The position numbers were made by a program, and so were the translations under genes. Below are positions 1-64,000 of a DNA stretch of 64,000 nt, piece by piece (position 1 is the first letter of the stretch; each line of letters starts with the position of its first letter). This DNA comes from Polycladidibacter hongkongensis (GTDB taxonomy: Bacteria; Pseudomonadota; Alphaproteobacteria; Rhizobiales; Stappiaceae). Location: contig NZ_LLWC01000036.1 of the NCBI RefSeq assembly GCF_001561995.1, positions 62,001 through 126,000 of the forward strand. The letters are read 5' to 3'. The notes under the pieces were generated by a model, which did not search any database, was not told where the DNA came from, and saw only the letters and a program-made list of their open reading frames with translations.

Positions 1-687
1 CCACTTAAGTAAAGCACAAGGGATGAGAACAGAGGCCCAGTGAGCGCGGCTGCCGGGAATCGCAAGATCTTCGCAAGAAAAGCCGCCAAAGCTGCCAAGG
101 CAAACAGCAGCGTGTAGTCTTGCCAAGCTTTGATGTCAATATTTGACGTCATCGCCGCCGAAGATGCCGGTGCCGCGCTGGACATGTCGCCAACAGCATC
201 GCCTAGAACAACTGGCATCAAGGCAACGAGGAGCACCAAGCGGAGGGTTTGTGCAGTTACGACGGGTTGCGCCTCGGTTTTGTACTCATCAGCGAGGGCT
301 AGGACCATGGGCAGCGCACCGGGAATAGACGCGAAAAACGCGGCCTGCTTGTTCCAGCGACAGATAAAGACAAGAAACGCCGTTGTGCTGGCTATGAGCA
401 ATGGCAAAAGCGCAAGCACGCCTGCAAGGGTGATCGGCCAACGGGAGAGATATGACAGTGTTTCCGGCGGCACTCTTGCACCGACGACACAGCCCAGCAC
501 CTGATAGAGCAGCACTTCACCGCGCTGGCCAAAGGGCATCTTCAATGGCCCGAATGCCTGAGAGCATATGGCCGCTGCCATTACTGGACCGGTGATCATC
601 GCTGCGGGCAGTGAAATCAAACTGGCGAGTGCAAAGCCTGTGACGCCGATCAGGGGCAGAAGGAAGAGTAACTTCGCGTTGTTCATG
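1..687 (-). CDS. AbrB family inner-membrane protein (C-terminus cut by window edge)
   Basis: The reading frame opens at the ATG at 687 (MNNAKLLFLL) and runs 229 codons without a stop to base 1, so the 3' end lies outside the window. The product is very hydrophobic, with repeated Gly/Ala/Leu membrane segments. Phrases such as PAAMITGPVMAAA near the N-terminus and PAAALTGPLFSSL near the visible end form the internal duplication of the AbrB (PF05145) membrane family, sometimes annotated as ammonia monooxygenase-like. This is not the DNA-binding AbrB. Function is unknown; members are predicted transporters or regulators. The gene diverges from hemN across 214 bases. The family call is by pattern recognition. 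Confidence 0.72.
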
Positions 688-854
688 GTCCTCTCTTCCT
701 GTTGGTTCTGGCGGTTTTTAGCGGTAGTTCACGGTGTTTGACCGTAGAAGGCGTTAGTATAAAAGTCAATATAACTGACCTATTCGTTGCAAGAGCGTAG
801 GTGCTTCAATCTACTTGCTGCACCATCCCGCGTTTTTAAAAAATTCTAATCTGC

Positions 855-868
855 TTGATCCCAATCAA
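855..868. promoter_or_regulatory. FNR/FixK box upstream of hemN
   Basis: The site TTGATCCCAATCAA is a perfect palindrome matching the FNR/FixK consensus TTGAT-N4-ATCAA. Its centre (861.5) is about 41 bases before the hemN ATG. A TAAATT hexamer at 890-895 is a plausible -10 element, which would start transcription at about 902. FixK is encoded 1.2 kb away and carries an E-xx-SR recognition helix suited to this sequence. Confidence 0.85.
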
Positions 869-901
869 AGAAAGCTCAGGTCAAGGCGATAAATTGCCGC
901 C

Positions 902-2254
902 ATGATCCAAGCCCATGTAAAATACGCCAGTCGTACAGTTCCACGCTACACATCCTATCCCACTGCCCCTCACTTTAGCGATGCAGTGAACGGGGAGGCC
1001 TGCGCAAACTGGTTGAGAACCTTGCCGGGCGACGAGGCAATTTCTTTGTATCTGCACGTGCCGTTTTGCCGGGAAATGTGCCACTACTGTGGCTGCAACA
1101 CCAAGGCGACACGAAAGCTGGCGCCGGTTGCTGCCTATGCGCAGACCTTATTGAAAGAAATCGATCTTGTTGGGGAAACACTGGGCAAGCGCCTGCGCGT
1201 GCAGCACATACACTGGGGCGGCGGCACGCCAAGCATGCTGGCCCGCGATGACTTTCTGGCGTTGCTGACGCGGCTAAGGCGTTACTTTGATTTTGATGCG
1301 ACGATTGAGCATGCGATCGAGCTTGATCCACGCACAGTTACACCCTATTTGGCACAGACTTTGCGCATGGGGGGCATTACACGCGCGAGTTTAGGCGTGC
1401 AGGATTTTGATGGCGATGTACAGCGCAAAATCGGCCGGGTACAGCCGTTCGAGCAAGTCGTCAACGCGGTGGCCGCTCTGCGGGCCGAAGGGATAGAGGC
1501 CATCAACTTTGACTTGATGTATGGGCTTCCCGGCCAAAGTGAGCAAACGATTCTGGACAGTGTAGCAAAAACGGCAGAATTGGCGCCGGGCCGGGTTGCG
1601 CTGTTCGGCTACGCGCATGTGCCGTGGTTCAAGAAGCACCAGCAATTGATCAAGGAAGCGGATCTGCCTTCTGCTGATGAGCGCATTTTGCTAAATGCAG
1701 TCTCCCGCGAGGCGCTTGTCAAGGCTGGTTATGAGGCTATTGGGCTTGATCACTTTGCACTGCCAAGTGATGATATGGCGATAGCGCTTCGAGAGAGAAA
1801 TTTACGACGCAACTTCCAAGGCTACACAACAGATACAGCAGACACACTCATCGGTTTTGGCCCTTCTTCTATCGGCTTTTTGCCCAATGGCGGTTATTAC
1901 CAGAACAGCCCTGATGCCCGCGGCTGGGCGCGGCAAGTGGAAGCTGGCCAACTGCCTGTCTGCAAGGGGGTTGAGGTAAGCTGCGATGACAAGTGCCGCT
2001 CAGCCATCATCATGCAACTGATGACATATTACGAGGTGGATGTTGCCAGCATCGCCAAACAATATGGGTGCGATCTGAATCGTCTTTCAGACGGCTTTGA
2101 ACGCTTGGAAGAGCTGGTTCGCGATGGCCTTGTGCACGTGTATCGCGGCAAAATTACACTCAGCGACGAAGGTCGGCGCTATGTTCGCGTGGCTGCCTCG
2201 GCGTTTGATGCCTATCTGCCACAGCAACAGGCAAGGCACTCTGTAGCGGTTTAA
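902..2254 (+). CDS. hemN: Oxygen-independent coproporphyrinogen III oxidase HemN
   Basis: This radical-SAM enzyme makes protoporphyrinogen IX from coproporphyrinogen III without oxygen, in the cytoplasmic haem pathway. The 450-residue product has the HemN form of the 4Fe-4S motif, CxxxCxxCxC, at C56, C60, C63 and C65. The HemN N-terminal signature VPRYTSYPTAPHFS lies at 13-26, a GGGTPS motif follows, and the C-terminal HemN domain is present. Length is normal for the family. An FNR/FixK box ends 33 bases before the ATG and no Shine-Dalgarno sequence is positioned for this start, so the mRNA may be leaderless. The gene faces fixK, with a terminator between them, and is a likely direct target of FixK under low oxygen. 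Confidence 0.95.
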   Translation: MIQAHVKYASRTVPRYTSYPTAPHFSDAVNGEACANWLRTLPGDEAISLYLHVPFCREMCHYCGCNTKATRKLAPVAAYAQTLLKEIDLVGETLGKRLRVQHIHWGGGTPSMLARDDFLALLTRLRRYFDFDATIEHAIELDPRTVTPYLAQTLRMGGITRASLGVQDFDGDVQRKIGRVQPFEQVVNAVAALRAEGIEAINFDLMYGLPGQSEQTILDSVAKTAELAPGRVALFGYAHVPWFKKHQQLIKEADLPSADERILLNAVSREALVKAGYEAIGLDHFALPSDDMAIALRERNLRRNFQGYTTDTADTLIGFGPSSIGFLPNGGYYQNSPDARGWARQVEAGQLPVCKGVEVSCDDKCRSAIIMQLMTYYEVDVASIAKQYGCDLNRLSDGFERLEELVRDGLVHVYRGKITLSDEGRRYVRVAASAFDAYLPQQQARHSVAV

Positions 2255-2279
2255 GGGCACCTCAAGCGCCAAAAATCAT

Positions 2280-2317
2280 GGGGCCTTGCTTTTAAAAAAG
2301 CAGGCCCCGTTGTTTTT
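2280..2317 (+). terminator. Intrinsic terminator after hemN
   Basis: A GC-rich stem begins with GGGGCC at 2280 and closes with GGCCCC at 2303-2308. An inner A/T-rich helix extends it, and GTTGTTTTT follows. It sits between the convergent hemN and fixK genes and may act on both strands. Confidence 0.8.
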
Positions 2318-2349
2318 GGCTCTCACCGCGGCTTGGCATCTCGCGGAGG

Positions 2350-3072
2350 CTAGTGGATCCCAGTTAGCTGACAAATCCCGCAAATGTTAGCAATGTGGAT
2401 GCTATCCTGCTTCTCGACCTTGATGAGGCCGCGCTTCTTTAACTGAGAGACCACTCGCGAGACGGTCTCGATGGTGAGGCCGAGATAATCCGCGATCTCT
2501 TGCCTAGTCATTGAAAGCACGACGGTACGGGTGTCTGGCCTGCCCTCTTCTGCTGGCCCTTCACAGCCATTGCCACCGCGATTTGGCACAAGGCTCATCA
2601 GAAAGGTGCTGACCCGCTCCAGCGCGGATTTCCGTCCCAGCAGAACCGTATGTTCATGCAGGTTTTCCATTTGCAAAAGCAGGCATTTATTGATGTGGCT
2701 TTGCATCTGAGCCGAGGCTTCTGCCTCGCGCGCTTCAATGACGACCAATTCTGTGTCTGTCAGCGCTTCTGCTGTGCAATCATATTCCGAATGACGGGAA
2801 AAGCCGAGCATATCCCCTTCTCGGACAATGTAGACGACCTGACGGCGTCCATCCGGCAACAGTTTGTAAAGCATGATCACGCCGGACACGACCTCGTAGA
2901 GGCGCTCTGCGGTATCACCTTCATAAAACAAAACTTCGTGCGCGTTGATGCGGTGGCGGCGGCTCTGGCCAAGGCCGGCCTCCCAAGTTTCGCGCCCGAC
3001 ACTACGCAGCTTTGCTAGATCGTTGATGCAGACGTCCTCAGATCTCTGATAGGCGGCTTGAGCATGCTCCAT
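2350..3072 (-). CDS. fixK: FixK-type Crp/Fnr family transcription regulator
   Basis: The gene encodes a 240-residue regulator with an N-terminal cyclic-nucleotide-like beta-roll (LFYEGDTAERLYEVVSG) and a C-terminal winged helix-turn-helix. The recognition helix TIETVSRVVS has the E-xx-SR residues that read TTGAT-N4-ATCAA sites. The N-terminal cysteine cluster that holds the Fe-S centre of FNR is absent, leaving one early Cys. This points to FixK, whose level is set by FixLJ, rather than a direct oxygen sensor. I chose the ATG at 3072 because AGGAGGG lies just upstream; the frame could extend to 3162 but no such signal is evident there. A near-perfect FNR box about 125 bases upstream suggests autoregulation. 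The gene lies downstream of fixL, fixJ and a single receiver. Confidence 0.88.
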   Translation of the reverse strand: MEHAQAAYQRSEDVCINDLAKLRSVGRETWEAGLGQSRRHRINAHEVLFYEGDTAERLYEVVSGVIMLYKLLPDGRRQVVYIVREGDMLGFSRHSEYDCTAEALTDTELVVIEAREAEASAQMQSHINKCLLLQMENLHEHTVLLGRKSALERVSTFLMSLVPNRGGNGCEGPAEEGRPDTRTVVLSMTRQEIADYLGLTIETVSRVVSQLKKRGLIKVEKQDSIHIANICGICQLTGIH

Positions 3073-3193
3073 AATCCCTCCTCTGCGGCTTAAGCCGCAA
3101 ATGTTGTTCTTTGTAGGCAAATGCGCGGTTTGCCCATCGCGCATACAAAGAAAGCCTGTCAAAATCGCCGCGTCCCGTCACGAAATGGCGTTT

Positions 3194-3207
3194 TTGATCT
3201 AGATCAT
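3194..3207. promoter_or_regulatory. FNR/FixK box upstream of fixK
   Basis: TTGATCTAGATCAT matches TTGAT-N4-ATCAA with one mismatch at the last base. It lies 121 bases before the chosen fixK ATG. At the usual activator spacing of -41.5, transcription would start near 3159, downstream of the alternative long start. Auto-activation or auto-repression by FixK or a paralogue is inferred. Confidence 0.7.
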
Positions 3208-3317
3208 GTCTAACTGGTCTGAGAGCTGGGGAAAATAGGGTTTGCTACTTAGTGTAGGTAAATTAGTATTCTTGCCTAAGTTGCGTAAATGGGCAAGGTT
3301 CTCTGGTCTTTCGCAAA

Positions 3318-3659
3318 TTAGCGATCAATAAATTTGAATAAACTCTCGGCGCGCAAGGGTTTACGCAGTAACGGGGGCCGCTCGTTACCCTGAAAATCCT
3401 GAGAAATCTCGCTGAGGCGCTTGCCGCTCATGGCCACTATATGCGGAGGCTTAGCCTTGGCCCGCAGGCGTTGGATCAAATCTGCGCCTTGTACACCTGG
3501 CAGTTGTAGATCAACAAATACCAGATCATCATCGGCCACTCTAGCGCCTTGCAAAAACGACTCACCGTCGGCAAAGCAACAAGCCTCTATCCCTGTCTCC
3601 TCCAAGAGCAGAGCTATCGCCTCCCGAACCGACCTGTCGTCTTCGACAATGTAGATCAC
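3318..3659 (-). CDS. Single-domain response regulator, FixT-like receiver
   Basis: The 113-residue product is a stand-alone receiver domain. Acidic-pocket residues D7 and D8, phosphoacceptor D50 (LVFVDLQLPG), the switch Ser in AMSGK and the conserved Lys in LRKPL are all present, so it should be phosphorylatable. There is no output domain. It lies between fixJ and fixK on the same strand. In Caulobacter a single-domain receiver, FixT, is made under FixLJ control and inhibits the FixL kinase; position and architecture suggest the same role here. A terminator separates it from fixJ, so it probably has its own promoter in 3660-3757. It could instead be a phosphate sink. The receiver call is firm, the FixT role is inferred. 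Confidence 0.8.
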   Translation of the reverse strand: MIYIVEDDRSVREAIALLLEETGIEACCFADGESFLQGARVADDDLVFVDLQLPGVQGADLIQRLRAKAKPPHIVAMSGKRLSEISQDFQGNERPPLLRKPLRAESLFKFIDR

Positions 3660-3757
3660 ACTCGCCTCATGACTTGTCCACGCTCTCTACCGCCAAGCTC
3701 TCCCAAGCTCTGGATAGATGCGACATTATGGACCACATCGAAAGGTCTGTAGTGCGT

Positions 3758-3796
3758 AAAAACCCGCCTACGCAATCAATTTCATTGCGTGGCGGG
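3758..3796 (-). terminator. Intrinsic terminator after fixJ
   Basis: Read on the minus strand, a long stem pairs GCCCGCCACGCAAT-side bases 3784-3796 with 3763-3776, apart from one bulged base, and is followed by TTTTT (A-run 3758-3762). It lies 27 bases past the fixJ stop and separates fixLJ transcription from the receiver and fixK. Confidence 0.8.
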
Positions 3797-3823
3797 CTCA
3801 TAATCTCGTTTATCCACGCCAGA

Positions 3824-4432
3824 TTAGGCTGGATTTTCACCTGTAAGAACAATGCGAACGAGGTCCGCAGCGTTTCTTGCGCCCAGTTTTTCCATGATTC
3901 GAGCACGGTGTACTTCAACAGTTCTAGGCGAAATTTTCAGATTGCGACCAGCTTCTTTGTTGGAGGCACCTGAGGTGATTTCTTTCAAGACTTGGCGCTC
4001 ACGCGGGGTAAGCGTTTCTGCACCGGGGAAGTTACCAAGTCCGGCGTCACCGCCTTTTGATGTGGCGGCGATGGCTTCGCGAACATGCGAGATGACGCTT
4101 TCAACATCAAATGGCTTTTCGAAGAAATCATAGGCACCGGACTTGATCGCTTCCACAGCCATAGGGATGTCCCCTTGACCGGAGATGATGAAGATCGGCG
4201 CTTCAAAATGCTCTGCATGCAGTGTTTTCAAGATATCGATGCCGGAACGACCCGGCATGTGCACATCCAACAACACACAAGCTGGCTTGTCGTTTGCGAC
4301 GTTGGCCAAGAATTGCTCGGCATCAACAAAGGCGGAAACATCAAAGCCTTCGGTTTCAAAAAGCAAGGTCAACGCATCGCGTACGGCAGGGTCGTCGTCT
4401 ACGACATGGATCTTGTGGGGGATTGCGGACAT
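3824..4432 (-). CDS. fixJ: Response regulator FixJ
   Basis: The 202-residue product has an N-terminal receiver with acidic residues D12-D14, phosphoacceptor D56 (VLLDVHMPG), and a Lys in FEKPFD. A C-terminal LuxR/FixJ helix-turn-helix follows, with TPRERQVLKEI, NKEAGRNLKISPRTVEVHR and AGARNAADLVR-type helices. Length is typical of FixJ. It should be phosphorylated by FixL at low oxygen and activate fixK. I chose the ATG at 4432 (MSAIPHK), which has AAGGAT upstream and gives the normal N-terminus; an upstream start at 4468 would add 12 residues. It lies 40 bases after fixL and is presumably co-transcribed with it. Confidence 0.92.
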   Translation of the reverse strand: MSAIPHKIHVVDDDPAVRDALTLLFETEGFDVSAFVDAEQFLANVANDKPACVLLDVHMPGRSGIDILKTLHAEHFEAPIFIISGQGDIPMAVEAIKSGAYDFFEKPFDVESVISHVREAIAATSKGGDAGLGNFPGAETLTPRERQVLKEITSGASNKEAGRNLKISPRTVEVHRARIMEKLGARNAADLVRIVLTGENPA

Positions 4433-4472
4433 TACTGTTATATCCTTCTTGTTAACCGGCAAACACATGAGA

Positions 4473-5603
4473 TTACGCGTCCTCCGGCTCCTTCGCGTTA
4501 TCGGCAGTGGTTTTTACTGGTATGCGCAACACGAATGTTGCCCCCTCACCCTCTTGATAGGGTTCTGCATACAAGTCGCCGCCATGGTTTTGAGCAATAC
4601 TGCGTGAAATTGCGAGGCCAACGCCCAGCCCTCTCTGCTTCGTGCCCGAAAATGCTTTAAAGAGGTTCTCACGTGCTGCGTCTGGCAAGCCCGGGCCGGT
4701 ATCCTGCACTTTTACAAGAACGTTTTCCGGCTCCAATACAGCAGAGATTGTGACTGTTGGCGCTTCGCTGCTGCGCGCTGCCTGACAGGCGTTCCTAATC
4801 AAGTTAATAAGGATCTGCTGGATCTGCACCGCATCGACAGCGAGTTTGTATTGGGCATCTGCGAAGGCATTGACTACCTTAACACCATCATCACGGTGGG
4901 AAACGTGCACAAGCTCCATGCAGTCATTGATGAGCTTTTGCAGGCAAACACCGGTGCGTTTTGGCTCTTGCTTTTCGACAAAGCCGCGCATGCGCTGGAT
5001 GATCTGGCTGGCACGCCCAGCCTCGTCGACTGCCTTCTCCATGATCTTAAGTAGCTGTTCATCATGGTCGTCTTGAGATTTTACCCGGCGCGCCGCTGTC
5101 TGTATGTACAGCATCAACGCTGTAAGAGGCTGATTGATTTCATGGGCAATTGCCGCACCCATTTCATCCAAAGCGTTGACCCGGGTCATAACCACGAGGT
5201 TTGATTGCAACTCACGCAAGCGATTTTCGATTTCCCGCTTAGATCGCAAGTCGCGAATAATACCGATAAACTGTTGGCCATCTGAAGTGTCCGCTTCGCC
5301 CACAGACAGTTCAATCGGGAAGTTTGTCCCATCCTTGTGTTGGCCCTCCACTTCGCGACCAATACCAATGATGCGCTTTTCGCCAGTTTGCTGGTAGCGG
5401 CGGATATACTCATCATGCTGTATGGCATGGGATTTTGGCATGAGCATCGCGACGTTCTGGCCAACCACTTCTTCGCGGGTGTAGCCAAACATCTTCTCGC
5501 AGGCACCGTTATACACCAGAATGGTTCCCTTCTGGTCAATGACGACGATACCGTCGACAGCAGTTTGCAGCACACTCTCTAAGCGTGCGGTGGAAACCAA
5601 CAT
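4473..5603 (-). CDS. fixL: Oxygen-sensing histidine kinase FixL
   Basis: The 376-residue protein has no membrane segment. One PAS domain (about 5-120) is followed by HisKA with H154 (AIAHEINQPL) and a C-terminal HATPase with N-, G1- (DTGPGL) and G2-boxes (GLGVGLAIS). The haem-binding helix of FixL is recognisable: H63 in IQHDEYIRRY aligns with the haem ligand His200 of Bradyrhizobium FixL, R69 with Arg206, and R83 in IIGIGR with the oxygen-sensing Arg220. Oxygen bound to the haem would shut off autophosphorylation. The protein is cytosolic, with one PAS domain rather than the two of Bradyrhizobium or the membrane anchor of Sinorhizobium. It precedes fixJ in an apparent operon. Confidence 0.92.
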   Translation of the reverse strand: MLVSTARLESVLQTAVDGIVVIDQKGTILVYNGACEKMFGYTREEVVGQNVAMLMPKSHAIQHDEYIRRYQQTGEKRIIGIGREVEGQHKDGTNFPIELSVGEADTSDGQQFIGIIRDLRSKREIENRLRELQSNLVVMTRVNALDEMGAAIAHEINQPLTALMLYIQTAARRVKSQDDHDEQLLKIMEKAVDEAGRASQIIQRMRGFVEKQEPKRTGVCLQKLINDCMELVHVSHRDDGVKVVNAFADAQYKLAVDAVQIQQILINLIRNACQAARSSEAPTVTISAVLEPENVLVKVQDTGPGLPDAARENLFKAFSGTKQRGLGVGLAISRSIAQNHGGDLYAEPYQEGEGATFVLRIPVKTTADNAKEPEDA

Positions 5604-6208
5604 TGGAATTCCTCAATTTCTCTTGTGCCGTTGGGATGCTCGAAAAATAGCAAAGCCCCGATGGGTAATTTGACTAATCTGCTAGCGCAGCCATGGGAAA
5701 GCGTCAACCTGAATATTAGCGAATGCATGAGTTTGGTAAAACGATAAACCAGAACAAATCTGCTGTTTGTTCGTGACTATTATCACAAACACTCATGGCA
5801 AGAGCGGCAAAAGCAGCGATTGCTGCTTAGGTGTTTTTGCTGAATACTCCACAATCACCCCTTAGGTTTTTATGGATATTGAACCGCAGGATTGGCAAGA
5901 ATGCGCGCATTAACAGTGCCATTACGCCCTTGGGTCAGTTGGCGTGATACCATAATTTTTCTCAAGAATACCCATAAGAAAGATTTATCGGTCATTCTGA
6001 TACTTTGCATCACATAGATATATCTAAGGATAAGAATATTTTTTTGCCGCGCACATTTGTCGCAGAAAATTGACCCGCTTAATCACAACTAAAGGTCGGT
6101 AGCTTTCCCAATAATACAACCCAAATCTCCTCAGGCCTCCAGAGTCGCCTTAGCCAGCTTTAGCCTGCCGCGAAAATTGGGCACCCAAAGTCGCGAAGTT
6201 TGTCAGGA
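5604..6208. other. Intergenic region upstream of fixL
   Basis: About 600 A/T-rich bases hold no convincing gene. The region must contain the fixL promoter and the 3' end of the neighbouring minus-strand gene. The only structured element I see is the CRP-like palindrome at 5768-5791. Confidence 0.6.
5768..5791. promoter_or_regulatory. CRP-like palindrome upstream of fixL
   Basis: Arms TGTTCGTGA and TCACAAACA are separated by 6 bases and differ at one paired position. The core GTGA-N6-TCAC has the spacing of Crp-family operators. It lies 165 bases before the fixL start. The binding protein is unknown. Confidence 0.35.
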
Positions 6209-7012
6209 TCATCTGCAAAGACTGTAAGTGGTGGCGGCGCTGTAGATCGCTTTTGGGTAGGCGCGCACCGCGAACTCCGACTGGAGATGACGAAGGGCAA
6301 GTTGTAGACGCTTTTCAATGCCCTCGTTTACATGGACATCTGCCCAGATGGAGCACGGGAGGGCTGATGCGAGCATCTGCGCATAGTTTGGCATATCCCG
6401 TGTGCTCTGCGGCAGCATCGCGGCGATGCGTAGACGCTGAGCAACTTGTGTTGCCTGCGCATTGATGGCCGCCTCGCGCAAAAACGAAGGTGCTTTGTGC
6501 ATAGAAACTCGCACTGCGGCACCGACAAAACCCGCGAGGCGTTGTGGTGTGATGGATTGTTCGGCGCGCAGCGCTGTGTAAAGCGCCTCTGCAATGATGC
6601 TGGTTGAGATGTACAGCAGCCCTGCACTGTTCAACCCGTTTTGATTGCGTTTGGTTGCGGTTGTCCCTGCCTCTGTCTGGGCGGTGGTGTTTTGCTCGGC
6701 ATAGCTGGACGCAACTAGGCTTTGTTGCAGGGCACCGGCGCTGGAGAGAATGTCGATCAATTCAAAGCGAAGATACTGGCTTTTTTCATTGAGATATTGC
6801 GCCAAGCTTGGCAGATCGCGCAGGTCACCACCGGTGAGCAGGCATCTAATCCGCGTCAACGGGCCGGCTGGCTTGGGGCGAAACATTTGCGGATCCGGAA
6901 AACCAGTTTCATTGGAGGGCGCACTACTATTCGAAACACTTGGCACTGAGTTTTCTCCCAGCTTATTGTTGTTTTTTGAAAAGCTTGGCCAACTCTTTGA
7001 AATGTCGCCCAT
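6209..7012 (-). CDS. Hypothetical protein divergent from the CrbS-like kinase
   Basis: The 267-residue product is not one I recognise. Its first 50 residues are rich in Ser, Asn and Pro (low complexity). A segment rich in Thr, Gln and Asn near 110-130 separates an N-terminal region (LLTGGDLRDLPSLAQYL) from a helical C-terminal region containing ALYTALRAEQSITPQRLAGF. No signal peptide, membrane span or catalytic motif is evident. It starts 134 bases from the divergent symporter-type kinase gene and may share regulatory sequence with it. Coding potential is supported by the long open frame and codon use like its neighbours. Confidence 0.6.
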   Translation of the reverse strand: MGDISKSWPSFSKNNNKLGENSVPSVSNSSAPSNETGFPDPQMFRPKPAGPLTRIRCLLTGGDLRDLPSLAQYLNEKSQYLRFELIDILSSAGALQQSLVASSYAEQNTTAQTEAGTTATKRNQNGLNSAGLLYISTSIIAEALYTALRAEQSITPQRLAGFVGAAVRVSMHKAPSFLREAAINAQATQVAQRLRIAAMLPQSTRDMPNYAQMLASALPCSIWADVHVNEGIEKRLQLALRHLQSEFAVRAYPKAIYSAATTYSLCR

Positions 7013-7146
7013 TGTTTAAGGGAGGGCGTGGTTGTTCGGCTTGCTTTCCCGGTGATTTTCAGGAAGTCTAGCGCGAAGGGTACAAATAAAGCCTTAGCGC
7101 GTTGAGATTTTATGGGAAGCGCGTTGCTTTTTGCGGGGGGATCACC

Positions 7147-10100
7147 ATGATTGAAGGCTGGTTGGTAGCGTTGGTTTCGCTTGCCTATCTGGCAGCGCTG
7201 TTTGCCGTGGCAAGCTTTGGTGATCGCTGGGTACGGCGGCAAAATTCAAATGGCAGACGCAAGGGCGGACGGCCGTTGATCTACGCCCTTTCACTGTCGG
7301 TCTACTGTACGTCATGGACATTTTTTGGCTCGGTTGGCGCTTCAAGCCAAAATGGGTTTGAGTTTTTTGCCGTTTATCTCGGACCTATTGTGTTTTTTCT
7401 GTTTTTTCACCGGCTGCTCTTGCGAGTGGTGCAACTGGCAAAAACCGAGAAGATTACGTCCGTTGCCGATTTTATCGCTGCGCGCTATGGCAAAAACCAG
7501 CGGGTGGCGGCACTCGTCACGCTTATCGCCGTGGTCGGCATGATCCCCTATATCGCTTTGCAATTGAAGGCGGTTTCGCTTTCAGTCAGCACATTGGTTG
7601 GCATGCCGATGAACCATGTTGCAGATTTACCGGTGTTTGGCGATGGCACCTTGATAATCGCATTGGCCATGGCAGCGTTTGCTTGGCTGTTTGGTACCCG
7701 GCACATTGATGCGACGGAAAACCAGAACGGTATGATGCTGGCTATCGCCGCGGAGGCTGTAATCAAGCTGCTGGCGTTTCTTGCTGTTGGTTTGTGGGTT
7801 TGCTTTTCTTTGTTTGATAGCCCGCTGGCGCTGTGGGAGGCGGCGCGGCTGCACCCAAGCGTAGCGCAGGCACATCTTGGTGCGCCTGATTATGCGTCTT
7901 GGGCGATGGTTGGTATCCTGTCGTTTTTCGCAATTTTGTTACTGCCTCGCCAATTCCATGTAAGTGTAACGGAAAACAACAACCCAAGCGAGATTTCGCG
8001 GGCGCGCTGGTTGTTCCCACTTTATCTGGTGCTCATCAACCTGTTTGTCGTTCCTATTGCGCTAGCGGGTGTCCTACAACTTTCCGGCGAGGCAAACCCG
8101 GATATGTTTGTGCTTGCTTTGCCGCAGGATGGCGGGCAGCAATGGTTGACGCTGTTTGCCTATCTTGGTGGCTTATCTGCCTCAACTGCCATGGTAATCG
8201 TGACTACGGTAGCGCTGTCTATCATGGTATCCAACGATCTGGTTTTGCCATTAATCCTGCGAGGGCGCAGTGAAGACGATCTGGTCTCAAGTTCCGGAGA
8301 GGATATGAGCCTGCTCCTTCTGGGTGTGCGGCGCGTATCCATTTTAGCAATTGTTCTAGGCGGCTATGGATACTACCGGTTTGCCGGGAATAGCGCGGGA
8401 CTGGTATCAATAGGCCTGCTTTCATTTGCCGCTATTGCGCAATTTGCCCCTGCCTTTTTCGGTGGGGTAATTTGGCGTAGAGCAACAGCCAAGGGCGCTA
8501 TCTACGGCATGAGCGCAGGTTTCCTAGTATGGCTCTACACCCTGCTGCTTCCTGTTGTGATACGGGAAGGCGAAGTCTGGCAAGCTTTGCTAAGGGAAGG
8601 CCCCTTCGGCATTGGCATCTTGCGGCCAGAGGCTTTATTTTTTGAAGGAGCAGATCCGTTTGTGCACGGGGCGCTGTGGAGCCTTATCATTAACCTACTT
8701 GTTTTTATCGCTGCATCTTTTTTGCGAGCGCCAACGCCTGCGGAGCGTCTTCAAGCCAATTCCTTTGTTCCGGCAACTTTAAGTGCTGTGCCTTCGTTGC
8801 GTTTATGGCGAACGGCACTCAAAGTTTCCGACCTGCAAGCGACAATTGCCCGGTATGTGGGAGAGGAGCGCACGCAGCGTTCGTTTGACAAGTTTGCGGC
8901 GCAATACAATAGCGATTTAGAACCGCACCAGCCCGTTGATGCGCGAATGCTGAAATTTGCCGAGCAGTTGCTCGCCAGCGCCATCGGCTCTGCCTCCTCC
9001 CGTCTGGTTATTTCGCTGTTGCTCAAGCGGCGGGATCCGGGCTCAAAGGAAGCAATCAAGCTGCTGGATGATGCAACCGAGGCGATACAGTACAATCGCG
9101 ACCTATTGCAGATCGCACTGGATCAGGTGCGCCAAGGCTTATGTGTGTTTGACAATGAGTACCGGCTCATTTGCTGGAACCGGCAGTTTCGCGAGCTGTT
9201 GAACTTACCGCCCGAGTATGGGCAGGTGGGGACGCCGCTCACCGAAGTTCTTGCCCATTGTGCTAGGCGGGGAGAATTTGGCAAAGGATTGGTCGCGGAT
9301 GTAGTTTCTGCCAAGTTCAACGGCATCACCCAGCCGCACAGTTTGATGCAAGAGCGCCTGCACCGCTCTGGCACTGTTTTAGAGATCCGCTCCAACCCCA
9401 TGCCTGACGGCGGGCTCGTGGCCACCTTTACCGATATCACCGAGCGCGTAATGGCGGAGGATGCGCTGGCAAAGGCCAATGAGACCTTGGAAAACAGGGT
9501 CCGGGAACGCACCAAGCAGCTCACCACCGTCAATACGCAGCTGGAAGAAGCACGGCATGTGGCGGAAGTCGCCTCGCAAGACAAGACCCGCTTTCTGGCT
9601 GCTGCGGGGCACGATATCTTGCAGCCGCTGAATGCAGCGCGGCTTTACTCCTCCAGTTTGACAGATCGCTACTCAGCAGGCGGTGCCAGCACACCGGAGG
9701 CTTTGGGGCTCATCCAGAAAATCGAGGCCTCGCTGGATTCTGTTGAGGAGATAATTGGTGCCGTGTTGGACATTTCGCGGCTTGATACCGGAACCTTCCG
9801 GCCAGAATTCTCGGTTTTCCATTTGGACGATGTGCTTAGTCCATTGCGGAACGACTTTGCGGCAATAGCAAGAGAAAAAGGGTTGCGTTTCAAGATCATG
9901 GCAAGCGACATAACGGTGCGTTCGGATCGGCGCCTGTTGCGCAGATTGCTGCAAAACCTGATCTCCAATGCCCTGAAATACACGCAAAGCGGTGGTGTTT
10001 TGGTGGGTCTACGGCGTGCGGGCAATGGGGTACTGCGTCTGTCTGTCTATGATAGCGGCATTGGTATTCCCGAAGCTCAGCAAGCGCAGATCTTCTCAGA

Positions 10101-10695
10101 ATTCCAGCGGCTGGACGATGGGGCCAAGATTGCCAGCGGGCTTGGGCTTGGCCTGTCGATTGTGGAGCGCATTTCGCGGGTGCTGGGTTTGGAAGTGCAC
10201 TGCCAATCCCGCGTTGAGCGTGGCTCCTGTTTCGGCGTCACCCTGCACAGCGCAGGGCCCATTCCCAAGCTCCCCGAGCAAAGCACGCGCCCGGTACCAA
10301 CTGGACAGCTTGCTGGGCTGAATGTGCTTGCGATTGATAATGAGCGCCAAATCCTTGAGGGTATGGCCGCGCTGTTATCCGGCTGGGGGTGCAATGTTCT
10401 GGTAGCGGCAGATGCGAAAGAGGCGGCAAAACTCTTGATGCAGCGCAAAATGCAGCCAGATGTGGTGCTTGCCGATTATCATCTTGATGAGGGCACTGGC
10501 CCGGATGCATTGGTTAGCCTGCGCTGGAAGTTTGGCCTAGAATTTCCCGGTATATTGATTAGTGCTGATCGCAGCCAAGACGTGCGCGATGAGGCGCAAG
10601 AAAAAGGCATGCAAGTGCTGAACAAGCCGGTGAAACCGGCGGCGCTGCGCGCTTTACTCACCCGTCTCAAGCAGGAGAAATCCGTGGACGCCTAG
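7147..10695 (+). CDS. crbS: Sodium/solute symporter-type hybrid histidine kinase (CrbS/MxtR-like)
   Basis: This 1182-residue membrane sensor has about 13 hydrophobic helices of the SSS/SLC5 fold (1 to about 520). A STAC-like linker follows (about 560-640), then a PAS domain (about 655-770), a coiled linker, HisKA with H822 (AAGHDILQPLNAARLY), HATPase with a GLGLGLSI G-box, and a C-terminal receiver with phosphoacceptor D1110 (VVLADYHLDEG). The order SSS-STAC-PAS-kinase-receiver is that of CrbS/MxtR, which controls acetyl-CoA synthetase in the acetate switch of Vibrio and Pseudomonas. The ATG at 7147 has GGGGGG upstream and places the first helix directly at the N-terminus. It converges with a LuxR-type regulator gene, its likely partner. 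No acs gene is visible. The ligand is inferred. Confidence 0.8.
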   Translation: MIEGWLVALVSLAYLAALFAVASFGDRWVRRQNSNGRRKGGRPLIYALSLSVYCTSWTFFGSVGASSQNGFEFFAVYLGPIVFFLFFHRLLLRVVQLAKTEKITSVADFIAARYGKNQRVAALVTLIAVVGMIPYIALQLKAVSLSVSTLVGMPMNHVADLPVFGDGTLIIALAMAAFAWLFGTRHIDATENQNGMMLAIAAEAVIKLLAFLAVGLWVCFSLFDSPLALWEAARLHPSVAQAHLGAPDYASWAMVGILSFFAILLLPRQFHVSVTENNNPSEISRARWLFPLYLVLINLFVVPIALAGVLQLSGEANPDMFVLALPQDGGQQWLTLFAYLGGLSASTAMVIVTTVALSIMVSNDLVLPLILRGRSEDDLVSSSGEDMSLLLLGVRRVSILAIVLGGYGYYRFAGNSAGLVSIGLLSFAAIAQFAPAFFGGVIWRRATAKGAIYGMSAGFLVWLYTLLLPVVIREGEVWQALLREGPFGIGILRPEALFFEGADPFVHGALWSLIINLLVFIAASFLRAPTPAERLQANSFVPATLSAVPSLRLWRTALKVSDLQATIARYVGEERTQRSFDKFAAQYNSDLEPHQPVDARMLKFAEQLLASAIGSASSRLVISLLLKRRDPGSKEAIKLLDDATEAIQYNRDLLQIALDQVRQGLCVFDNEYRLICWNRQFRELLNLPPEYGQVGTPLTEVLAHCARRGEFGKGLVADVVSAKFNGITQPHSLMQERLHRSGTVLEIRSNPMPDGGLVATFTDITERVMAEDALAKANETLENRVRERTKQLTTVNTQLEEARHVAEVASQDKTRFLAAAGHDILQPLNAARLYSSSLTDRYSAGGASTPEALGLIQKIEASLDSVEEIIGAVLDISRLDTGTFRPEFSVFHLDDVLSPLRNDFAAIAREKGLRFKIMASDITVRSDRRLLRRLLQNLISNALKYTQSGGVLVGLRRAGNGVLRLSVYDSGIGIPEAQQAQIFSEFQRLDDGAKIASGLGLGLSIVERISRVLGLEVHCQSRVERGSCFGVTLHSAGPIPKLPEQSTRPVPTGQLAGLNVLAIDNERQILEGMAALLSGWGCNVLVAADAKEAAKLLMQRKMQPDVVLADYHLDEGTGPDALVSLRWKFGLEFPGILISADRSQDVRDEAQEKGMQVLNKPVKPAALRALLTRLKQEKSVDA

Positions 10696-10752
10696 GCCAC
10701 GCCATCGAGGCCGAACCGAACTTGGCTGCAGCGTAGCAAGTTACGTACAATT

Positions 10753-10782
10753 AAAAAGGCGCTGCGGATCTTCCGCAACGCC
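10753..10782 (-). terminator. Terminator between crbS and crbR
   Basis: Arms GGCGCTGCGG (10758-10767) and CCGCAACGCC (10773-10782) pair with one mismatch. On the minus strand the stem is followed by TTTTT from the A-run at 10753-10757, which fits termination of crbR. It may also serve crbS. Confidence 0.7.
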
Positions 10783-10812
10783 AGCAAAAATTTTACAAGT
10801 TGGCGATGCTTT

Positions 10813-11571
10813 CTAAGCCATTTCCATCGCCTGCCACTGACCGGCCTCAATTTTAGCGGCAGCGATAACGGCTTGTGTGCGGCTTTCAACGCCCAGCTTT
10901 TGCAAAATCGCCGAGACATGCGCTTTCACCGTGGCCTCTGAAACAGAAAGCTCATAGGCAATCTGTTTGTTCAATAGGCCTTGCGAGAGCATCATCAGCA
11001 CGCGCACCTGTTGCGGCGTGAGACTGGCGAGACGACGGGCCATTTTTGCCCCTTCGTCTTCAACGGAAAGGTCGACGTCCGGCGGTGTCCAAACATTGCC
11101 TTCCAGAACAGCGGCAATCCCTGTTTTCATGGCTTCAATACCAAGAGATTTGGGGATGTAACCGGATGCACCAAACTCGATTGCGCTGCGGATCACGGTT
11201 GTCTCTTCTGTAGCAGAAACGACTATTACCGGTACGCTCACATATTGTGCACGCAAATACATAAGGCCGGAAAAGCCGCGCATTCCAGGCATAGACAAGT
11301 CCAACAAGACGAGATCTATATCGTCGTAAGTGTCCAGGGCTGTGGTGACTTCCTCCAAAGAACCACCCTCGATGATCTCGAGGTTAGAGAACATTGCCTC
11401 AAGGGCTTGCCTTAATGCTCCGCGAAAAAGCGGATGGTCATCTGCTATTAAAAAACGATGGGCGGCGCTTGTCACGCTATGCTCCTCCCCCTCTGTCGTC
11501 GGTGACGCTTTTTTAGTTGCCAATGCCCCTTCCACGCGCATCTCCTCAACCGCATCGCGGTTTACGCTCAT
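10813..11571 (-). CDS. crbR: LuxR/NarL-type response regulator (CrbR/ErdR-like)
   Basis: The 252-residue protein has a non-conserved N-terminal tail of about 38 residues, a receiver (FLIADDHPLFRGAL ... LVLLDLSMPG, with K in GYIPKS) and a C-terminal LuxR helix-turn-helix (LTPQQVRVLMML, NKQIAYELSVSEATVKAHVS). Receiver and output domains look functional. It is convergent with the SSS-type hybrid kinase, and the pairing matches CrbS/CrbR (MxtR/ErdR), which act on acetate and short-chain carbon use. The N-terminal tail is long for the family, so the true start could lie at an internal GTG or ATG nearer the receiver. Confidence 0.78.
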   Translation of the reverse strand: MSVNRDAVEEMRVEGALATKKASPTTEGEEHSVTSAAHRFLIADDHPLFRGALRQALEAMFSNLEIIEGGSLEEVTTALDTYDDIDLVLLDLSMPGMRGFSGLMYLRAQYVSVPVIVVSATEETTVIRSAIEFGASGYIPKSLGIEAMKTGIAAVLEGNVWTPPDVDLSVEDEGAKMARRLASLTPQQVRVLMMLSQGLLNKQIAYELSVSEATVKAHVSAILQKLGVESRTQAVIAAAKIEAGQWQAMEMA

Positions 11572-11977
11572 GTGGAATAGGGATTAGAACTCGCCCCGAC
11601 ATCTACCTCCAAAAGCCGGCTCAGATTAAACTGTGCCGCTCAATGCAACGATAGGGGCATGCCTGCTAGCTGGCAAGCGAAATCTCACACAGATTTCAGT
11701 AGGTTCCTTCTCCTAGCCCCTCGAATTGCAGCGGAGCAAAGCTTTTTCTGAGTTTATATTTGCAGTTTCATCCACCCTAGATTGAGATAAGCTTATACTT
11801 GCTTTATCCGGCAGCCATTTTTCCCTAGATTTAATGCCATTAAGCTGAATTCTATTAATTTTTACTGCGCAAATAAATGCGTCGTTTACTGCGTGACTAC
11901 CTTTCACTAGCGTTTGCAGGAAAGTGAAAGAATGCTGCCATAAAGCAAGTATTGCGTATTCATTAGTGGGTCGAGAG
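11572..11977. other. Intergenic region between crbR and a small membrane gene
   Basis: About 400 bases carry the divergent promoters of crbR and the gene starting at 11978. I see no RNA gene, repeat or convincing small gene. Confidence 0.5.
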
Positions 11978-12349
11978 ATGAAAAAAATAGAGCAACACGC
12001 AAAAGGTCTCATCGTTCAAATTAGCTTTTCCGCCCTTCTTGGAGCAGCTTTGCTTTTGTCACTTTGCGGTTTAAGCGGCGCTAGTTTTTATGTGGCGCTT
12101 GGTTGTGCCGCGTTGCTGCTGCTGTGTGTTTTGCAAATCACAGCAGAATTTTCACAGGGAGTGCAAGGCGACCCATCCGATCGGGCCCGCTTCGTTGTGG
12201 TGAGCACTTCAGAGCGCCACGAGCGGGGAACGAAACTATCTGAACTCCATCGCAGGGCCAGAGCCAAGGCCTGTTTGCAGCTACGTTGGCCGGTTGGCTG
12301 GTGCGCGGTGATTTGCTGGGCGGCTGCAGGCCTCGCGCCTTTGCTTTAG
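11978..12349 (+). CDS. Small membrane protein of unknown function
   Basis: The 123-residue product starts at an ATG preceded by GAGAG. Two close hydrophobic segments lie at about 12-50. A polar, Arg-rich region around 55-95 and a further hydrophobic C-terminus (WCAVICWAAAGLAPLL) follow. I do not recognise the family. It ends 11 bases before the hydrolase-like gene, so the two are probably transcribed together. Confidence 0.55.
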   Translation: MKKIEQHAKGLIVQISFSALLGAALLLSLCGLSGASFYVALGCAALLLLCVLQITAEFSQGVQGDPSDRARFVVVSTSERHERGTKLSELHRRARAKACLQLRWPVGWCAVICWAAAGLAPLL

Positions 12350-12360
12350 GGCTTACCCAG

Positions 12361-13344
12361 ATGCCCTACCAAGAACGAATTGTATCAGTATCACCAGAGA
12401 TACAACGCGAGACGCTGGATTTTAATCGGACAACCCGTAGGAAGCTTAATGCCTTGCCTGATCCCTGGAGCTTTTCACCGGTGATAACCCGGGAGCGACG
12501 GTTACTTGGCCTGGGCGCTTTAATGGGGGAGAGGGACACAGCTTTTGGGCAGGACATCAAGATTGCGCAAGGCAGCCATAGTTTACGTGGGCGTCTGTTT
12601 CGGCCTAAATCTCTCGTTCGCAAGGACACTGAACGCGGCGTGTTGCTGCATTTTCACGGTGGCGGGTTTGTGTTTGGCGCGACAGATCTACAAGACAACC
12701 GCCTGCAAGAACTCTGCGAAAATACCGGGCTTGACGTGCTCTCAGTCGCTTATCGTTTAGCCCCTGAGTGCCCCTATCCCTGCGCCCCGGATGATTGCGA
12801 GGCAGCGGCGCGATGGGCCTGTCAGGATGGTCGCCGCGCTTATGGCTGGCGTTTTCTGGGGTTTATTGGCGAAAACACCGGTGCGACCTTGGCGTTGGTT
12901 ACGGCCCTCAGGTTGCGCGATTCAGGTGATCTTGAAGCAGTTCGGGCTATGAGCCTATTCAGCGGTCTTTTTGATCTCAACATGACGCCGTCAGCGCGGC
13001 GTTGGGGGGCTGACCGACTGGTGTTGACAACTCGGGACATACAACTTTGTGCTGCGCATTATCTGGCTCTTGGCGGAGATCGGCACTTGCCAGATGTGTC
13101 GCCTCTATATGCAGATTTAGCAGGTCTGCCGCCAACGCTTGTCAGCGTTGGGATCGAAGATCCACTGTTTGATGACAGTCTGTTTCTGGCCACAAGACTG
13201 CGCGCCGCAGGAGGCACGGTTCAATGCGATATTTATCCCCACGGCTGCCACTGTTTTCAAAGTTTTTCACTAGGGCTTGCAAAAGTAAGTCACCAAAGGA
13301 TAGATAGCTTCTTGAATAGGCAGCTGCCTGCAACGCGCGCTTGA
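12361..13344 (+). CDS. HSL-family alpha/beta-hydrolase homologue lacking the catalytic serine
   Basis: The 327-residue product follows the hormone-sensitive-lipase/carboxylesterase plan. The oxyanion motif HGGGFVFG is at 99-106, a YRLAPECPYP segment follows, DPLFDD carries the acid residue, and GCHCFQ carries the His. The nucleophile elbow, normally G-D-S-A-G, reads G-E-N-T-G, with Asn at 172 where the catalytic Ser should be; the codon is AAC. A usual Ser-His-Asp esterase reaction is therefore not expected. I used the ATG at 12361; the frame stays open to 12286 but that would overlap the preceding gene. A thioesterase gene follows 60 bases later on the same strand. Possible roles are binding of an acyl ligand or loss of function. 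Confidence 0.8.
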   Translation: MPYQERIVSVSPEIQRETLDFNRTTRRKLNALPDPWSFSPVITRERRLLGLGALMGERDTAFGQDIKIAQGSHSLRGRLFRPKSLVRKDTERGVLLHFHGGGFVFGATDLQDNRLQELCENTGLDVLSVAYRLAPECPYPCAPDDCEAAARWACQDGRRAYGWRFLGFIGENTGATLALVTALRLRDSGDLEAVRAMSLFSGLFDLNMTPSARRWGADRLVLTTRDIQLCAAHYLALGGDRHLPDVSPLYADLAGLPPTLVSVGIEDPLFDDSLFLATRLRAAGGTVQCDIYPHGCHCFQSFSLGLAKVSHQRIDSFLNRQLPATRA

Positions 13345-13404
13345 CCTGCGGCTTGTTGCCAGACAGTGTATACCGACGATTGCTTGCACCTTTAGGAACA
13401 TAAG

Positions 13405-14271
13405 ATGGCCTCCTTAGAGACACTTCAAAGCTTTGTGAACACTTGGGAATGCGACGAGAACGACCACATGAATGTGCAGTTCTACTTTTCCCGTTTCGAA
13501 GAGGCCGACAGGCAGTTTCGCCTGATGAGCGATTTTTCCGAAGCGCTGGTTGGCGCGCGGCGTGTGCGGCACGTACGTTATCACGCAGAACTGCGCGCGG
13601 CGTCACCAGTTACGGTAAACAGCTACGCAGCGTTTGATGGACCGCACATGTTTTGCATCCTGCACGAGATGGTGGAGGCCTCAACCGGTCAGTTAGCCGC
13701 AACTGCTGTGGATGGGTATACCCCAAACCCGAATGCTGCAAAGTCCTTGCGTCAGCGTTTTGCCGGATTTGAAGCTTCGGTAAGCGAGCCAGCTATGCCG
13801 CGCTCGTTGCCTGCAAGCCCCTATTCGGGCAAACCAACACAAGACGAACTGTTGAAAAACGGCGCTTTCATTACTGGTCGGGCCACCGTGTTGCCACGGC
13901 ACCTGGATGTTTCTGGCCGAGCAGATGACACATTTGTTTTGGCCTGCATCAGCGATGCCTCCGCCCATGCTTGGGAGCGGACACCGATGACCACCGAGTG
14001 GCTAGACGATAATGACTTTGGCCGTATTTCCGTTGAACAAAAGCTGTCATGGATCAGCCCACTCACCAGCGGTGACATGGTTGCCATTGTGAGTACGTTT
14101 ACCGGCGTCAACGGCAACAGCTTTAACCTGCGCCATCATGTGTTCGAGCAGCGCACCCGCCGCCTCGCCGCGGTTTGCGATATGGTTGTTATGGCGATGG
14201 ATCTTGACAAACGCACCATCGTGCCATTGGACAAAGATATCACTGCCGCTATCACCGCCCTGTTGGGCTAA
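13405..14271 (+). CDS. Double hot-dog acyl-CoA thioesterase-like protein
   Basis: The 288-residue protein contains two hot-dog domains of the 4HBT type. The first (about 8-130) has W-x-C-D-E-N-D-H-M-N-V-Q-F-Y, the motif at the start of the active-site helix. The second (about 145-285) ends in FNLRHHVFEQRTRRLAAVCD, typical of the final strands. Enzymes of this type hydrolyse acyl-CoA or aryl-CoA thioesters; the substrate cannot be told here. It follows the hydrolase-like gene in the same direction and ends with a strong terminator. Confidence 0.8.
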   Translation: MASLETLQSFVNTWECDENDHMNVQFYFSRFEEADRQFRLMSDFSEALVGARRVRHVRYHAELRAASPVTVNSYAAFDGPHMFCILHEMVEASTGQLAATAVDGYTPNPNAAKSLRQRFAGFEASVSEPAMPRSLPASPYSGKPTQDELLKNGAFITGRATVLPRHLDVSGRADDTFVLACISDASAHAWERTPMTTEWLDDNDFGRISVEQKLSWISPLTSGDMVAIVSTFTGVNGNSFNLRHHVFEQRTRRLAAVCDMVVMAMDLDKRTIVPLDKDITAAITALLG

Positions 14272-14313
14272 GTGGCGGCGGCGCGGTCACCAGTGTGCGC
14301 AAAAACTTTCAAG

Positions 14314-14339
14314 GCGGCGGGGTTTCCCGCCGCTTTTTT
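14314..14339 (+). terminator. Intrinsic terminator after the thioesterase gene
   Basis: A perfect GCGGCGGG/CCCGCCGC stem (14314-14321 with 14326-14333) with a four-base loop is followed by TTTTTT. Confidence 0.9.
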
Positions 14340-14356
14340 GTTTTTGCATGCAAAGA

Positions 14357-14926
14357 TCACTGCGTCTGTGGCCTCCGGTTCTCTGGAGTATCGGGCGATG
14401 GCTTTTCATCGGCGAACTCTCTCTCCAGCTCCTTGATGCTCTGCGCAAAACTGCGCATGGCTTTCTGCGTGAATTCAAGGGCCTGATCCAGCCGCTTCTC
14501 ATCATCAGCGCTATACCAAGAGCCTGTTTCAGCTTTGCCCTGCTTTGATTTTGGCGGTGGCGGCAGGTTTTCTCCCGCGGCAATTCCCGCTTCGTTTAAT
14601 AAAGTGCGCAGACCGTTTACTTCCAGCCGCAAGTTGCGGTTCTGCTGTATCAGCCCGTCCAACTCTTGCTGCAAGGTTTGCATGGCGTCCAATGACGGGC
14701 GGCAGATCAGATCTTCCCCTTGTTGGCGACAAAGCGAAACCGCACCAGTGGCATTGTCCATACGCACAACACCATCGGATGTTGACAGCAGAGAATAGCC
14801 CGTTGCCGCTTCTTGCTCTCCGGCTCGCTGCTCCAGCTTGTCAGCTTGCGCGCTGGCGAGGGTGGAGAACACACAAGTGGCAATGAGTAACAGGCTGATT
14901 TGTTTCAGACTAGTTCGGGCACTCAT
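14357..14926 (-). CDS. Exported coiled-coil protein of unknown function
   Basis: The 189-residue product has a clear signal peptide (SLLLIATCVFSTLASA then QADK, cleavage near residue 26). A segment VRMDNATGAVSLCRQQGEDLICRP contains two cysteines that could form a disulfide. A predicted coiled coil (about 80-115) is followed by a Pro-rich stretch and a second helical region. It should be periplasmic. Small proteins of this build are frequent in Hyphomicrobiales, without assigned function. The next gene on the same strand starts 32 bases upstream of this one's start. Confidence 0.65.
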   Translation of the reverse strand: MSARTSLKQISLLLIATCVFSTLASAQADKLEQRAGEQEAATGYSLLSTSDGVVRMDNATGAVSLCRQQGEDLICRPSLDAMQTLQQELDGLIQQNRNLRLEVNGLRTLLNEAGIAAGENLPPPPKSKQGKAETGSWYSADDEKRLDQALEFTQKAMRSFAQSIKELEREFADEKPSPDTPENRRPQTQ

Positions 14927-14958
14927 GTCCCCTCCTCCTCTTGTTTTGAATGATTGAG

Positions 14959-15600
14959 CTAGTTTGGCACAGTGAAAGGGGTACGCCCAGAGCCGATGGC
15001 CCGCTCCAGCTGCCCGAGGCGATCTTGCCCCCAGAACAACTCACCCTGCCAGAGGTAGCTTGGCGCGCCAAACACCCCGCCGGCCATCGCAGCCTCAGTG
15101 TTCGCCTGATACTGCCGCTCAGCGGCTTCAGAAGATGCCTTGGCTATCACGACTTCTGCCTCTGCCCCAACTGTTTCAAGTAAATTGGCAAGGGTCTTGG
15201 GTTTTGCAAGATCCAATTCATTAACCCAGACACCTTGATAGGCATGTTGGCAGAACTGCGCGACAGGACCTGCCATTTCTTGCAGTACAATCGCGCATTT
15301 ATCGGCAAGCGCAATTTCTGTCGGGAAATGCTTAGGGCGCAACACGAGCGGAACGCCAAATTCCTCGCTTGCTCTTTGCAGTTCCAAAAACCGGTAGGAT
15401 TGCCGCTTGGGGTGGCGTTTTGGCAAGGGTTGCCCACCGCCGTTTACAACAACTTCCCCTAGTTTGCAGGGGCGAAAGTCGATGGAAACATCAAGCTTTG
15501 TGGCCATATCAACAAGACGTTGATGCCCAAAATAAGACCAAGGCGACATCAGGGTAAAATAGGTAATGATCTTAACCGGTTTCCCGTTGTTTTCTTCCAT
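14959..15600 (-). CDS. 2-hydroxychromene-2-carboxylate isomerase / DsbA-like thioredoxin-fold protein
   Basis: The 213-residue product resembles HCCA isomerase and kappa-class glutathione transferases. The N-terminal strand ITYFTLMSPWSYFGHQRL carries the Ser-Pro-Trp-Ser motif that replaces the DsbA CxxC. A helical insertion follows, and the C-terminal segment GGVFGAPSYLWQGELFWGQDRL has the conserved cis-Pro loop and FWGQDRL signature. Such enzymes act with glutathione on aromatic or electrophilic substrates. No aromatic pathway genes adjoin it, so the substrate is unknown. Confidence 0.85.
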   Translation of the reverse strand: MEENNGKPVKIITYFTLMSPWSYFGHQRLVDMATKLDVSIDFRPCKLGEVVVNGGGQPLPKRHPKRQSYRFLELQRASEEFGVPLVLRPKHFPTEIALADKCAIVLQEMAGPVAQFCQHAYQGVWVNELDLAKPKTLANLLETVGAEAEVVIAKASSEAAERQYQANTEAAMAGGVFGAPSYLWQGELFWGQDRLGQLERAIGSGRTPFTVPN

Positions 15601-15641
15601 AACTTGCTAGTTCCTAAATTATATTCTCCCCTCGAGAGATT

Positions 15642-17264
15642 TTATCCTAACTCATCCTGCAGCTTTTCCAAGGAAGAAAGCTGGTTGTTTTTGTTGTTTC
15701 CAGATGCGCAATCCAAATCAGCTTGAACATTAGGGAATATAATCTTTTCAACTTGGACAAAATGCAGATTTAGCTTGCATTTCCGCCGGGGTGCGGCACT
15801 TAGTTGCGCATATGTAAGACGTAATCGAACCGCCGTTTCCGGGTTCCGGGCCAGTTCCCGCAGCGGTCCATGGCGGGCGACACAGTGGGTTTTGACATGC
15901 TGGCGCAACGCCTCACACTCCTCGTTGGTCAGCTGCGCCTCCACTTTGGTCAGTGGCACCAAAGTCTGCTCCTCTTGCCACAGGCCCGCTACGAGTGTCA
16001 CAGGTGCGCGCAGCTGCCCCCCAGGTTGATAGAGGTGCATAAGCTGTGCCGTTATGTGGCGCCGCGGCGCTTTACGCTGCCCTAAACGCAGTTGTTCACC
16101 ATTAGAGGCGTCCACATCTGCAATAATGAAGTTCGCATAATTGGCGCTTGCCGGGCACTCGGCTGCGTCAACCCAATGCGGGGCGATCTGAGCAAGGCAC
16201 TGCCTTAACTGGCGAAGGACTTCGAGTGAAAGCCAGCCTTGCTTGTCTTGCCAGACATCTAACAAATAGATGCGCCATTGCTGCCTTGCATCTGTCTTTG
16301 TTGCATTTGCTCTGCGCAAGCTGGCCTGTAAGGCAGCTGGGGAGCTATGCTCTGGAAGTTTATGCGCAAGGCGCAGGATAAGCGTGCATGCCTTTGGCAT
16401 CTTTTCAAGCTTGGAAAGGCCTTCAGGAAGGATGTGCTGCGGCATTGAAAATTCTTCGCCGCGCATGGAAAAAAGCCGTGCCCCCTGCCCAGAGGCCGCG
16501 GCATGGACCGGGCCGCAAATCAGTAACTGCAAATCTATACCAACGGGAATGCGCAGGTTATCTGCGGCTGCCGGTGCTATAGCAGCTGCTTGCTTCGGCC
16601 ATTGCCATAGTCGAAAACAACTTGCAGAGGGGGCTTTTCGCGCATGTACGGGCTCATGCAACCACGTGACCAGCCCTAACATATCTATGTCTGGTTGGTG
16701 CCAAAGCGCGGCAATATCTCTTGGGATAGAATTGAAACTGCGTGCAAGAGCTTCCCAAAGCTCCCTTAGATCAACAGCAAATGGTCGCCGCGACGAAGGG
16801 GAAACTGTTGCAAGGCGCAATATGAAAAGGCGTTGGCGGGCGGGTATTTCTGTAAGGCTATCTAAGAGTTCTATTGCTGTTTGGCGCTGTGATAAAACTC
16901 CAAGCCATCTTCCAAGGCTTGCGTCACTTAATTTGTTTTTACCTATAGAGGCGCCGCCTGTGGTTATGGAAACAGGGAACCTCGTATTTTCGCCGCCAAG
17001 GGAAAATGCAATTGCCTCTAACCAATCGCTGGCCTGCGCATGCGCAAGTGCCAGCAGGTCTGCATCGACGAGCTGTAACGCGGCTTTTTTTAGGGCAGCG
17101 GCCGAGAGACGCAGCGCCGGTGTAAAACGGCCACCGAGCACAGCAAGGGCGGCGGCGAGCTCTTCCTGTTCCAAATCCTGCAGATAGTCACTGAGGTAAG
17201 CGCTGCGCTCGTGCGCATCACCACACGTGGCAAGAGCAGCACATAGCTCAAGAAAACGGTGCAA
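15642..17264 (-). CDS. Degenerate ATP-dependent DNA ligase homologue of the ligase-associated damage cluster
   Basis: The 540-residue product matches the cisplatin-damage-response ATP-dependent ligase family in length and end to end. The N-terminal helical domain (1-205) has MHRFLELCAALA, WHQPDIDMLGLVTWL and similar family phrases. The OB-like C-terminus (about 422-500) has LVPLTKVEAQLTNEECEAL, RHGPLREL and SAAPRRKCKLNLHF. The catalytic core is lost. Where the family has the adenylated Lys motif KWDGIR, this protein has I239-P-V-G-I-D244. Motif Ia is altered (RLFSMRGEE), and motifs III, IV and V (DGEL, EGLMLKR, WKWKRDP) are not recognisable. Translation starts at TTG 17264 behind AGGAGG with 8-base spacing. 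Neighbours are the exonuclease, helicase and PdeM genes of the same pathway. A structural, non-catalytic role is inferred. Confidence 0.78.
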   Translation of the reverse strand: MHRFLELCAALATCGDAHERSAYLSDYLQDLEQEELAAALAVLGGRFTPALRLSAAALKKAALQLVDADLLALAHAQASDWLEAIAFSLGGENTRFPVSITTGGASIGKNKLSDASLGRWLGVLSQRQTAIELLDSLTEIPARQRLFILRLATVSPSSRRPFAVDLRELWEALARSFNSIPRDIAALWHQPDIDMLGLVTWLHEPVHARKAPSASCFRLWQWPKQAAAIAPAAADNLRIPVGIDLQLLICGPVHAAASGQGARLFSMRGEEFSMPQHILPEGLSKLEKMPKACTLILRLAHKLPEHSSPAALQASLRRANATKTDARQQWRIYLLDVWQDKQGWLSLEVLRQLRQCLAQIAPHWVDAAECPASANYANFIIADVDASNGEQLRLGQRKAPRRHITAQLMHLYQPGGQLRAPVTLVAGLWQEEQTLVPLTKVEAQLTNEECEALRQHVKTHCVARHGPLRELARNPETAVRLRLTYAQLSAAPRRKCKLNLHFVQVEKIIFPNVQADLDCASGNNKNNQLSSLEKLQDELG

Positions 17265-17333
17265 GTGGCTTTCCTCCTGTCACCGTTTTATCCGCGCTTA
17301 CCGCAGCGCTCCTGCACTTTCAGCTATAAGGCG

Positions 17334-17726
17334 TTAGGACGGTTCATTTACGATGGACGCAATTTTCCAGTCCCGACCAATTCTGACCAGATTGTAGTGG
17401 CAGGTAAAGTCGAAAACAGGTTCGCCTTCTTCATCTTCCTGCTGCCAATCGAGGGTGATGGTTGCTGCAGTTGGCTGGACGTACAGATCCACTTCCTCAT
17501 AGATTGACTGGGCAATGTTATTATCTTCATAGACATCCAGAAGTGCCTGAATATTCTCGGTCATCTGGTCTTCATCTTCAAATATATGGCCCTTATCCGC
17601 CTGCCAAATAACACAGGGGAAGGTAAAACAGGAGAGAATCGCCGACAAGGAATAGTCGTCATAGCCATCGGCGTAGCGCTCGAAAAGCTCGGAAATGCCT
17701 TGTTCGTCCTTATGGAAATCACTCAT
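17334..17726 (-). CDS. NTF2/SnoaL-like protein
   Basis: The 130-residue product has the length and pattern of a SnoaL/NTF2-like cone fold: an N-terminal helix with LFERYADGYDDYSLSAILSCF, a central helix-strand unit, and C-terminal strands (ITLDWQQEDE, FTCHYNLVRIGRDWKIASI) ending in the usual RDGRWKI-type turn. It is acidic. Function is unknown. It lies between the ligase-like gene and the exonuclease gene on the same strand, an unusual insertion into that cluster, and may be transcribed with them. Confidence 0.72.
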   Translation of the reverse strand: MSDFHKDEQGISELFERYADGYDDYSLSAILSCFTFPCVIWQADKGHIFEDEDQMTENIQALLDVYEDNNIAQSIYEEVDLYVQPTAATITLDWQQEDEEGEPVFDFTCHYNLVRIGRDWKIASIVNEPS

Positions 17727-17903
17727 AACTCAATATCCCATAGTGCGGTTCGCTTGGCGGCGAACCATGCCTAAACAGATTGTGCCAGTCTCCCTTCACG
17801 AAGGAAACCGTTTTTATCAGGAAACCCATTTATTTATGTGATCGCACGCAGTTAGGCACAGGGGCTCATATGAAATACTGCGCAATAGCTACTGCGCATG
17901 GCG

Positions 17904-18920
17904 TTACATGGCCTCAGTGTCCAGACTTGGCAATTTGGTAAGGGGCGAGACGTTCAGCTGTCGCAACTGGCCCCAACGTTGCAGGGCGAAAGGATCTCCA
18001 TGGGTCACAAGGATTTCTTTTGCACCGCATTCCTCAATTGTCTGGCAAAGTTCAGGCCAGTCCGCATGGTCGGATATGGCCATGGGGATGTGCGAGGCGG
18101 TGTTTTTTGCCCGCTTCCCCGCCAACAGCCAGCCTGATGCAGAGGCAAGGCGCAGTTTTCTACCTGAGCTGCGCAAATCAGCCGCCTGTTTGCTTTGTGG
18201 CGGGCAAAGGGCAAGCACTGGGTGCTCGTGCACCGGGGCTTGGGCTAGCGGACGCAGCTGCCCCAGATGCACACCAAAACTTGTGTAGATTTGCGCAATA
18301 GCTAACGTTGCGGTGTCCAGATAAATCGGCCGGGTGATGCCGCGCGCACGCAGCAGGGCAATCATCCGCTGGCTTTTGCCCAGGGAGTAGGCTTCGATAA
18401 GATGATGCGCCTGAGGGAACAAACGCAGCGACTTTATGAGCCTGTCTAGCTCCTGCTGTTCGCCGGGCATCTGATACAAGGGATTGGCAAAGGTTGCCTC
18501 GGTTACAAATGTATCGCAGCGTACCAGCTCGAAAGGGGCGGTCGTCGGATCTGCTCGGCGTTTAAAATCACCTGAAATCACCGTGCGGTGCGTCGCGGAT
18601 TGCAAGAGAACTTGCGCAGAGCCAAGCACGTGCCCGGCGCTGTGCAGGCTCATGCTGATGCTGCCAAGATCGCAGCTGCGCCCCAGTGCCAACGGGTGCC
18701 TTTCACCTGCGAAGTTTTTACCCAAGCGCACTTGCATAATCGCCAGTGTCTCTGGCGTTGCCCACACCTGCCCGTGGCCCGCGCGTGCATGATCGGCGTG
18801 GGCATGGGTGACAATCGCACGGGCGACCTTGCGCACGGGATCGATATGCACATCCGCCTGCGGACAATAAAGACCGGCAGCGGTGTTCACCAACAGGTTC
18901 TGCGGTAAAGCCTTGGACAT
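17904..18920 (-). CDS. Ligase-associated DNA exonuclease (metallo-beta-lactamase fold)
   Basis: The 338-residue protein has the MBL/beta-CASP features of the ligase-associated exonuclease family. The N-terminal phrase AAGLYCPQADVHIDP leads to the metal motif HAHADH (about 39-44). GHVLGSAQVLL, SGDFKRRADPTTAPFE and the C-terminal SDHADWPEL and VTHGDP motifs follow. All metal-binding positions look intact. It would process DNA ends together with the Lhr-type helicase, PdeM and a ligase. It is divergent from the helicase gene across 147 bases, and the NTF2-like and ligase-like genes lie downstream of it. Confidence 0.88.
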   Translation of the reverse strand: MSKALPQNLLVNTAAGLYCPQADVHIDPVRKVARAIVTHAHADHARAGHGQVWATPETLAIMQVRLGKNFAGERHPLALGRSCDLGSISMSLHSAGHVLGSAQVLLQSATHRTVISGDFKRRADPTTAPFELVRCDTFVTEATFANPLYQMPGEQQELDRLIKSLRLFPQAHHLIEAYSLGKSQRMIALLRARGITRPIYLDTATLAIAQIYTSFGVHLGQLRPLAQAPVHEHPVLALCPPQSKQAADLRSSGRKLRLASASGWLLAGKRAKNTASHIPMAISDHADWPELCQTIEECGAKEILVTHGDPFALQRWGQLRQLNVSPLTKLPSLDTEAM

Positions 18921-19067
18921 CTGCTTTCCTTTTGGTGCACTGGCTTTTTGGCACTGGTTCTTTAGGGCTAGTGAAAAGAGCCCCTCGCCCTATGCGCTGG
19001 CATTTGCGCCACAAACCGCTATCTTAACCCTCACGAGAATAACAAAGGACCTTCGGGATTATCAAGT

Positions 19068-21608
19068 TTGCTAGAGCGCCCTCCCCTTTTGCCTGAGCAG
19101 CAGCCCAAAGACCTGCCAGCGGTGTTTGAGCGATGGTTTGCCGCGCGGGGCTGGCAAGCGCGGCCGCATCAGCTCCGCTTGCTTGGTGCGGTCCAGCGCG
19201 GTGCGCATGCACTGTTGATCGCGCCAACGGGCGCGGGCAAGACTTTGGCCGGTTTCCTGCCCAGTCTTGTGGAGCTGAGCACGCAAAGCAAGGACGAGGC
19301 TGCCGCGCGGCGTGGCCCGCACACGCTTTACATATCGCCGCTTAAAGCGCTGACCACCGATATCGCGCGCAATCTAGAGATGCCGATTGCGCAGATGGAG
19401 CTACCGATACGGGTGGAGACCCGCACAGGCGATACCCCGGTGAGCAAACGCCAGCGCCAGAAGCTGCGCCCGCCCGACATTCTCCTCACCACCCCGGAGC
19501 AAATTTCTCTGCTGCTCAGCGACAAAGCGAGCCACCGCATTTTCTCGCAGCTGCGCTATGTGGTTCTGGACGAGTTGCACGAGCTGGTTACTTCCAAGCG
19601 CGGGGACCTGCTGGCATTGGCGTTGGCACGGCTGCAGCGGCTGGCGCCAGAGAGCCGACGGATCGGGCTATCGGCAACGGTGGCGGATGTTACGGGTCTG
19701 CGCGCCTATTTGCAGCCGCAAGCAGCGCTTGACGCAGATAGCCCGCCCAAGCTTGCAGCACTCGTGGAGGCAGAGGTAGGCGCGCCGCCACACGTGGACA
19801 TCTTGCGCAGTGCCGCTTGGATCCCGTTTGCCGGGCACTCCTGCCGATATGCCTATGATGATGTGTACGGGCTGCTTAAACAGCATCGCATGTCGCTGGT
19901 GTTCGTCAATACGCGCTCGCAGGCGGAGATGGTGTTCCAATCTCTGTGGCAAATGAACGAGGACAACCTGCCCATCGCCCTACATCACGGTTCGCTGGAT
20001 GTGGGGCAGCGGCGCAAGGTCGAGGCTGCCATGGCGGCGGGGAAACTCAAGGCAGTGGTGTGCACCTCCTCGCTCGATCTGGGGCTCGACTGGGGGGATA
20101 TTGATCTGGTTATCCAGATGGGCGCGCCCAAAGGCGCAAGCCGTATGGCGCAGCGTATTGGCCGCGCCAACCACAGGATGGATACACCCTCCAAGGCCGT
20201 GATTGTTCCTTCCAACCGGCTGGAAGTTCTTGAGTGCGAAGCCGCGGTGGAGGCCCTGCGCGCAGGCGCACAAGACAGCGCGGGACCGCGGCAGGGCGGG
20301 CTGGATGTTTTGGCGCAACACGTGATGGGACTGGCTTGCAGCGGGCCACTTGATATGCGCGCGTTGCACAGGGAGATCACCGAGGCCTACAGTTATCGCT
20401 TTGTCAGCAAAGACTTGCTGCAACGTACATTGGATTTTGTGGCCACGGGTGGTTACGCCTTGAAAGCCTATGAGCGCTTTGCCAAGCTACGACAGGACAA
20501 AAACGGCCATTATTCACTGCGACACCCCAAACTGGCGCAGCAGTACCGCCTTAACAGTGGCACGATTGTCGAGGCTCCGGTCCTTACACTGCGGCTGGTG
20601 GGCTCTTCAGCCCGGCGTGGCAAGCGGCCATTGGGACGGGGGGGACGGGTGCTTGGCAGTATTGAAGAAGGTTTTCTTGAGAAGCTGACACAGGGAGATA
20701 GTTTTCTATTTGGCGGCGAGATCCTCGCTTTTGAGGGCATTCGCGAGAATGAAGCCTATGCATCGCGCTCTAAAGCCGATGCGCCGAAAATCCCTGCGTA
20801 TCAGGGGGGCAAGTTTCCCTTGTCCAGCTATTTGGCAGCGCGTGTGCGCAAGATCGTGGCTCAACCGGACGCATGGGCGGCTCTACCTGAACAGGTGCGT
20901 GATTGGTTGCAGTTGCAGCAGGAAAAATCGCAGTTGCCCACGGCGACAGGGTTGCTGGTGGAGACGTTTGCCCGCGGGGGTAACCATTTTCTGGTGCTTT
21001 ATCCGTTTGAAGGGCGCATGGCACACCAGACACTTGGCATGCTGCTGACACGGCGACTGGAGCGTTGGGGATTACAACCACTTGGTTTTGTTGCCACTGA
21101 ATATTCGCTGGCGATTTGGGCAAGGCAAGACATGGGAGCGGCCATTCAAGCTGGAGAACTGGCGCTTGCCAACTTACTGGAGCCTGATCTGCTGGGTGAT
21201 GATCTGGATGCATGGTTGGCGGAAAGCGGTTTGATGAAGCGCACCTTTCGCAATTGTGCCGTGGTTTCTGGCCTGATTGAGCGGCGCTTCCCCGGCGCGC
21301 ACAAAAGCGGGCGACAAGTGACCATGTCTGCTGATCTCATCTATGATGTGCTGCGCTCGCACGAGCCAGAGCATCTATTGCTGGAGGCCACGTGGCAAGA
21401 TGCGGCACGCGGGCTGCTTGACATTCGGCGGCTGGGTGATTTTCTGCAGCGCATCCAAGGTAATATCACGCATCAGCATTTGCCCAGAGTGTCGCCGTTG
21501 GCGGTGCCACTCATCCTTGAAATTGGCAAGGAGCCCGTTTATGGCAGTGCTGAAGAGGCCCTGTTGCAAGACGAGGCGGCCATGCTCTATCAGGAGGCTT
21601 CGCTATAA
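19068..21608 (+). CDS. Ligase-associated DNA damage response DEXH-box helicase (Lhr family)
   Basis: The 846-residue superfamily 2 helicase has Walker A APTGAGKT at 52-59, DELH at 168-171, a SATVAD motif III, the C-terminal RecA domain with RIGRANHR arginine fingers, and the Lhr winged-helix and DUF4145-like C-terminal region (FEGRMAHQTLGMLL, ERRFPGAHKSGRQVTMSADLIYDVLR). It should translocate 3' to 5' on DNA and unwind damaged or hybrid duplexes. The frame opens at TTG 19068; SD support is weak, and TTG 19089 is an alternative. It is followed by pdeM after 50 bases. The motifs look functional, unlike those of the nearby ligase homologue. Confidence 0.9.
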   Translation: MLERPPLLPEQQPKDLPAVFERWFAARGWQARPHQLRLLGAVQRGAHALLIAPTGAGKTLAGFLPSLVELSTQSKDEAAARRGPHTLYISPLKALTTDIARNLEMPIAQMELPIRVETRTGDTPVSKRQRQKLRPPDILLTTPEQISLLLSDKASHRIFSQLRYVVLDELHELVTSKRGDLLALALARLQRLAPESRRIGLSATVADVTGLRAYLQPQAALDADSPPKLAALVEAEVGAPPHVDILRSAAWIPFAGHSCRYAYDDVYGLLKQHRMSLVFVNTRSQAEMVFQSLWQMNEDNLPIALHHGSLDVGQRRKVEAAMAAGKLKAVVCTSSLDLGLDWGDIDLVIQMGAPKGASRMAQRIGRANHRMDTPSKAVIVPSNRLEVLECEAAVEALRAGAQDSAGPRQGGLDVLAQHVMGLACSGPLDMRALHREITEAYSYRFVSKDLLQRTLDFVATGGYALKAYERFAKLRQDKNGHYSLRHPKLAQQYRLNSGTIVEAPVLTLRLVGSSARRGKRPLGRGGRVLGSIEEGFLEKLTQGDSFLFGGEILAFEGIRENEAYASRSKADAPKIPAYQGGKFPLSSYLAARVRKIVAQPDAWAALPEQVRDWLQLQQEKSQLPTATGLLVETFARGGNHFLVLYPFEGRMAHQTLGMLLTRRLERWGLQPLGFVATEYSLAIWARQDMGAAIQAGELALANLLEPDLLGDDLDAWLAESGLMKRTFRNCAVVSGLIERRFPGAHKSGRQVTMSADLIYDVLRSHEPEHLLLEATWQDAARGLLDIRRLGDFLQRIQGNITHQHLPRVSPLAVPLILEIGKEPVYGSAEEALLQDEAAMLYQEASL

Positions 21609-21658
21609 CAACTTGCTTATATGCTCCGTCGGCAACCTCCGGCCAGTCGCTCCCCTTA

Positions 21659-22381
21659 ATGTTTGGTGAGACCGAGTTATCACTGCTCTATGAAGGCGCC
21701 TTGTGGCTGCCTGCTGCTCGTGTGTTGGTGGTGAGTGACTTGCATCTGGGCAAGGCGGCCGCTTTTGCCCAAGCCGGGGTGATGCTGCCGCCTTACGACA
21801 GCCATGCCACGCTGCAACGGCTGGCTGATGTGGTGCAGCGGCTACAGCCTGTGCAAGTTGTGTGCCTTGGGGACAGCTTTCACAGGCCTGACAGTGCGCC
21901 ACAGTTGCCTCAAGCAGCCAAAGAACAGCTGAAACTGATGCAACAAGGGCGAGACTGGGTCTGGATACTTGGCAATCACGATGCGCAGATCGGTGGGGGC
22001 ATGGACAGACGGCAACTCCATGAGCTGGCCATTGGTGCCTTACAACTGCGGCACGAGCCAACCGCGATCTCTCAAGGCGACACACTGCAAATCTGCGGTC
22101 ACTACCACCCAGCGGCGAAAATTCGCCGTATGGGGCGTTCGGTACGGCGGCGGTGTTTTGCCTATAGTGACCAACTGCTGGTTTTACCGGCGTTTGGTGC
22201 GTTCACTGGTGGGCTCAACCTCCTCGATGAGGCGTTTACCAGCGTGTTCACAACGCAAACACGCTTAAAAGGTGTGGTGATGCTGGGGCAGGAACAGCTC
22301 TACAACGTCCACCCGCGAGCGCTCGTGCAAGACGGGGCCCGTATTGCGTCACGGCGCTTTAGATCTCCAACTTCGGCTTAA
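21659..22381 (+). CDS. pdeM: Ligase-associated DNA damage response endonuclease PdeM
   Basis: The 240-residue metallophosphoesterase has the ordered calcineurin-like motifs VVSDLHLGK (about 25-32), GDSFH, GNHD and GHYHP, which bind two metals. The family phrase MLPPYDSHATLQRLADVV follows the first motif. PdeM family members are nucleases found with the Lhr helicase, MBL exonuclease and ATP-dependent ligase. It lies 50 bases after the helicase gene on the same strand, so the pair is probably one operon. It converges with the TIGR02186 gene, with only 12 bases between the two. Confidence 0.9.
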   Translation: MFGETELSLLYEGALWLPAARVLVVSDLHLGKAAAFAQAGVMLPPYDSHATLQRLADVVQRLQPVQVVCLGDSFHRPDSAPQLPQAAKEQLKLMQQGRDWVWILGNHDAQIGGGMDRRQLHELAIGALQLRHEPTAISQGDTLQICGHYHPAAKIRRMGRSVRRRCFAYSDQLLVLPAFGAFTGGLNLLDEAFTSVFTTQTRLKGVVMLGQEQLYNVHPRALVQDGARIASRRFRSPTSA

Positions 22382-22393
22382 GCGCGATCAGCG

Positions 22394-23170
22394 TTAGTCT
22401 TTGCGGAAGATTATACCTGCCAACCAACCTGTAAACAGAGCCAAGGCAACGGCCAGAATTCCATAGAGCAAAGGCTGCTGGCGTGAGAGCGAAAAAGTGT
22501 GCTGCTCAAAGCCTTCCTTAGCAATATGCAGTTTTTGTTGTTGCTGGTGTAAAAGCACTTGCCCATTAAATAGGTAGGTGGTGATCGTGTACTCTCCAAC
22601 TGCGATGTTGGAGGGCAGCTCGACATTGGTGGCAAAAAGGGTGGGGCTGAGAAACTTGATAGCCTCGCTTTTTTCAACAAACAGGCCAATTTCCTCGCGT
22701 TTGCGAATGAGCGCATCGCGGAACACCTTACGCTCGTTGCGGGTCATTTCGCCTGAGGCAATGGGCGCAAGCGGCAAGTTTTGTAAGCCGATGCGCTGCT
22801 CTTTTAGCGTTTGCTCCCCGGCAACCACGGTCAGTGGGGTGGAGGCGTGAACAGCATAGAACGATGGTACGCCAGCATAGGTGCTGGAGGTGGCGTTGAT
22901 CCAGATACCGGCAAGACGTTCTTTACGCCAAGTGGTCATGCGCTCTGGCGGGCCTTCCACGACCACGATCAACTCGTTGTCGTTGGCGCGTGCCACGCTG
23001 GCGGCGTCGCGATTAACCTCGCCAAACACCAGAATATCTGCACCGGTAAAGTTTGAGGTGATTGAGACGGTGGGCGAGGATATAGCCGATACAAGGCTTT
23101 CTGCCCGCGCGCTGATGATCGATAGCGAGAACAGGCTTATCAGGCAGAGGAAGGAGGCGAGCATATGCAT
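22394..23170 (-). CDS. TIGR02186 family membrane protein (Alph_Pro_TM)
   Basis: The 258-residue product has a signal peptide (about 1-23, ending SARAES), an extracytoplasmic domain with FTGADILVFGEV and LIVVVEGPPERMTTWRKERLAGIWIN, and one C-terminal membrane helix (LLYGILAVALALFTGWLAGIIF). These are hallmarks of TIGR02186/PF09608, an alphaproteobacterial family found beside TauE/SafE exporters. The start codon shares its A with the stop of the upstream exporter gene (TAATG), which indicates translational coupling. A partner role for the exporter is inferred from this constant association. Confidence 0.88.
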   Translation of the reverse strand: MHMLASFLCLISLFSLSIISARAESLVSAISSPTVSITSNFTGADILVFGEVNRDAASVARANDNELIVVVEGPPERMTTWRKERLAGIWINATSSTYAGVPSFYAVHASTPLTVVAGEQTLKEQRIGLQNLPLAPIASGEMTRNERKVFRDALIRKREEIGLFVEKSEAIKFLSPTLFATNVELPSNIAVGEYTITTYLFNGQVLLHQQQQKLHIAKEGFEQHTFSLSRQQPLLYGILAVALALFTGWLAGIIFRKD

Positions 23171-24099
23171 TAGGCATTCTCCCCGTCGACAACCACGACA
23201 GAATAAGGATCTTCCGGCTCAAGCACGAGGTTAACCGCAAAGCGCAGCCCCACCCCAAGCACGAGCAGAGCCAGCAAGAGGCGCAGCTGCTCACCGCGCA
23301 GTTTCTGCCCGATGCGTGCGCCGAGTTGTGCGCCGATCACGCCGCCAATCATCAAAGTCAACGCCAGAACGATATCCACGGTCTGGGTGTTGTAAGAGTG
23401 CATGATGGTGGCGGCTGACATGGTCACCAGAATTTGCAGCAGGCTGGTGCCAATGACGATACTGGTTGGCACGCGCAGCAAGTAAATCAACGCAGGGACC
23501 ATCATAAACCCGCCGCCAATGCCAAGTACCGAACCCAAGAAGCCGATTATGGAGCCAATGGCGAAAATGGGAAACACGGATACATATAGCTTGGAGCGGC
23601 GAAAGCGCATTTTCATCGGCAGGCCGTGCACCCAGCTGTGTTGCCCGGGTTTTCGCGCAACAGGCGCATCGCCAGAGCGACGGCGCATCATTGCTTTAAT
23701 CGATTCAACCAGCATAAGCCCGCCAATGGAGCCAAGAAAGGTCACATAGCTAAGAGAGATAACCAGATCCAGCTGGCCAAGGCGCTGCAGAATCCCAAAA
23801 AGCCAAACGCCCAGCGCAGAACCGATAACTCCGGAGCACAAAAGCACGAAGGCGAGCTTTAGATCGATTGCTTTTTGCCGCCAATAAGCAATTACCCCCG
23901 AAGTTGATGAGGCAACAATCTGGGTGGTGACGGTGGCCACCGCAACAGCGGGCGGAATGCCGGAAAAGATTAACAGCGGCGTTAAGAGAAATCCGCCCCC
24001 GATGCCAAACAGGCCGGACAAGAACCCAACAGTGCCACCCATCCCAAAGATGACAAAGATATTGACTGGTATTTCCGCAATCGGCAGGTAAAGTTGCAA
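23170..24099 (-). CDS. TauE/SafE family sulfite or anion exporter
   Basis: The 309-residue protein has about eight membrane helices in two similar halves. Each half carries the family motif: GFLSGLFGIGGGFLLTPLL near the N-terminus and GFLGSVLGIGGGFMMVPALI near 190. This is the TauE/SafE (PF01925) fold, whose members export sulfite, sulfoacetate or related C2 sulfonates and other anions. The substrate cannot be told from the sequence. The stop codon overlaps the start of the TIGR02186 gene by one base. Confidence 0.9.
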   Translation of the reverse strand: MQLYLPIAEIPVNIFVIFGMGGTVGFLSGLFGIGGGFLLTPLLIFSGIPPAVAVATVTTQIVASSTSGVIAYWRQKAIDLKLAFVLLCSGVIGSALGVWLFGILQRLGQLDLVISLSYVTFLGSIGGLMLVESIKAMMRRRSGDAPVARKPGQHSWVHGLPMKMRFRRSKLYVSVFPIFAIGSIIGFLGSVLGIGGGFMMVPALIYLLRVPTSIVIGTSLLQILVTMSAATIMHSYNTQTVDIVLALTLMIGGVIGAQLGARIGQKLRGEQLRLLLALLVLGVGLRFAVNLVLEPEDPYSVVVVDGENA

Positions 24100-24407
24100 G
24101 GCAGCACCAATGAATTATTTGGGCGAATGATAGGCGAAAATCATTAAAAAATGAAAAGCCATAGCGGGAAAGCTAGTAGGTTTAAGCGCCAAAACCCTGC
24201 AGGTGTCAATGGGGGAAGCCGCCAATGCGGCATCGATGGGCAAAACACCTTGGTTCAAACATGCAGCTGGTTGATTATGCGGCAGCAAAAAAAGCTCGAA
24301 AGCTACATAGTCAATTGTTGTTTAACTAAAAATCAGTCACTCCCTGACAAAAAACAGGTGTGGCTTTGCAACCACACCTGTTGGCATTGATTTCGATTAT
24401 GAGATGC
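24100..24407. other. Intergenic region between the PodJ-like gene and tauE
   Basis: About 300 A/T-rich bases hold the tauE promoter and the terminator at 24349-24382. I see no further gene. Confidence 0.5.
24349..24382 (-). terminator. Intrinsic terminator after the PodJ-like gene
   Basis: A perfect 11-base stem pairs 24353-24363 with 24372-24382 around an 8-base loop. On the minus strand a T-rich run follows. It begins 26 bases past the stop codon. Confidence 0.9.
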
Positions 24408-27400
24408 TTAGGAGAGCTGGGCAACCCATGTGCGCGGTAGCTGCGGGACATTGGCCGACTCGTTTGCGCTGTTGCGCTGGAAGGACGAGGTCTGCCGTTT
24501 CGCATTGGACAACTGCTGCGCGGTGAGCAATTTCGCAATCTCGGCGCGCTTGGCCTGAGCTTCTTGGTCGCCTGCCGCTCCGGCAAGGGCAAACCACTTA
24601 TAGGAAGCAACCAGATCCTGCACCTTGCCAAGGCCGCGGGCATAGAGCATCGCCAGATTAAACTGACTGTCTTTGTTTCCCGCTTCCGCTGCTAGCTGGA
24701 ACCAATAGGCAGCCCTATCAAAATCCGGCTCTCCCTTGGTGCCACTGGCATACATGACCGCAAGGTTGTGCATGGCTTTGATATTGCCCTGCTTGGCAGA
24801 TGCGGAATACCAGAATTCAGCAGCCTCAATATCCCGCACTAGCCCCAAGCCACGCTCATAGGAGCTGGCGAGGCGATATTGCGCGACGGCCAAGCCGCCT
24901 TCAGCTGCATAGCTGTACCACGTGGCAGCGGCGCTATCATCTTTTGGCAGATTAGTGCCGCTTGAATACCACAGACCAATCTGGAATTGGGCAAGCGGGT
25001 CCTTGCTCTCCAAAGCAGCCGAGAGATCAGCCCCTTTGGCGGATTGCGGTAACGCTGCGACCAGCTGCTTGTAGGTCTCCTGCTGCGGGTTTACCTCTGC
25101 TTTAGCGACAGCAAAATGGGCTTGTCTATTTGCTGCCGCTTGCGCAAAGGCCGTCGTTCCCTGTAAGGATGGCCGCTGCAAAGCAGGTGTGACTGATTGC
25201 CAATTACCAGCGAGCAGCTCTGCGGGAAAAATACCCGTGGCAGCACCAAATTGCTTCTCTTCTGGCAATGCAGATTGCGGGGTGTCCATGGCCCTTGGCG
25301 ACAGGGTATTGCCAAGGGTCGCGCTGACATCCGTATCGCTTCCAAAAACGCCGAAGACCTGCATGGTTCCCATAGCAATGAGGAGCGCGGCAGTTGTCAA
25401 CAAAACTGCTTTACGCCGGCCAAATTTGGTTGGCTTAGTGTCGTCCCCCTCATCCTCATCGGCCGCCTCTGAGGGGGCTGCCTCATCTTTGCGCCTCAAG
25501 AAACCGTCGGGTATGGCAATGTGTTCAGGGGTTGGCTCTTCTTTGCGTTTTAGGTAGTCGGAAAGGCGGCGCGCACGTCGTTTTTTCTGGCCGTCTTCCT
25601 CTTCCTCTTCATGTTCTGGCAATTCGCGTTCGCGGCTGGCCGCAACTTCTGCAGCAGCAGCTTGGGCAGCGCGACGCGCGGCGGCAATGTACTCCGCCTT
25701 GCGATCCGCTTCGGCTCTGGCCTCTGCCGCGCTTTGTTCATCCAGACGCGGGCTGGCTGCCCCCATCTCGACAAGCGCATTGGTTTCTTCAATTGCGAAA
25801 CCTGCGACATCGCCCGTTGCCCCAAGGGCTTTAAGATCTGCTGCGGTGTCCAGAGCGGCGGCTTGCGACATATCCGGCGTTTGTTGATCCAACACCGGAT
25901 CAATAGCGGCGCGCTCTTCGTCTGTGTGCTCTTGGTCCGCCGCGTAAGTGGATGCGGTTGGTTCTTGCAGTTGTTGCTCTGATGCTTGGTGCTCTAGCGC
26001 TTGCGATTGCTCTTCTTGAGGCTGCTCGTAGAGCGGCCCTGTTTGGTCTTCAGCCGATAGTGCCGTTGTATGTGTGCTCGGCGTCTCGACAAATGAGGCC
26101 ATTTGCTGCAATGCCGCCTCACCCGGCTCCAGAGCGGCTTGCTGTTCCTGAGGTGCGGCTGATTGTGTTTCTTCTTCGCTCTCGCCTGCCTTGTGCTTTG
26201 TTAACGCGGCAATGATGTTGCGGACTTGGCTGTCGCCAACAAACTTCTCATGCTCCTGCCCGATTTGGCCAAGGTCAGCAAGGTCCGGAGCGCCAGCATG
26301 GGATGCATCAGCTGCTTCGGCTGCTTCCAGTTCATCCAGATGCGTGACAATACGTTGTAGCATTGCCTCCATGTTATCGAGCTGGTGGGGCTCTTCGCTG
26401 TCGCTTTGCGCCATCAGCTTCAGCGCTTGCATATCAGCTTGTAGTCCCCCAAGGGCGCTGTCGACAACCTGTATTGCAGCTGTTGCCTGAACGCTCTTTT
26501 CCGAAGCCGCGGCGCTCTGAACACCCAGTAATTCTATATTGGCGTTGCCGGCTTCCACCATGTCGGCAAGAGCACGAACCTGCATCTCGATCCGCTCCAG
26601 CGCGCCATCTTCTTCAAAGCCTCGCGGATTTGCGAGAGCCGCAACCACATTGTCGATCTGGCCCTGCAGCTCTTGCGTGGTTGGCAGTTGATCAATCTTG
26701 GCAGAAACCCGCTGCAACTCGGCTGATATTTTGAGCAGCAACTCCGGCTCTACCTGATTAGACAGCGCCGCGATGTTGGTTTGTTCCAGCCGGTCCAGCT
26801 TGCCTGCAAGCTGTTGGAGTAGCTCGACTTGCATCTCGTCCTTTGCCGAAACACCGGCCAGCTTTGCCTCCATTTGCTCCAGATGCTGAGTGAACTGGTC
26901 CAAACGGCTTTCAAGGGCAGCAAAGTCATCGCGGTGGCTAGATACCGACGCCGGTGTCCGCTCTATACGGTTTAGCTGATCACGAATGCCGTTTAGATCT
27001 TGCAGCAAACGGGCCTCGGCGCGTTGCACTGCCTCATAGGATCCATCGCGCTCTTCCAAATGGTTGGAGAGCGTAGACATGTGCGAGCAGATACGCTCCA
27101 GCGTCCCTTCGGCAGGCAGCTGTTGTTCTACCCGTACAAGCCGGGTTTGTATGTCACGCTGCATGGCTGTAAAGTGCTCCAGCTCGTCCATGCGTTGTGT
27201 CAGGAAGCGTAGGCGCTTGTCGATTTCTCCCAGTAGCGGCTCTGGGTTCATGCCGGTGATAGTTTTTTCTAGCTGCTGCACGTCGTTGTGCAGGTGCTCA
27301 AGTGCTTGGGTGTCCGCACGTGCGGCGACATATTCCAGCCGCTCTTGCAGATGCTGGAGGCGGCTTTCCATTGCTATGAGTTGCCCTGCCTGTGGCAACT

Positions 27401-28199
27401 CGGAGACAAGCAGGCTCAACTCGTCCAATCGCTTTTCAAGTAGCTCTTGGATTGCTGGGTCGACGCGTTCGCGCGCTATTACCTCCAGGCGCTGAGTGGT
27501 TGCATCATATTCATCTTTGAGCTGCTCCACGCTTTGCGCTGTGTGGGCGGGTTCAAGCTGCTCGCGCAGGTCTTGCAGTTTACCACGAAGCTTGCCAGCT
27601 TTGACCCTGCCCTGCTTGTTCTTTTCCAAGCGGGCGATCAGTGTATCCAGCTCCTGCAAAGGGTCTGACCCTTGTTCCCGCGTTGTGTGAGCTGCATCAG
27701 GCTTCAAGCTTGGCTGGCGAATTTCTTCGGAAATCGAGGAGTAGCGGCGCGGCACCGGGTAGGCCTCATGCTGCTCGGGCAATTGGCTGTACAAGCGCTG
27801 ATTGCGCGGCGTTTCTGCGCGGCGCTTCGCCATAGGATCAAATGTAGTTTTTGCCTCACTCTGCACCCCGTGGTGCTGTGTATCAGAGTACGGGTGTGCA
27901 GGCGCGTAAGCGGTCGCACTGTGTTGCTGCGCTGGTGCGGGATTGTCCAGCAGGCTTTCCAAAGCGCTTGCGATTTCGTCCAGCTGTGATGATGTGGATG
28001 CCCGCGTTCCTGCCAAACTGTCCCGCGCTGGCGCAGATCGCTGGCGCAGCGCACTAAGTAGGCTGTTCACCTGCGGGTCGGAGGTGGCAAAGGCCTCATC
28101 AAGGGCAGGCGCGCGCGTATCTGTCTGATCGCCAAGGCGCAAAGCTTCCAAGAGAAGCTCTTTGGTGCTGCGCTGCTGCCTGTTTGATCTGCTGGTCAT
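24408..28199 (-). CDS. PodJ-like polarity/scaffold protein with coiled coils and SEL1 repeats
   Basis: The 1263-residue product has a cytoplasmic N-terminal part of about 900 residues. It holds a disordered Pro/Ser-rich section (about 80-170), long amphipathic coiled coils (about 175-660) and an acidic Gln/Glu/Ala-rich section, then a basic patch and one membrane span at about 924-946 (AVLLTTAALLIAMGTMQVFG). The periplasmic C-terminus carries about four SEL1-type repeats (about 1053-1235; YSSGTNLPKDDSAAATWYSYAAEGG, LAMLYARGLGKVQDLVASYKW). This order matches PodJ of Caulobacter and polar organisers of Hyphomicrobiales, but the C-terminal peptidoglycan-binding domain of Caulobacter PodJ is missing. 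It stands alone, with its own terminator. Confidence 0.75.
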   Translation of the reverse strand: MTSRSNRQQRSTKELLLEALRLGDQTDTRAPALDEAFATSDPQVNSLLSALRQRSAPARDSLAGTRASTSSQLDEIASALESLLDNPAPAQQHSATAYAPAHPYSDTQHHGVQSEAKTTFDPMAKRRAETPRNQRLYSQLPEQHEAYPVPRRYSSISEEIRQPSLKPDAAHTTREQGSDPLQELDTLIARLEKNKQGRVKAGKLRGKLQDLREQLEPAHTAQSVEQLKDEYDATTQRLEVIARERVDPAIQELLEKRLDELSLLVSELPQAGQLIAMESRLQHLQERLEYVAARADTQALEHLHNDVQQLEKTITGMNPEPLLGEIDKRLRFLTQRMDELEHFTAMQRDIQTRLVRVEQQLPAEGTLERICSHMSTLSNHLEERDGSYEAVQRAEARLLQDLNGIRDQLNRIERTPASVSSHRDDFAALESRLDQFTQHLEQMEAKLAGVSAKDEMQVELLQQLAGKLDRLEQTNIAALSNQVEPELLLKISAELQRVSAKIDQLPTTQELQGQIDNVVAALANPRGFEEDGALERIEMQVRALADMVEAGNANIELLGVQSAAASEKSVQATAAIQVVDSALGGLQADMQALKLMAQSDSEEPHQLDNMEAMLQRIVTHLDELEAAEAADASHAGAPDLADLGQIGQEHEKFVGDSQVRNIIAALTKHKAGESEEETQSAAPQEQQAALEPGEAALQQMASFVETPSTHTTALSAEDQTGPLYEQPQEEQSQALEHQASEQQLQEPTASTYAADQEHTDEERAAIDPVLDQQTPDMSQAAALDTAADLKALGATGDVAGFAIEETNALVEMGAASPRLDEQSAAEARAEADRKAEYIAAARRAAQAAAAEVAASRERELPEHEEEEEDGQKKRRARRLSDYLKRKEEPTPEHIAIPDGFLRRKDEAAPSEAADEDEGDDTKPTKFGRRKAVLLTTAALLIAMGTMQVFGVFGSDTDVSATLGNTLSPRAMDTPQSALPEEKQFGAATGIFPAELLAGNWQSVTPALQRPSLQGTTAFAQAAANRQAHFAVAKAEVNPQQETYKQLVAALPQSAKGADLSAALESKDPLAQFQIGLWYSSGTNLPKDDSAAATWYSYAAEGGLAVAQYRLASSYERGLGLVRDIEAAEFWYSASAKQGNIKAMHNLAVMYASGTKGEPDFDRAAYWFQLAAEAGNKDSQFNLAMLYARGLGKVQDLVASYKWFALAGAAGDQEAQAKRAEIAKLLTAQQLSNAKRQTSSFQRNSANESANVPQLPRTWVAQLS

Positions 28200-28572
28200 G
28201 GACCTTCACCCACCTGATGTTTTTTTAAAGCCCCCTCATGCTGCGAATCAGTTGCGCATAAACAAAGGGACCAAAGTCGTCGGTTACTAGTTTTTTACCA
28301 ACTACGGTAAATAGAGCGTTAACTATACGCAGGTGGGTGCTTTTTTCCTCGCGTCATGATTGCCTGCGGCGGTTACGCACGGTTGAAACATGGCAAATAG
28401 TGCTTTGGCTTTGACAGTAGGCCTAATATATTTAATGGATGCATGTTGAAACTGGCCCACGGGCCATGCCCTAGCGTCCCCTTTGTGTTTTTTGGGGTTT
28501 CTTTGTCGCTGCTCCCTAGAATTTCAAGGGAGAAGCCCGCATAGTGCCACGGTTGCTTTTGAAAAGGTCGGA
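28200..28572. other. Divergent intergenic region between the PodJ-like gene and the MerR regulator
   Basis: About 370 A/T-rich bases hold both divergent promoters. I find no copy of the palindrome that lies before fadE and no small gene with a convincing ribosome-binding site. Confidence 0.5.
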
Positions 28573-29034
28573 ATGATGAGCGAAGCCCTGCAGATGAATA
28601 ATACTCTGGTTGATGTTGTCAGTCAGGAGAGCGGCAGTGGCAAGAAAACCCAGTTCAGCATTGGTGATCTGGCGAAGGAATTCGACATAACCCTTCGTAC
28701 GTTGCGCTTCTATGAAGACAAAGGGCTGATTAACCCAAAACGCGAAGGCATGAACCGGGTGTATTCACGGCGCGATAGGGCGCGGTTGAAACTGGTTATC
28801 ATGGGCAAGAGTGTCGGCTTTTCGCTCGCGGAAATTCGCGAGATGCTTGATCTTTACGACCTGCGCGATGGGCAGGTGACACAGCTTCGCGTTGCGCTGT
28901 CGCGCTTTGAGGGACAAATCGAGACCCTGCAAAAACAACGCGATGATATTGATCAGGCTATTGGCGAACTTTCCCGCACTGTTGATATTGTTTCAGGGAT
29001 CTTGAAACAAAAGGAAGCGGAAGAAGCCGAGTAG
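28573..29034 (+). CDS. MerR family transcription regulator, probable fatty-acid/acyl-CoA regulator (LiuR-like)
   Basis: The 153-residue protein starts at the first of two adjacent ATG codons (28573), preceded by AAAAGGTCGG. A flexible N-terminus of about 30 residues leads to a MerR winged helix (FSIGDLAKEFDITLRTLRFYEDKGLI) and wing (GMNRVYSRRDRARL). A long coiled coil (about 100-150) follows. The metal-binding cysteines of CueR or MerR are absent. MerR proteins of this type, LiuR-like, control branched-chain or fatty-acid catabolism in Proteobacteria. The fadE-fadA-fadB genes begin 1.3 kb downstream behind a perfect palindrome, which fits this role. Confidence 0.82.
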   Translation: MMSEALQMNNTLVDVVSQESGSGKKTQFSIGDLAKEFDITLRTLRFYEDKGLINPKREGMNRVYSRRDRARLKLVIMGKSVGFSLAEIREMLDLYDLRDGQVTQLRVALSRFEGQIETLQKQRDDIDQAIGELSRTVDIVSGILKQKEAEEAE

Positions 29035-29223
29035 AGCTGCGTCACTTCCAAGCGGTGTTAAAACGTGCCTTAAGCTCACGCTCGTAACGTTTTGTGGCGG
29101 ACTGTTGTTAAGCCGCGACACATTAGCGAACACGCTTGCCGCTAGGGATGCTTGCTAGCAGAAATGCCTTAATTATAAAAGTCAGGTATTTAGCATATCC
29201 ATCTTTTATAGTTGAGGCATTTC

Positions 29224-29910
29224 ATGAGAAGCAGCCATATTTTATGCAAGGTTCACGACCTAAAAACTGCTGTTAAAGACTATCAGGATCTGGGATTTAC
29301 TGTTGAGTGGGGGGATGAGCCCGAAAAAGCGATCAATGCGTTGATCTGGTTTGAGCGAGGCCCCTTTATCGAGCTCATTGATGCCGATGCAGCGCAGCCA
29401 CCCAAGGCGATCGCTTGGCTGCTTGGCCGTTTTTTTCCTACGGGGATGATCGCACGCTTTAACCATTGGCAACAGATGCCTGAAGGCTGGGTCGAGCTTG
29501 CTCTAGAAACCCATGGTACAGACATCCAACCGGAAGTTAAGGCTTTAAAACGGCGCGATTTTAAAATTTCAGGACCGTTTACAAACAAGCGCAGGCCACC
29601 TAATGGGTGCCTCATTACCACGCAAACCGCCTTTCCCCACAACATGCGCCTGCCGATCCTTATGGGAGCTTATCGCCCTGACCCACGCCCGAAGAGCATA
29701 TTCCACGCCAACGGAGCTGTTGGGATTAGCTGTATTTCTTTTGGATACAACCCAAAGGACCAGCGCGATTGGGAACAAATACTTGACCAAAATGACCCTT
29801 GGCTTGCTCTTGAATCCGGTCGTATCGGCGTGGGCCATGTCTCACTTCTAGGATTAAGAGAAGCTCTGCCGCTTGAAAAAACACATGGCGCCGTCATTGT
29901 GCCGGGATAG
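29224..29910 (+). CDS. VOC/glyoxalase-like domain protein
   Basis: The 228-residue product starts at ATG 29224 behind GAGG; a TTG 12 bases upstream is in frame but less likely. The N-terminus SSHILCKVHDLKTAVKDY and the later GRIGVGHVSLLGLREA match a glyoxalase-like (PF13468) two-module fold with metal-ligand positions (His, Glu in FIELIDAD). The substrate is unknown. It sits between the MerR regulator and fadE on the same strand. Confidence 0.75.
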   Translation: MRSSHILCKVHDLKTAVKDYQDLGFTVEWGDEPEKAINALIWFERGPFIELIDADAAQPPKAIAWLLGRFFPTGMIARFNHWQQMPEGWVELALETHGTDIQPEVKALKRRDFKISGPFTNKRRPPNGCLITTQTAFPHNMRLPILMGAYRPDPRPKSIFHANGAVGISCISFGYNPKDQRDWEQILDQNDPWLALESGRIGVGHVSLLGLREALPLEKTHGAVIVPG

Positions 29911-30295
29911 CGCGCCGACCTTCCCATTGTTACTAGCAAAAATAGGGTAAGAGCGGCTGTTCTTACCCGAGTTTGTGTTTGAGCATTTGCAGCATTCTCA
30001 TGCAATACAAGAGCGTTTCCTAGCGCCGTTTAGTTGCTCTGGGTCGGTTGCGCCCGCGCAAGCTCGACAAGGTTGCCGAGTTTTACATCGAAGATCACAG
30101 GGATTTTACTCATTCTTTTGGCTAGGTCTTGCCAGAGATTGGCAGAAATCTGCGGATAAGAATGAAACCACCCACAACTCCCCCTCTTGCCCTTAAGGGC
30201 ATGTCCTCTTATATTTCACATGTTGACGTTTGCGTAAACGTCAATACGATACAGCAGAGTTGAGGAGTGCTGCTGCGTTTTGGAAGGGAGCTGGT
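29911..30295. other. fadE upstream region
   Basis: About 385 bases without a gene contain the 22-base palindrome at 30223-30244 and the fadE promoter. I see nothing else structured. Confidence 0.55.
30223..30244. promoter_or_regulatory. Perfect inverted repeat in the fadE promoter, probable MerR/LiuR-type operator
   Basis: Nine-base arms TTGACGTTT and AAACGTCAA flank GCGT. The left arm includes a -35-like TTGACG (30223-30228), and TACGAT (30245-30250) or the overlapping GATACA three bases later can serve as -10. The repeat thus sits in the promoter spacer, where MerR proteins bind. It lies 51 bases before the fadE ATG. Recognition by the product of the gene at 28573 is inferred. Confidence 0.75.
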
Positions 30296-32092
30296 ATGCC
30301 TGTTTATAGTGCGCCTGTCGATGATACGTTGTTTTTGCTGAATGATGTGTTCGGCTTTGAAAAGTATTCTAACCTGCCGCGCTTTGGCGAGGCTACACCG
30401 GATCTGGTGGAAGCAATTTTGCGCGAAGGCGCTAAATTCTGCGAGGAGCAGGTGCAGCCACTGAACCGTGTTGGCGACAGCCAGGGCTGTACACGCCATG
30501 AGGATGGCAGTGTGAGTACGCCGGACGGTTTTAAGGCGGTTTATCATGCCTATTCGGAGGGCGGCTGGGGCGGCCTTTCCATTCCTGAAGAGCTGGGTGG
30601 ACAGGGTCTACCTCAAATTCTAACAAATATTCTTAACGAGTACTTGTGCTCGGCCAATATGGCGTTTGCCATGTATCCCGGCCTTACCGCTGGCGCGATG
30701 GCAGCGCTGATGATGCATGCCAGTGAAGAAGCGCAGAAGATCTACATTCCTAAAATGGCGAGCGGCGAATGGACCGGCACCATGAACCTGACCGAACCCC
30801 ATTGTGGTACGGATTTAGGCCTGCTGCGCACCAAGGCTGTGCCAAATGGCGATGGCACCTACAAGATTTCCGGCACGAAAATCTTCATCAGTGCCGGTGA
30901 GCACGACATGGCCGAAAATATCGTGCACCTTGTACTTGCGCGTATCGAAGGCGCACCGGCGGGGACCAAGGGCATTTCCTTGTTCCTTGTGCCGAAATTC
31001 AAGGTAGATGCGGACGGAAATTTGGGCGATGCCAACGGGGTTTCCTGTGGCTCCATTGAAGAGAAAATGGGCATCCACGGCAATTCCACCTGTGTGATGA
31101 ACTATGACAGCTCTGAAGGGGTGCTGGTTGGTGAGGAGCACAAGGGCCTGCGTGCCATGTTCACCATGATGAACGAGGCGCGGCTTGGCGTGGGTATTCA
31201 GGGGCTTTCCCAATCGGAAGTGGCCTATCAAAATGCCGTGACCTACGCGCGCGAACGGCTGCAGGGGCGATCTTTAACGGGGGCCAAAGCGCCGGAAAAG
31301 GCTGCGGATCCGATTATCGTACATCCAGATGTGCGGCGGGTGCTGATGAGCATTCGCTCGTTTAATGAAGCGGCGCGGGCGCTGACCATTTGGGCCGGAT
31401 TACACGGCGATATTTCGCATGTGGCCGAAGATGAGGCGCAAAAACAAGCCAGTGAAGATGTTATGGCGCTGCTGACCCCTGTTATCAAAGGAGTGTTAAC
31501 CGACAAGGGCTTTGATAACGCCGTGATGGCGCAACAAATGTATGGCGGGCATGGCTATATAGCCGAATGGGGCATGGAGCAGTTTGTACGCGATGCGCGC
31601 ATTGCCATGATCTACGAGGGCGCCAACGGCATTCAGGCACTGGATCTGGTGGGCCGGAAGCTACCGGCCAATGGCGGGCGTGCGGTGCAGGCATTCTTTA
31701 AAGAGGTGCACAAATTCCTGAAAGAGCATGAGGAGAGCGAGGAGTTCGCCAGCTTCATGAAGCCGCTGCGCAAGGGGCTGGAAGATTTGCAAGCCGCCAG
31801 CATGTGGCTGATGCAGAACGGCATGAAGAACCCTGACAATGCCGGGGCTGCCTCGACCGACTATATGCACCTGATGGGGCTGGTAGCGCTTGGCTATATG
31901 TGGGGCCGCATTGCGGTTACCGCAAAAGCGCAGATTAAAGCGGGGGCGAATGGCAAGGCCGAATGGCTGGACAACAAGCTTACCCTTGGCAAGTTCTTCA
32001 TGGAGCGCACCATGCCGGAAACGAGCGCCCATCTGGCGCGCATATCCAGCGGGTGCGATACTATGATGAGCCTTGAAGCCGACGCATTCTAA
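30296..32092 (+). CDS. fadE: Acyl-CoA dehydrogenase (FadE-like, about 600 residues)
   Basis: The 598-residue flavoprotein catalyses the first step of beta-oxidation. It has an N-terminal helix domain, the FAD/substrate signatures EWTGTMNLTEPHCGTDLG and KIFISAGEHD, NEARLGVGIQGLSQSEVAYQ, and the C-terminal catalytic region AQQMYGGHGYIAEWGMEQF with QALDLVGRKL. The extra C-terminal helical domain is typical of the 590-600-residue subfamily. ATG 30296 is behind GGAAGGGAG and gives the family N-terminus MPVYSAPVDD. It heads fadE-fadA-fadB, preceded by the palindromic operator. Confidence 0.93.
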   Translation: MPVYSAPVDDTLFLLNDVFGFEKYSNLPRFGEATPDLVEAILREGAKFCEEQVQPLNRVGDSQGCTRHEDGSVSTPDGFKAVYHAYSEGGWGGLSIPEELGGQGLPQILTNILNEYLCSANMAFAMYPGLTAGAMAALMMHASEEAQKIYIPKMASGEWTGTMNLTEPHCGTDLGLLRTKAVPNGDGTYKISGTKIFISAGEHDMAENIVHLVLARIEGAPAGTKGISLFLVPKFKVDADGNLGDANGVSCGSIEEKMGIHGNSTCVMNYDSSEGVLVGEEHKGLRAMFTMMNEARLGVGIQGLSQSEVAYQNAVTYARERLQGRSLTGAKAPEKAADPIIVHPDVRRVLMSIRSFNEAARALTIWAGLHGDISHVAEDEAQKQASEDVMALLTPVIKGVLTDKGFDNAVMAQQMYGGHGYIAEWGMEQFVRDARIAMIYEGANGIQALDLVGRKLPANGGRAVQAFFKEVHKFLKEHEESEEFASFMKPLRKGLEDLQAASMWLMQNGMKNPDNAGAASTDYMHLMGLVALGYMWGRIAVTAKAQIKAGANGKAEWLDNKLTLGKFFMERTMPETSAHLARISSGCDTMMSLEADAF

Positions 32093-32272
32093 AGAGACTT
32101 TGAGAGTAGGGCGGGCCAGCGCCTGCCCTGCCCCACATTTTTTATTGCCACTGAATATCTATGGGTCTGCGTGACCCCCTCGCCTTTTTGCAGGATTGAT
32201 GCTTGCGCGCGGCGGTGGATAAAACAACGCAGAGCCTACCAAACAAAGCCCAACCAGAGGCTGGAGGAGCTT

Positions 32273-33481
32273 ATGGCAGACGCCTTTATTTATGATCATG
32301 TACGCACCCCGCGCGGGCGTGGCAAAAAAGATGGTTCACTGCACGAGGTGCCAAGTGTTCGCCTTGCAGCTGTGGCACTGGAAGCGGTGCGCGATCGCAA
32401 CGGGCTGGACACCGGCCTTGTGGACGATGTGGTGCTGGGCTGTGTGGACCCCGTTGGCGAAGCTGGCGGCAATATCGCCCGTGCGGCAACGTTTGCGGCC
32501 GGTTATGCCACCTCGGTGCCGGGCATGCAGATCAACCGTTTTTGCGCCTCTGGCCTTGATGCGGTGAACACCGGCGCAGCGCAAGTGATGGCTGGACAGC
32601 ATGATCTGGTGATTGCTGGCGGGGTGGAAAGTATGAGCCGCGTGGGCATTGGCGCCTCTGGCGGTGCTTGGCCAATTGAGCCGCAAGTGGCGGTGCCCTC
32701 CTATTTTATGCCGCAAGGTGTTTCTGCCGATTTGATCGCCAGCAAATACGGCTTTAGCCGCGATGATGCAGATGCCTATGCGATCCAGAGTCAACAACGT
32801 GCGGACGCCGCATGGAAAGATGGACGATTTGCGCGCTCGGTCATCCCCGTTAAAGACATAAATGGACTGACCATTCTGGATCGTGATGAGCACATGCGCC
32901 CTGAAACCGACATGCAATCATTGGCCGGGCTGAACCCCTCCTTCGAGATGATGGGGCAGATGGGTGGCTTTGATGCGGTGGGTGTTGCTGCGCATCCCGA
33001 GTTGGAGAAGGTTGCCCATGTGCACCATGCGGGCAATTCCTCGGGCATTGTGGATGGGGCTGCAGCTATCCTTATCGGCAATGAAAGCGCTGGGGTGGCA
33101 GCCGGGCTCAAGCCGCGGGCACGCATAAAAGCTTTTGCCAATATTGGCTCTGACCCTGCGCTGATGCTGACCGGGCCGGTGGACGTGACCCAGAAGCTGT
33201 TGGCCAAAAGCGGCATGAACCTTGGCGATATTGATCTGATTGAAATCAACGAAGCGTTCTCTGCCGTGGTGCTGCGCTATATGCAGGCGCTGGAGCTGGA
33301 CCCTACCACGGTGAACGTGAATGGCGGAGCCATCGCCATGGGCCATCCATTGGGCGCAACGGGGGCTATGATACTCGGGACTGTTCTGGACGAGTTGGAA
33401 CGGCAGGATAAATCCACCGCGCTGGTGACCCTGTGTATTGGCGCTGGTATGGGCACAGCTACCATTATCGAGCGTGTTTAA
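32273..33481 (+). CDS. fadA: Acetyl-CoA C-acyltransferase (3-ketoacyl-CoA thiolase)
   Basis: The 402-residue thiolase performs the last step of beta-oxidation, splitting 3-ketoacyl-CoA with CoA. The nucleophile Cys is in INRFCASGLDAVN (about residue 90), and the second-half motifs INEAFSAVVL, GGAIAMGHPLGATGA (His) and LCIGAGMGTATII (Cys) are intact. ATG 32273 follows GGAGGAG. It is 180 bases after fadE and 16 bases before fadB. Confidence 0.94.
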   Translation: MADAFIYDHVRTPRGRGKKDGSLHEVPSVRLAAVALEAVRDRNGLDTGLVDDVVLGCVDPVGEAGGNIARAATFAAGYATSVPGMQINRFCASGLDAVNTGAAQVMAGQHDLVIAGGVESMSRVGIGASGGAWPIEPQVAVPSYFMPQGVSADLIASKYGFSRDDADAYAIQSQQRADAAWKDGRFARSVIPVKDINGLTILDRDEHMRPETDMQSLAGLNPSFEMMGQMGGFDAVGVAAHPELEKVAHVHHAGNSSGIVDGAAAILIGNESAGVAAGLKPRARIKAFANIGSDPALMLTGPVDVTQKLLAKSGMNLGDIDLIEINEAFSAVVLRYMQALELDPTTVNVNGGAIAMGHPLGATGAMILGTVLDELERQDKSTALVTLCIGAGMGTATIIERV

Positions 33482-33497
33482 GGCAAGGAGCACAGCA

Positions 33498-35708
33498 ATG
33501 ACATACACACACTTCTCGCTTGCAACTGACGCTGATGGCTTTGCAACACTGACTTGGGACAGCCCGAACCGCTCGATGAATGTTTTCACCATGGAGGTGA
33601 TGGCGGAGCTGGACAAGGTGGTGACTGACGTGGCCGCGGATGAAGCCATTAAGGGCGTGGTGCTGATCTCCGGCAAATCCGGTTTTTCCGGCGGTGCGGA
33701 TCTGACCATGCTGGAAGGTCTTTTGGCCGATTTCCATGCCAAACAGGCACAGGACAACGAGGCGGCAACGCAGGAGCTGTTTAATCGCTCGCGGTATCTG
33801 AGCCAAGTCTTCCGCCGCCTAGAGACCTGCGGCACGCCGTTTGTGGCTGCGATTGATGGCGTTTGCATGGGCGGGGGCACCGAGCTTGCGCTCTCCTGCC
33901 ATGCGCGCATTGCCAGCGATAGCCTGAAGATGGGCTTGCCCGAGGTTAAGGTTGGCCTGTTCCCCGGTGCAGGGGGCACCCAGCGGGTGATGCGCATGGT
34001 GGGCGACTTGCAGGCGGGCATGACTTTCCTTTTGCAAGGGCAGACACTGGACGCAAAGAAGGCACAGCGGCTAAAGCTGATAGACGCAGTGCATAGCAAA
34101 GACGGCCTTGTGGCGGCGGGCAAAGCCCTGCTTGCGACGGGCGTTGATGCGGTGAAGCCTTGGGACAAGAAGGGTTTCAAGATCCCCACTGGCAAGGTGT
34201 ATACGCCCTCTGGCTTCCAGTTCTGGCCCGCGGCCAACGCCATTTACCGGCGCGAGACACAAGACAACTACCCCGGTGCGCGGGGCCTGTTGCACTCTGT
34301 TGTTGAGGGGCTACAACTGCCAATGGATTTGGCGTTGCAAGTGGAAAGCCGTTACTTTGCCAATGTGTTGATGAGTAAGGAAGCGGCGGCAATGATCCGC
34401 TCGCTGTTCGTCTCCATGCAGGAGCTGAACAAGGGTGCGCGTCGCCCAGCGGGGGTTCCGGCAAGTGACTTGAAGAAGATTGGCATTCTGGGTGCTGGCT
34501 TTATGGGGGCGGGCATTGCGTTTGTTTCGGCCAAGGCGGGGCTTGAGGTGGTGCTTCTGGACCGCGAGCAAGAGGCTGCCGACAAGGGCAAGGCACATTC
34601 TGAAGGCTTGATGGACAAGGCAATCAAGCGCGGCAAAAGCACACCGGAAGCCAAGGAACAGCTGCTGGCAAAGATCACCCCGACGACGGATTATGCCGCA
34701 CTTGCCCAGTGCGATCTGGTCATCGAGGCGGTGTTTGAAGACCGGGAGATCAAACGGCAGGTCACAGAGCAGGCCGAAGCCCACATGAAAGCGGGTGCAG
34801 TTTACGCTTCCAACACCTCGACCTTGCCGATTACCTCATTGGCCGAGGCCTCCAAGCAGCCGGATAACTTTATCGGCATTCACTTCTTCTCACCGGTTGA
34901 CAAGATGATGCTGGTGGAAGTGATTATGGGCGAGAAAACCGGAGACAAGCCGCTGGCGGTGGCGCTGGATTACATCAAGCGTATCAAGAAAACACCGATT
35001 GTGGTGAATGACAGCCGCGGTTTCTACACCTCGCGCGTAGTGATGACCTATATTCGCGAAGGCATCATGATGCTGGGCGACGGGGTTCCTGCTGCTATGG
35101 TGGAAAATGCCGGTAAAATGGCTGGTATGCCGGTGGGGCCGCTTTCGCTTGCCGATGAGGTGGCGCTGGATCTGGCTTACAAGATCACTGCAGCGACCCG
35201 CAAGGATATGGGCGATGCCTACGAGCGTAGCGCGCTGGATGACATCCTAGACGAGATGGTGCTGAACCGCGAACGCTTTGGCCGCAAGAACACCAAAGGG
35301 TTCTACGATTACAAAGGCCGAGACAAGGCCTTGTGGCCGGGCATTCCCGAGGTTACCGGCACGCCGAAAGCAGCGGATTCCTTTGACATCGAGACCTTGA
35401 AGCAGCGCCTACTTGCAATGCAAGCATTGGAAACTGTGCGCGTGTTTGAAGAAAACTGCCTGACCGATGTGCGCGAAGCGGATGTCGGCTCGATCCTCGG
35501 ATTTGGCTTTGCCCCTTACACCGGCGGTACGCTTTCCTACATTGATGGCATGGGCACCAAGGCTTTCCTTGCGCTGTGCCAACAGTTTGAAGCAGCACAT
35601 GGCGAGCGGTTCAAACCGTGCAAACTGCTGATCGAGATGGCACAAAAAGACGAGCGGTTTTATGATCGGTTTCCGCCGGTAAAACAGCTGGCAGAGGCTG
35701 CTGCCTAA
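33498..35708 (+). CDS. fadB: Trifunctional FadB/FadJ: enoyl-CoA hydratase / 3-hydroxyacyl-CoA dehydrogenase
   Basis: The 736-residue protein fuses a crotonase domain (1 to about 200; SGKSGFSGGADLTML oxyanion region, CMGGGTELALSCHARIA, LPEVKVGLFPGAGGTQR with catalytic Glu) to a 3-hydroxyacyl-CoA dehydrogenase (about 325 to the end; NAD motif GAGFMGAGIA, IHFFSPVDKMMLVEV, NDSRGFYTSRV). It forms the beta-oxidation complex with the thiolase FadA. ATG 33498 lies behind AAGGAG, 16 bases past fadA. A terminator follows. Confidence 0.94.
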   Translation: MTYTHFSLATDADGFATLTWDSPNRSMNVFTMEVMAELDKVVTDVAADEAIKGVVLISGKSGFSGGADLTMLEGLLADFHAKQAQDNEAATQELFNRSRYLSQVFRRLETCGTPFVAAIDGVCMGGGTELALSCHARIASDSLKMGLPEVKVGLFPGAGGTQRVMRMVGDLQAGMTFLLQGQTLDAKKAQRLKLIDAVHSKDGLVAAGKALLATGVDAVKPWDKKGFKIPTGKVYTPSGFQFWPAANAIYRRETQDNYPGARGLLHSVVEGLQLPMDLALQVESRYFANVLMSKEAAAMIRSLFVSMQELNKGARRPAGVPASDLKKIGILGAGFMGAGIAFVSAKAGLEVVLLDREQEAADKGKAHSEGLMDKAIKRGKSTPEAKEQLLAKITPTTDYAALAQCDLVIEAVFEDREIKRQVTEQAEAHMKAGAVYASNTSTLPITSLAEASKQPDNFIGIHFFSPVDKMMLVEVIMGEKTGDKPLAVALDYIKRIKKTPIVVNDSRGFYTSRVVMTYIREGIMMLGDGVPAAMVENAGKMAGMPVGPLSLADEVALDLAYKITAATRKDMGDAYERSALDDILDEMVLNRERFGRKNTKGFYDYKGRDKALWPGIPEVTGTPKAADSFDIETLKQRLLAMQALETVRVFEENCLTDVREADVGSILGFGFAPYTGGTLSYIDGMGTKAFLALCQQFEAAHGERFKPCKLLIEMAQKDERFYDRFPPVKQLAEAAA

Positions 35709-35740
35709 GAACAAGAGTTGATGCATCAATAGACATTGGG

Positions 35741-35769
35741 CCACGGGGCAACGCTCCGTGGTCTTTTTA
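35741..35769 (+). terminator. Intrinsic terminator after fadB
   Basis: A CCACGG/CCGTGG-based stem (35741-35761) is followed by TCTTTTTATT. It ends the fad operon. Confidence 0.85.
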
Positions 35770-35889
35770 TTGCGTAGTCGTTTATTAGCGTGGCCACAAA
35801 GTCTTGCTTGCCAAGTGGTGCGGCTGGGATAAGATCAACCCAGTTTATTTGTATTGCATGCCTTTTCCTCTAATCAACTTGTGGTTCTC

Positions 35890-37263
35890 ATGTCATTGCT
35901 CAGTTGCCGCGAAATAACACGGCGTGTTTTCCCTGTGTTTGTCGGGGGCAGCGCGGTCATGCTCACCAGCTGGACCGATACGGCCCTTGCCAGTCATTTC
36001 GGCTTGGTCGAGGTGGCGGCGGTAGGCCTGAGTGGCCTCAGCTTCTTTGCGCTGTTTGCCTTTGCAAACGGCATTGGCACCAGCGTGCTATCGCTCACCA
36101 GCGCTTTGCGGGAGAGCGCGCCAAAAGCGCGGGTAATGGAAGCGTTCTGCGTGGCGGTGATACTTGCTGCAATACTTGCTCCGGTTATGGTGCTGGTTAG
36201 CCTGTGGGCCCTGCCAAGCCTTGTGCAGATCCTTAGCGAGGATACGAGAGTGCAAGAGGCACTGCTTGTCTACCTGCCCCCACTTATTGTTTCCCTGCTA
36301 TTTTACTATGGCAATGCGGGCATTCGCGGGTTGATGCTGGCTTACAAGCGCCCGGATGTGACCATGCAGGTATCGCTTTCTATGCAGCTGGTGAACTTTC
36401 TGCTCAGTCTGGCCTTTGCTTTTGGCCTTGGCCCTTTTCCCGAGCTTGGATTTTATGGAGTGGCGTTGGCGACCCTGGTTTCCTACGTTTTTGGCTTCGG
36501 GTTTTACTTGCTGCGGCTTTTCCTATTGATGCGTGAGCACGGGCTGGCCTTGTGTGTACCGAAGCTCGGCTATGCGTTTTATGTGCTGAAAAAGATCTTG
36601 TTTGCCGGGGTTTACCAAGCACAGTATGCACTTGGATTTCTGGCTGGCATCTGGATTGTAGGGCGTATTGGCACTGTAGAGTTGGCTGTCTATCAGCTGC
36701 TTACACAAGGCATGCTGCTGCCGATTTATTTGTGTAATGCATTTACAACTCTGATGATCTCTCAATGTGCCGCTGCGCAAGAACGGGGGGATTACCCAGA
36801 AGTGCGCGCGGTGGGCTTGCAGCTGATGCGCCTATGCCTTGCAATCGTTGCTGGCTATTCGCTGCTGGCGACGCTGCTTTACCCCAGCCTATTGCGACTG
36901 AGCCTACCAGAGGCCGCAAACTACGCCGCACTCGTGTTTGCCGTCAGCTTGGCGCCCATGTTGTTTCCCTTGCAAAGCCTTTCCACGCTGGCCAACGCCT
37001 TATTGCAGGGGATGCAAGCCTATGAGCGAGTTTGGCTGGTCTCCACCATCTGTCAATGGCTGGTTTATTTGCCGCTGGCGTTTCTCTTCGCGCTTGTTTT
37101 CAAGTTCGGGCTATTGGCCGTTCTGGTGGTTGAGGGCAGCTACAGACTGTTACAATCGGCCGTGCAGCTGTTGGGTTGGCGCGCCCGGCTGCGCGCTGGA
37201 GAAAATGGGAGTGGGCAGGTAATGATAAGAGGCGGGGAGGATCGCAAGGCCAGCGCTGCCTAG
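35890..37263 (+). CDS. MATE family multidrug efflux protein
   Basis: This protein of about 457 residues has twelve membrane helices in two MATE halves. The first helix region (VFPVFVGGSAVMLTSWTDTALASHFG) contains the family's paired-helix start, and a second copy begins near YALGFLAGIWIVGRIG. MATE proteins export cationic compounds using Na+ or H+ gradients. I chose ATG 35890 (MSLLSCREITRR); the frame extends to a TTG at 35854. It is divergent in sequence from the second MATE gene at 38668, so the two are not a recent duplication. The substrate is unknown. Confidence 0.78.
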   Translation: MSLLSCREITRRVFPVFVGGSAVMLTSWTDTALASHFGLVEVAAVGLSGLSFFALFAFANGIGTSVLSLTSALRESAPKARVMEAFCVAVILAAILAPVMVLVSLWALPSLVQILSEDTRVQEALLVYLPPLIVSLLFYYGNAGIRGLMLAYKRPDVTMQVSLSMQLVNFLLSLAFAFGLGPFPELGFYGVALATLVSYVFGFGFYLLRLFLLMREHGLALCVPKLGYAFYVLKKILFAGVYQAQYALGFLAGIWIVGRIGTVELAVYQLLTQGMLLPIYLCNAFTTLMISQCAAAQERGDYPEVRAVGLQLMRLCLAIVAGYSLLATLLYPSLLRLSLPEAANYAALVFAVSLAPMLFPLQSLSTLANALLQGMQAYERVWLVSTICQWLVYLPLAFLFALVFKFGLLAVLVVEGSYRLLQSAVQLLGWRARLRAGENGSGQVMIRGGEDRKASAA

Positions 37264-37338
37264 GCCTGATGATTGCAATTTGCTGTGCTGGTGCCTATAT
37301 GATGGCGGCAAGCAAGATGATTTTTAAGGTTGGTTTTT

Positions 37339-37614
37339 ATGAATAAGAAAGAGCTTCATCGCTTATTGGGCGACACGCCGGGGCGGCTGGCGCTGCGACT
37401 GCTGGCGCTTTCCTTTATTGTGGGGATGGTGCTGAGCGCATTTGACCTGACGCCGCTGCGCCTTGTTGAGGAGACGATCGAGCTGTTTGCCGAGATCTGG
37501 GAGCGTGGCTTTGCCGCCCTTGGCTGGTTTGGCGAATATCTGGCAATTGGGGCGGTGGTTGTCATTCCTCTTTGGCTTATTGCCCGAATTAGCTCCTTGC
37601 GCTCTGGCGAGTGA
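37339..37614 (+). CDS. DUF6460 small membrane protein
   Basis: The 91-residue product has two hydrophobic segments (about 17-37 and 63-80). The motif LLALSFIVGMVLSAFDLTP at the first segment matches DUF6460-type proteins of Alphaproteobacteria. Function is unknown. ATG 37339 follows AAGGTTGG. It converges with the deacetylase-like gene with 18 bases between. Confidence 0.7.
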   Translation: MNKKELHRLLGDTPGRLALRLLALSFIVGMVLSAFDLTPLRLVEETIELFAEIWERGFAALGWFGEYLAIGAVVVIPLWLIARISSLRSGE

Positions 37615-37632
37615 GTTTTTGCTCTGTTCCCT

Positions 37633-38535
37633 TCAGCCAAACTGGTCTGCCACGCGAAACAAAATCGCGTGGCGACGGCTCAGGGTTTCTACATTGTCGC
37701 TGTAGCCGCCACCGATAACGCCGACGAGCGGCAGGCCGGCGCTGCGTACGGTCTGCACGACGAAGAATTCACGGGCGTAAAGACCAAGGTCACTGACGGC
37801 GAGACGGCCCAGTTTGTCGTCCCGGTGTATGTCAACGCCCGCATTGAAAAAAACTATATCTGGCCTGAAGCGCTTGATAGCACGCACCGTCAAATGGCGC
37901 AGCCACAGCATGTAGGCTTCATCTTGTGAGCCATCTTCCAAGCCAAAATCTAAATCCGAAGCCTGTTTTTGCAGTGGAAAGTTGTTTTCTGCATGGACGG
38001 AGAACGTAAACACTGACGGATCATTCGCAAATATTTGCGCCGTCCCATCCCCCTGATGAACATCAAGGTCGATGACCATTGCCCGCTGAATTTTGCCCTG
38101 CGCTTGCAGCAGGCGGATGGCCACAGCTACATCGTTGAACATGCAAAACCCTCTGCCCTGCGCATGGTACGCATGATGCGTGCCACCTGCAGAGTTACAA
38201 GCGATACCATGACGCAGCGCAAGTTCTGCAGCTAGGCAAGTGCCACCAACAGCATGGCGTGCCCGCTCTACAATGGTTTGGGTCAGTGGCAGGCCGAGCT
38301 GTTTTTCCTCTGCCTCATTTAAGGAGAGGTTTAGCACCGCATCCACGTAAGTGGCATCATGTGCGCCCAGCAGGGTCTCTCGCGTCACCGGATATGCCAG
38401 CTGTTCATTCTCGCTCGTTAACAAGCCTTCATCCCGCAAGTTGCGGGCGAGCGCTGCGTATTTGCCCATTGGAAATCTATGACCTGTAGGCAATTCTGCC
38501 GCATAAGAGGGGTGGTGCACAATGGCAAGCGCCAT
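37633..38535 (-). CDS. Histone deacetylase family amidohydrolase
   Basis: The 300-residue enzyme belongs to the class II-like bacterial HDAC/acetylpolyamine amidohydrolase family. Catalytic His pair and pocket: GGTHHAYHAQGRGFCMFND. Zinc ligands: DLDVHQGDGT and the Asp in NAGVDIHRDD. C-terminal phrase GVIGGGYS. It should remove acetyl or acyl groups from small amides or lysines in the cytoplasm; the substrate is unknown. It diverges from the second MATE gene across 132 bases. Confidence 0.9.
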   Translation of the reverse strand: MALAIVHHPSYAAELPTGHRFPMGKYAALARNLRDEGLLTSENEQLAYPVTRETLLGAHDATYVDAVLNLSLNEAEEKQLGLPLTQTIVERARHAVGGTCLAAELALRHGIACNSAGGTHHAYHAQGRGFCMFNDVAVAIRLLQAQGKIQRAMVIDLDVHQGDGTAQIFANDPSVFTFSVHAENNFPLQKQASDLDFGLEDGSQDEAYMLWLRHLTVRAIKRFRPDIVFFNAGVDIHRDDKLGRLAVSDLGLYAREFFVVQTVRSAGLPLVGVIGGGYSDNVETLSRRHAILFRVADQFG

Positions 38536-38667
38536 GTAGTATCCTTATTATTGTAACGCGGCTACGGTGCTTGTAGAGTGCGCCGACTCGCTGCTTCATG
38601 CCAGTATTTTTGAATTGTTTTTTCGCATAACGCCGAAAAACTCAAGAGCTTTAAGGCCCTCTTTTTC

Positions 38668-39987
38668 ATGACAGAGCATAAACCGATCACAAATCGAAGT
38701 TTTGCAGCGTTGATGGTGCCAATGACGCTCGCTTATCTTTCTACACCACTGCTTGGGTTGGTCGATACTGCGGTTATTGGGCAACTTGGCGTAGCGGCAC
38801 TGCTGGGCGGTCTAGCGATCGGCGCCTTGATATTCGATTTTATTGGTTCGCTGTTCTATTGTCTGCGGGCTGGCACGACTGCTTTGGCGGCACAGACCAT
38901 GGGCCGCTGCGACAGCGAGGGCGGGCGCTATGTGCTGCTGCGCGGGTTGTTGGTGGCGCTTGGCAGCGGGTTTATCATGCTGTTGCTTGCCTACCCCATT
39001 CTTAAGGCCGGGCTGTGGGCTCTAGGGGGGAGCGCTCAAGTTCAGGCTGCCGCAACCGACTATTTCTCTGTACGTGCGCTTTCTGCGCCGCTGATGCTGG
39101 CAAATTACGTGTTGCTGGGCTGGCTGGTGGGGCAAGCGAGGGCCGGGGCCGGATTGGCGCTGCAAACGCTGCTCAACGGGCTAAACGCGGTGCTAAGCTA
39201 CGTACTGGCGCTAGAGATGAACCTTGGGATCTTTGGGGTGGCTTTGGCAACGGTGATGGCCGAGGCCGTGACCTTTATTATGGGCAGTGTACTTTGTCTT
39301 GCGCTCAGTGGCGGGCTGCGAAAAATTTCATGGGCACGACTGCTCAACAAGCAAAAGATGCTGGATCTATTTGCCCTTAACCGCGATATCATGATCCGCT
39401 CGTTTTGCCTGCTGTTTGCCTTTGGCTTTTTTACAGCGCGCAGTGCGGCGCAGGGTGATGTTATTCTGGCGACCAACGCACTGTTGGAGCGGTTCTTTTT
39501 GGTAGGCGGGTACTTTCTTGATGGCGCCGCCTCGGCCGCCGAGCAGTTGGTTGGGCGTACATTTGGTGCAAAAGACTGGCGCGGCCTGCGCAAAGCCTTG
39601 CGGCTTACCTATATCTGGAGCTACGGGCTCTCGATTGCCTTGTCAGTGGTGTTTTTCTTTAGCGGAACAGCCTTAATCGAGCTGATGACCACCAGCGAAG
39701 AGGTGCGGGAGCTGGCCAGTGCCTACCTTTGGGTGGCCGTGCTGTGCCCGATTGTGGGAAATCTCGCTTTCCAGATGGATGGGGTGTTTATCGGCGCGTC
39801 GTGGTCTGGCGACATGCGCAATATGATGCTGCTTTCGGTGCTGTTGTTTCTGCTGGCCTATGTGGTGCTGTTTCCCGTCTTTGGCAATGCGGGGCTCTGG
39901 TGGGCGCTGCTGGTCTTTCTTGGAGCGCGCGGTGTTACCTTATGGGTGCTGTTGCAGCGGCGGTTGGGTGTATTCGCCGCTACTTAA
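38668..39987 (+). CDS. MATE family efflux protein (DinF-like)
   Basis: The 439-residue protein has twelve predicted helices with the DinF-type N-terminus (MTLAYLSTPLLGLVDTAVIGQLG). The second half has FFLVGGYFLDGAASAAEQLVGRTFGA and a final MDGVFIGASWSGDMRNMML segment, both strong DinF signatures. Substrate and inducers are unknown. It is divergent from the deacetylase-like gene and converges with pyrD 14 bases later. Confidence 0.87.
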   Translation: MTEHKPITNRSFAALMVPMTLAYLSTPLLGLVDTAVIGQLGVAALLGGLAIGALIFDFIGSLFYCLRAGTTALAAQTMGRCDSEGGRYVLLRGLLVALGSGFIMLLLAYPILKAGLWALGGSAQVQAAATDYFSVRALSAPLMLANYVLLGWLVGQARAGAGLALQTLLNGLNAVLSYVLALEMNLGIFGVALATVMAEAVTFIMGSVLCLALSGGLRKISWARLLNKQKMLDLFALNRDIMIRSFCLLFAFGFFTARSAAQGDVILATNALLERFFLVGGYFLDGAASAAEQLVGRTFGAKDWRGLRKALRLTYIWSYGLSIALSVVFFFSGTALIELMTTSEEVRELASAYLWVAVLCPIVGNLAFQMDGVFIGASWSGDMRNMMLLSVLLFLLAYVVLFPVFGNAGLWWALLVFLGARGVTLWVLLQRRLGVFAAT

Positions 39988-40001
39988 AAACGCTGCACGC
40001 T

Positions 40002-41105
40002 TTAGGACAGCGGCTCACTTGCCCAAGCCTCGGCATTGCTACCAACGGCCTGTTGCAAGGAGGAAAGCCCCTCCTCCTGCACTTTTTGCAGGAGATAGGC
40101 GTTGATATCCGCCACCAAATCCGGCCCCTCGTAAACCATCGCCGAATAGAGCTGAAGCAGGTTAGCGCCAGCGCAAATCTTTGCCCATGCGGTTTCGCCC
40201 GAGTGAATGCCGCCTACGCCGACAATCGGTAGATCAGGCCCCACAAGGCGGCGCATTTTTGCAAGTGCAATGGTGGAAAGGCGGAAGAGCGGCGCGCCGG
40301 AGAGGCCGCCAGCTTCGCTCGCCTGTGCGCTATCTTTGAGCGGCGGGCGGGAAATGGTGGTGTTGGAGATAATCAGGCCATCTACCTTTTGCGCCAGTGC
40401 CACCTCTGCAATATCTGCGAGCAGGGCTTCATCTGCATCAGGGGCGATTTTTAGCAGGACCGGGACTTGACGACCCACTTTAGCCGTTTGAGCATCGCGA
40501 GCGGCCATGGTGCGGCTGAGGAGGTCGGTCAGGGCGTCTTTTGCTTGCAGATCACGCAGGCCCGGTGTGTTGGGCGAAGAGATATTTGCGGTGAAGTAGT
40601 CGGCAGCACTGGCGAAGGCCTCGATGCCCTGGACGTAGTCTGCCGCGCGATCCTCTGAGGTTTTGTTTGCGCCGATGTTTACACCTAAGATGCCCGGCCG
40701 CTGGCGGGGCAGCTTGGCAAGGCGGGCCTTGAGCGCCCCATGGCCCTCGTTGTTGAAACCATAACGATTGATGACCGCTTTATCTGCGGTTAGGCGGAAG
40801 TTGCGCGGGCGCGGGTTGCCCGGTTGGGGCAGCGGGGTAACCGTGCCCACTTCCACATGGCCGAAGCCCATTTTCATGAGCGGAATAGGCACCTCGCCAT
40901 TTTTGTCAAAGCCGGCAGCCATGCCCAGCGGGGATTTAAAGGTGAGATCGGCAAGTTGGTAGCTCAGACGCGGGTCCTGCACCGGCTTGGGCCAGAGGCC
41001 GACACCTGTTGCCAACATCTTAATAGTCAGATTATGCGCGGCCTCAGGCTCTAAGCAGTGCATGGCCTTGAGGCCGAGGCGGTTAACTGATCGCAGTAGG
41101 GTCAT
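40002..41105 (-). CDS. pyrD: Quinone-dependent dihydroorotate dehydrogenase (class 2)
   Basis: The 367-residue enzyme oxidises dihydroorotate to orotate in pyrimidine synthesis, passing electrons to membrane quinone. The N-terminal amphipathic extension of class 2, SPLGMAAGFDKNG, NISSPNTPGLRDLQ with the catalytic Ser, LLKIAPD, and VGVGGIHSGE phosphate-binding segments are present. The start codon overlaps the stop of the upstream DUF952 gene as ATGA, so translation is coupled. Confidence 0.95.
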   Translation of the reverse strand: MTLLRSVNRLGLKAMHCLEPEAAHNLTIKMLATGVGLWPKPVQDPRLSYQLADLTFKSPLGMAAGFDKNGEVPIPLMKMGFGHVEVGTVTPLPQPGNPRPRNFRLTADKAVINRYGFNNEGHGALKARLAKLPRQRPGILGVNIGANKTSEDRAADYVQGIEAFASAADYFTANISSPNTPGLRDLQAKDALTDLLSRTMAARDAQTAKVGRQVPVLLKIAPDADEALLADIAEVALAQKVDGLIISNTTISRPPLKDSAQASEAGGLSGAPLFRLSTIALAKMRRLVGPDLPIVGVGGIHSGETAWAKICAGANLLQLYSAMVYEGPDLVADINAYLLQKVQEEGLSSLQQAVGSNAEAWASEPLS

Positions 41106-41449
41106 TGGCTAAGCTCCGGGAGAGAGTGACTGCCGTCGTCATTCATTGGAATTGGTTTTTGCCAGTACAGCTTTGCTGTTGGCAGCGGGGCATACAGATG
41201 CGGGAACAGCGCGCCGCCGCGGGAGGGCTCCCATTTTAACTCATCAGGAGCGAAATCTTCAGAGCGAAATGCAAGCAGCAACAAATCTTGCTGACCAGCG
41301 AAATGCTTGTCTAGCGTGCCTTGCAAGGTGTCATCGGTGGAGAAATGGATATAGCCATCAGCGATATCAACGGGAGCACCGGAGAAAACTCCGGTCTTGA
41401 TTGCTGCCTCCCACATGGTGCGGGGGGCGATCTTGTAGATCAGTGCCAT
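41102..41449 (-). CDS. DUF952 family protein
   Basis: The 115-residue product begins MALIYKIAPRTMWEAA and continues DIADGYIHFSTDDTLQGTL and FPHLYAPLPTAKLYW, the signature of DUF952 (glutathione S-transferase-like annotation in some genomes). Activity is unknown. I chose ATG 41449, which gives the normal family length; the frame extends to 41587. Its stop overlaps the pyrD start by four bases. Confidence 0.87.
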   Translation of the reverse strand: MALIYKIAPRTMWEAAIKTGVFSGAPVDIADGYIHFSTDDTLQGTLDKHFAGQQDLLLLAFRSEDFAPDELKWEPSRGGALFPHLYAPLPTAKLYWQKPIPMNDDGSHSLPELSQ

Positions 41450-41741
41450 AGAGCCTTTGCCTTTCAGTGGGCGAGCATTGCCAACTGAAAGCAGTTTCTT
41501 AAAGGGTGTGCCCTGCCTTTGGCAAGTCCTGTTGTTGTCGCAGCAGTTGGTTGGCAAGGATTTGTTTGCCATACGAGCACTCTTCATTGGCCGCTTGGTG
41601 TTTTCCCTTCAGCTCGTGAAACTTGTCTTGATTGGTTTTCGCCGGGATTAACCGCCCCGCCTGCACGCTCATATTTAATCGTTGAGGGCACTGGCCCTTG
41701 TTGTTTTTGGATTTTCTTCCCAAGTTGCTTGAGGTTGCTCT

Positions 41742-42713
41742 ATGCAGATAGGAACTGCGCTTGTTGTAACAGCCGTGAGTGTCGGTGGGCTGGGAACGCT
41801 TGGCCAGCTGGGACAAGGCGCAGAGCCCGACCAGCTTGCCCCGCAGGCTGCCGTGTTGTTTGCACCAGCCAACACAGAGGAAACACCTGACGTGCTTTGG
41901 CGCGAGGCAACAACCAAACGCATAAAGGCAGCAACCCATATGCGGCCAGTTGCTGTTCCCGACCAGTTTACAAAGAAAAACCGTGGCTACGCGGGCGTGT
42001 TACAGCTTGCCAGCCTCACTCCGGCATTCAACCAATCGCGCCAGCAACACCAATTAAGCACGATCCGGCGCGGCGGGTACTCCCTTAGCTCGGATGCACC
42101 TTTGCGAGAGTTAAACAGCCAATTACATGGATATTTGCTGGAGACAACAGTGGCGATTGATGGCAGGACGCTGCTGGCAAAAGACAGGCAGTATCAACTT
42201 GCGCATATCAACGTTCCAGATGTGGATGCCAACTGCCCGCATGGCAGTGGCGGCACGTGGCCTTGCGGGTTGGCCGCGCGGGCGGAACTGGCAGCGCTTG
42301 CAGAAGGATTGCAGCTGTTTTGCCTTTTGCCCGCGCGGGACGCCGCTTATAGCCCCAAGCAACCAGCGGACGAGCAGCTACGGGTGATCTGCAAGCGGGG
42401 CAAGAAGGATCTCTCGCTTGAAATGGTGCGGCGCGGCTGGGCCACGCCTGCCGATGGCGCGCCCCGTTTTTTTGAAGACCTCAGCGCAAAGGCACGCGCT
42501 GCCTTTCTTGGTCAGTGGCAATTTGCCAAGCCTGCGCAAAAGCAACGGCAACGGGCCCAGCTGCGGCTAAACAAGTTCAACGCTGGCCGCACACCGATTA
42601 CCAAACCAGAGGGCGCGCACTACGTAAGCAATGACGAATTGGTGGAGCGGGTTATCCTGAATGGTGAGGAATTGGGACGGTTGCTTTATGGGGAGCGGGC
42701 CAAACAGTGGTAA
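41742..42713 (+). CDS. SNase-like (thermonuclease-fold) protein with altered active site
   Basis: The 323-residue protein has a hydrophobic N-terminus (possible signal or anchor, about 3-25) and a linker of about 110 residues. A region of about 130 residues follows the staphylococcal nuclease pattern: VAIDGRTLLAKDRQYQLAHI, CGLAARAEL and LSLEMVRRGWA. The nuclease site is not conserved: where the nuclease has R-x4-D-T-P-E, this protein has Q152 and N157-V-P-D160, and the DRYGR arginine is not recognisable. Two cysteines near 165-175 may form a disulfide. Nuclease activity is doubtful. The last codons overlap the GTG start of chaA. Confidence 0.68.
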   Translation: MQIGTALVVTAVSVGGLGTLGQLGQGAEPDQLAPQAAVLFAPANTEETPDVLWREATTKRIKAATHMRPVAVPDQFTKKNRGYAGVLQLASLTPAFNQSRQQHQLSTIRRGGYSLSSDAPLRELNSQLHGYLLETTVAIDGRTLLAKDRQYQLAHINVPDVDANCPHGSGGTWPCGLAARAELAALAEGLQLFCLLPARDAAYSPKQPADEQLRVICKRGKKDLSLEMVRRGWATPADGAPRFFEDLSAKARAAFLGQWQFAKPAQKQRQRAQLRLNKFNAGRTPITKPEGAHYVSNDELVERVILNGEELGRLLYGERAKQW

Positions 42714-43846
42714 GTGCCTTCGCCCGCCCTTTGCAACTGTTAGGCAAAGAAGTTGCGCTGCCGTTTGCGCTTTTGTGCCTTGCAGTGTTTTATTCCTTGC
42801 CTGGGCAGTTGGTCCTAGCCAGTGCGCCTAAGGGGTTGCGCGCCCTCAGCTTTGCTGTGCTGTTTGCCATGATGATCTGGTGCGCGTTTGCCGTGGTGCG
42901 CCATGCGGATGCGCTGGCCATTCGGCTGGGAGAGCCCTTTGGCACGTTAATCTTGACCCTTTCTGTTATCGGCATCGAGGTTTCGCTGATTATTGCGTTG
43001 ATGCTGGCGGGGAGCAACAATCCGCAGCTGGCGCGCGATACCATGCTCGCAGTTATCAACATCACCATGAATGGGATGGTTGGCCTGTCGCTGCTTTTGG
43101 GTGCGCTACGCTATGGCGAGCAGCCCTACAACACGCAAGGGGCACGTTCTTTCTTGAGTGTTTTGATACCTCTGGCGGTGTTTTCCATGGTATTGCCACG
43201 GTTTACAACATCCACCAGTGGGCCGACCCTTTCGAGCAGTCAGCAAATCGTATTTGCCTCACTTATTGTTGCGCTTTATCTGGTGTTTTTAGGGGTGCAG
43301 AGCTTGCGGCATCGCTCATTTTTCGAGCAGCCCCAACTTAGCAGCGGAGACAATTCTCAGGCGCAGTTTGATTTCGAGGACCATGGCCCCACGGGCCCCA
43401 TATGGCTGCATGCGCTGTTGTTGATTGCCAACATGCTACCGATTGTTTTGCTCTCTAAAAAACTTGCGGTTTTAACAGAGAGCGGACTTGAGGCGCTTTC
43501 CATGCCCGCGGCGCTTGGCGGGGTGCTGGTGGCTGTGATTGTGTTGACACCGGAAGGGCTTTCTAGTTTCAAAGCCGCGCGGGCTAATCAATTGCAGCGT
43601 TCGGTTAACATTTGCCTTGGTTCGGCGCTGGCCACGATTGGTCTTACCGTGCCTGCCGTTTTGGCTGCTGCCGCTTTTCTGGATATCGAAGTGCACCTTG
43701 GCGCAGGCGAAGCCGATCTGGTGATGCTGTTGCTAACGCTGGCGCTATCGCTGGTGACGTTTAGTGGCAACCGCACCAACATCTTAAATGGTGCGGTGCA
43801 TTTGGTGTTGTTTCTAGTGTTTTTTGCGTTGTTGCTGATGCCTTAG
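42707..43846 (+). CDS. chaA: Calcium/proton (or Na+/H+) antiporter ChaA-type
   Basis: The 379-residue membrane protein has about eleven helices in two CaCA halves. The first acidic motif, VIGIEVSLIIALMLAGSNNPQLARDTMLAV, and the second, LTPEGLSSFKAARANQLQRSVNICLGSALATIGLT, match ChaA. It expels Ca2+, Na+ or K+ in exchange for protons across the inner membrane. Start is GTG 42707, behind GGGGAGCGGG and overlapping the preceding gene by seven bases. Its stop overlaps the stop of the convergent SGNH gene. Confidence 0.88.
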   Translation: MVSAFARPLQLLGKEVALPFALLCLAVFYSLPGQLVLASAPKGLRALSFAVLFAMMIWCAFAVVRHADALAIRLGEPFGTLILTLSVIGIEVSLIIALMLAGSNNPQLARDTMLAVINITMNGMVGLSLLLGALRYGEQPYNTQGARSFLSVLIPLAVFSMVLPRFTTSTSGPTLSSSQQIVFASLIVALYLVFLGVQSLRHRSFFEQPQLSSGDNSQAQFDFEDHGPTGPIWLHALLLIANMLPIVLLSKKLAVLTESGLEALSMPAALGGVLVAVIVLTPEGLSSFKAARANQLQRSVNICLGSALATIGLTVPAVLAAAAFLDIEVHLGAGEADLVMLLLTLALSLVTFSGNRTNILNGAVHLVLFLVFFALLLMP

Positions 43847-44607
43847 CCAGATACCTTTTCCGGCGCAGCACTTTGCAATGGCTTGGTTGCAATTTCTTCC
43901 TTTTGCACAATCAATGCCCCGACATGTTCAGCCCAACGCATATTGCCTTCAACTGAAGCATGCACCCCATCTATACAGAAATGCTCCGGCCCGATATTAG
44001 GCATTACCGGAAGGTGTGTCGCAGTGCGTTCGTTACACATGGTGCGGCCAACTTTGTTGATAATCTGTCGGCGGAAAAACAGTACATACGCCAAGCCCTT
44101 GCTCAAGGCCGGCACCTGCTTTGGCGACATAATGTTCGACCAATAAATGTTGGCGCCCGGGTACTTTGTGCGCAGACCATAAAGAAGCCCCCCAAACGAG
44201 CGCTTAAAAGCGCTGGCGGAGCGGAAGTTCTTCAAGTCGTTAAAGCCGATCGAGATATATATGTGGCTAAAAGTTTCCTGCGGGGTATAGGGAAGAACGT
44301 TTACGCGCAAGTCTTCGGAGGTTGCCGAGTTAGCCCCACAGGCGCGCCATTCTACGGGCTGCTTGGTGCGCTTGCTCAAGTCTGCGGCCAGACTTGCGGT
44401 CAAGCCCGCGCTCGTATGATCCATACCAACGCCAGCGACAGAGCTGTCGCCGATAACCAATAAGCGCAGAGTATCTCCCTCGCCCTCGATACTTCCAGAA
44501 ACTGGCCCTTTTGCGGGCGGTAAGCGTAGTTGATTACGGCGGGCACGCAGACCCTCGAAAATGTATAGTGGCAGTAAAGCCAATGATTTTATTTGCCAAG
44601 CTAGCAT
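43843..44607 (-). CDS. SGNH/GDSL-family hydrolase
   Basis: The 254-residue product has a hydrophobic N-terminus (LAWQIKSLALLPLYIFEGL) that may anchor it to the membrane, then the SGNH blocks: LLVIGDSSVAGVG (nucleophile Ser), GANSATSEDL, SIGFNDLKN (Asn), and DGVHASVEGN (Asp and His). It is probably an esterase or lipase acting in the periplasm or membrane; the substrate is unknown. ATG 44607 is favoured because GAGGGG lies 8 bases upstream; that GAGGGG is part of the lysK terminator stem. The 3' end overlaps the chaA stop. Confidence 0.85.
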   Translation of the reverse strand: MLAWQIKSLALLPLYIFEGLRARRNQLRLPPAKGPVSGSIEGEGDTLRLLVIGDSSVAGVGMDHTSAGLTASLAADLSKRTKQPVEWRACGANSATSEDLRVNVLPYTPQETFSHIYISIGFNDLKNFRSASAFKRSFGGLLYGLRTKYPGANIYWSNIMSPKQVPALSKGLAYVLFFRRQIINKVGRTMCNERTATHLPVMPNIGPEHFCIDGVHASVEGNMRWAEHVGALIVQKEEIATKPLQSAAPEKVSG

Positions 44608-44634
44608 AAAAGAGCCCCCTCGAACGAGGGGGCT
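44608..44634 (-). terminator. lysK terminator whose 3' arm carries the ribosome-binding site of the next gene
   Basis: On the minus strand, a perfect 10-base stem (44625-44634 with 44613-44622) is followed by CTTTT and at once by the ATG of the SGNH gene. The 3' arm contains GAGGGG at ribosome-binding distance from that ATG. Folding of the stem should both end lysK transcription and hide the ribosome-binding site. Confidence 0.8.
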
Positions 44635-44640
44635 ACTCAA

Positions 44641-46299
44641 TCACTTAGCAAGCTCGCCTGCAAGCGCTTTTGCAATCAACGCACGAGTTTCCTCAATGCC
44701 ATAGATGGCGATGAAGGAACCGAAGCGCGGGCCTTTCTCCTGCCCCAGCAACACCTGATAGATGGCGGAGAAGAAGTTTTGTGCCACGCCGGGGCGTCCG
44801 TCCGGGCTAAGCTTCTGCGTGTTTTGATAGCGCTCGATGTTACGGCCAATCTCGTAGATGGCGTTTTGAATGTCACCGCCATCCATGCCTGCTGGGAGGC
44901 CGGAAAGCACATCATCCAGTTTGGTAAGCATCTGGATTTCAACTTCATCAGCCTGTTTGTACTGCTTGGTTGGCTTGACGAAATCCTGATAGTAGCGCAA
45001 GGCATACCCGACCAGCTCGTCCAGCATCCTGTTGGATTGCGGGGAAGCCTCAGGTGCATAACGGCTGATGAATGACCACAGCACATCTTTGCTCTCCGCA
45101 TTTGACACGGAGACCAGGTTAAGCAGCATTGCGAAGGAGATTGGCATTTCCTCTTTTGGCGGATTGCCGGAGTGAATATGCCAGACCGGGTTCATCAGGC
45201 GCTGAGTTGCGTCCATTTGCTCAAGCTTGCCAAGGAAGGTGAAGTACTCGTCCACCGCCTTCGGGATCACGTCAAAATACAGCTTTTTCGCGGTCTTCGG
45301 CTTTTGGAAGTTGAACAGTGACAGGCTTTCCTGGGAGGCGTAGGTGAGCCACTCCTCCATAGTCAGGCCATTGCCTTTGGATTTGGATATTTTCTGGCCC
45401 TTTTCATCAAGGAACAGCTCGTAGTTGAAGCCTTCAGGTGCCGGATTTCCCAATACCTTACAGATTTTGCCCGATAGGTTCACACTGTCGATCAGGTCTT
45501 TCCCTGCCATTTCATAGTCAACACCAAGAGCGTACCAACGCAGGGCCCAATCTGCCTTCCATTGGCATTTTACGTGGCCACCGGTAACCGGCACTTCCAC
45601 ACGCTCTTGTGTTTCAGGATCGATATAGGTGACTGTGCCTTTTTCCAGGTCGCGATCGACCATTGGCACCTGCAGCACAATTCCGGTGCGCGGACAAACT
45701 GGCAAGAATGGCGAATAGGTCGCCTGACGTTCTTCTCCCAGCGTTGGCAGAATGATTGCCATAACCTTGTCATAGACCGCCAACATGCGCAGCAACGCAG
45801 CGTCAAAACGGCCAGAAGTGTAGTAATCTGTGGCCGAGGCAAATTCGTATTCGAAACCAAACTTATCCAAAAACGCCATGAGTTTTGCGTTGTTGGACTG
45901 CGCAAAGCCTTCGTATTCACCGAATGGATCTGGCACGCTGGTGAGTGGCTTACCGATAAATTGCGCAAGCAGCTCCTGATTTGGCACGTTGGTTGGTACT
46001 TTGCGAAAGCCGTCCATGTCATCGGAGAAACAGAGCAGCTTGGTCGGGACCTTGTCTTGCGTGAGCAAACGAAAGGCGGTGCGCACCATGGTGGTGCGGG
46101 CAACCTCGCCAAATGTGCCCATATGCGGCAAACCAGAAGGGCCATAACCGGTTTCGAAGATCACCGGCCCGTCCTTAGGTTTCTTTTCCAGACGTTTGAG
46201 CAGTTTGCGTGCCTCCTCAAACGGCCAGGCTTTAGAAACCTGTGCCGCCTCGATAAGCTCTGGGGTGAGGTCGAGAGTGGGCAAACTGTTGGTAGTCAT
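44641..46299 (-). CDS. lysK: Lysyl-tRNA synthetase, class I
   Basis: The 552-residue enzyme charges tRNA-Lys. It is the class I type, found in archaea and Alphaproteobacteria, not the class II LysS. The HIGH-equivalent [16 protein letters not shown] (about 54) and the KMSKS-equivalent KISKSKGNG (about 290) are intact, followed by the class I C-terminal helical domain. I chose ATG 46299 ([11 protein letters not shown]); the frame continues to 46401 with no better signal. It ends in a terminator that overlaps the start of the SGNH gene. Confidence 0.95.
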
Positions 46300-46604
46300 G
46301 GTGTTAAACCATCCGATAGTTGAATAAGTGGTTGTAGATTGTCGCTTGGGGCCAGAGGGACCGGAGCGAAAAAACACCAGTTCTCTTAGTCTATGCGCCA
46401 AGCAGCGCGACCATATTTAGTTCCAATGGGCTAGTCAATGCAGGCGGGTGCTTTAAGTTTGGTGATAGGCCTTGAATAGCTCAGAACCGCTACCTAAACT
46501 ATACTCAACGCTCGCGCTTAGGGCTTGATACGATAAAAGCGTAGGGGGCGGGCACTTTTGGGCAGGCTGCCGAAATGACGGGGCCATAAAATATAGAGAG
46601 ATAA
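46300..46604. other. Divergent intergenic region between lysK and the TerB-like gene
   Basis: About 305 bases contain the two divergent promoters. I find no RNA gene or repeat. A GAGAG ribosome-binding site precedes the TerB-like ATG. Confidence 0.5.
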
Positions 46605-47018
46605 ATGACCGAGCTCCTTTCAACAGAAGAAGCGCTGATCCACGTCATGGTGCTGGTGTCGGCGGCCGATAGCCGCATGACCGACCCGGAGCTGCGCAGC
46701 ATCGGCGATGTGGTCTCAGCACTTCCGGTGTTCCGCGACTTTGATGCAGAGCAGTTGGTGCATGTTTGCGAGGCTTGCGGTGATCGCATGGCCGCAGAAA
46801 ACGGTTTGCAGGATACAGTTGCACTGGTTGCGCGCTCCATTCCAGAAAAGCTGCGCGATACCGCCTATGCGCTGGGTGTCGAGGTGGCTGCCGCTGATCT
46901 GCAGGTGCGTCAGGAAGAACTGCGGATGCTGCAAATTTTGCGCGATGCGTTTAATCTGGACAAGCTCAGCGTCGCCGCCATCGAACGCGGTGCGCAAGCT
47001 CGCTATCGGCAAATATAG
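46605..47018 (+). CDS. TerB-like tellurite resistance domain protein
   Basis: The 137-residue all-helical product carries the TerB pattern: LIHVMVLVSAADSRMTDPELRSI with an acidic metal-like loop, a central helix with SIPEKLRDTAYALGVEVAAADLQV, and a repeated D-x-x-x-x-x-E-E loop. Cytoplasmic. Such single-domain TerB proteins are common; stand-alone copies need not confer tellurite resistance. No ter operon is nearby. Confidence 0.82.
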   Translation: MTELLSTEEALIHVMVLVSAADSRMTDPELRSIGDVVSALPVFRDFDAEQLVHVCEACGDRMAAENGLQDTVALVARSIPEKLRDTAYALGVEVAAADLQVRQEELRMLQILRDAFNLDKLSVAAIERGAQARYRQI

Positions 47019-47078
47019 TTTTGCAGCAGGATGTCAGTGTTGCGGAGTGCCGTAGTGCCTGCGAACGCAAAAAAAACC

Positions 47079-47108
47079 AAGGGTCTGATTGCATCAGGCC
47101 CTTTGTTT
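47079..47108. terminator. Bidirectional terminator between terB-like and VOC genes
   Basis: Stem AAGGG-CTGAT/ATCAG-CCCTT (47079-47103) is flanked by a T-run on the plus side and an A-run on the other side, so it can serve both convergent genes. Confidence 0.82.
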
Positions 47109-47126
47109 TTTGCCGGCTATCCCAAT

Positions 47127-47495
47127 CTAAGTTGCCTCTAAAGGCTGCATTAACTCGATGCGATTGCCAAAAGGATCCGCAACATACGTGCGGTTAAATC
47201 CGGCCAACGGTTCATCATCAGTGCAAAGATAGCCCGCTGCTTGCAGGCGGTGGCGTAGCTCCTGCAAATCCGCAACAATAAAGGCAGGGTGCGCTTTGGT
47301 CGCTGGTTGAAATTCCCGCATCACGCCAAGGTGAAGCTTGACCGATCCTTTTTCAAACCAGCATCCGCCCCGCTTGGCGAGGTTTTCCGGCTTTGTAACT
47401 TCGTTTAGGCCTAATGTGTCGGCGTAGAATTTCCGGGCGGCAGGCTCGCCTGCCACTGGCATGGCCAATTGGACGTGATCCAGTTTTAACAGCAT
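47127..47495 (-). CDS. VOC family (glyoxalase/bleomycin resistance-like) protein
   Basis: The 122-residue product begins KLDHVQLAMPVAGEPAARKFYADTLGL and ends FAGFNRTYVADPFGNRIELMQ-like, with metal ligands His and Glu in the usual beta-alpha-beta-beta-beta positions. Single-module VOC proteins dimerise to form a metal site. The substrate is unknown. Confidence 0.85.
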   Translation of the reverse strand: MLLKLDHVQLAMPVAGEPAARKFYADTLGLNEVTKPENLAKRGGCWFEKGSVKLHLGVMREFQPATKAHPAFIVADLQELRHRLQAAGYLCTDDEPLAGFNRTYVADPFGNRIELMQPLEAT

Positions 47496-47521
47496 AGTCC
47501 CTTAAAACGATTGGATACAAA

Positions 47522-47914
47522 TTAGTTTAGGACGCGTTGGCTCTCCGGGGTATCGAGCGAAAATGTCGGCACCTCGACAGAAAATGTCTCGCCGGTTTCG
47601 CTTTGCATCGTGTAACTGCCCGACATGATGCCCGATGAGGTCGAGAGTGGGCAACCGGAGGTGTACTCAAACGTGTCACCGGGTTCGATAACCGGCTCTT
47701 CACCGACGACACCAACACCAGAAACTTCCCGTTTGTGTCCACGCGCATCGATGATGGTCCACGCGCGGCGGCGCAGTTTAATCGCCTCTGTGCTCAAATT
47801 TGCAATGGCAATGGTGTAGGACCAAAAATACTGCTGCTCGGCTGGCTCGGATTCATCCGCGAGAAATTTGGGTTCTACAGTAATTTGAACGTCGCGGGTG
47901 ATTGAGCGATACAT
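47522..47914 (-). CDS. apaG: ApaG domain protein
   Basis: The 130-residue product fits ApaG throughout: ITVEPKFLADESEPAEQQYFWSYTI, RRRAWTIIDARGHKREVSGVGVVGEEPVIEPG and FEYTSGCPLSTSSGIMSGSY. ApaG is a fibronectin-like fold linked to Co2+/Mg2+ tolerance; its biochemical role is not settled. It is transcribed away from the VOC gene on the same strand, with 26 bases between. Confidence 0.95.
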   Translation of the reverse strand: MYRSITRDVQITVEPKFLADESEPAEQQYFWSYTIAIANLSTEAIKLRRRAWTIIDARGHKREVSGVGVVGEEPVIEPGDTFEYTSGCPLSTSSGIMSGSYTMQSETGETFSVEVPTFSLDTPESQRVLN

Positions 47915-47971
47915 AAAAGTCTCCCAAAAAGAGGTACACTTACAAACGAGAGCGTGTCTTTTCGGCGTAGC

Positions 47972-48589
47972 CTATGCGCCGCGCGAATGCAAGAGATGCG
48001 CCACCTGCATTATACGCGCCAGTGACGAGAGCAAGCACAGCATAGCAAAGGCAAGTGCAATTAGCGAGAAGTGCTGCGGCCACAAGCAGAAACACAAAAA
48101 GACGAGGATTGTCTCGGTACCTTCCGCAAGTCCGGCGAGGTAGTAAAACGACTTTTGCCCTTGCGCTGCCGTTTCCAATCCGTGCTTTTGTGCAAACAGG
48201 GCAAAGGCTAGAAAAGCCGATCCATTCAGGTAAAAGCTGGCCAGCAAGACTGATGCAGCCAAAGCGTTGTGCCCGGGGGCGTGCAGCGCAAAAGCGAGTG
48301 GCACAGCACCGTAAAAGCAAAAATCAAAAATGATATCAAGAAAACCGCCCAGGTCCGTTTTTCGAGTGGCCCTTGCAATCGCCCCATCCAGCCCATCTGC
48401 CAATCGGTTGAGCACGACCAACAAGAACGCCAAGGAAAAAGCCCCCGCGTAGATCGCGATAGCAGCAGCAAGCCCAAACAGCAAGCCAAACGCGCTCATG
48501 GCATTGGCTGATAAACCGGTAGCGGCCAATTTCTGCCCGGCACGGTTTAACGGTGGGTCGATTAGCCTGCGCATCTGACTGTCGATCAT
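47972..48589 (-). CDS. CDP-alcohol phosphatidyltransferase family membrane protein
   Basis: The 205-residue membrane enzyme has the family motif DG-x2-AR-x8-G-x3-D-x3-D in DGLDGAIARATRKTDLGGFLD. It transfers a phosphatidyl group from CDP-diacylglycerol to an alcohol such as glycerol phosphate, inositol or a related acceptor; the acceptor is unknown. About six helices are present. ATG 48589 (MIDSQMRRLIDPPLNRAG) follows GGGGA and gives the common N-terminus; an upstream start at 48673 is less likely. Confidence 0.87.
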   Translation of the reverse strand: MIDSQMRRLIDPPLNRAGQKLAATGLSANAMSAFGLLFGLAAAIAIYAGAFSLAFLLVVLNRLADGLDGAIARATRKTDLGGFLDIIFDFCFYGAVPLAFALHAPGHNALAASVLLASFYLNGSAFLAFALFAQKHGLETAAQGQKSFYYLAGLAEGTETILVFLCFCLWPQHFSLIALAFAMLCLLSSLARIMQVAHLLHSRGA

Positions 48590-48760
48590 GTTTCCCCGCT
48601 TCGCTGTCTTCGCTTTATCTCCAACATCTTGCGCCAGAAGTTTTTTCGCGATCACCTTATCAAGAGCTAGCACCCCTACATGACGTTGCCAAGTAGCGAA
48701 CTTGTGACAAGACTGGGAGGGAAATCTGGAGAATCGTGGGGACGAGATGCGGCTAAGGCA

Positions 48761-48788
48761 TTGACTTACCCACTTGTTTGGCTATTGT
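48761..48788 (+). promoter_or_regulatory. Sigma-70-type promoter of the tRNA-Gly gene
   Basis: TTGACT at 48761-48766 and TATTGT at 48783-48788 are separated by 16 bases. Transcription would begin a few bases before the tRNA. Confidence 0.65.
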
Positions 48789-48801
48789 GCCTTTCTTGCA
48801 G

Positions 48802-48875
48802 GCGGGTGTAGCTCAATGGTAGAGCAGAAGCTTCCCAAGCTTAAGACGAGGGTTCGATTCCCTTCACCCGCTCCA
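48802..48875 (+). tRNA. tRNA-Gly (anticodon CCC)
   Basis: The 74-base gene folds with acceptor GCGGGTG/CACCCGC, D-arm GCTC/GAGC, anticodon loop TTCCCAA giving CCC, and T-arm GAGGG/CCCTT around TTCGATT. CCA is encoded. The outermost anticodon-stem pair is a G-A mismatch. It reads the GGG glycine codon. Confidence 0.95.
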
Positions 48876-48953
48876 TTTCCCCCCTAAAAAAATAGCTTTA
48901 GAACATAGCAGGAATACTCTTGCTGGTGGGCAATTTCTGACGCATTTTCTAGT

Positions 48954-48979
48954 AAAAGAGCGGCGCATTTGCACCGCTC
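48954..48979 (-). terminator. Terminator after the lipoprotein gene
   Basis: On the minus strand, stem GAGCGG...CCGCTC (48958-48979) with inner GC pairs is followed by TTTT. It lies 17 bases past the stop of the gene at 48996. Confidence 0.78.
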
Positions 48980-48995
48980 CTCTTGTCGTGGTTTT

Positions 48996-49565
48996 CTACT
49001 TTGTACAAGTGTCAGCAAGCCATTTACAAGCTTGGTTTGCAGTAAGCTTGCCGCCTGGATTAAACACTGGCATCAGTTCTTCTATGAAGACCTGCCCGCC
49101 TCCAGAGAGTTTTTGTGGCAACTTACGTTTTGTTGAAAGCTTCAGCACATCACCTTTGCGAATTTCGCTCGACCTAAAGAAAATTTTGCTGCCGCTTCCG
49201 CAATTCCACTTATATGTATACTTGCCTGTCACTTTATTATAGGCACCAGGATAGCGGAAGCATACCTTTACACCCTCTTTGCTATCGACGGTCTTCCAGT
49301 CTCCAACCAGAATTTTGGAATTACCTGGGTAAAGAAGGTATGTCTTACCATTAGGCTTGTAGTATTCAATCTGGGTGCCGTGCCCATTGGTCCACGATTG
49401 GAGCGTATTTCCAGAGAGATTTTTGCGTAACATGCGCGCATTGGCCATGTATTTGGCGTTTAGGTCTTCCAGTTTTTCTGGTCTTAGGCTGTCAAAGGCG
49501 CTTTTCGGTCCGCAAGCGGCAAGCAGAACAAGCGCCCCAATCAGGGTAATAGTTTTGCGTAGCAT
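48996..49565 (-). CDS. Predicted lipoprotein of unknown function
   Basis: The 189-residue product has a lipoprotein signal, with lipobox LAAC at about 15-18 (LVLLAACGPKSAF). The mature part is rich in Lys, Gly and Tyr, with several short Gly-separated strands (YYKPNGKTYLLYPG, CFRYPGAYNKVTGKYTYKWNC), and has four more cysteines. The pattern recalls small beta-rich periplasmic families such as DUF995, but I cannot assign it. It ends with a clear terminator and is next to tRNA-Gly. Confidence 0.6.
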   Translation of the reverse strand: MLRKTITLIGALVLLAACGPKSAFDSLRPEKLEDLNAKYMANARMLRKNLSGNTLQSWTNGHGTQIEYYKPNGKTYLLYPGNSKILVGDWKTVDSKEGVKVCFRYPGAYNKVTGKYTYKWNCGSGSKIFFRSSEIRKGDVLKLSTKRKLPQKLSGGGQVFIEELMPVFNPGGKLTANQACKWLADTCTK

Positions 49566-49640
49566 TTTAATCTCATTTGATTAGGTATCTATATTTCATC
49601 AGTTATTTCTGATAGTTACAATACCTATTGAGATTCAAAC

Positions 49641-50327
49641 TCAGAATAAACCCTGCTTTTGAACGAGACGCCACTTGCCTTGCTCAAGGTCAGCCAGAGA
49701 CAAGGTTCCGATCCTGCTTCTATGCAGTTTGGAAACATGGTTGCCTGTGGCGGCGAACATGCGCCGCACCTGATGATAGCGGCCTTCTGTAATGGTCACG
49801 CGCGCTTGGTGAGATGAAATGATTTCCATTTCCGCCGGTTTAAGCGGCGTGGTTTCTCCATTTAGCAGCAACGTACCACTGGCAAACAGCTGAACTTCCT
49901 CACCATGCAAAGGGCGATCCAGTGTCACCTCGTAGGTTTTGGGCAGGTCTGACTTCGGAGAGATAATTTTATGCAGCAGCTTGCCATCGTCGGTCAGCAG
50001 CAAGAGGCCGGAGGTATCCTTATCCAAGCGGCCGATGGTTGAGACCGGTGGCTTACGGCGCAAGAACCTTTCGGGCAGAAGCTGATAGACCAACGCGCCG
50101 TGATCCTTGGTGGAGCAGGTATAGCCAACGGGCTTGTGCAGCATGATCAAGCTGCCTAATGGGGGATCAAGCGGCGCACCATCCAAACGTATGTCGGCAT
50201 GAGTGAAGGGCTGCCCCTCTTGCAAGCGCGCGCCTTGCGCGTTTGTTATCCAACCGTTTTTAATCGCCAGTGCCATTTCTTTGCGGCTGCCATAGCCAAG
50301 ATTGGCGAGATGCTTTGCCAGCTTCAT
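49641..50327 (-). CDS. rsuA: 16S rRNA pseudouridine-516 synthase RsuA
   Basis: The 228-residue enzyme has an N-terminal S4 RNA-binding domain (KLAKHLANLGYGSRKEM) and the pseudouridine synthase core with catalytic Asp in GRLDKDTSGLLLLTDDG. YHQVRRMFAATGNHVSKLHR is the RsuA-type closing motif. The start is 8 bases after the rsmC stop, so prfC, rsmC and rsuA look like one translation-related operon. Confidence 0.88.
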   Translation of the reverse strand: MKLAKHLANLGYGSRKEMALAIKNGWITNAQGARLQEGQPFTHADIRLDGAPLDPPLGSLIMLHKPVGYTCSTKDHGALVYQLLPERFLRRKPPVSTIGRLDKDTSGLLLLTDDGKLLHKIISPKSDLPKTYEVTLDRPLHGEEVQLFASGTLLLNGETTPLKPAEMEIISSHQARVTITEGRYHQVRRMFAATGNHVSKLHRSRIGTLSLADLEQGKWRLVQKQGLF

Positions 50328-50335
50328 GGCTGCCC

Positions 50336-51361
50336 CTAGCGCCCCGCCTTGATGGCATGGATGACCTTGTAGCCGCCTTCATCTGCCAGGATTTTGTAGC
50401 TGCCGAAGGTTTTGTCCAGCGTATCCTCATAGGGCAAATGGCGGTTTGCCACCATCCAAAGATGGCCGCCCACACGCAGACCGCGGGCCGCTGCGCGGAT
50501 AAAGCCCTGCCCCAGATCGGCCCTGTCTGCCTTGCCGGTATGAAACGGCGGGTTAGACACGATAAAATCATAGGGCTTGCGCAGCCCCTTGGTGACATCC
50601 TGCCAGTAATACTCGCGCAGGGCTTCGCTTTGCATTGCCTCGATATTATCGCGAGCAAGATCGAGAGCCCGTTTCTCGGCCTCGTAAAGATCCAGCATTT
50701 TTACTTTTGGACATTTGCGCAGCACTTCTGCTGCAAGCACACCAAAGCCAGCGCCAAGATCTGCGCCCACGCCGGATAGATTGGTAGGCAACGTGTTTAC
50801 AAGCAGTTGCGAGGCTGGATCGATATGATCCCATGCAAACAGGCCCGGGCGAGAGCGGAAACGGCCATCTAGAATGTCGCGCGGCGCGTCCAGCCCGACC
50901 CACTGGGCAAGCAACGCCTCATCCACCTCTTGCGCCTGCCCCCAGAACACACGGGACTTGTTTTTGGAAAGCTTGCCGGCAAGCGGCAGCAGCTTGGCCA
51001 GATCACCTTCAGCCGTTTTTGCCCCTTCGGTGTTGGTCACAGCAGCAACGACTACCCCACTCACAGGCTTTGCAAGGGCGACAGCCTTTGCAAGTAATGC
51101 GCGGGCCTCACCGCGTTGGCGCGGTGGCAGCACCAACACCAAAGGCGCAGATTGCGGCAGCTCCTCGCTCACGCTAAAGCCTGCAACTTCCAAAGCATCT
51201 TTGTCTGGCGCAAAGCTTTGCTGACAAAGGAGGTTGGCTGCGTCAAGCGAGCGCATTGGTGACCCCATGCGGGCGCGCAGAAACACCGCGCCGCTTGTGG
51301 GCATTGCTACCGCCTCGTTTTGCAAGGGCAGCAGCAGTGTTTCAAGAGCTGGATCTTTCAT
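50336..51361 (-). CDS. rsmC: RsmC-like 16S rRNA guanine-N2 methyltransferase
   Basis: The 341-residue protein has the RsmC two-part plan: a degenerate N-terminal methyltransferase half and a C-terminal half with the SAM motif DLGAGFGVLAAEVL (about 195) and the catalytic motif IVSNPPFHTG (about 263). The NPPF motif marks base N2 methylation, as in RsmC and RlmG. It lies between prfC and rsuA on the same strand. Target base is inferred from similarity. Confidence 0.85.
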   Translation of the reverse strand: MKDPALETLLLPLQNEAVAMPTSGAVFLRARMGSPMRSLDAANLLCQQSFAPDKDALEVAGFSVSEELPQSAPLVLVLPPRQRGEARALLAKAVALAKPVSGVVVAAVTNTEGAKTAEGDLAKLLPLAGKLSKNKSRVFWGQAQEVDEALLAQWVGLDAPRDILDGRFRSRPGLFAWDHIDPASQLLVNTLPTNLSGVGADLGAGFGVLAAEVLRKCPKVKMLDLYEAEKRALDLARDNIEAMQSEALREYYWQDVTKGLRKPYDFIVSNPPFHTGKADRADLGQGFIRAAARGLRVGGHLWMVANRHLPYEDTLDKTFGSYKILADEGGYKVIHAIKAGR

Positions 51362-51391
51362 AGTTAAACCTTTTGCAGCGCGCTTTTGACT

Positions 51392-52996
51392 TTACGAGGT
51401 ATGGACGATTTCGCGGGTTTCGCGGAAACGGATATCTGTATTTTTCTCGGAGATGTAGCTTACCTCCCAAGCGTTTTTGAAGAGATAAACCGGACGATCG
51501 TCACGGTCCATTGCCACGTGGGCGCGGTTAGCCTCTAAGAAGCGGTCCAGTTTGAGCTTGTCATCACATTCAATCCAGCGGGCGGTGTTGTACATGGCAG
51601 TTTCAAAGCTGATCTCAGTTTGGTATTCCGCCTTTAACCGGTCCACCACCACATCAAGCTGCAACACCCCAACGACGCCCACAATCCAGTTGGTGCCGAT
51701 GGCTGGCTTGAAAATCTGCACCAGCCCCTCTTCGGCCAAGTCTTCCAGCCCACGGCGCATCTGCTTCACACGCATGGTATCGGAGAGGCGGACGCGGCGC
51801 AGGATTTCCGGAGCGAAGGCCGGCAGGCCGGTGACGTGGATTTCCTCCCCTTCGGATAAGGTGTCACCAACACGCAGTTGCCCATGGTTTGGCACGCCGA
51901 TCACATCACCCGGATAGGCTTTTTCTGCCAGCTCCCGCTCTTCTGCAAAGAAGAAGATTGGCGCAGAGACGGTGATTGGCTTGCCTGCGCGCACGTGTTT
52001 CAGCTTCATGCCGCGCTTGAAGGTACCAGAGCACAGACGCACAAAGGCGATGCGGTCGCGGTGTTTTGGATCCATGTTTGCTTGTACTTTGAAGACAAAG
52101 CCGGTGACTTTGTTTTCTTCTGGCACAATTGTACGCCCGCCGGTGGCTGGCTGCGAATGGGGAGCCGGCGCGTATGCAGCAATGAAATCCAGCACCTGAT
52201 CAATGCCGTAATCTTTCAAGGCAGAGCCGAAGAACACCGGAGTAAGGTGCCCTTCCAGGAAGGCTTCCTGATCAAATTCAGGGTAAAGCTCGAGCCCCAT
52301 CTCCACGTTCTCTTGCAGCTCGGCAAGCACGTTTTCAAAAACGGTGGAGGTGAGGACTTCATCATCCGGGCCTGACAGCTGCTTCAGCTCGTCGAATGCG
52401 CCTGTCCGGCCCTCGGTCGAGGTGAAGTAACGCTTGCCAAGCGGATCGTAGACGCCGAAGAAATCCGAGCCCATGCCCACCGGCCATGCCATTGGCGTTA
52501 CATCAAGGGCCAGTGCCTCTTGGATCTCGTCAAGGATTTCCAGCGTGTTGCGGCCTTCCCTATCGATCTTGTTAATGAATGTAATGATCGGGATATCGCG
52601 CAAGCGGCAGACTTCGAAAAGTTTGCGAGTTTGGGTCTCAATGCCTTTTGCGGCATCAATGACCATGATAGCAGCATCAACGGCTGTCAATGTGCGGTAC
52701 GTATCCTCAGAGAAGTCTTCGTGGCCCGGGGTATCCAGCAGGTTGAAGGTGTAGCCATCGCGCTCGAAGGTCATGACCGATGAGCTAACAGAGATACCGC
52801 GCTCCTGCTCAATTTTCATCCAGTCTGATCTGGCGCGGCGGCGCTCGCCGCGGGCGCGCACCTGACCGGCAGCGCGGATCGCGCCACCGCCAAGCAGCAG
52901 TTTTTCTGTCAGCGTGGTTTTACCGGCATCGGGGTGAGAGATAATGGCGAAGGTACGGCGGGTTTTATAGGGCTGCGCGGTGCTGGTTGCACTCAT
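51392..52996 (-). CDS. prfC: Peptide chain release factor 3
   Basis: The 534-residue GTPase recycles RF1/RF2 after termination. G motifs: AIISHPDAGKTTLTEKLLL (G1), DTPGHEDFSEDTYRTL (G3), FINKIDREGR (G4), and an RF3-specific insert with KFYDPLGKRYFTSTEGRTG-like sequence. Domains II and III follow (PITVSAPIFFFAEERELAEKAYPGD, RMGLEDLAEEG-type). Length and motifs are complete. It is the first gene of the prfC-rsmC-rsuA run. Confidence 0.96.
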   Translation of the reverse strand: MSATSTAQPYKTRRTFAIISHPDAGKTTLTEKLLLGGGAIRAAGQVRARGERRRARSDWMKIEQERGISVSSSVMTFERDGYTFNLLDTPGHEDFSEDTYRTLTAVDAAIMVIDAAKGIETQTRKLFEVCRLRDIPIITFINKIDREGRNTLEILDEIQEALALDVTPMAWPVGMGSDFFGVYDPLGKRYFTSTEGRTGAFDELKQLSGPDDEVLTSTVFENVLAELQENVEMGLELYPEFDQEAFLEGHLTPVFFGSALKDYGIDQVLDFIAAYAPAPHSQPATGGRTIVPEENKVTGFVFKVQANMDPKHRDRIAFVRLCSGTFKRGMKLKHVRAGKPITVSAPIFFFAEERELAEKAYPGDVIGVPNHGQLRVGDTLSEGEEIHVTGLPAFAPEILRRVRLSDTMRVKQMRRGLEDLAEEGLVQIFKPAIGTNWIVGVVGVLQLDVVVDRLKAEYQTEISFETAMYNTARWIECDDKLKLDRFLEANRAHVAMDRDDRPVYLFKNAWEVSYISEKNTDIRFRETREIVHTS

Positions 52997-53385
52997 CTGG
53001 ATCTCCTTGGAGCTGCGAGATCTGCTTGGTCGCGCTCCGGCTTTGATGCGGCAGCGAGATACGCATGAACAGCGCGGCGCAGGCCAGCATTAACAAGAAA
53101 ACTGAGGTTGCACCGCTCCTAACCACTTTTTGTCGAAATTGCCAGTGGGAAGCACCGAAAAAGCGCCTTGCTCCGCTGGTTTTCTGAGTGTCGGGGCGGA
53201 CGTAGCGCCTTCCGCAAAAGAAATCATTTCTATAGAATATCAAAGCCGATGCAGCCTCCGCGCTGTAGTATAGCGTCTCCAGTTTCGCATAAGTGTTGAA
53301 TGACTAGACAAAGGTGACGCAGAGGCTTACGCGCGATTAGAGAGGCTAATTGCGTGTGGCATTGCTTTATAAAGGAGAATTTTTC
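52997..53385. other. Divergent intergenic region between prfC and a small membrane gene
   Basis: About 390 bases hold the prfC promoter on one side and the small-gene promoter on the other. An open frame at 52965-53243 overlaps prfC and has no ribosome-binding site. I see no RNA gene. Confidence 0.5.
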
Positions 53386-53562
53386 ATGCGTTTGTCGGCC
53401 CCCTCACTACTTGCGTTTTTTATTGCCCTGCTGCTTGGTGCCCTCTCCATCGCCAGTGTTGGGTTTGGTGTGCACATTCCTGTAATCTCTACATATGCAT
53501 ATTGGGCATTGGCATCCGCATGGGGGCTTTTGACAATAAGCGCTTTGTTTAAGGGCATATAA
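53386..53562 (+). CDS. 58-residue membrane protein
   Basis: The short product has two closely packed hydrophobic segments (about 7-24 and 33-52), separated by HIPVIS, and ends in KGI. ATG 53386 has AAAGGAG upstream at good spacing, and the gene stands alone in its own transcription unit, followed by an inverted repeat. I do not recognise the family; it may be a membrane microprotein. Confidence 0.6.
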   Translation: MRLSAPSLLAFFIALLLGALSIASVGFGVHIPVISTYAYWALASAWGLLTISALFKGI

Positions 53563-53582
53563 CTAAAGAGGCGTACAATCAT

Positions 53583-53619
53583 GTAGTATGCATGGTGAAT
53601 TTTCTATTGTGCATACTAC
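53583..53619 (+). terminator. Stem-loop after the 58-residue gene
   Basis: Perfect 10-base arms GTAGTATGCA and TGCATACTAC (53583-53592, 53610-53619) flank a 17-base loop. It lies 20 bases past the stop codon; the downstream sequence is A/T-rich but has no long T-run, so it may be a terminator or an mRNA-stabilising hairpin. Confidence 0.5.
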
Positions 53620-53792
53620 TTATTTAAATATCTCAAAGGATGAAACATCGCACATAAAACAAAGGCTTCCTTATTATTATTAATATAGACTAATTTTGAT
53701 GTTGAATTTTAATTAGAGGATTGAAATAGTCTTCCCACCCCCATTTTGATGAGCGTGATTCATTTATTTTGATCATGCAGGAAGACAAAACT

Positions 53793-55856
53793 ATGACTAC
53801 CTTACTTAGAGTTCTTAAAGGGCTCCACCTGTCGCATTTATTAGGCGTCGTAATTCTTATCCCTTTAGGCTTGTCGGTGTTGTTTTCTAGTCAGCAGATA
53901 CTAGAAAGCCGCAGCATCGCTCAAAACTCAGAGCAACTTGCAGAGATTACCGAGATAGCGATCCGCATCAGCGAGGCTGTGCACGAGCAACAAAAAGAAC
54001 GCGGCGCCTCGGCAGGTTATCTTGCCAGTAAGGGCGAAGCCTTTGCACAAACGCTGGCGAAACAGAAGCAGGCGACCGACACCGCCCATGCGCGACTGCT
54101 AGAAACCGCCGCTAGTTCACACTTTGAAGAACTCCCGGCAGACTATCGCAGGGCCTTTGAGCAGGTACGGCGAGAATTGGCAAAGCTTGACAGCATCCGT
54201 AGCGCTGTTGAAGAGCAAACCATAAGCGCAAGCAAAGCCGTTGCGTTTTACACTGGATTAAACGGGGATATGCTGGGTTTGATCCAAGATTCAGCGACCG
54301 CGTCCTCTTCTGCCGAAGTGACCCGCCTTTACACCGCCTATACGGCTTTCTTGCAGGGGAAGGAACGCGGCGGGATTGAGAGGGCCGTTGGCGCCAGCAT
54401 TCTTGGCGCAGCCACCCCTGAGGCGGCAGACCTTCGCAAATTCAACCAGATGATAGATGAGCAGAATACCTATTTTGAGGTGTTTCGCGCCTTTGCCAAT
54501 GAAGACAAGGTTGAGCGACTGAATGCGCTGCTCAACGAACCGATCAGTCGGCAAGTTCGTGACATGCGCGAGCAAATTATCGCCATAGACGGTTCCTCAG
54601 CTGCACGGCTTGCTGCAGAGGACTGGTTCAGCACAATCTCAAAGAAACTAAACTTGCTCAAAGGCTTTGAAAGCGAGCTTAGTCAGGCCCTTCATGACTC
54701 GCTTGCCGAATTGAAAACGGCTGCCGAAGATCATCTATACTTGGTCATTCTTGAGGCCGGTCTGGGCATCGGATTTGTCGTTGTGCTCATGACGTTGTTA
54801 CTTATGAGCAGCAACAGCGCAGTAAACAAGCTGGTTCGTTCCATGAGTGCCGTTGCGGAAGGGGATGTAGAAGCCGATATCCCAGAGATCGCATACGTCG
54901 AATTAAACCGCATGCGCGATGCACTGGCGGTGTTTAGGCACAATGCAATTGAAAACCGCGAACTACAAAAGAAGAACGAACAGCAAAAAGCCGAAGCGGA
55001 AGCGGAAAAACGCGAGATGCTCAACCAGCTGGCCACAGATTTCCAACAGCAGGTTGGGCATATTGTGCAAAGTGTTAGCGCGGCGGCTGAGCAGCTGGAA
55101 TCCAGCGCCAACACCATGTCTGGTGTGGCTGAAGAGACCAGTGCGCAGGCTGTTGGTGCGGCAGGTGCGGCTGAACAGGCCTCCACCAGTGTGAACACAG
55201 TGGCCGGAGCGAGTGAAGAGCTTTCTGCCACCATTCAAGAAGTGGCTGAACAGATCAATCAAAGCTCGCAAGTGAGCCAAGCTGCCAATGATGACGCTAA
55301 AAAATCCATGGCCCAAGTGCAGCAACTGCGTACTGCAACTGAGCGGATTAGCGAAGTAGTCGAGCTTATCAACGATATTGCCGAACAGACCAATTTGCTG
55401 GCTCTGAACGCGACAATCGAAGCGGCACGCGCTGGCGAGGCGGGGCGCGGCTTTGCTGTGGTTGCCAGCGAAGTCAAAGGCCTTGCGGGCCAGACCAGCA
55501 ATGCTACTCAGGATATTGCCAAGTACATCAGCGAGATGCAACAGGTATCCCAGCTGAGTGTTGAGGCGATCGAGGGTATTAGCAAGCAGGTGTTTACAAT
55601 CTCTGACAATATCACCGCAATCTCAGCGGCCGCAGAGCAACAAGGCGCGGCAACCCAAGAGATTTCGCAGAACGCGCAGCAAGCGGCCTTGGGCACGCAG
55701 GAAGTATCCAGCATTGTAACCGAGGTACAGGGTGCAGCCAGCGAAAGCGGGCGGGTTGCGGAGCAAACCTTGCAGGCGGCCTCTGTGCTGTCCTCGCAGG
55801 CGCAACAGCTCAACAGTGCTGTGGACGCTTTTGTGGCGCAGGTTCGCGCAGGCTAA
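53793..55856 (+). CDS. Methyl-accepting chemotaxis protein with NIT (nitrate/nitrite-sensing) domain
   Basis: The 687-residue receptor has an N-terminal membrane helix (about 10-30) and a NIT-type helical sensor (about 40-310; [18 protein letters not shown] and [16 protein letters not shown] are the core motifs). A second membrane helix (about 320-342) and a HAMP region (about 345-395) follow, then a long MCP signalling coiled coil with the hairpin tip [35 protein letters not shown]-type sequence (about 530-560). NIT sensors bind nitrate or nitrite. ATG 53793 is behind AGGAAG. Ligand is inferred from the domain. Confidence 0.9.
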
Positions 55857-55873
55857 CGCCTTTCAGAGCAACA

Positions 55874-55909
55874 AAAAGGGCCAGAACCACAAGCGGTTCT
55901 GGCCCTTTT
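55874..55909. terminator. Bidirectional terminator after the chemoreceptor gene
   Basis: A perfect AAAAGGGCCAGAACC/GGTTCTGGCCCTTTT stem (55874-55888 with 55895-55909) has A-run and T-run flanks, so it can end both the receptor gene and choV. Confidence 0.92.
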
Positions 55910-55928
55910 CGTTTTAAGAACTTGCTTA

Positions 55929-56987
55929 TCAACTTACCTTTTCGATGGCACTGTTACGGTGCCCTGTCAGCGCCGCCAAGGCGGCTTCCTGATCTATTAC
56001 GCCCAAGCAGCTGTCTCCTTCGCAAACATAGACAGGACCGCCAAGCCTTGCCATCAGGTCCAGCACGTCTTGCAGCACTGCAGTGGACGCCGCAGTGGCC
56101 GCGGTCAATGGCACCGCACCAGTTTGTCGGCGCATTACATCTTGAGCATGTAAGACGGCTAGTGGGTTCATATGCGCTACAAATGAACGAACGTAGTCAT
56201 CTGCCGGATTGGCAACAATCTCTTGCGGGGTGCCGATCTGGACGAGGCGCGCACTTTCCATAATGGCGATGCGGTTGCCGATTTTGGCAGCTTCATCCAG
56301 ATCATGACTGACGAAGATAATGGTTTTGTGCAGCTTTTCCTGTAGCGCGAGCAGTTCGTCCTGTAAGTGGGCACGGATAAGCGGATCCAGCGCAGAGAAC
56401 GGTTCGTCCATCAAGAGAATGTCTGCATCCGTTGCGAAGGCACGAGCCAGCCCGACGCGCTGCTGCATACCACCGGAAAGCTCATTGAGGTATTTATCCC
56501 CCCACCCTTGCAGGCCCACCAACTCAAGTTGTTCGTGCGCCTTGGCGCGGCGCTGCTTCTTCGAAAGGCCGGAGAGCTCAAGCCCGAAGGCAACATTGTC
56601 AATCACCGTGCGCCAAGGCAGCAAGCCAAACTGCTGGAACACCATGGCGATGCGCTGACGGCGCAAACCGCGCAGCTCTGCCGTGCTGCAGGCTCCGGGG
56701 TCAACACTACCTGCTTCAGTGTGCAGCAACACGCGACCGCGCACAGGCTTGTTTAGGGCGTTCACGGCCCGCAGCAAGGTGGATTTACCTGAACCGGACA
56801 AGCCCATAAGCACCAGCAACTCGCCTTGCATCACATCAAAGCTGACATCGGCAACGCCGACAAGCTGGCCACTTTCCCGCTTGATGGTGTCGCGGTCTTG
56901 GCCAGCATCCAGCAAGGGCAGCGCGGTTTTTGCTTTTTCGCCAAAGATGATGGAGAGGTTTTCAAAGGAAACGGCAGGACGGCTCAT
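55929..56987 (-). CDS. choV: Choline/glycine betaine ABC transporter ATP-binding protein
   Basis: The 352-residue ATPase powers import of choline or betaine. Walker A is GLSGSGKS, the Q-loop VFQQFGLLPW, signature LSGGMQQRVGLARA, Walker B ILLMDEPFSALDP and H-switch VSHDLDEA. A C-terminal extension of about 100 residues resembles the CBS-like tail of ProV/OpuAA. ATG 56987 is behind GGAGGG; only one base separates it from the choW stop, so the two are coupled. The gene is last in the minus-strand choXWV operon. Confidence 0.92.
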   Translation of the reverse strand: MSRPAVSFENLSIIFGEKAKTALPLLDAGQDRDTIKRESGQLVGVADVSFDVMQGELLVLMGLSGSGKSTLLRAVNALNKPVRGRVLLHTEAGSVDPGACSTAELRGLRRQRIAMVFQQFGLLPWRTVIDNVAFGLELSGLSKKQRRAKAHEQLELVGLQGWGDKYLNELSGGMQQRVGLARAFATDADILLMDEPFSALDPLIRAHLQDELLALQEKLHKTIIFVSHDLDEAAKIGNRIAIMESARLVQIGTPQEIVANPADDYVRSFVAHMNPLAVLHAQDVMRRQTGAVPLTAATAASTAVLQDVLDLMARLGGPVYVCEGDSCLGVIDQEAALAALTGHRNSAIEKVS

Positions 56988-56988
56988 A

Positions 56989-57831
56989 TCAACGCCCTCC
57001 TTTTTCATCGTTGCGGAAGAAGCGATCAAGCATGATTGCCAACAGAACAATTACGAGACCAACCTCGAAGCCCTTGGCGATGTTTACCGTGTTCAGTGCA
57101 CGCAGAGTTGGAACGCCGAGCCCATCCGCGCCAACAAGGGCGGCAATAACCACCATAGACAAAGAGAGCATGATGGTCTGCGTCAGACCTGCCATGATAT
57201 TTGGCAGGGCGTAGGGCAGCTCGATCTTCCAGAGCTTTTGCCAGTAGGTGGCGCCAAACGCTTCACCGGCTTCTAAAAGATGCGCAGGCGTGGAGGCTAT
57301 GCCCAACTGGGTCAAGCGGATTGAAGCGGGCAGTGCAAAGATGACCGTGGACACCAGACCGGGCACAACACCAAGGCCGAAAAGAATAAGTGCCGGAATA
57401 AGATAGACGAATGTCGGGATCGTCTGCATGAGATCCAGAACAGGGCGAACTAACGCAAAAAAGCGCGCTGAGTGCGCACACACAACCCCGACCGGCACGC
57501 CTACCAGCATGCAGATAAATGTTGAGCAGAGAATAAGCGCAAGCGTTTGAGTGGTTTCTTCCCAGTAGCCAAGGTTGATGACCAGCAGGAGCGAGAGCAG
57601 TACAAAACCTGAAAACCAGATGGTGCGCTTGGCGGCAAAGGCCAAGGCCGTAACAAGGGCAACCATGACGAGCGGGCTCGGCGCTTGTAGCAGCCAGATA
57701 ACGCCTTCGATCATACCTTCGATTGCAAGGGAAAGTGCATCAAAAAAGCCGGCGGCGTTTTGTGTCAGCCAATCCACGGCATATTTCGCCCATTTGCCTA
57801 TGGGCAGTTTATCTTCAGTCAACCAGTCCAA
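56989..57831 (-). CDS. choW: Choline/glycine betaine ABC transporter permease
   Basis: The 280-residue inner-membrane protein has about six helices and the binding-protein-dependent permease (EAA) loop EAGEAFGATYWQKLWKIELPYALPNI (about 195-220). It matches ProW/ChoW in length and helix layout. It starts at a TTG (57831) preceded by GAGG at 5-base spacing. It lies between choX and choV. Confidence 0.92.
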   Translation of the reverse strand: MDWLTEDKLPIGKWAKYAVDWLTQNAAGFFDALSLAIEGMIEGVIWLLQAPSPLVMVALVTALAFAAKRTIWFSGFVLLSLLLVINLGYWEETTQTLALILCSTFICMLVGVPVGVVCAHSARFFALVRPVLDLMQTIPTFVYLIPALILFGLGVVPGLVSTVIFALPASIRLTQLGIASTPAHLLEAGEAFGATYWQKLWKIELPYALPNIMAGLTQTIMLSLSMVVIAALVGADGLGVPTLRALNTVNIAKGFEVGLVIVLLAIMLDRFFRNDEKGGR

Positions 57832-57926
57832 AACGACCTCTTACGGAGGGAATTCTTAGCCCTCCTATGGTTTTAGTATTCCGGGGCCGCATTGTGCGGC
57901 TCTACAATATTGCTATTGCCAATAGG

Positions 57927-57967
57927 CGTGGGCGCGCCCTTTAAGTTTTAAAGAGTGCGCCCCCACG
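57927..57967 (-). other. Intergenic stem-loop between choX and choW
   Basis: Paired segments CGTGGGCGC/GCGC-CCCACG and CTTTAA/TTAAAG make a strong hairpin without a T-run. Such hairpins often protect the 3' end of the binding-protein mRNA and let more binding protein be made than permease. Confidence 0.6.
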
Positions 57968-57995
57968 TGTTTGATTGGCTTGCCTTAACTAGGCG

Positions 57996-58952
57996 CTAGT
58001 TGCCTAGCGCCTTGGCCACTGCTGCGGCTGCATCACCGCCGTCGAGCGCGCTCACGCCTTGAAGCCAAGGAGTGTATGCGGACGGGTTGGCTTTCAGCCA
58101 CGCCTTCGCAGCATCCGATGCGTCTTCGCCGTCATTCAAGATCGCGTTCATGATCTCGTTTTCCATGGCGAGGGTGAATTTAAGATTCTGAACCAGCTTG
58201 CCAGCGTTGGCGCATTCTTTGACAAAACCGGCGCGGGTGTTGGTGTGCACATCTGCGCCGCCAAAGTTCGGTCCGAACACATCATCGCCACCTGACAAGT
58301 ATTCGATTTCGAAGTTGGAATTCATCGGATGCGGTGCCCAGCCAAGGAAGACAATTGGCTTTTCGCGGCGCGTGGCACGAGCAACTTGCGACAGCATTCC
58401 CGCTTCGGAAGATTCCACCAACTCAAACTCGCCAAGGCCGAACGTGTCAGCTTTGATCATATCAAGGATCAGGCGGTTGCCATCGTTGCCGGCTTCGATG
58501 CCGTAGATCTCGCCCTTAAGGGCATCTTTGAACTTGGCGATATCGGCAAAGTCTTTCAGGCCAGCGTCATAAGCATATTTAGGCACAGCCAGCGTGTATT
58601 TTGCACCGGTCAGGTTAACAGCAACGGTTTCAACGGTTCCCGCCTCACGGTAAGGTGCCAAATCTGCTTCCATAGTTGGCATCCAGTTGCCAAGAAAGAC
58701 GTCGATATCGCCATTGGCAAGTGATGTATAAGTAACAGGAACGGAAAGTACTTTGGTCTGCGTAGTATAGCCAAGAGCGTCGAACAGGGTTGTCGCTACG
58801 GCAGTCGTTGCTGTAATGTCTGTCCAGCCAACATCCGAAAAACGTAGGGTCTGGCAGCTTTTAGGCTCGGCTGCAGCTGCTGCGCCAGAGGCGAAAACCA
58901 ACGCCCCAAGACCAAGAATAGTATTTTTCAAAAACACCTTAGTATTTCCCAA
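57996..58952 (-). CDS. choX: Periplasmic choline-binding protein
   Basis: The 318-residue product has a signal peptide (ILGLGALVFASGAAAAAE) and two alpha/beta lobes. The four aromatic residues that form the choline box in Sinorhizobium ChoX appear in order: Trp in DVGWTDITAT, Trp in FLGNWMPTM, Tyr in GAKYTLAVP and Trp in FLGWAPHPMN. Choline rather than only betaine is therefore likely. I placed the start at TTG 58952, behind GGGGAG; the frame remains open to 58967, also TTG. It is divergent from betI across 262 bases. Confidence 0.9.
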   Translation of the reverse strand: MGNTKVFLKNTILGLGALVFASGAAAAAEPKSCQTLRFSDVGWTDITATTAVATTLFDALGYTTQTKVLSVPVTYTSLANGDIDVFLGNWMPTMEADLAPYREAGTVETVAVNLTGAKYTLAVPKYAYDAGLKDFADIAKFKDALKGEIYGIEAGNDGNRLILDMIKADTFGLGEFELVESSEAGMLSQVARATRREKPIVFLGWAPHPMNSNFEIEYLSGGDDVFGPNFGGADVHTNTRAGFVKECANAGKLVQNLKFTLAMENEIMNAILNDGEDASDAAKAWLKANPSAYTPWLQGVSALDGGDAAAAVAKALGN

Positions 58953-59170
58953 TTTACTTCTCCCCAACTGTGTTCACCTCTTGAATTATATTTTGTCGCA
59001 TCGACAAATAAGTGGTGCCGCTCTGACATAAATCCAATGTAAAATCCATTTATACCATAGCATAGAACGCTGAAATTTGTCGTGCGACCTGCCTTATATC
59101 ATCCGCGATTGACATTGACACAAAAAATATACTTTGAAACTGCGGAAAAATGCTGTAGTCCTATCGGAAA

Positions 59171-59199
59171 TTATTGATTGACCGTTCAATTAAAAATAA
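59171..59199. promoter_or_regulatory. BetI-type operator between choX and betI
   Basis: The core ATTGA-CCGT-TCAAT (59177-59190) is a perfect inverted repeat set in a TTATTGATTG...ATTAA context that resembles known BetI sites. It lies 24 bases before the betI GTG, between the divergent cho and bet promoters. Choline-inducible repression by BetI is inferred. Confidence 0.78.
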
Positions 59200-59214
59200 T
59201 GAGGGGGAAAATCC

Positions 59215-59808
59215 GTGCCGAAGGTTGGTCATGAGGACGAGCGAAAATCGTCTATCATTGAGGCAACAATTGCCGCCATTCACGAATGTGGATACGGCAA
59301 AGTGACAATGGCCCAAATCGCCAGAAATGCGGGCGTGTCTGCCGGATTGCCGCATCACTATTTCGGCTCAAAAGCAGGATTGTTCAACGCCACCATTACC
59401 CACCTGTTGCTTGAGCTTTCGCGGCAGGTGAACGAAGCGCTGCAAAATGTAGAGGGGCCACTGCAGCGCGTTTTAACGCTTGTGGAAACAAACTTTAGCG
59501 ATGAACAATTTCAGCCCGGTGTCATATCCGCATGGCTGGCGTTTTATGCCGAAGCGCGTAACGAACCGCAAACCAACCGCTTGTTGCGCATCTATCAGCG
59601 GCGGTTGGTGCTCAAGCTACGGGCGGAATTCCGGCAGCTATTGGCGGAAGAAGATGCCCGCCGCGCCGCGGAAGGCACTGCGGCAATGATCGACGGGCTT
59701 TGGCTACAGCGGGCGCTTGTGGGCGGGGGACTTGTCGGTAGCAGTGCGGCCGCGCTGGTGGCAGATTATGTGCAGATGAGCCTGAAGAGCGCGCGCAGCA
59801 GAGTTTGA
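59215..59808 (+). CDS. betI: Choline-responsive TetR family repressor BetI
   Basis: The 197-residue regulator has a TetR helix-turn-helix (IIEATIAAIHECGYGKVTMAQIARNAGVSAGLPHHYFGSKAGLF, about 13-55) and a helical ligand domain with WLAFYAEARNEPQTNRLLRIYQRRL, a typical BetI segment. It should repress the bet and possibly cho genes until choline binds. Translation starts at GTG 59215, behind GAGGGGG. betA begins 46 bases after its stop. Confidence 0.92.
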   Translation: MPKVGHEDERKSSIIEATIAAIHECGYGKVTMAQIARNAGVSAGLPHHYFGSKAGLFNATITHLLLELSRQVNEALQNVEGPLQRVLTLVETNFSDEQFQPGVISAWLAFYAEARNEPQTNRLLRIYQRRLVLKLRAEFRQLLAEEDARRAAEGTAAMIDGLWLQRALVGGGLVGSSAAALVADYVQMSLKSARSRV

Positions 59809-59854
59809 GGACACGCGCAAACCCCATTTATTTCATTAGCAGAAAGATAAGTAG

Positions 59855-61507
59855 ATGATTGCTGATTATATTGTTGTTGGGGCAGGCTCGGCTGGGTGTG
59901 TTATCGCCAATCGCCTCAGCGAGAATCCCGCCAACAAGGTTATTGTTCTGGAGTTTGGCGGTAGCGACGCGGGCCCGTTTATCCAAATGCCTGCGGCGCT
60001 TTCCTATCCGATGAACATGAGACGTTATGATTGGGGCTACACCAGCGGAGAGGAAACCCATCTGGGCGGGCGTCAACTGGCCTTACCACGAGGTAAGGTG
60101 TTGGGCGGCTCTTCCTCCATCAATGGTATGGTTTATGTGCGCGGTCATGCGCTTGATTATGAGCGCTGGCAGGAGATGGGTGCAAAGGGCTGGGGCTATG
60201 CTGATGTGTTGCCCTATTTCCAGCGTTTGGAAAACGTGAGCGGAAGTGCTGATACCTCACGCGGGCGCAGTGGGCCCATGTATGTGCAACGGGGCAGCAA
60301 GTGGAGCCCGCTTTATGATGCGTTCATCGATGCCGGTGTGCAGGCGGGCTATGGCCACAGCGACGACTACAACGGCTATCGGCAGGAAGGCTTTGCCGAT
60401 ATGGAGATGACCGTGCATGGCGGGCGGCGCTGGTCGGCGGCCAATGCCTATTTGCGGCCGGCAATGCAGCGCGACAACCTCAGCGTCATAACGCGGGCCA
60501 AGGTTTTGCGGGTGCTGTTTGAGGGCACGCAGGCGGTGGGCGTGGAATATGAGCATGGGGGCGAGATCAAGCGGCTGCGTGCGGGCAAAGAGATCATCTT
60601 AAGCGCTTCGGCCATAAACTCACCGCGCATTCTCCTGCATTCAGGGATTGGGGATGGGCAAGCACTGCAAGAACTGGGCATCCGCACGATTGTCGAGCGC
60701 AGGGGCGTTGGCCGTAACCTGCAAGACCATCTGGAGCTTTACATTCAGCAGGCCTGCACCAAGCCTATTACCTTGTTCAACTACTGGAATATATGGAGCA
60801 AAGCTCGTATTGGGGCTCAGTGGCTGTTTGGGAAATCCGGCCTTGGCACCACAAACCATTTTGAAAGCTGTGCCTTTATTCGCTCGGCTGCTGGCGTGCC
60901 CTACCCCGACATCCAGTATCATTTCCTGCCGTTCGCCGTGCGTTATGATGGGAAGGCGGCGGCCGAGGGGCATGGTTTCCAAGCGCATGTGGGACCAATG
61001 CGCTCCAAATCGCGCGGCACTGTGAAGCTTGCCAGCGCCGACCCCTTTGAAAAGCCAGTGGTGCATTTCAATTATATGAGCTGCGATGAGGATTGGCGGG
61101 ACTTCCGGCAAGCTATCCGGCTTACACGTGAAATATTCGGGCAAGACGCCTTTGTTCCCTATCGCGGCAAAGAAATTCAGCCGGGGGCGAAAGTAAAGAG
61201 CGATGCACAGCTTGATGCTTTCATCAAGGAGCATGTGGAAAGTGCGTTCCACCCCTGTGGCACTTGTAAAATGGGCAATGCGGATGACAGCGACGCTGTG
61301 GTTGATCCGCAAGGGCGGGTCATTGGTACGCAAGGGCTGCGGGTGGCTGACAGCTCGATTTTCCCGCAGATTACCAATGGCAATCTGAATGGGCCGAGCT
61401 TAATGGTGGGTGAGAAGATTGCCGATCATATTCTGGGCAAGCAGCTGGCACCTGCGGCGGGGGCGCGTTATTGGCAGCACCCGCAGTGGCAGAGCGCCCA
61501 GCGCTAA
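59855..61507 (+). CDS. betA: Choline dehydrogenase
   Basis: The 550-residue GMC-family flavoenzyme oxidises choline to betaine aldehyde. The N-terminal FAD motif [17 protein letters not shown] is followed by [39 protein letters not shown], and the C-terminal catalytic His segment [10 protein letters not shown]. Length is normal. It is membrane-associated and passes electrons to the respiratory chain. It lies between betI and betB. Confidence 0.95.
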
Positions 61508-61602
61508 ACCGCGCGGCGAACACTAGACATATAACGACAGCACCGGGCGTAGTGACTGGCCCCGCACGCCGCAAATACTCAAAGAACAAGGCAGCAATAC
61601 CA

Positions 61603-63072
61603 ATGCAACTGCAAGCACAACCCACCGCCTCCCATTTCATTGGCGGAAAATACATCGAAGACACAAGCGGCGCACTGATCGAGAGCCGATATCCGGCAAC
61701 AAACGAGGTGATTGCGCAAGTGCACGCTGGCACTGAAGCTATCGTTGCACAAGCGATTGAAGCCGCAGACACCGGCTTTCAGCAATGGCGCACCTCCACA
61801 CCAGCGCAGCGGGCTGCTGTTTTGAACAAGGCCGCGCAGATCATGCAAGAGCGGAACCGCGAACTCTCGCAGCTGGAAACGCTGGACACCGGCAAACCGC
61901 TGCAAGAAACTCTGGTTGCAGATGCTGCTTCGGGTGCTGAGGCGCTTGCATATTTCGCCAGCATTGCCGCGACAATGACCGGCCAACACATCGCCCTTGG
62001 CAATTCATTTGCACTGGTGAAACCTGAACCTCTTGGGATATGCGTTGGCATCGGCGCATGGAACTACCCCATCCAGATTGCCGCATGGAAGGCTGCACCA
62101 TGCCTTGCAGCAGGCAATGCAATGATTTTCAAGCCATCGGAAATGACCCCACTCACCGCGCTCAAGCTGGCAGAGATATTCAAGGAAGCCGGTTTGCCGG
62201 ACGGGGTGTTTAACGTGGTGCAAGGGGCTGGTGAAACCGGGGCGGCGCTTGTCTCCCACCCGAGAGTAGCAAAAGTGTCACTCACCGGCTCAGTGCCTAC
62301 TGGTACTAAGGTGGCACAGCTGGCCGCAGCAGGACTGAAGCCGGCAACGCTGGAGCTGGGCGGCAAAAGCCCGCTTATCGTGTTTGCCGATGCAGATTTG
62401 GACAATGCAGTGGGCGCGGCAATGAACGCCAACTTCTATTCTACCGGCCAGATTTGTTCTAACGGGACGCGTGTTTTTGTAGAAAGCAGTGTTAAAGCTG
62501 CATTTTTGGAAAAACTCGTCGCGCGCACCAAAGCGATTAAGCTGGGAAACCCTATGGACGAAAGCGTGCAGTTGGGGCCGCTGGTAAGTGCTGCACAGCT
62601 GGCACGGGTGCAGGAATACATCGACATTGGCAAGCAAGAGGGAGCGCAGCTGGTTTATGGCGGCGCACGGGCCGAGCCTTCAGGTTTTGCTAATGGCAAT
62701 TACATTGAGCCAACCATTTTTGCCGATGTGCAAGACGATATGCGCATTGCCCGTGAAGAGATCTTCGGGCCGGTGATGAGCGTGCTCGCGTTTGAAAGCG
62801 AAGAAGAAGTAGTTAAGCGTGCCAATGCCACCGGCTTTGGCCTCGCCGCAGGGGTGTTTGCGGGAGATTTGCAGCGTGGCTTGAGGGTTGTTGATGCGCT
62901 AGACGCCGGAACCTGCTGGGTGAATAATTACAATCTCACCCCGGTAGAGATGCCGTTTGGAGGCTACAAGGATTCCGGTATTGGCCGCGAGAACGGCCTT
63001 GCCGCGATCCAGCACTACAGCCAGAGCAAGAGCATTCTGGTGGAACTGGGTGATGTAGAGGCAGGTTGGTAG
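61603..63072 (+). CDS. betB: Betaine aldehyde dehydrogenase
   Basis: The 489-residue NAD(P)-dependent enzyme oxidises betaine aldehyde to glycine betaine. It has the aldehyde dehydrogenase Glu motif [13 protein letters not shown], the catalytic Cys in [12 protein letters not shown], and the closing phrase [20 protein letters not shown] 61603 gives the usual BetB N-terminus ([14 protein letters not shown]). It follows betA after 95 bases and completes the osmoprotectant pathway. Confidence 0.95.
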
Positions 63073-63100
63073 CCTCGACGCCATCTTCACTTGAAAAACT

Positions 63101-63133
63101 GGGTAAGGCGGAGGAATTCGCCCTACCCTTTCT
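63101..63133 (+). terminator. Weak terminator after betB
   Basis: GGGTAAGGCG (63101-63110) pairs with CGCCCTACCC (63119-63128) with one mismatch, followed by TTTCT. Confidence 0.55.
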
Positions 63134-63237
63134 CTGGTCCCTCTGTGGCTCCCCTTTTTTCTAGGACTATTTCTTGTTGCCGCTTGGCGCAGAATCCCAT
63201 TAGCATTCCTTAATATTGCGGAGTATGCGAGGGAACT

Positions 63238-63969
63238 ATGCAAGAGATCCCGTTTATTGATTTATACTGCGAGCGCACGGCCTACGGGCTGTCGAACGAA
63301 CCTGTAAATGCGCTATCCAACGTCGCATTCTTATTGGCAGCTACTTGGGCTATACTGGCAGCACGGCGGGCGCGCGTGTTGGACCTACCGTTCCTTTGCG
63401 CTGCTACCCTAATCGGCCTCATTGGTGTTGGCTCCTTTATGTTTCATAGCTTTGCCAGTAGTTGGGCAGAGCATATGGATGTCATTCCGATTTGGAGTTT
63501 CGTTGCATTTTACGTGGTTTTGGCGGTGCATTACAGCACAGGCCTGAAACTGGCTTGGCTGTTGCGTCCCGGTGGCATCATCGCTCTTATCCTGATTGGC
63601 TGGATGCTCTGGCCTGACAGCGGGGTTCTTAGCGAGGCGGGACACACTCACAGCAATAACCCTCCGCACGGGCATGCACATGACCCATTCAACGGCTCCT
63701 TGCAATACATTCCCGCTGTTATCGCGCTGTTCGTTTACACGCTGATCTGCTGGATTTTTCGCAAGCCGCAGCGCTGGTGGGTGAGCCTTGCCGGTGCGGC
63801 CTTTGTTATCTCGCTTGCTTTGCGCTCAATAGATTTGGCGGTTTGCACTGCTGCGCCTGTTGGCACACACTTTCTTTGGCACCTGCTTAACGCACTCATG
63901 ATCGCCTTTTTGCTAAAGGCGTTGATCTTGCAGATGTGTGAAGCCAGAGAAAGAGAGGCCGTGACATGA
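63238..63969 (+). CDS. Ceramidase-family (alkaline ceramidase/PAQR-like) membrane protein
   Basis: The 243-residue protein has about seven membrane helices. The metal-site motifs of the ceramidase domain (PF05875) are present: DLYCER at the N-terminus, SNEPVNALSNVAFLLA, GSFMFHSFASSWAEHMDVIPI (Ser and His) and THFLWHLLNA. These enzymes are zinc hydrolases of lipid amides in eukaryotes; the bacterial substrate is not established. Between helices, near residues 137-152, a loop carries five His in 14 residues (HTHSNNPPHGHAHD). The stop overlaps a following ATG as ATGA. Confidence 0.82.
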   Translation: MQEIPFIDLYCERTAYGLSNEPVNALSNVAFLLAATWAILAARRARVLDLPFLCAATLIGLIGVGSFMFHSFASSWAEHMDVIPIWSFVAFYVVLAVHYSTGLKLAWLLRPGGIIALILIGWMLWPDSGVLSEAGHTHSNNPPHGHAHDPFNGSLQYIPAVIALFVYTLICWIFRKPQRWWVSLAGAAFVISLALRSIDLAVCTAAPVGTHFLWHLLNALMIAFLLKALILQMCEAREREAVT

Positions 63970-64000
63970 GCGCCAGACCAGAGCCAACAGATATAAAGCG
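63966..64000 (+). CDS. Start of a further gene (cut by window edge)
   Basis: ATG 63966 overlaps the ceramidase-family stop in an ATGA coupling. Only eleven codons (MSARPEPTDIK) are visible, so the function cannot be called. Confidence 0.35.
   Translation, partial: MSARPEPTDIK

Follow-up and report, generated by a model that had tools for sequence, protein, structure and literature searches.

The gene cluster around a ligase homologue

The window, a stretch of 64,000 nucleotides, belongs to the 3.74 Mb genome of a marine bacterium of the genus Pseudovibrio, with P. exalbescens and P. flavus as its closest named relatives. Counts given below for Pseudovibrio refer to 16 genomes of the genus, in which the four dead ligases are the window protein and its three orthologues. 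A gene that starts at a TTG codon (17264–17262, reverse strand) encodes a homologue of LigB, the cisplatin damage response ligase of NCBIfam TIGR04120, and lies in a cluster with a ligase-associated exonuclease, an Lhr-Core type DEXH helicase and PdeM (Table 1). The exonuclease retains the motifs HAHADH, TEATF, SDHAD and THG, the helicase APTGAGKT, DELHEL and SAT, and PdeM, as read from its translation, SDLHLGK, GNHD and GHYH. A preliminary description of this DNA had proposed a dead ligase kept in an otherwise intact damage-response cluster, in an uninterrupted frame with an AGGAGG site before a TTG start, and our read-out agrees with it on each of these points; the NTF2-like gene between the exonuclease and the ligase had been missed.

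Table 1 Features of the ligase locus in the window
Feature	Coordinates	Strand	Basis
DsbA-family protein, synteny marker downstream of the ligase	14959..15600	−	PF01323, E 2.4e-31
Catalytically dead LigB/TIGR04120 homologue	15642..17264	−	540 aa; TIGR04120 match, hhalign to intact LigB, motifs I and III–VI lost
OB-fold part, residues 401–510, motif VI lost	15735..16064	−	TIGR04120 427–507; strands 402–509, pLDDT about 60–81
Former nucleotidyltransferase region, residues 206–400	16065..16649	−	16% mean identity among four Pseudovibrio proteins; pLDDT <50
Codon ATT for Ile239, where the motif I lysine stood	16548..16550	−	Alignment of IPVGID with KWDGIR; sequence
N-terminal helical DNA-binding-domain homologue, residues 1–205	16650..17264	−	TIGR04120 stretch 3–216; helical in both models
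AGGAGG ribosome-binding site	17273..17278	−	Sequence; 8 nt upstream of the dead ligase TTG
NTF2-like protein, 130 aa, between exonuclease and ligase	17334..17726	−	DUF6841/DUF4440, both below cut-off
Ligase-associated exonuclease (TIGR04122), motifs intact	17904..18920	−	341.5 bits, cut-off 325
Ligase-associated DEXH helicase (TIGR04121, Lhr-Core type)	19068..21608	+	1071 bits, cut-off 850; helicase motifs
PdeM (TIGR04123)	21659..22381	+	216.5 bits, cut-off 150

The dead ligase occupies the same place in three more Pseudovibrio genomes, all of which also have the NTF2-like gene there. All six loci from other genera of the family display the order exonuclease, NTF2-like gene and ligase, the latter with an intact KWDGIR, and the helicase and PdeM lie on the other side wherever the fetched stretch of these intact loci reaches that far. 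A DsbA-family gene adjoins the ligase at the remaining three dead loci of Pseudovibrio and at five of the six intact family loci. To judge from this shared gene order, the LigB locus is old and has been inherited in place. The strand opposite the dead ligase carries a 305-residue open frame (window 16270–17187, forward strand), which is probably a by-product of codon usage.

A LigB protein with an erased active site

The window protein matches the TIGR04120 profile with an E value of 7.4e-16 and a score of 58.2 bits, below the curated cut-off of 400 bits, in two stretches of which the best comprises residues 3–216. A six-frame search matched profile positions 2–199 and 427–507 and left the nucleotidyltransferase part between them unmatched, and a Pfam search of the window protein returned no family at E ≤ 1. 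Alignment of a profile of the four Pseudovibrio proteins to five intact ligases with hhalign gave a probability of 100% and an E value of 1.4e-41. Because the profiles align over 491 columns at this E value, the homology of the window protein to LigB is genuine and extends over its length, which bears out its earlier assignment to the cisplatin-response ligases. It shares with LigB the N-terminal DNA-binding-domain homology, the C-terminal OB fold, the order of domains and, at the locus occupied by intact LigB elsewhere in the family, the exonuclease, Lhr-Core helicase and PdeM as neighbors. Unlike catalytic LigB, it falls short of the score cut-off (58 vs 400 bits) and lacks the KxDG lysine of motif I as well as motifs III, IV, V and VI.

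The motifs were read from an alignment of 73 genes (11 dead, 62 intact), the aligned blocks of which we take to be ligase motifs I, Ia and III–VI. In the window protein, motif I reads IPVGID, with Ile239 replacing the lysine of the intact KWDGIR, and motif Ia reads SMRGEE. Motif III is ILR (DGE in intact proteins), motif IV is EQLRLG (EGxMxK), motif V is a gap (KWK) and motif VI is IFPNV (RxDK). The substitution at residue 239, an altered motif Ia and unrecognizable motifs III–V had been described previously, and motif VI can now be added to the losses. Given this sequence, the LigB-type ligase of the window is predicted to be no longer capable of adenylation or sealing. Furthermore, the only lysines invariant across the four Pseudovibrio proteins, K440 and K495, belong to the OB part, leaving the former catalytic domain with no conserved substitute for the nucleophile. 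A PF01068 search found no ATP-ligase catalytic domain in the window genome or in any of the 16 genus genomes, while control genomes did match, and the search for an intact paralogue in the window genome was thus negative for this domain.

The middle region still comprises about 200 residues in Pseudovibrio with all motifs gone and few invariant positions, among them W222, I229, P240, E271, L316 and L334. This persistence might be taken to mean that the former nucleotidyltransferase domain is not simply inert but has acquired a novel chemistry or ligand. However, the mean identity of the region among the four proteins is 16%, lower than that of the flanking domains and unlike what a new active site would display, and the residue states differ between lineages, making such a gain improbable.

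AlphaFold models of the window protein computed from 4 and 7 sequences had a mean pLDDT of 49.2 and 51.7, respectively, with residues 207–400 below 50, and both contained a helical N-terminal domain and OB strands. Foldseek ranked DNA ligases first for both models (3rr5, E values of 6.9e-4 and 1.1e-6, the alignment behind the second model having contained intact ligases). With the middle domain at this level of pLDDT and a TM score of about 0.2, the structure fails as proof of a retained catalytic fold.

Dead LigB genes recur in Alphaproteobacteria

We surveyed TIGR04120 matches in the order (397 genomes, 257 with a match, 240 over the cut-off), the class (387, 137 and 107, respectively) and the phylum (397, 183 and 139, respectively), and sought dead genes by reading low-scoring full-length genes and a sample of the high scorers. 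Two of the 17 order genomes below the cut-off are Pseudovibrio, and the other 15 were re-inspected together with three low scorers. In 13 of the re-inspected order genomes, the match does not begin until about profile position 184, so that the N-terminal part is absent. One further genome (G300) contains a fragment at a contig end in addition to matches of this kind, and another (G421, family f44) encodes a LigB that is full length and dead.

In total, we found 11 dead LigB genes in seven families: the four of Pseudovibrio, and seven from six other alphaproteobacterial families. Together with that of G421, the latter are those of G138 (QWDG at motif I, family f39), G803 and G743 (QWSG and QWPG, both family f116), G469 (KLAG, locus L101, family f84), G493 (family f108) and G696 (LWTG, family f191). 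Some catalytic traces persist, namely DGE in G138 and G493 and EGIILK in G696. The KxK of motif V and the RxDK of motif VI are absent from all 11 dead genes and present in all 62 intact controls, which comprise 16 loci that were chosen by motif I and are not independent, six family loci and 40 class-table loci picked by score. The 16 derive from a first motif reading of 30 loci, which gave 19 with WKWDGIR (16 of which were used later) and four without the motif, with seven left out. Two remnant loci (L104 and L105) were left out of the 73-gene alignment.

A PF01068 search over the 11 dead-ligase genomes matched in six, each time in the dead gene itself and over the cut-off in five, and none of the 11 (of which G421 is 87% complete) contains another PF01068 domain. 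These five genes, and the motif I lysine retained by one of the 11 (L101), are what could be cited for the window protein still being a ligase with a displaced nucleophile, but motifs V and VI are lost throughout and the four Pseudovibrio proteins share no invariant lysine within the former catalytic domain, which leaves this idea barely credible.

In the class draw, at least 6 of the 112 LigB genes are dead. No further low-scoring full-length LigB was present among the phylum matches listed, so that all known cases are from Alphaproteobacteria. One scan for viral relatives of the dead family found none. The preliminary description had stated that no non-catalytic member of this system was described. 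This stands for bacterial LigB in the open papers searched, but such members do exist, in at least seven families. Dead LigB is a real, recurrent and non-catalytic variant of a known repair enzyme, unreported in those papers.

Two genomes of one genus carry LigB remnants (G464:C10:289003-289239 and G653:C1:1858966-1859130) within frames of 201 and 137 residues that encode the C-terminal end only; these show what real LigB decay looks like. At G402:C36:13531-15137, LigB is split over two frames (profile positions 1–213 and 211–526), owing to either a frameshift or an assembly error.

Independent inactivations

A tree of the cluster helicases (26 rows, 8 of them from dead loci) requires at least four inactivations, four being forced by well-supported branches, on the assumption that the ligase and the helicase were inherited together. 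Eight loci (L128 and seven others) were left out of this tree, and the fetched stretches of L097, L101 and L103 contain no helicase. The helicase beside the dead f44 gene is the sister of that from an intact f44 genome (100/100). Families f1, f44 and f116 also hold LigB genes whose motifs, when read, were intact, and f39 also has a gene (in G098) that exceeds the TIGR04120 cut-off, as judged by score only.

The exonuclease tree likewise gave four state changes, both in a quick run with 53 rows and in a careful run with 45, from which eight fast-evolving or distant rows had been removed. In the careful run, none of the 200 bootstrap replicates placed the dead loci in one clade, and the AU test did not reject such a clade (p 0.20). 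A single dead clade is nevertheless rejected by the helicase tree (AU p 3.2e-54).

Exonuclease branches are long in the dead lineages (L098, L044–L046 and the window gene) and exceed those of intact ones. The branch of G421 measures 1.3 in the exonuclease and 0.38 in the helicase, compared to 0.54 and 0.26 in its intact relative G103. It is as if the exonuclease were adapting to a dead partner, or had itself become less constrained.

Selection on the dead genes

The second of these possibilities belongs to a wider alternative, according to which selection has weakened on the whole exonuclease–ligase arm. The dead ligases would then be its slow casualties, losing catalysis first and being deleted later together with the exonuclease, as in most Pseudovibrio. 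Apart from the long exonuclease branches and the true remnants in G464 and G653, several properties of the Pseudovibrio locus are consistent with this explanation. Exonuclease and ligase are both present in 4 of the 16 genomes and both absent from the remaining 12. Of 11 genes of the locus, the ligase evolves fastest and ranks last in conservation in all six Pseudovibrio genome pairs, with a pairwise identity of 28–40% compared to 46–64% for the exonuclease and 64–81% for the helicase, which also counts against a role as partner of the exonuclease. Finally, the GC3 of the window ligase is 0.51 vs 0.63 for the exonuclease and 0.66 for the helicase.

Against weakened selection stands the rate of protein change. 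In the dead pair G803/G743 (L099/L100), dS is 0.51 and dN is 0.17, giving an ω of 0.33 (bootstrap 95% confidence interval 0.26–0.42), which lies beside values of 0.25 for the exonuclease and 0.18 for the helicase of the same genomes. Purifying selection thus acts on this one dead pair, which belongs to another family than the window; in the Pseudovibrio ligases, synonymous change is saturated. The frames, moreover, are uninterrupted in all 11 dead genes, although neutral drift breaks frames quickly: in simulations of three Pseudovibrio genes at 0.25 changes per site, 0, 2 and 0 of 2000 runs ended with an intact frame. The gene has also been retained by each of four deeply diverged Pseudovibrio lineages. 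The strong ribosome-binding site is retained in the window and, in six of the seven dead loci outside Pseudovibrio, the exonuclease stop and the ligase start still share 1 or 4 nt. Taken together, these data support the earlier view that the gene is not decaying like a pseudogene, and we regard weakened selection as the less likely explanation.

The co-loss in Pseudovibrio spared the NTF2-like gene in the middle, which is still in place in all 10 fetched loci without exonuclease and ligase. In the helicase tree, all nine usable loss genomes form one clade (100/100), and because of this the co-loss counts as one event, which tells against the exonuclease-partner reading. G006 was left out of this tree. 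A cluster helicase is missing from G001 and G011, which also have no helicase over the TIGR04121 cut-off and may have lost the cluster altogether.

The dead genes have kept, on average, 0.62 of the columns conserved among intact proteins in the N-terminal part, 0.48 in the nucleotidyltransferase part and 0.38 in the OB part. That the OB columns are kept least counts against an easy version of the exonuclease-partner reading. Within the OB part, G480, P481 and R507 (L108 numbering) are nevertheless retained in all 11 dead genes, and R483 and K509 in 10 of them.

A proposed partnership with the exonuclease

All 11 dead ligases adjoin the exonuclease gene, in Pseudovibrio at a distance of one small gene, and the exonucleases beside them all retain HxHxDH, EATF, SDH and THG. 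Among the 387 genomes of the class draw, the exonuclease exceeds the TIGR04122 cut-off in 113. A LigB, whether intact or dead, occurs in 112 genomes, each of which is among these 113; all six dead-ligase genomes of this draw have the exonuclease. The joint presence or absence of the two genes in the 16 Pseudovibrio genomes likewise speaks for a partnership. The two genomes with LigB remnants only (G464 and G653) have no exonuclease match. Of the 113, only G535 (G535:C71:7330-8289) has the exonuclease and no LigB over the levels used.

PMC10140301 describes the operon of LigB, Lhr-Core, exonuclease and PdeM as widespread, with its biological role and target damage stated as not known, and, citing Ejaz and Shuman 2018, mentions exonuclease–ligase fusions in Opitutus terrae and Dry Valley metagenomes. 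The fusions resemble the dead loci in tying the exonuclease to the same ligase family, and support a direct partnership; they differ in that the dead loci encode separate proteins and that the ligase is dead. A second parallel is provided by human and mouse DNA ligase IV. According to PMC9638927 and PMC11754673, engineered inactive Lig4 promotes repair by end joining and aids Lig3, so that repair can profit from an inactive ligase while a second one does the sealing. The inactive ligase IV is a point mutant, whereas dead LigB is natural, bacterial and recurrent, and its whole active site is erased.

Recurrent loss of catalysis beside the same nuclease gene suggests that the LigB protein still does a structural job. 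On balance, and with modest confidence, we favor the reading that dead LigB is a putative non-catalytic DNA-binding partner of the exonuclease in the LigB/exonuclease/Lhr-Core/PdeM module, in which ligase chemistry is dispensable. The N-terminal and OB parts would continue to bind DNA at ends or nicks, and the LigB body may hold, position or regulate the exonuclease at the DNA, much as the repair complex of human Lig4 is held by the inactive enzyme. Sealing would then be optional, or the nick would be closed by a different ligase, for which the NAD-dependent LigA is the simplest candidate. More tentatively, we propose as a possibility that the primary role of LigB is that of an obligate, non-catalytic partner to the exonuclease of the cluster, with a ligase chemistry that is optional and has repeatedly been lost in Alphaproteobacteria.

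If ligation has indeed been lost repeatedly while ligase and exonuclease stayed together, the search for the function of this system shifts from sealing to the guidance of the exonuclease. The dead LigBs would form a natural, recurring class of pseudoenzymes in DNA repair that reveals the real job of a widespread pathway; they also offer a direct bacterial parallel to inactive Lig4 that can be tested.

Two further genes of the window lie apart from this cluster. One (24408–28199, reverse strand) encodes a 1263-residue protein with Sel1 repeats near its C-terminus, and the other (53769–55856, forward strand) a chemoreceptor that combines a nitrate/nitrite-sensing NIT domain with an MCP signaling domain.
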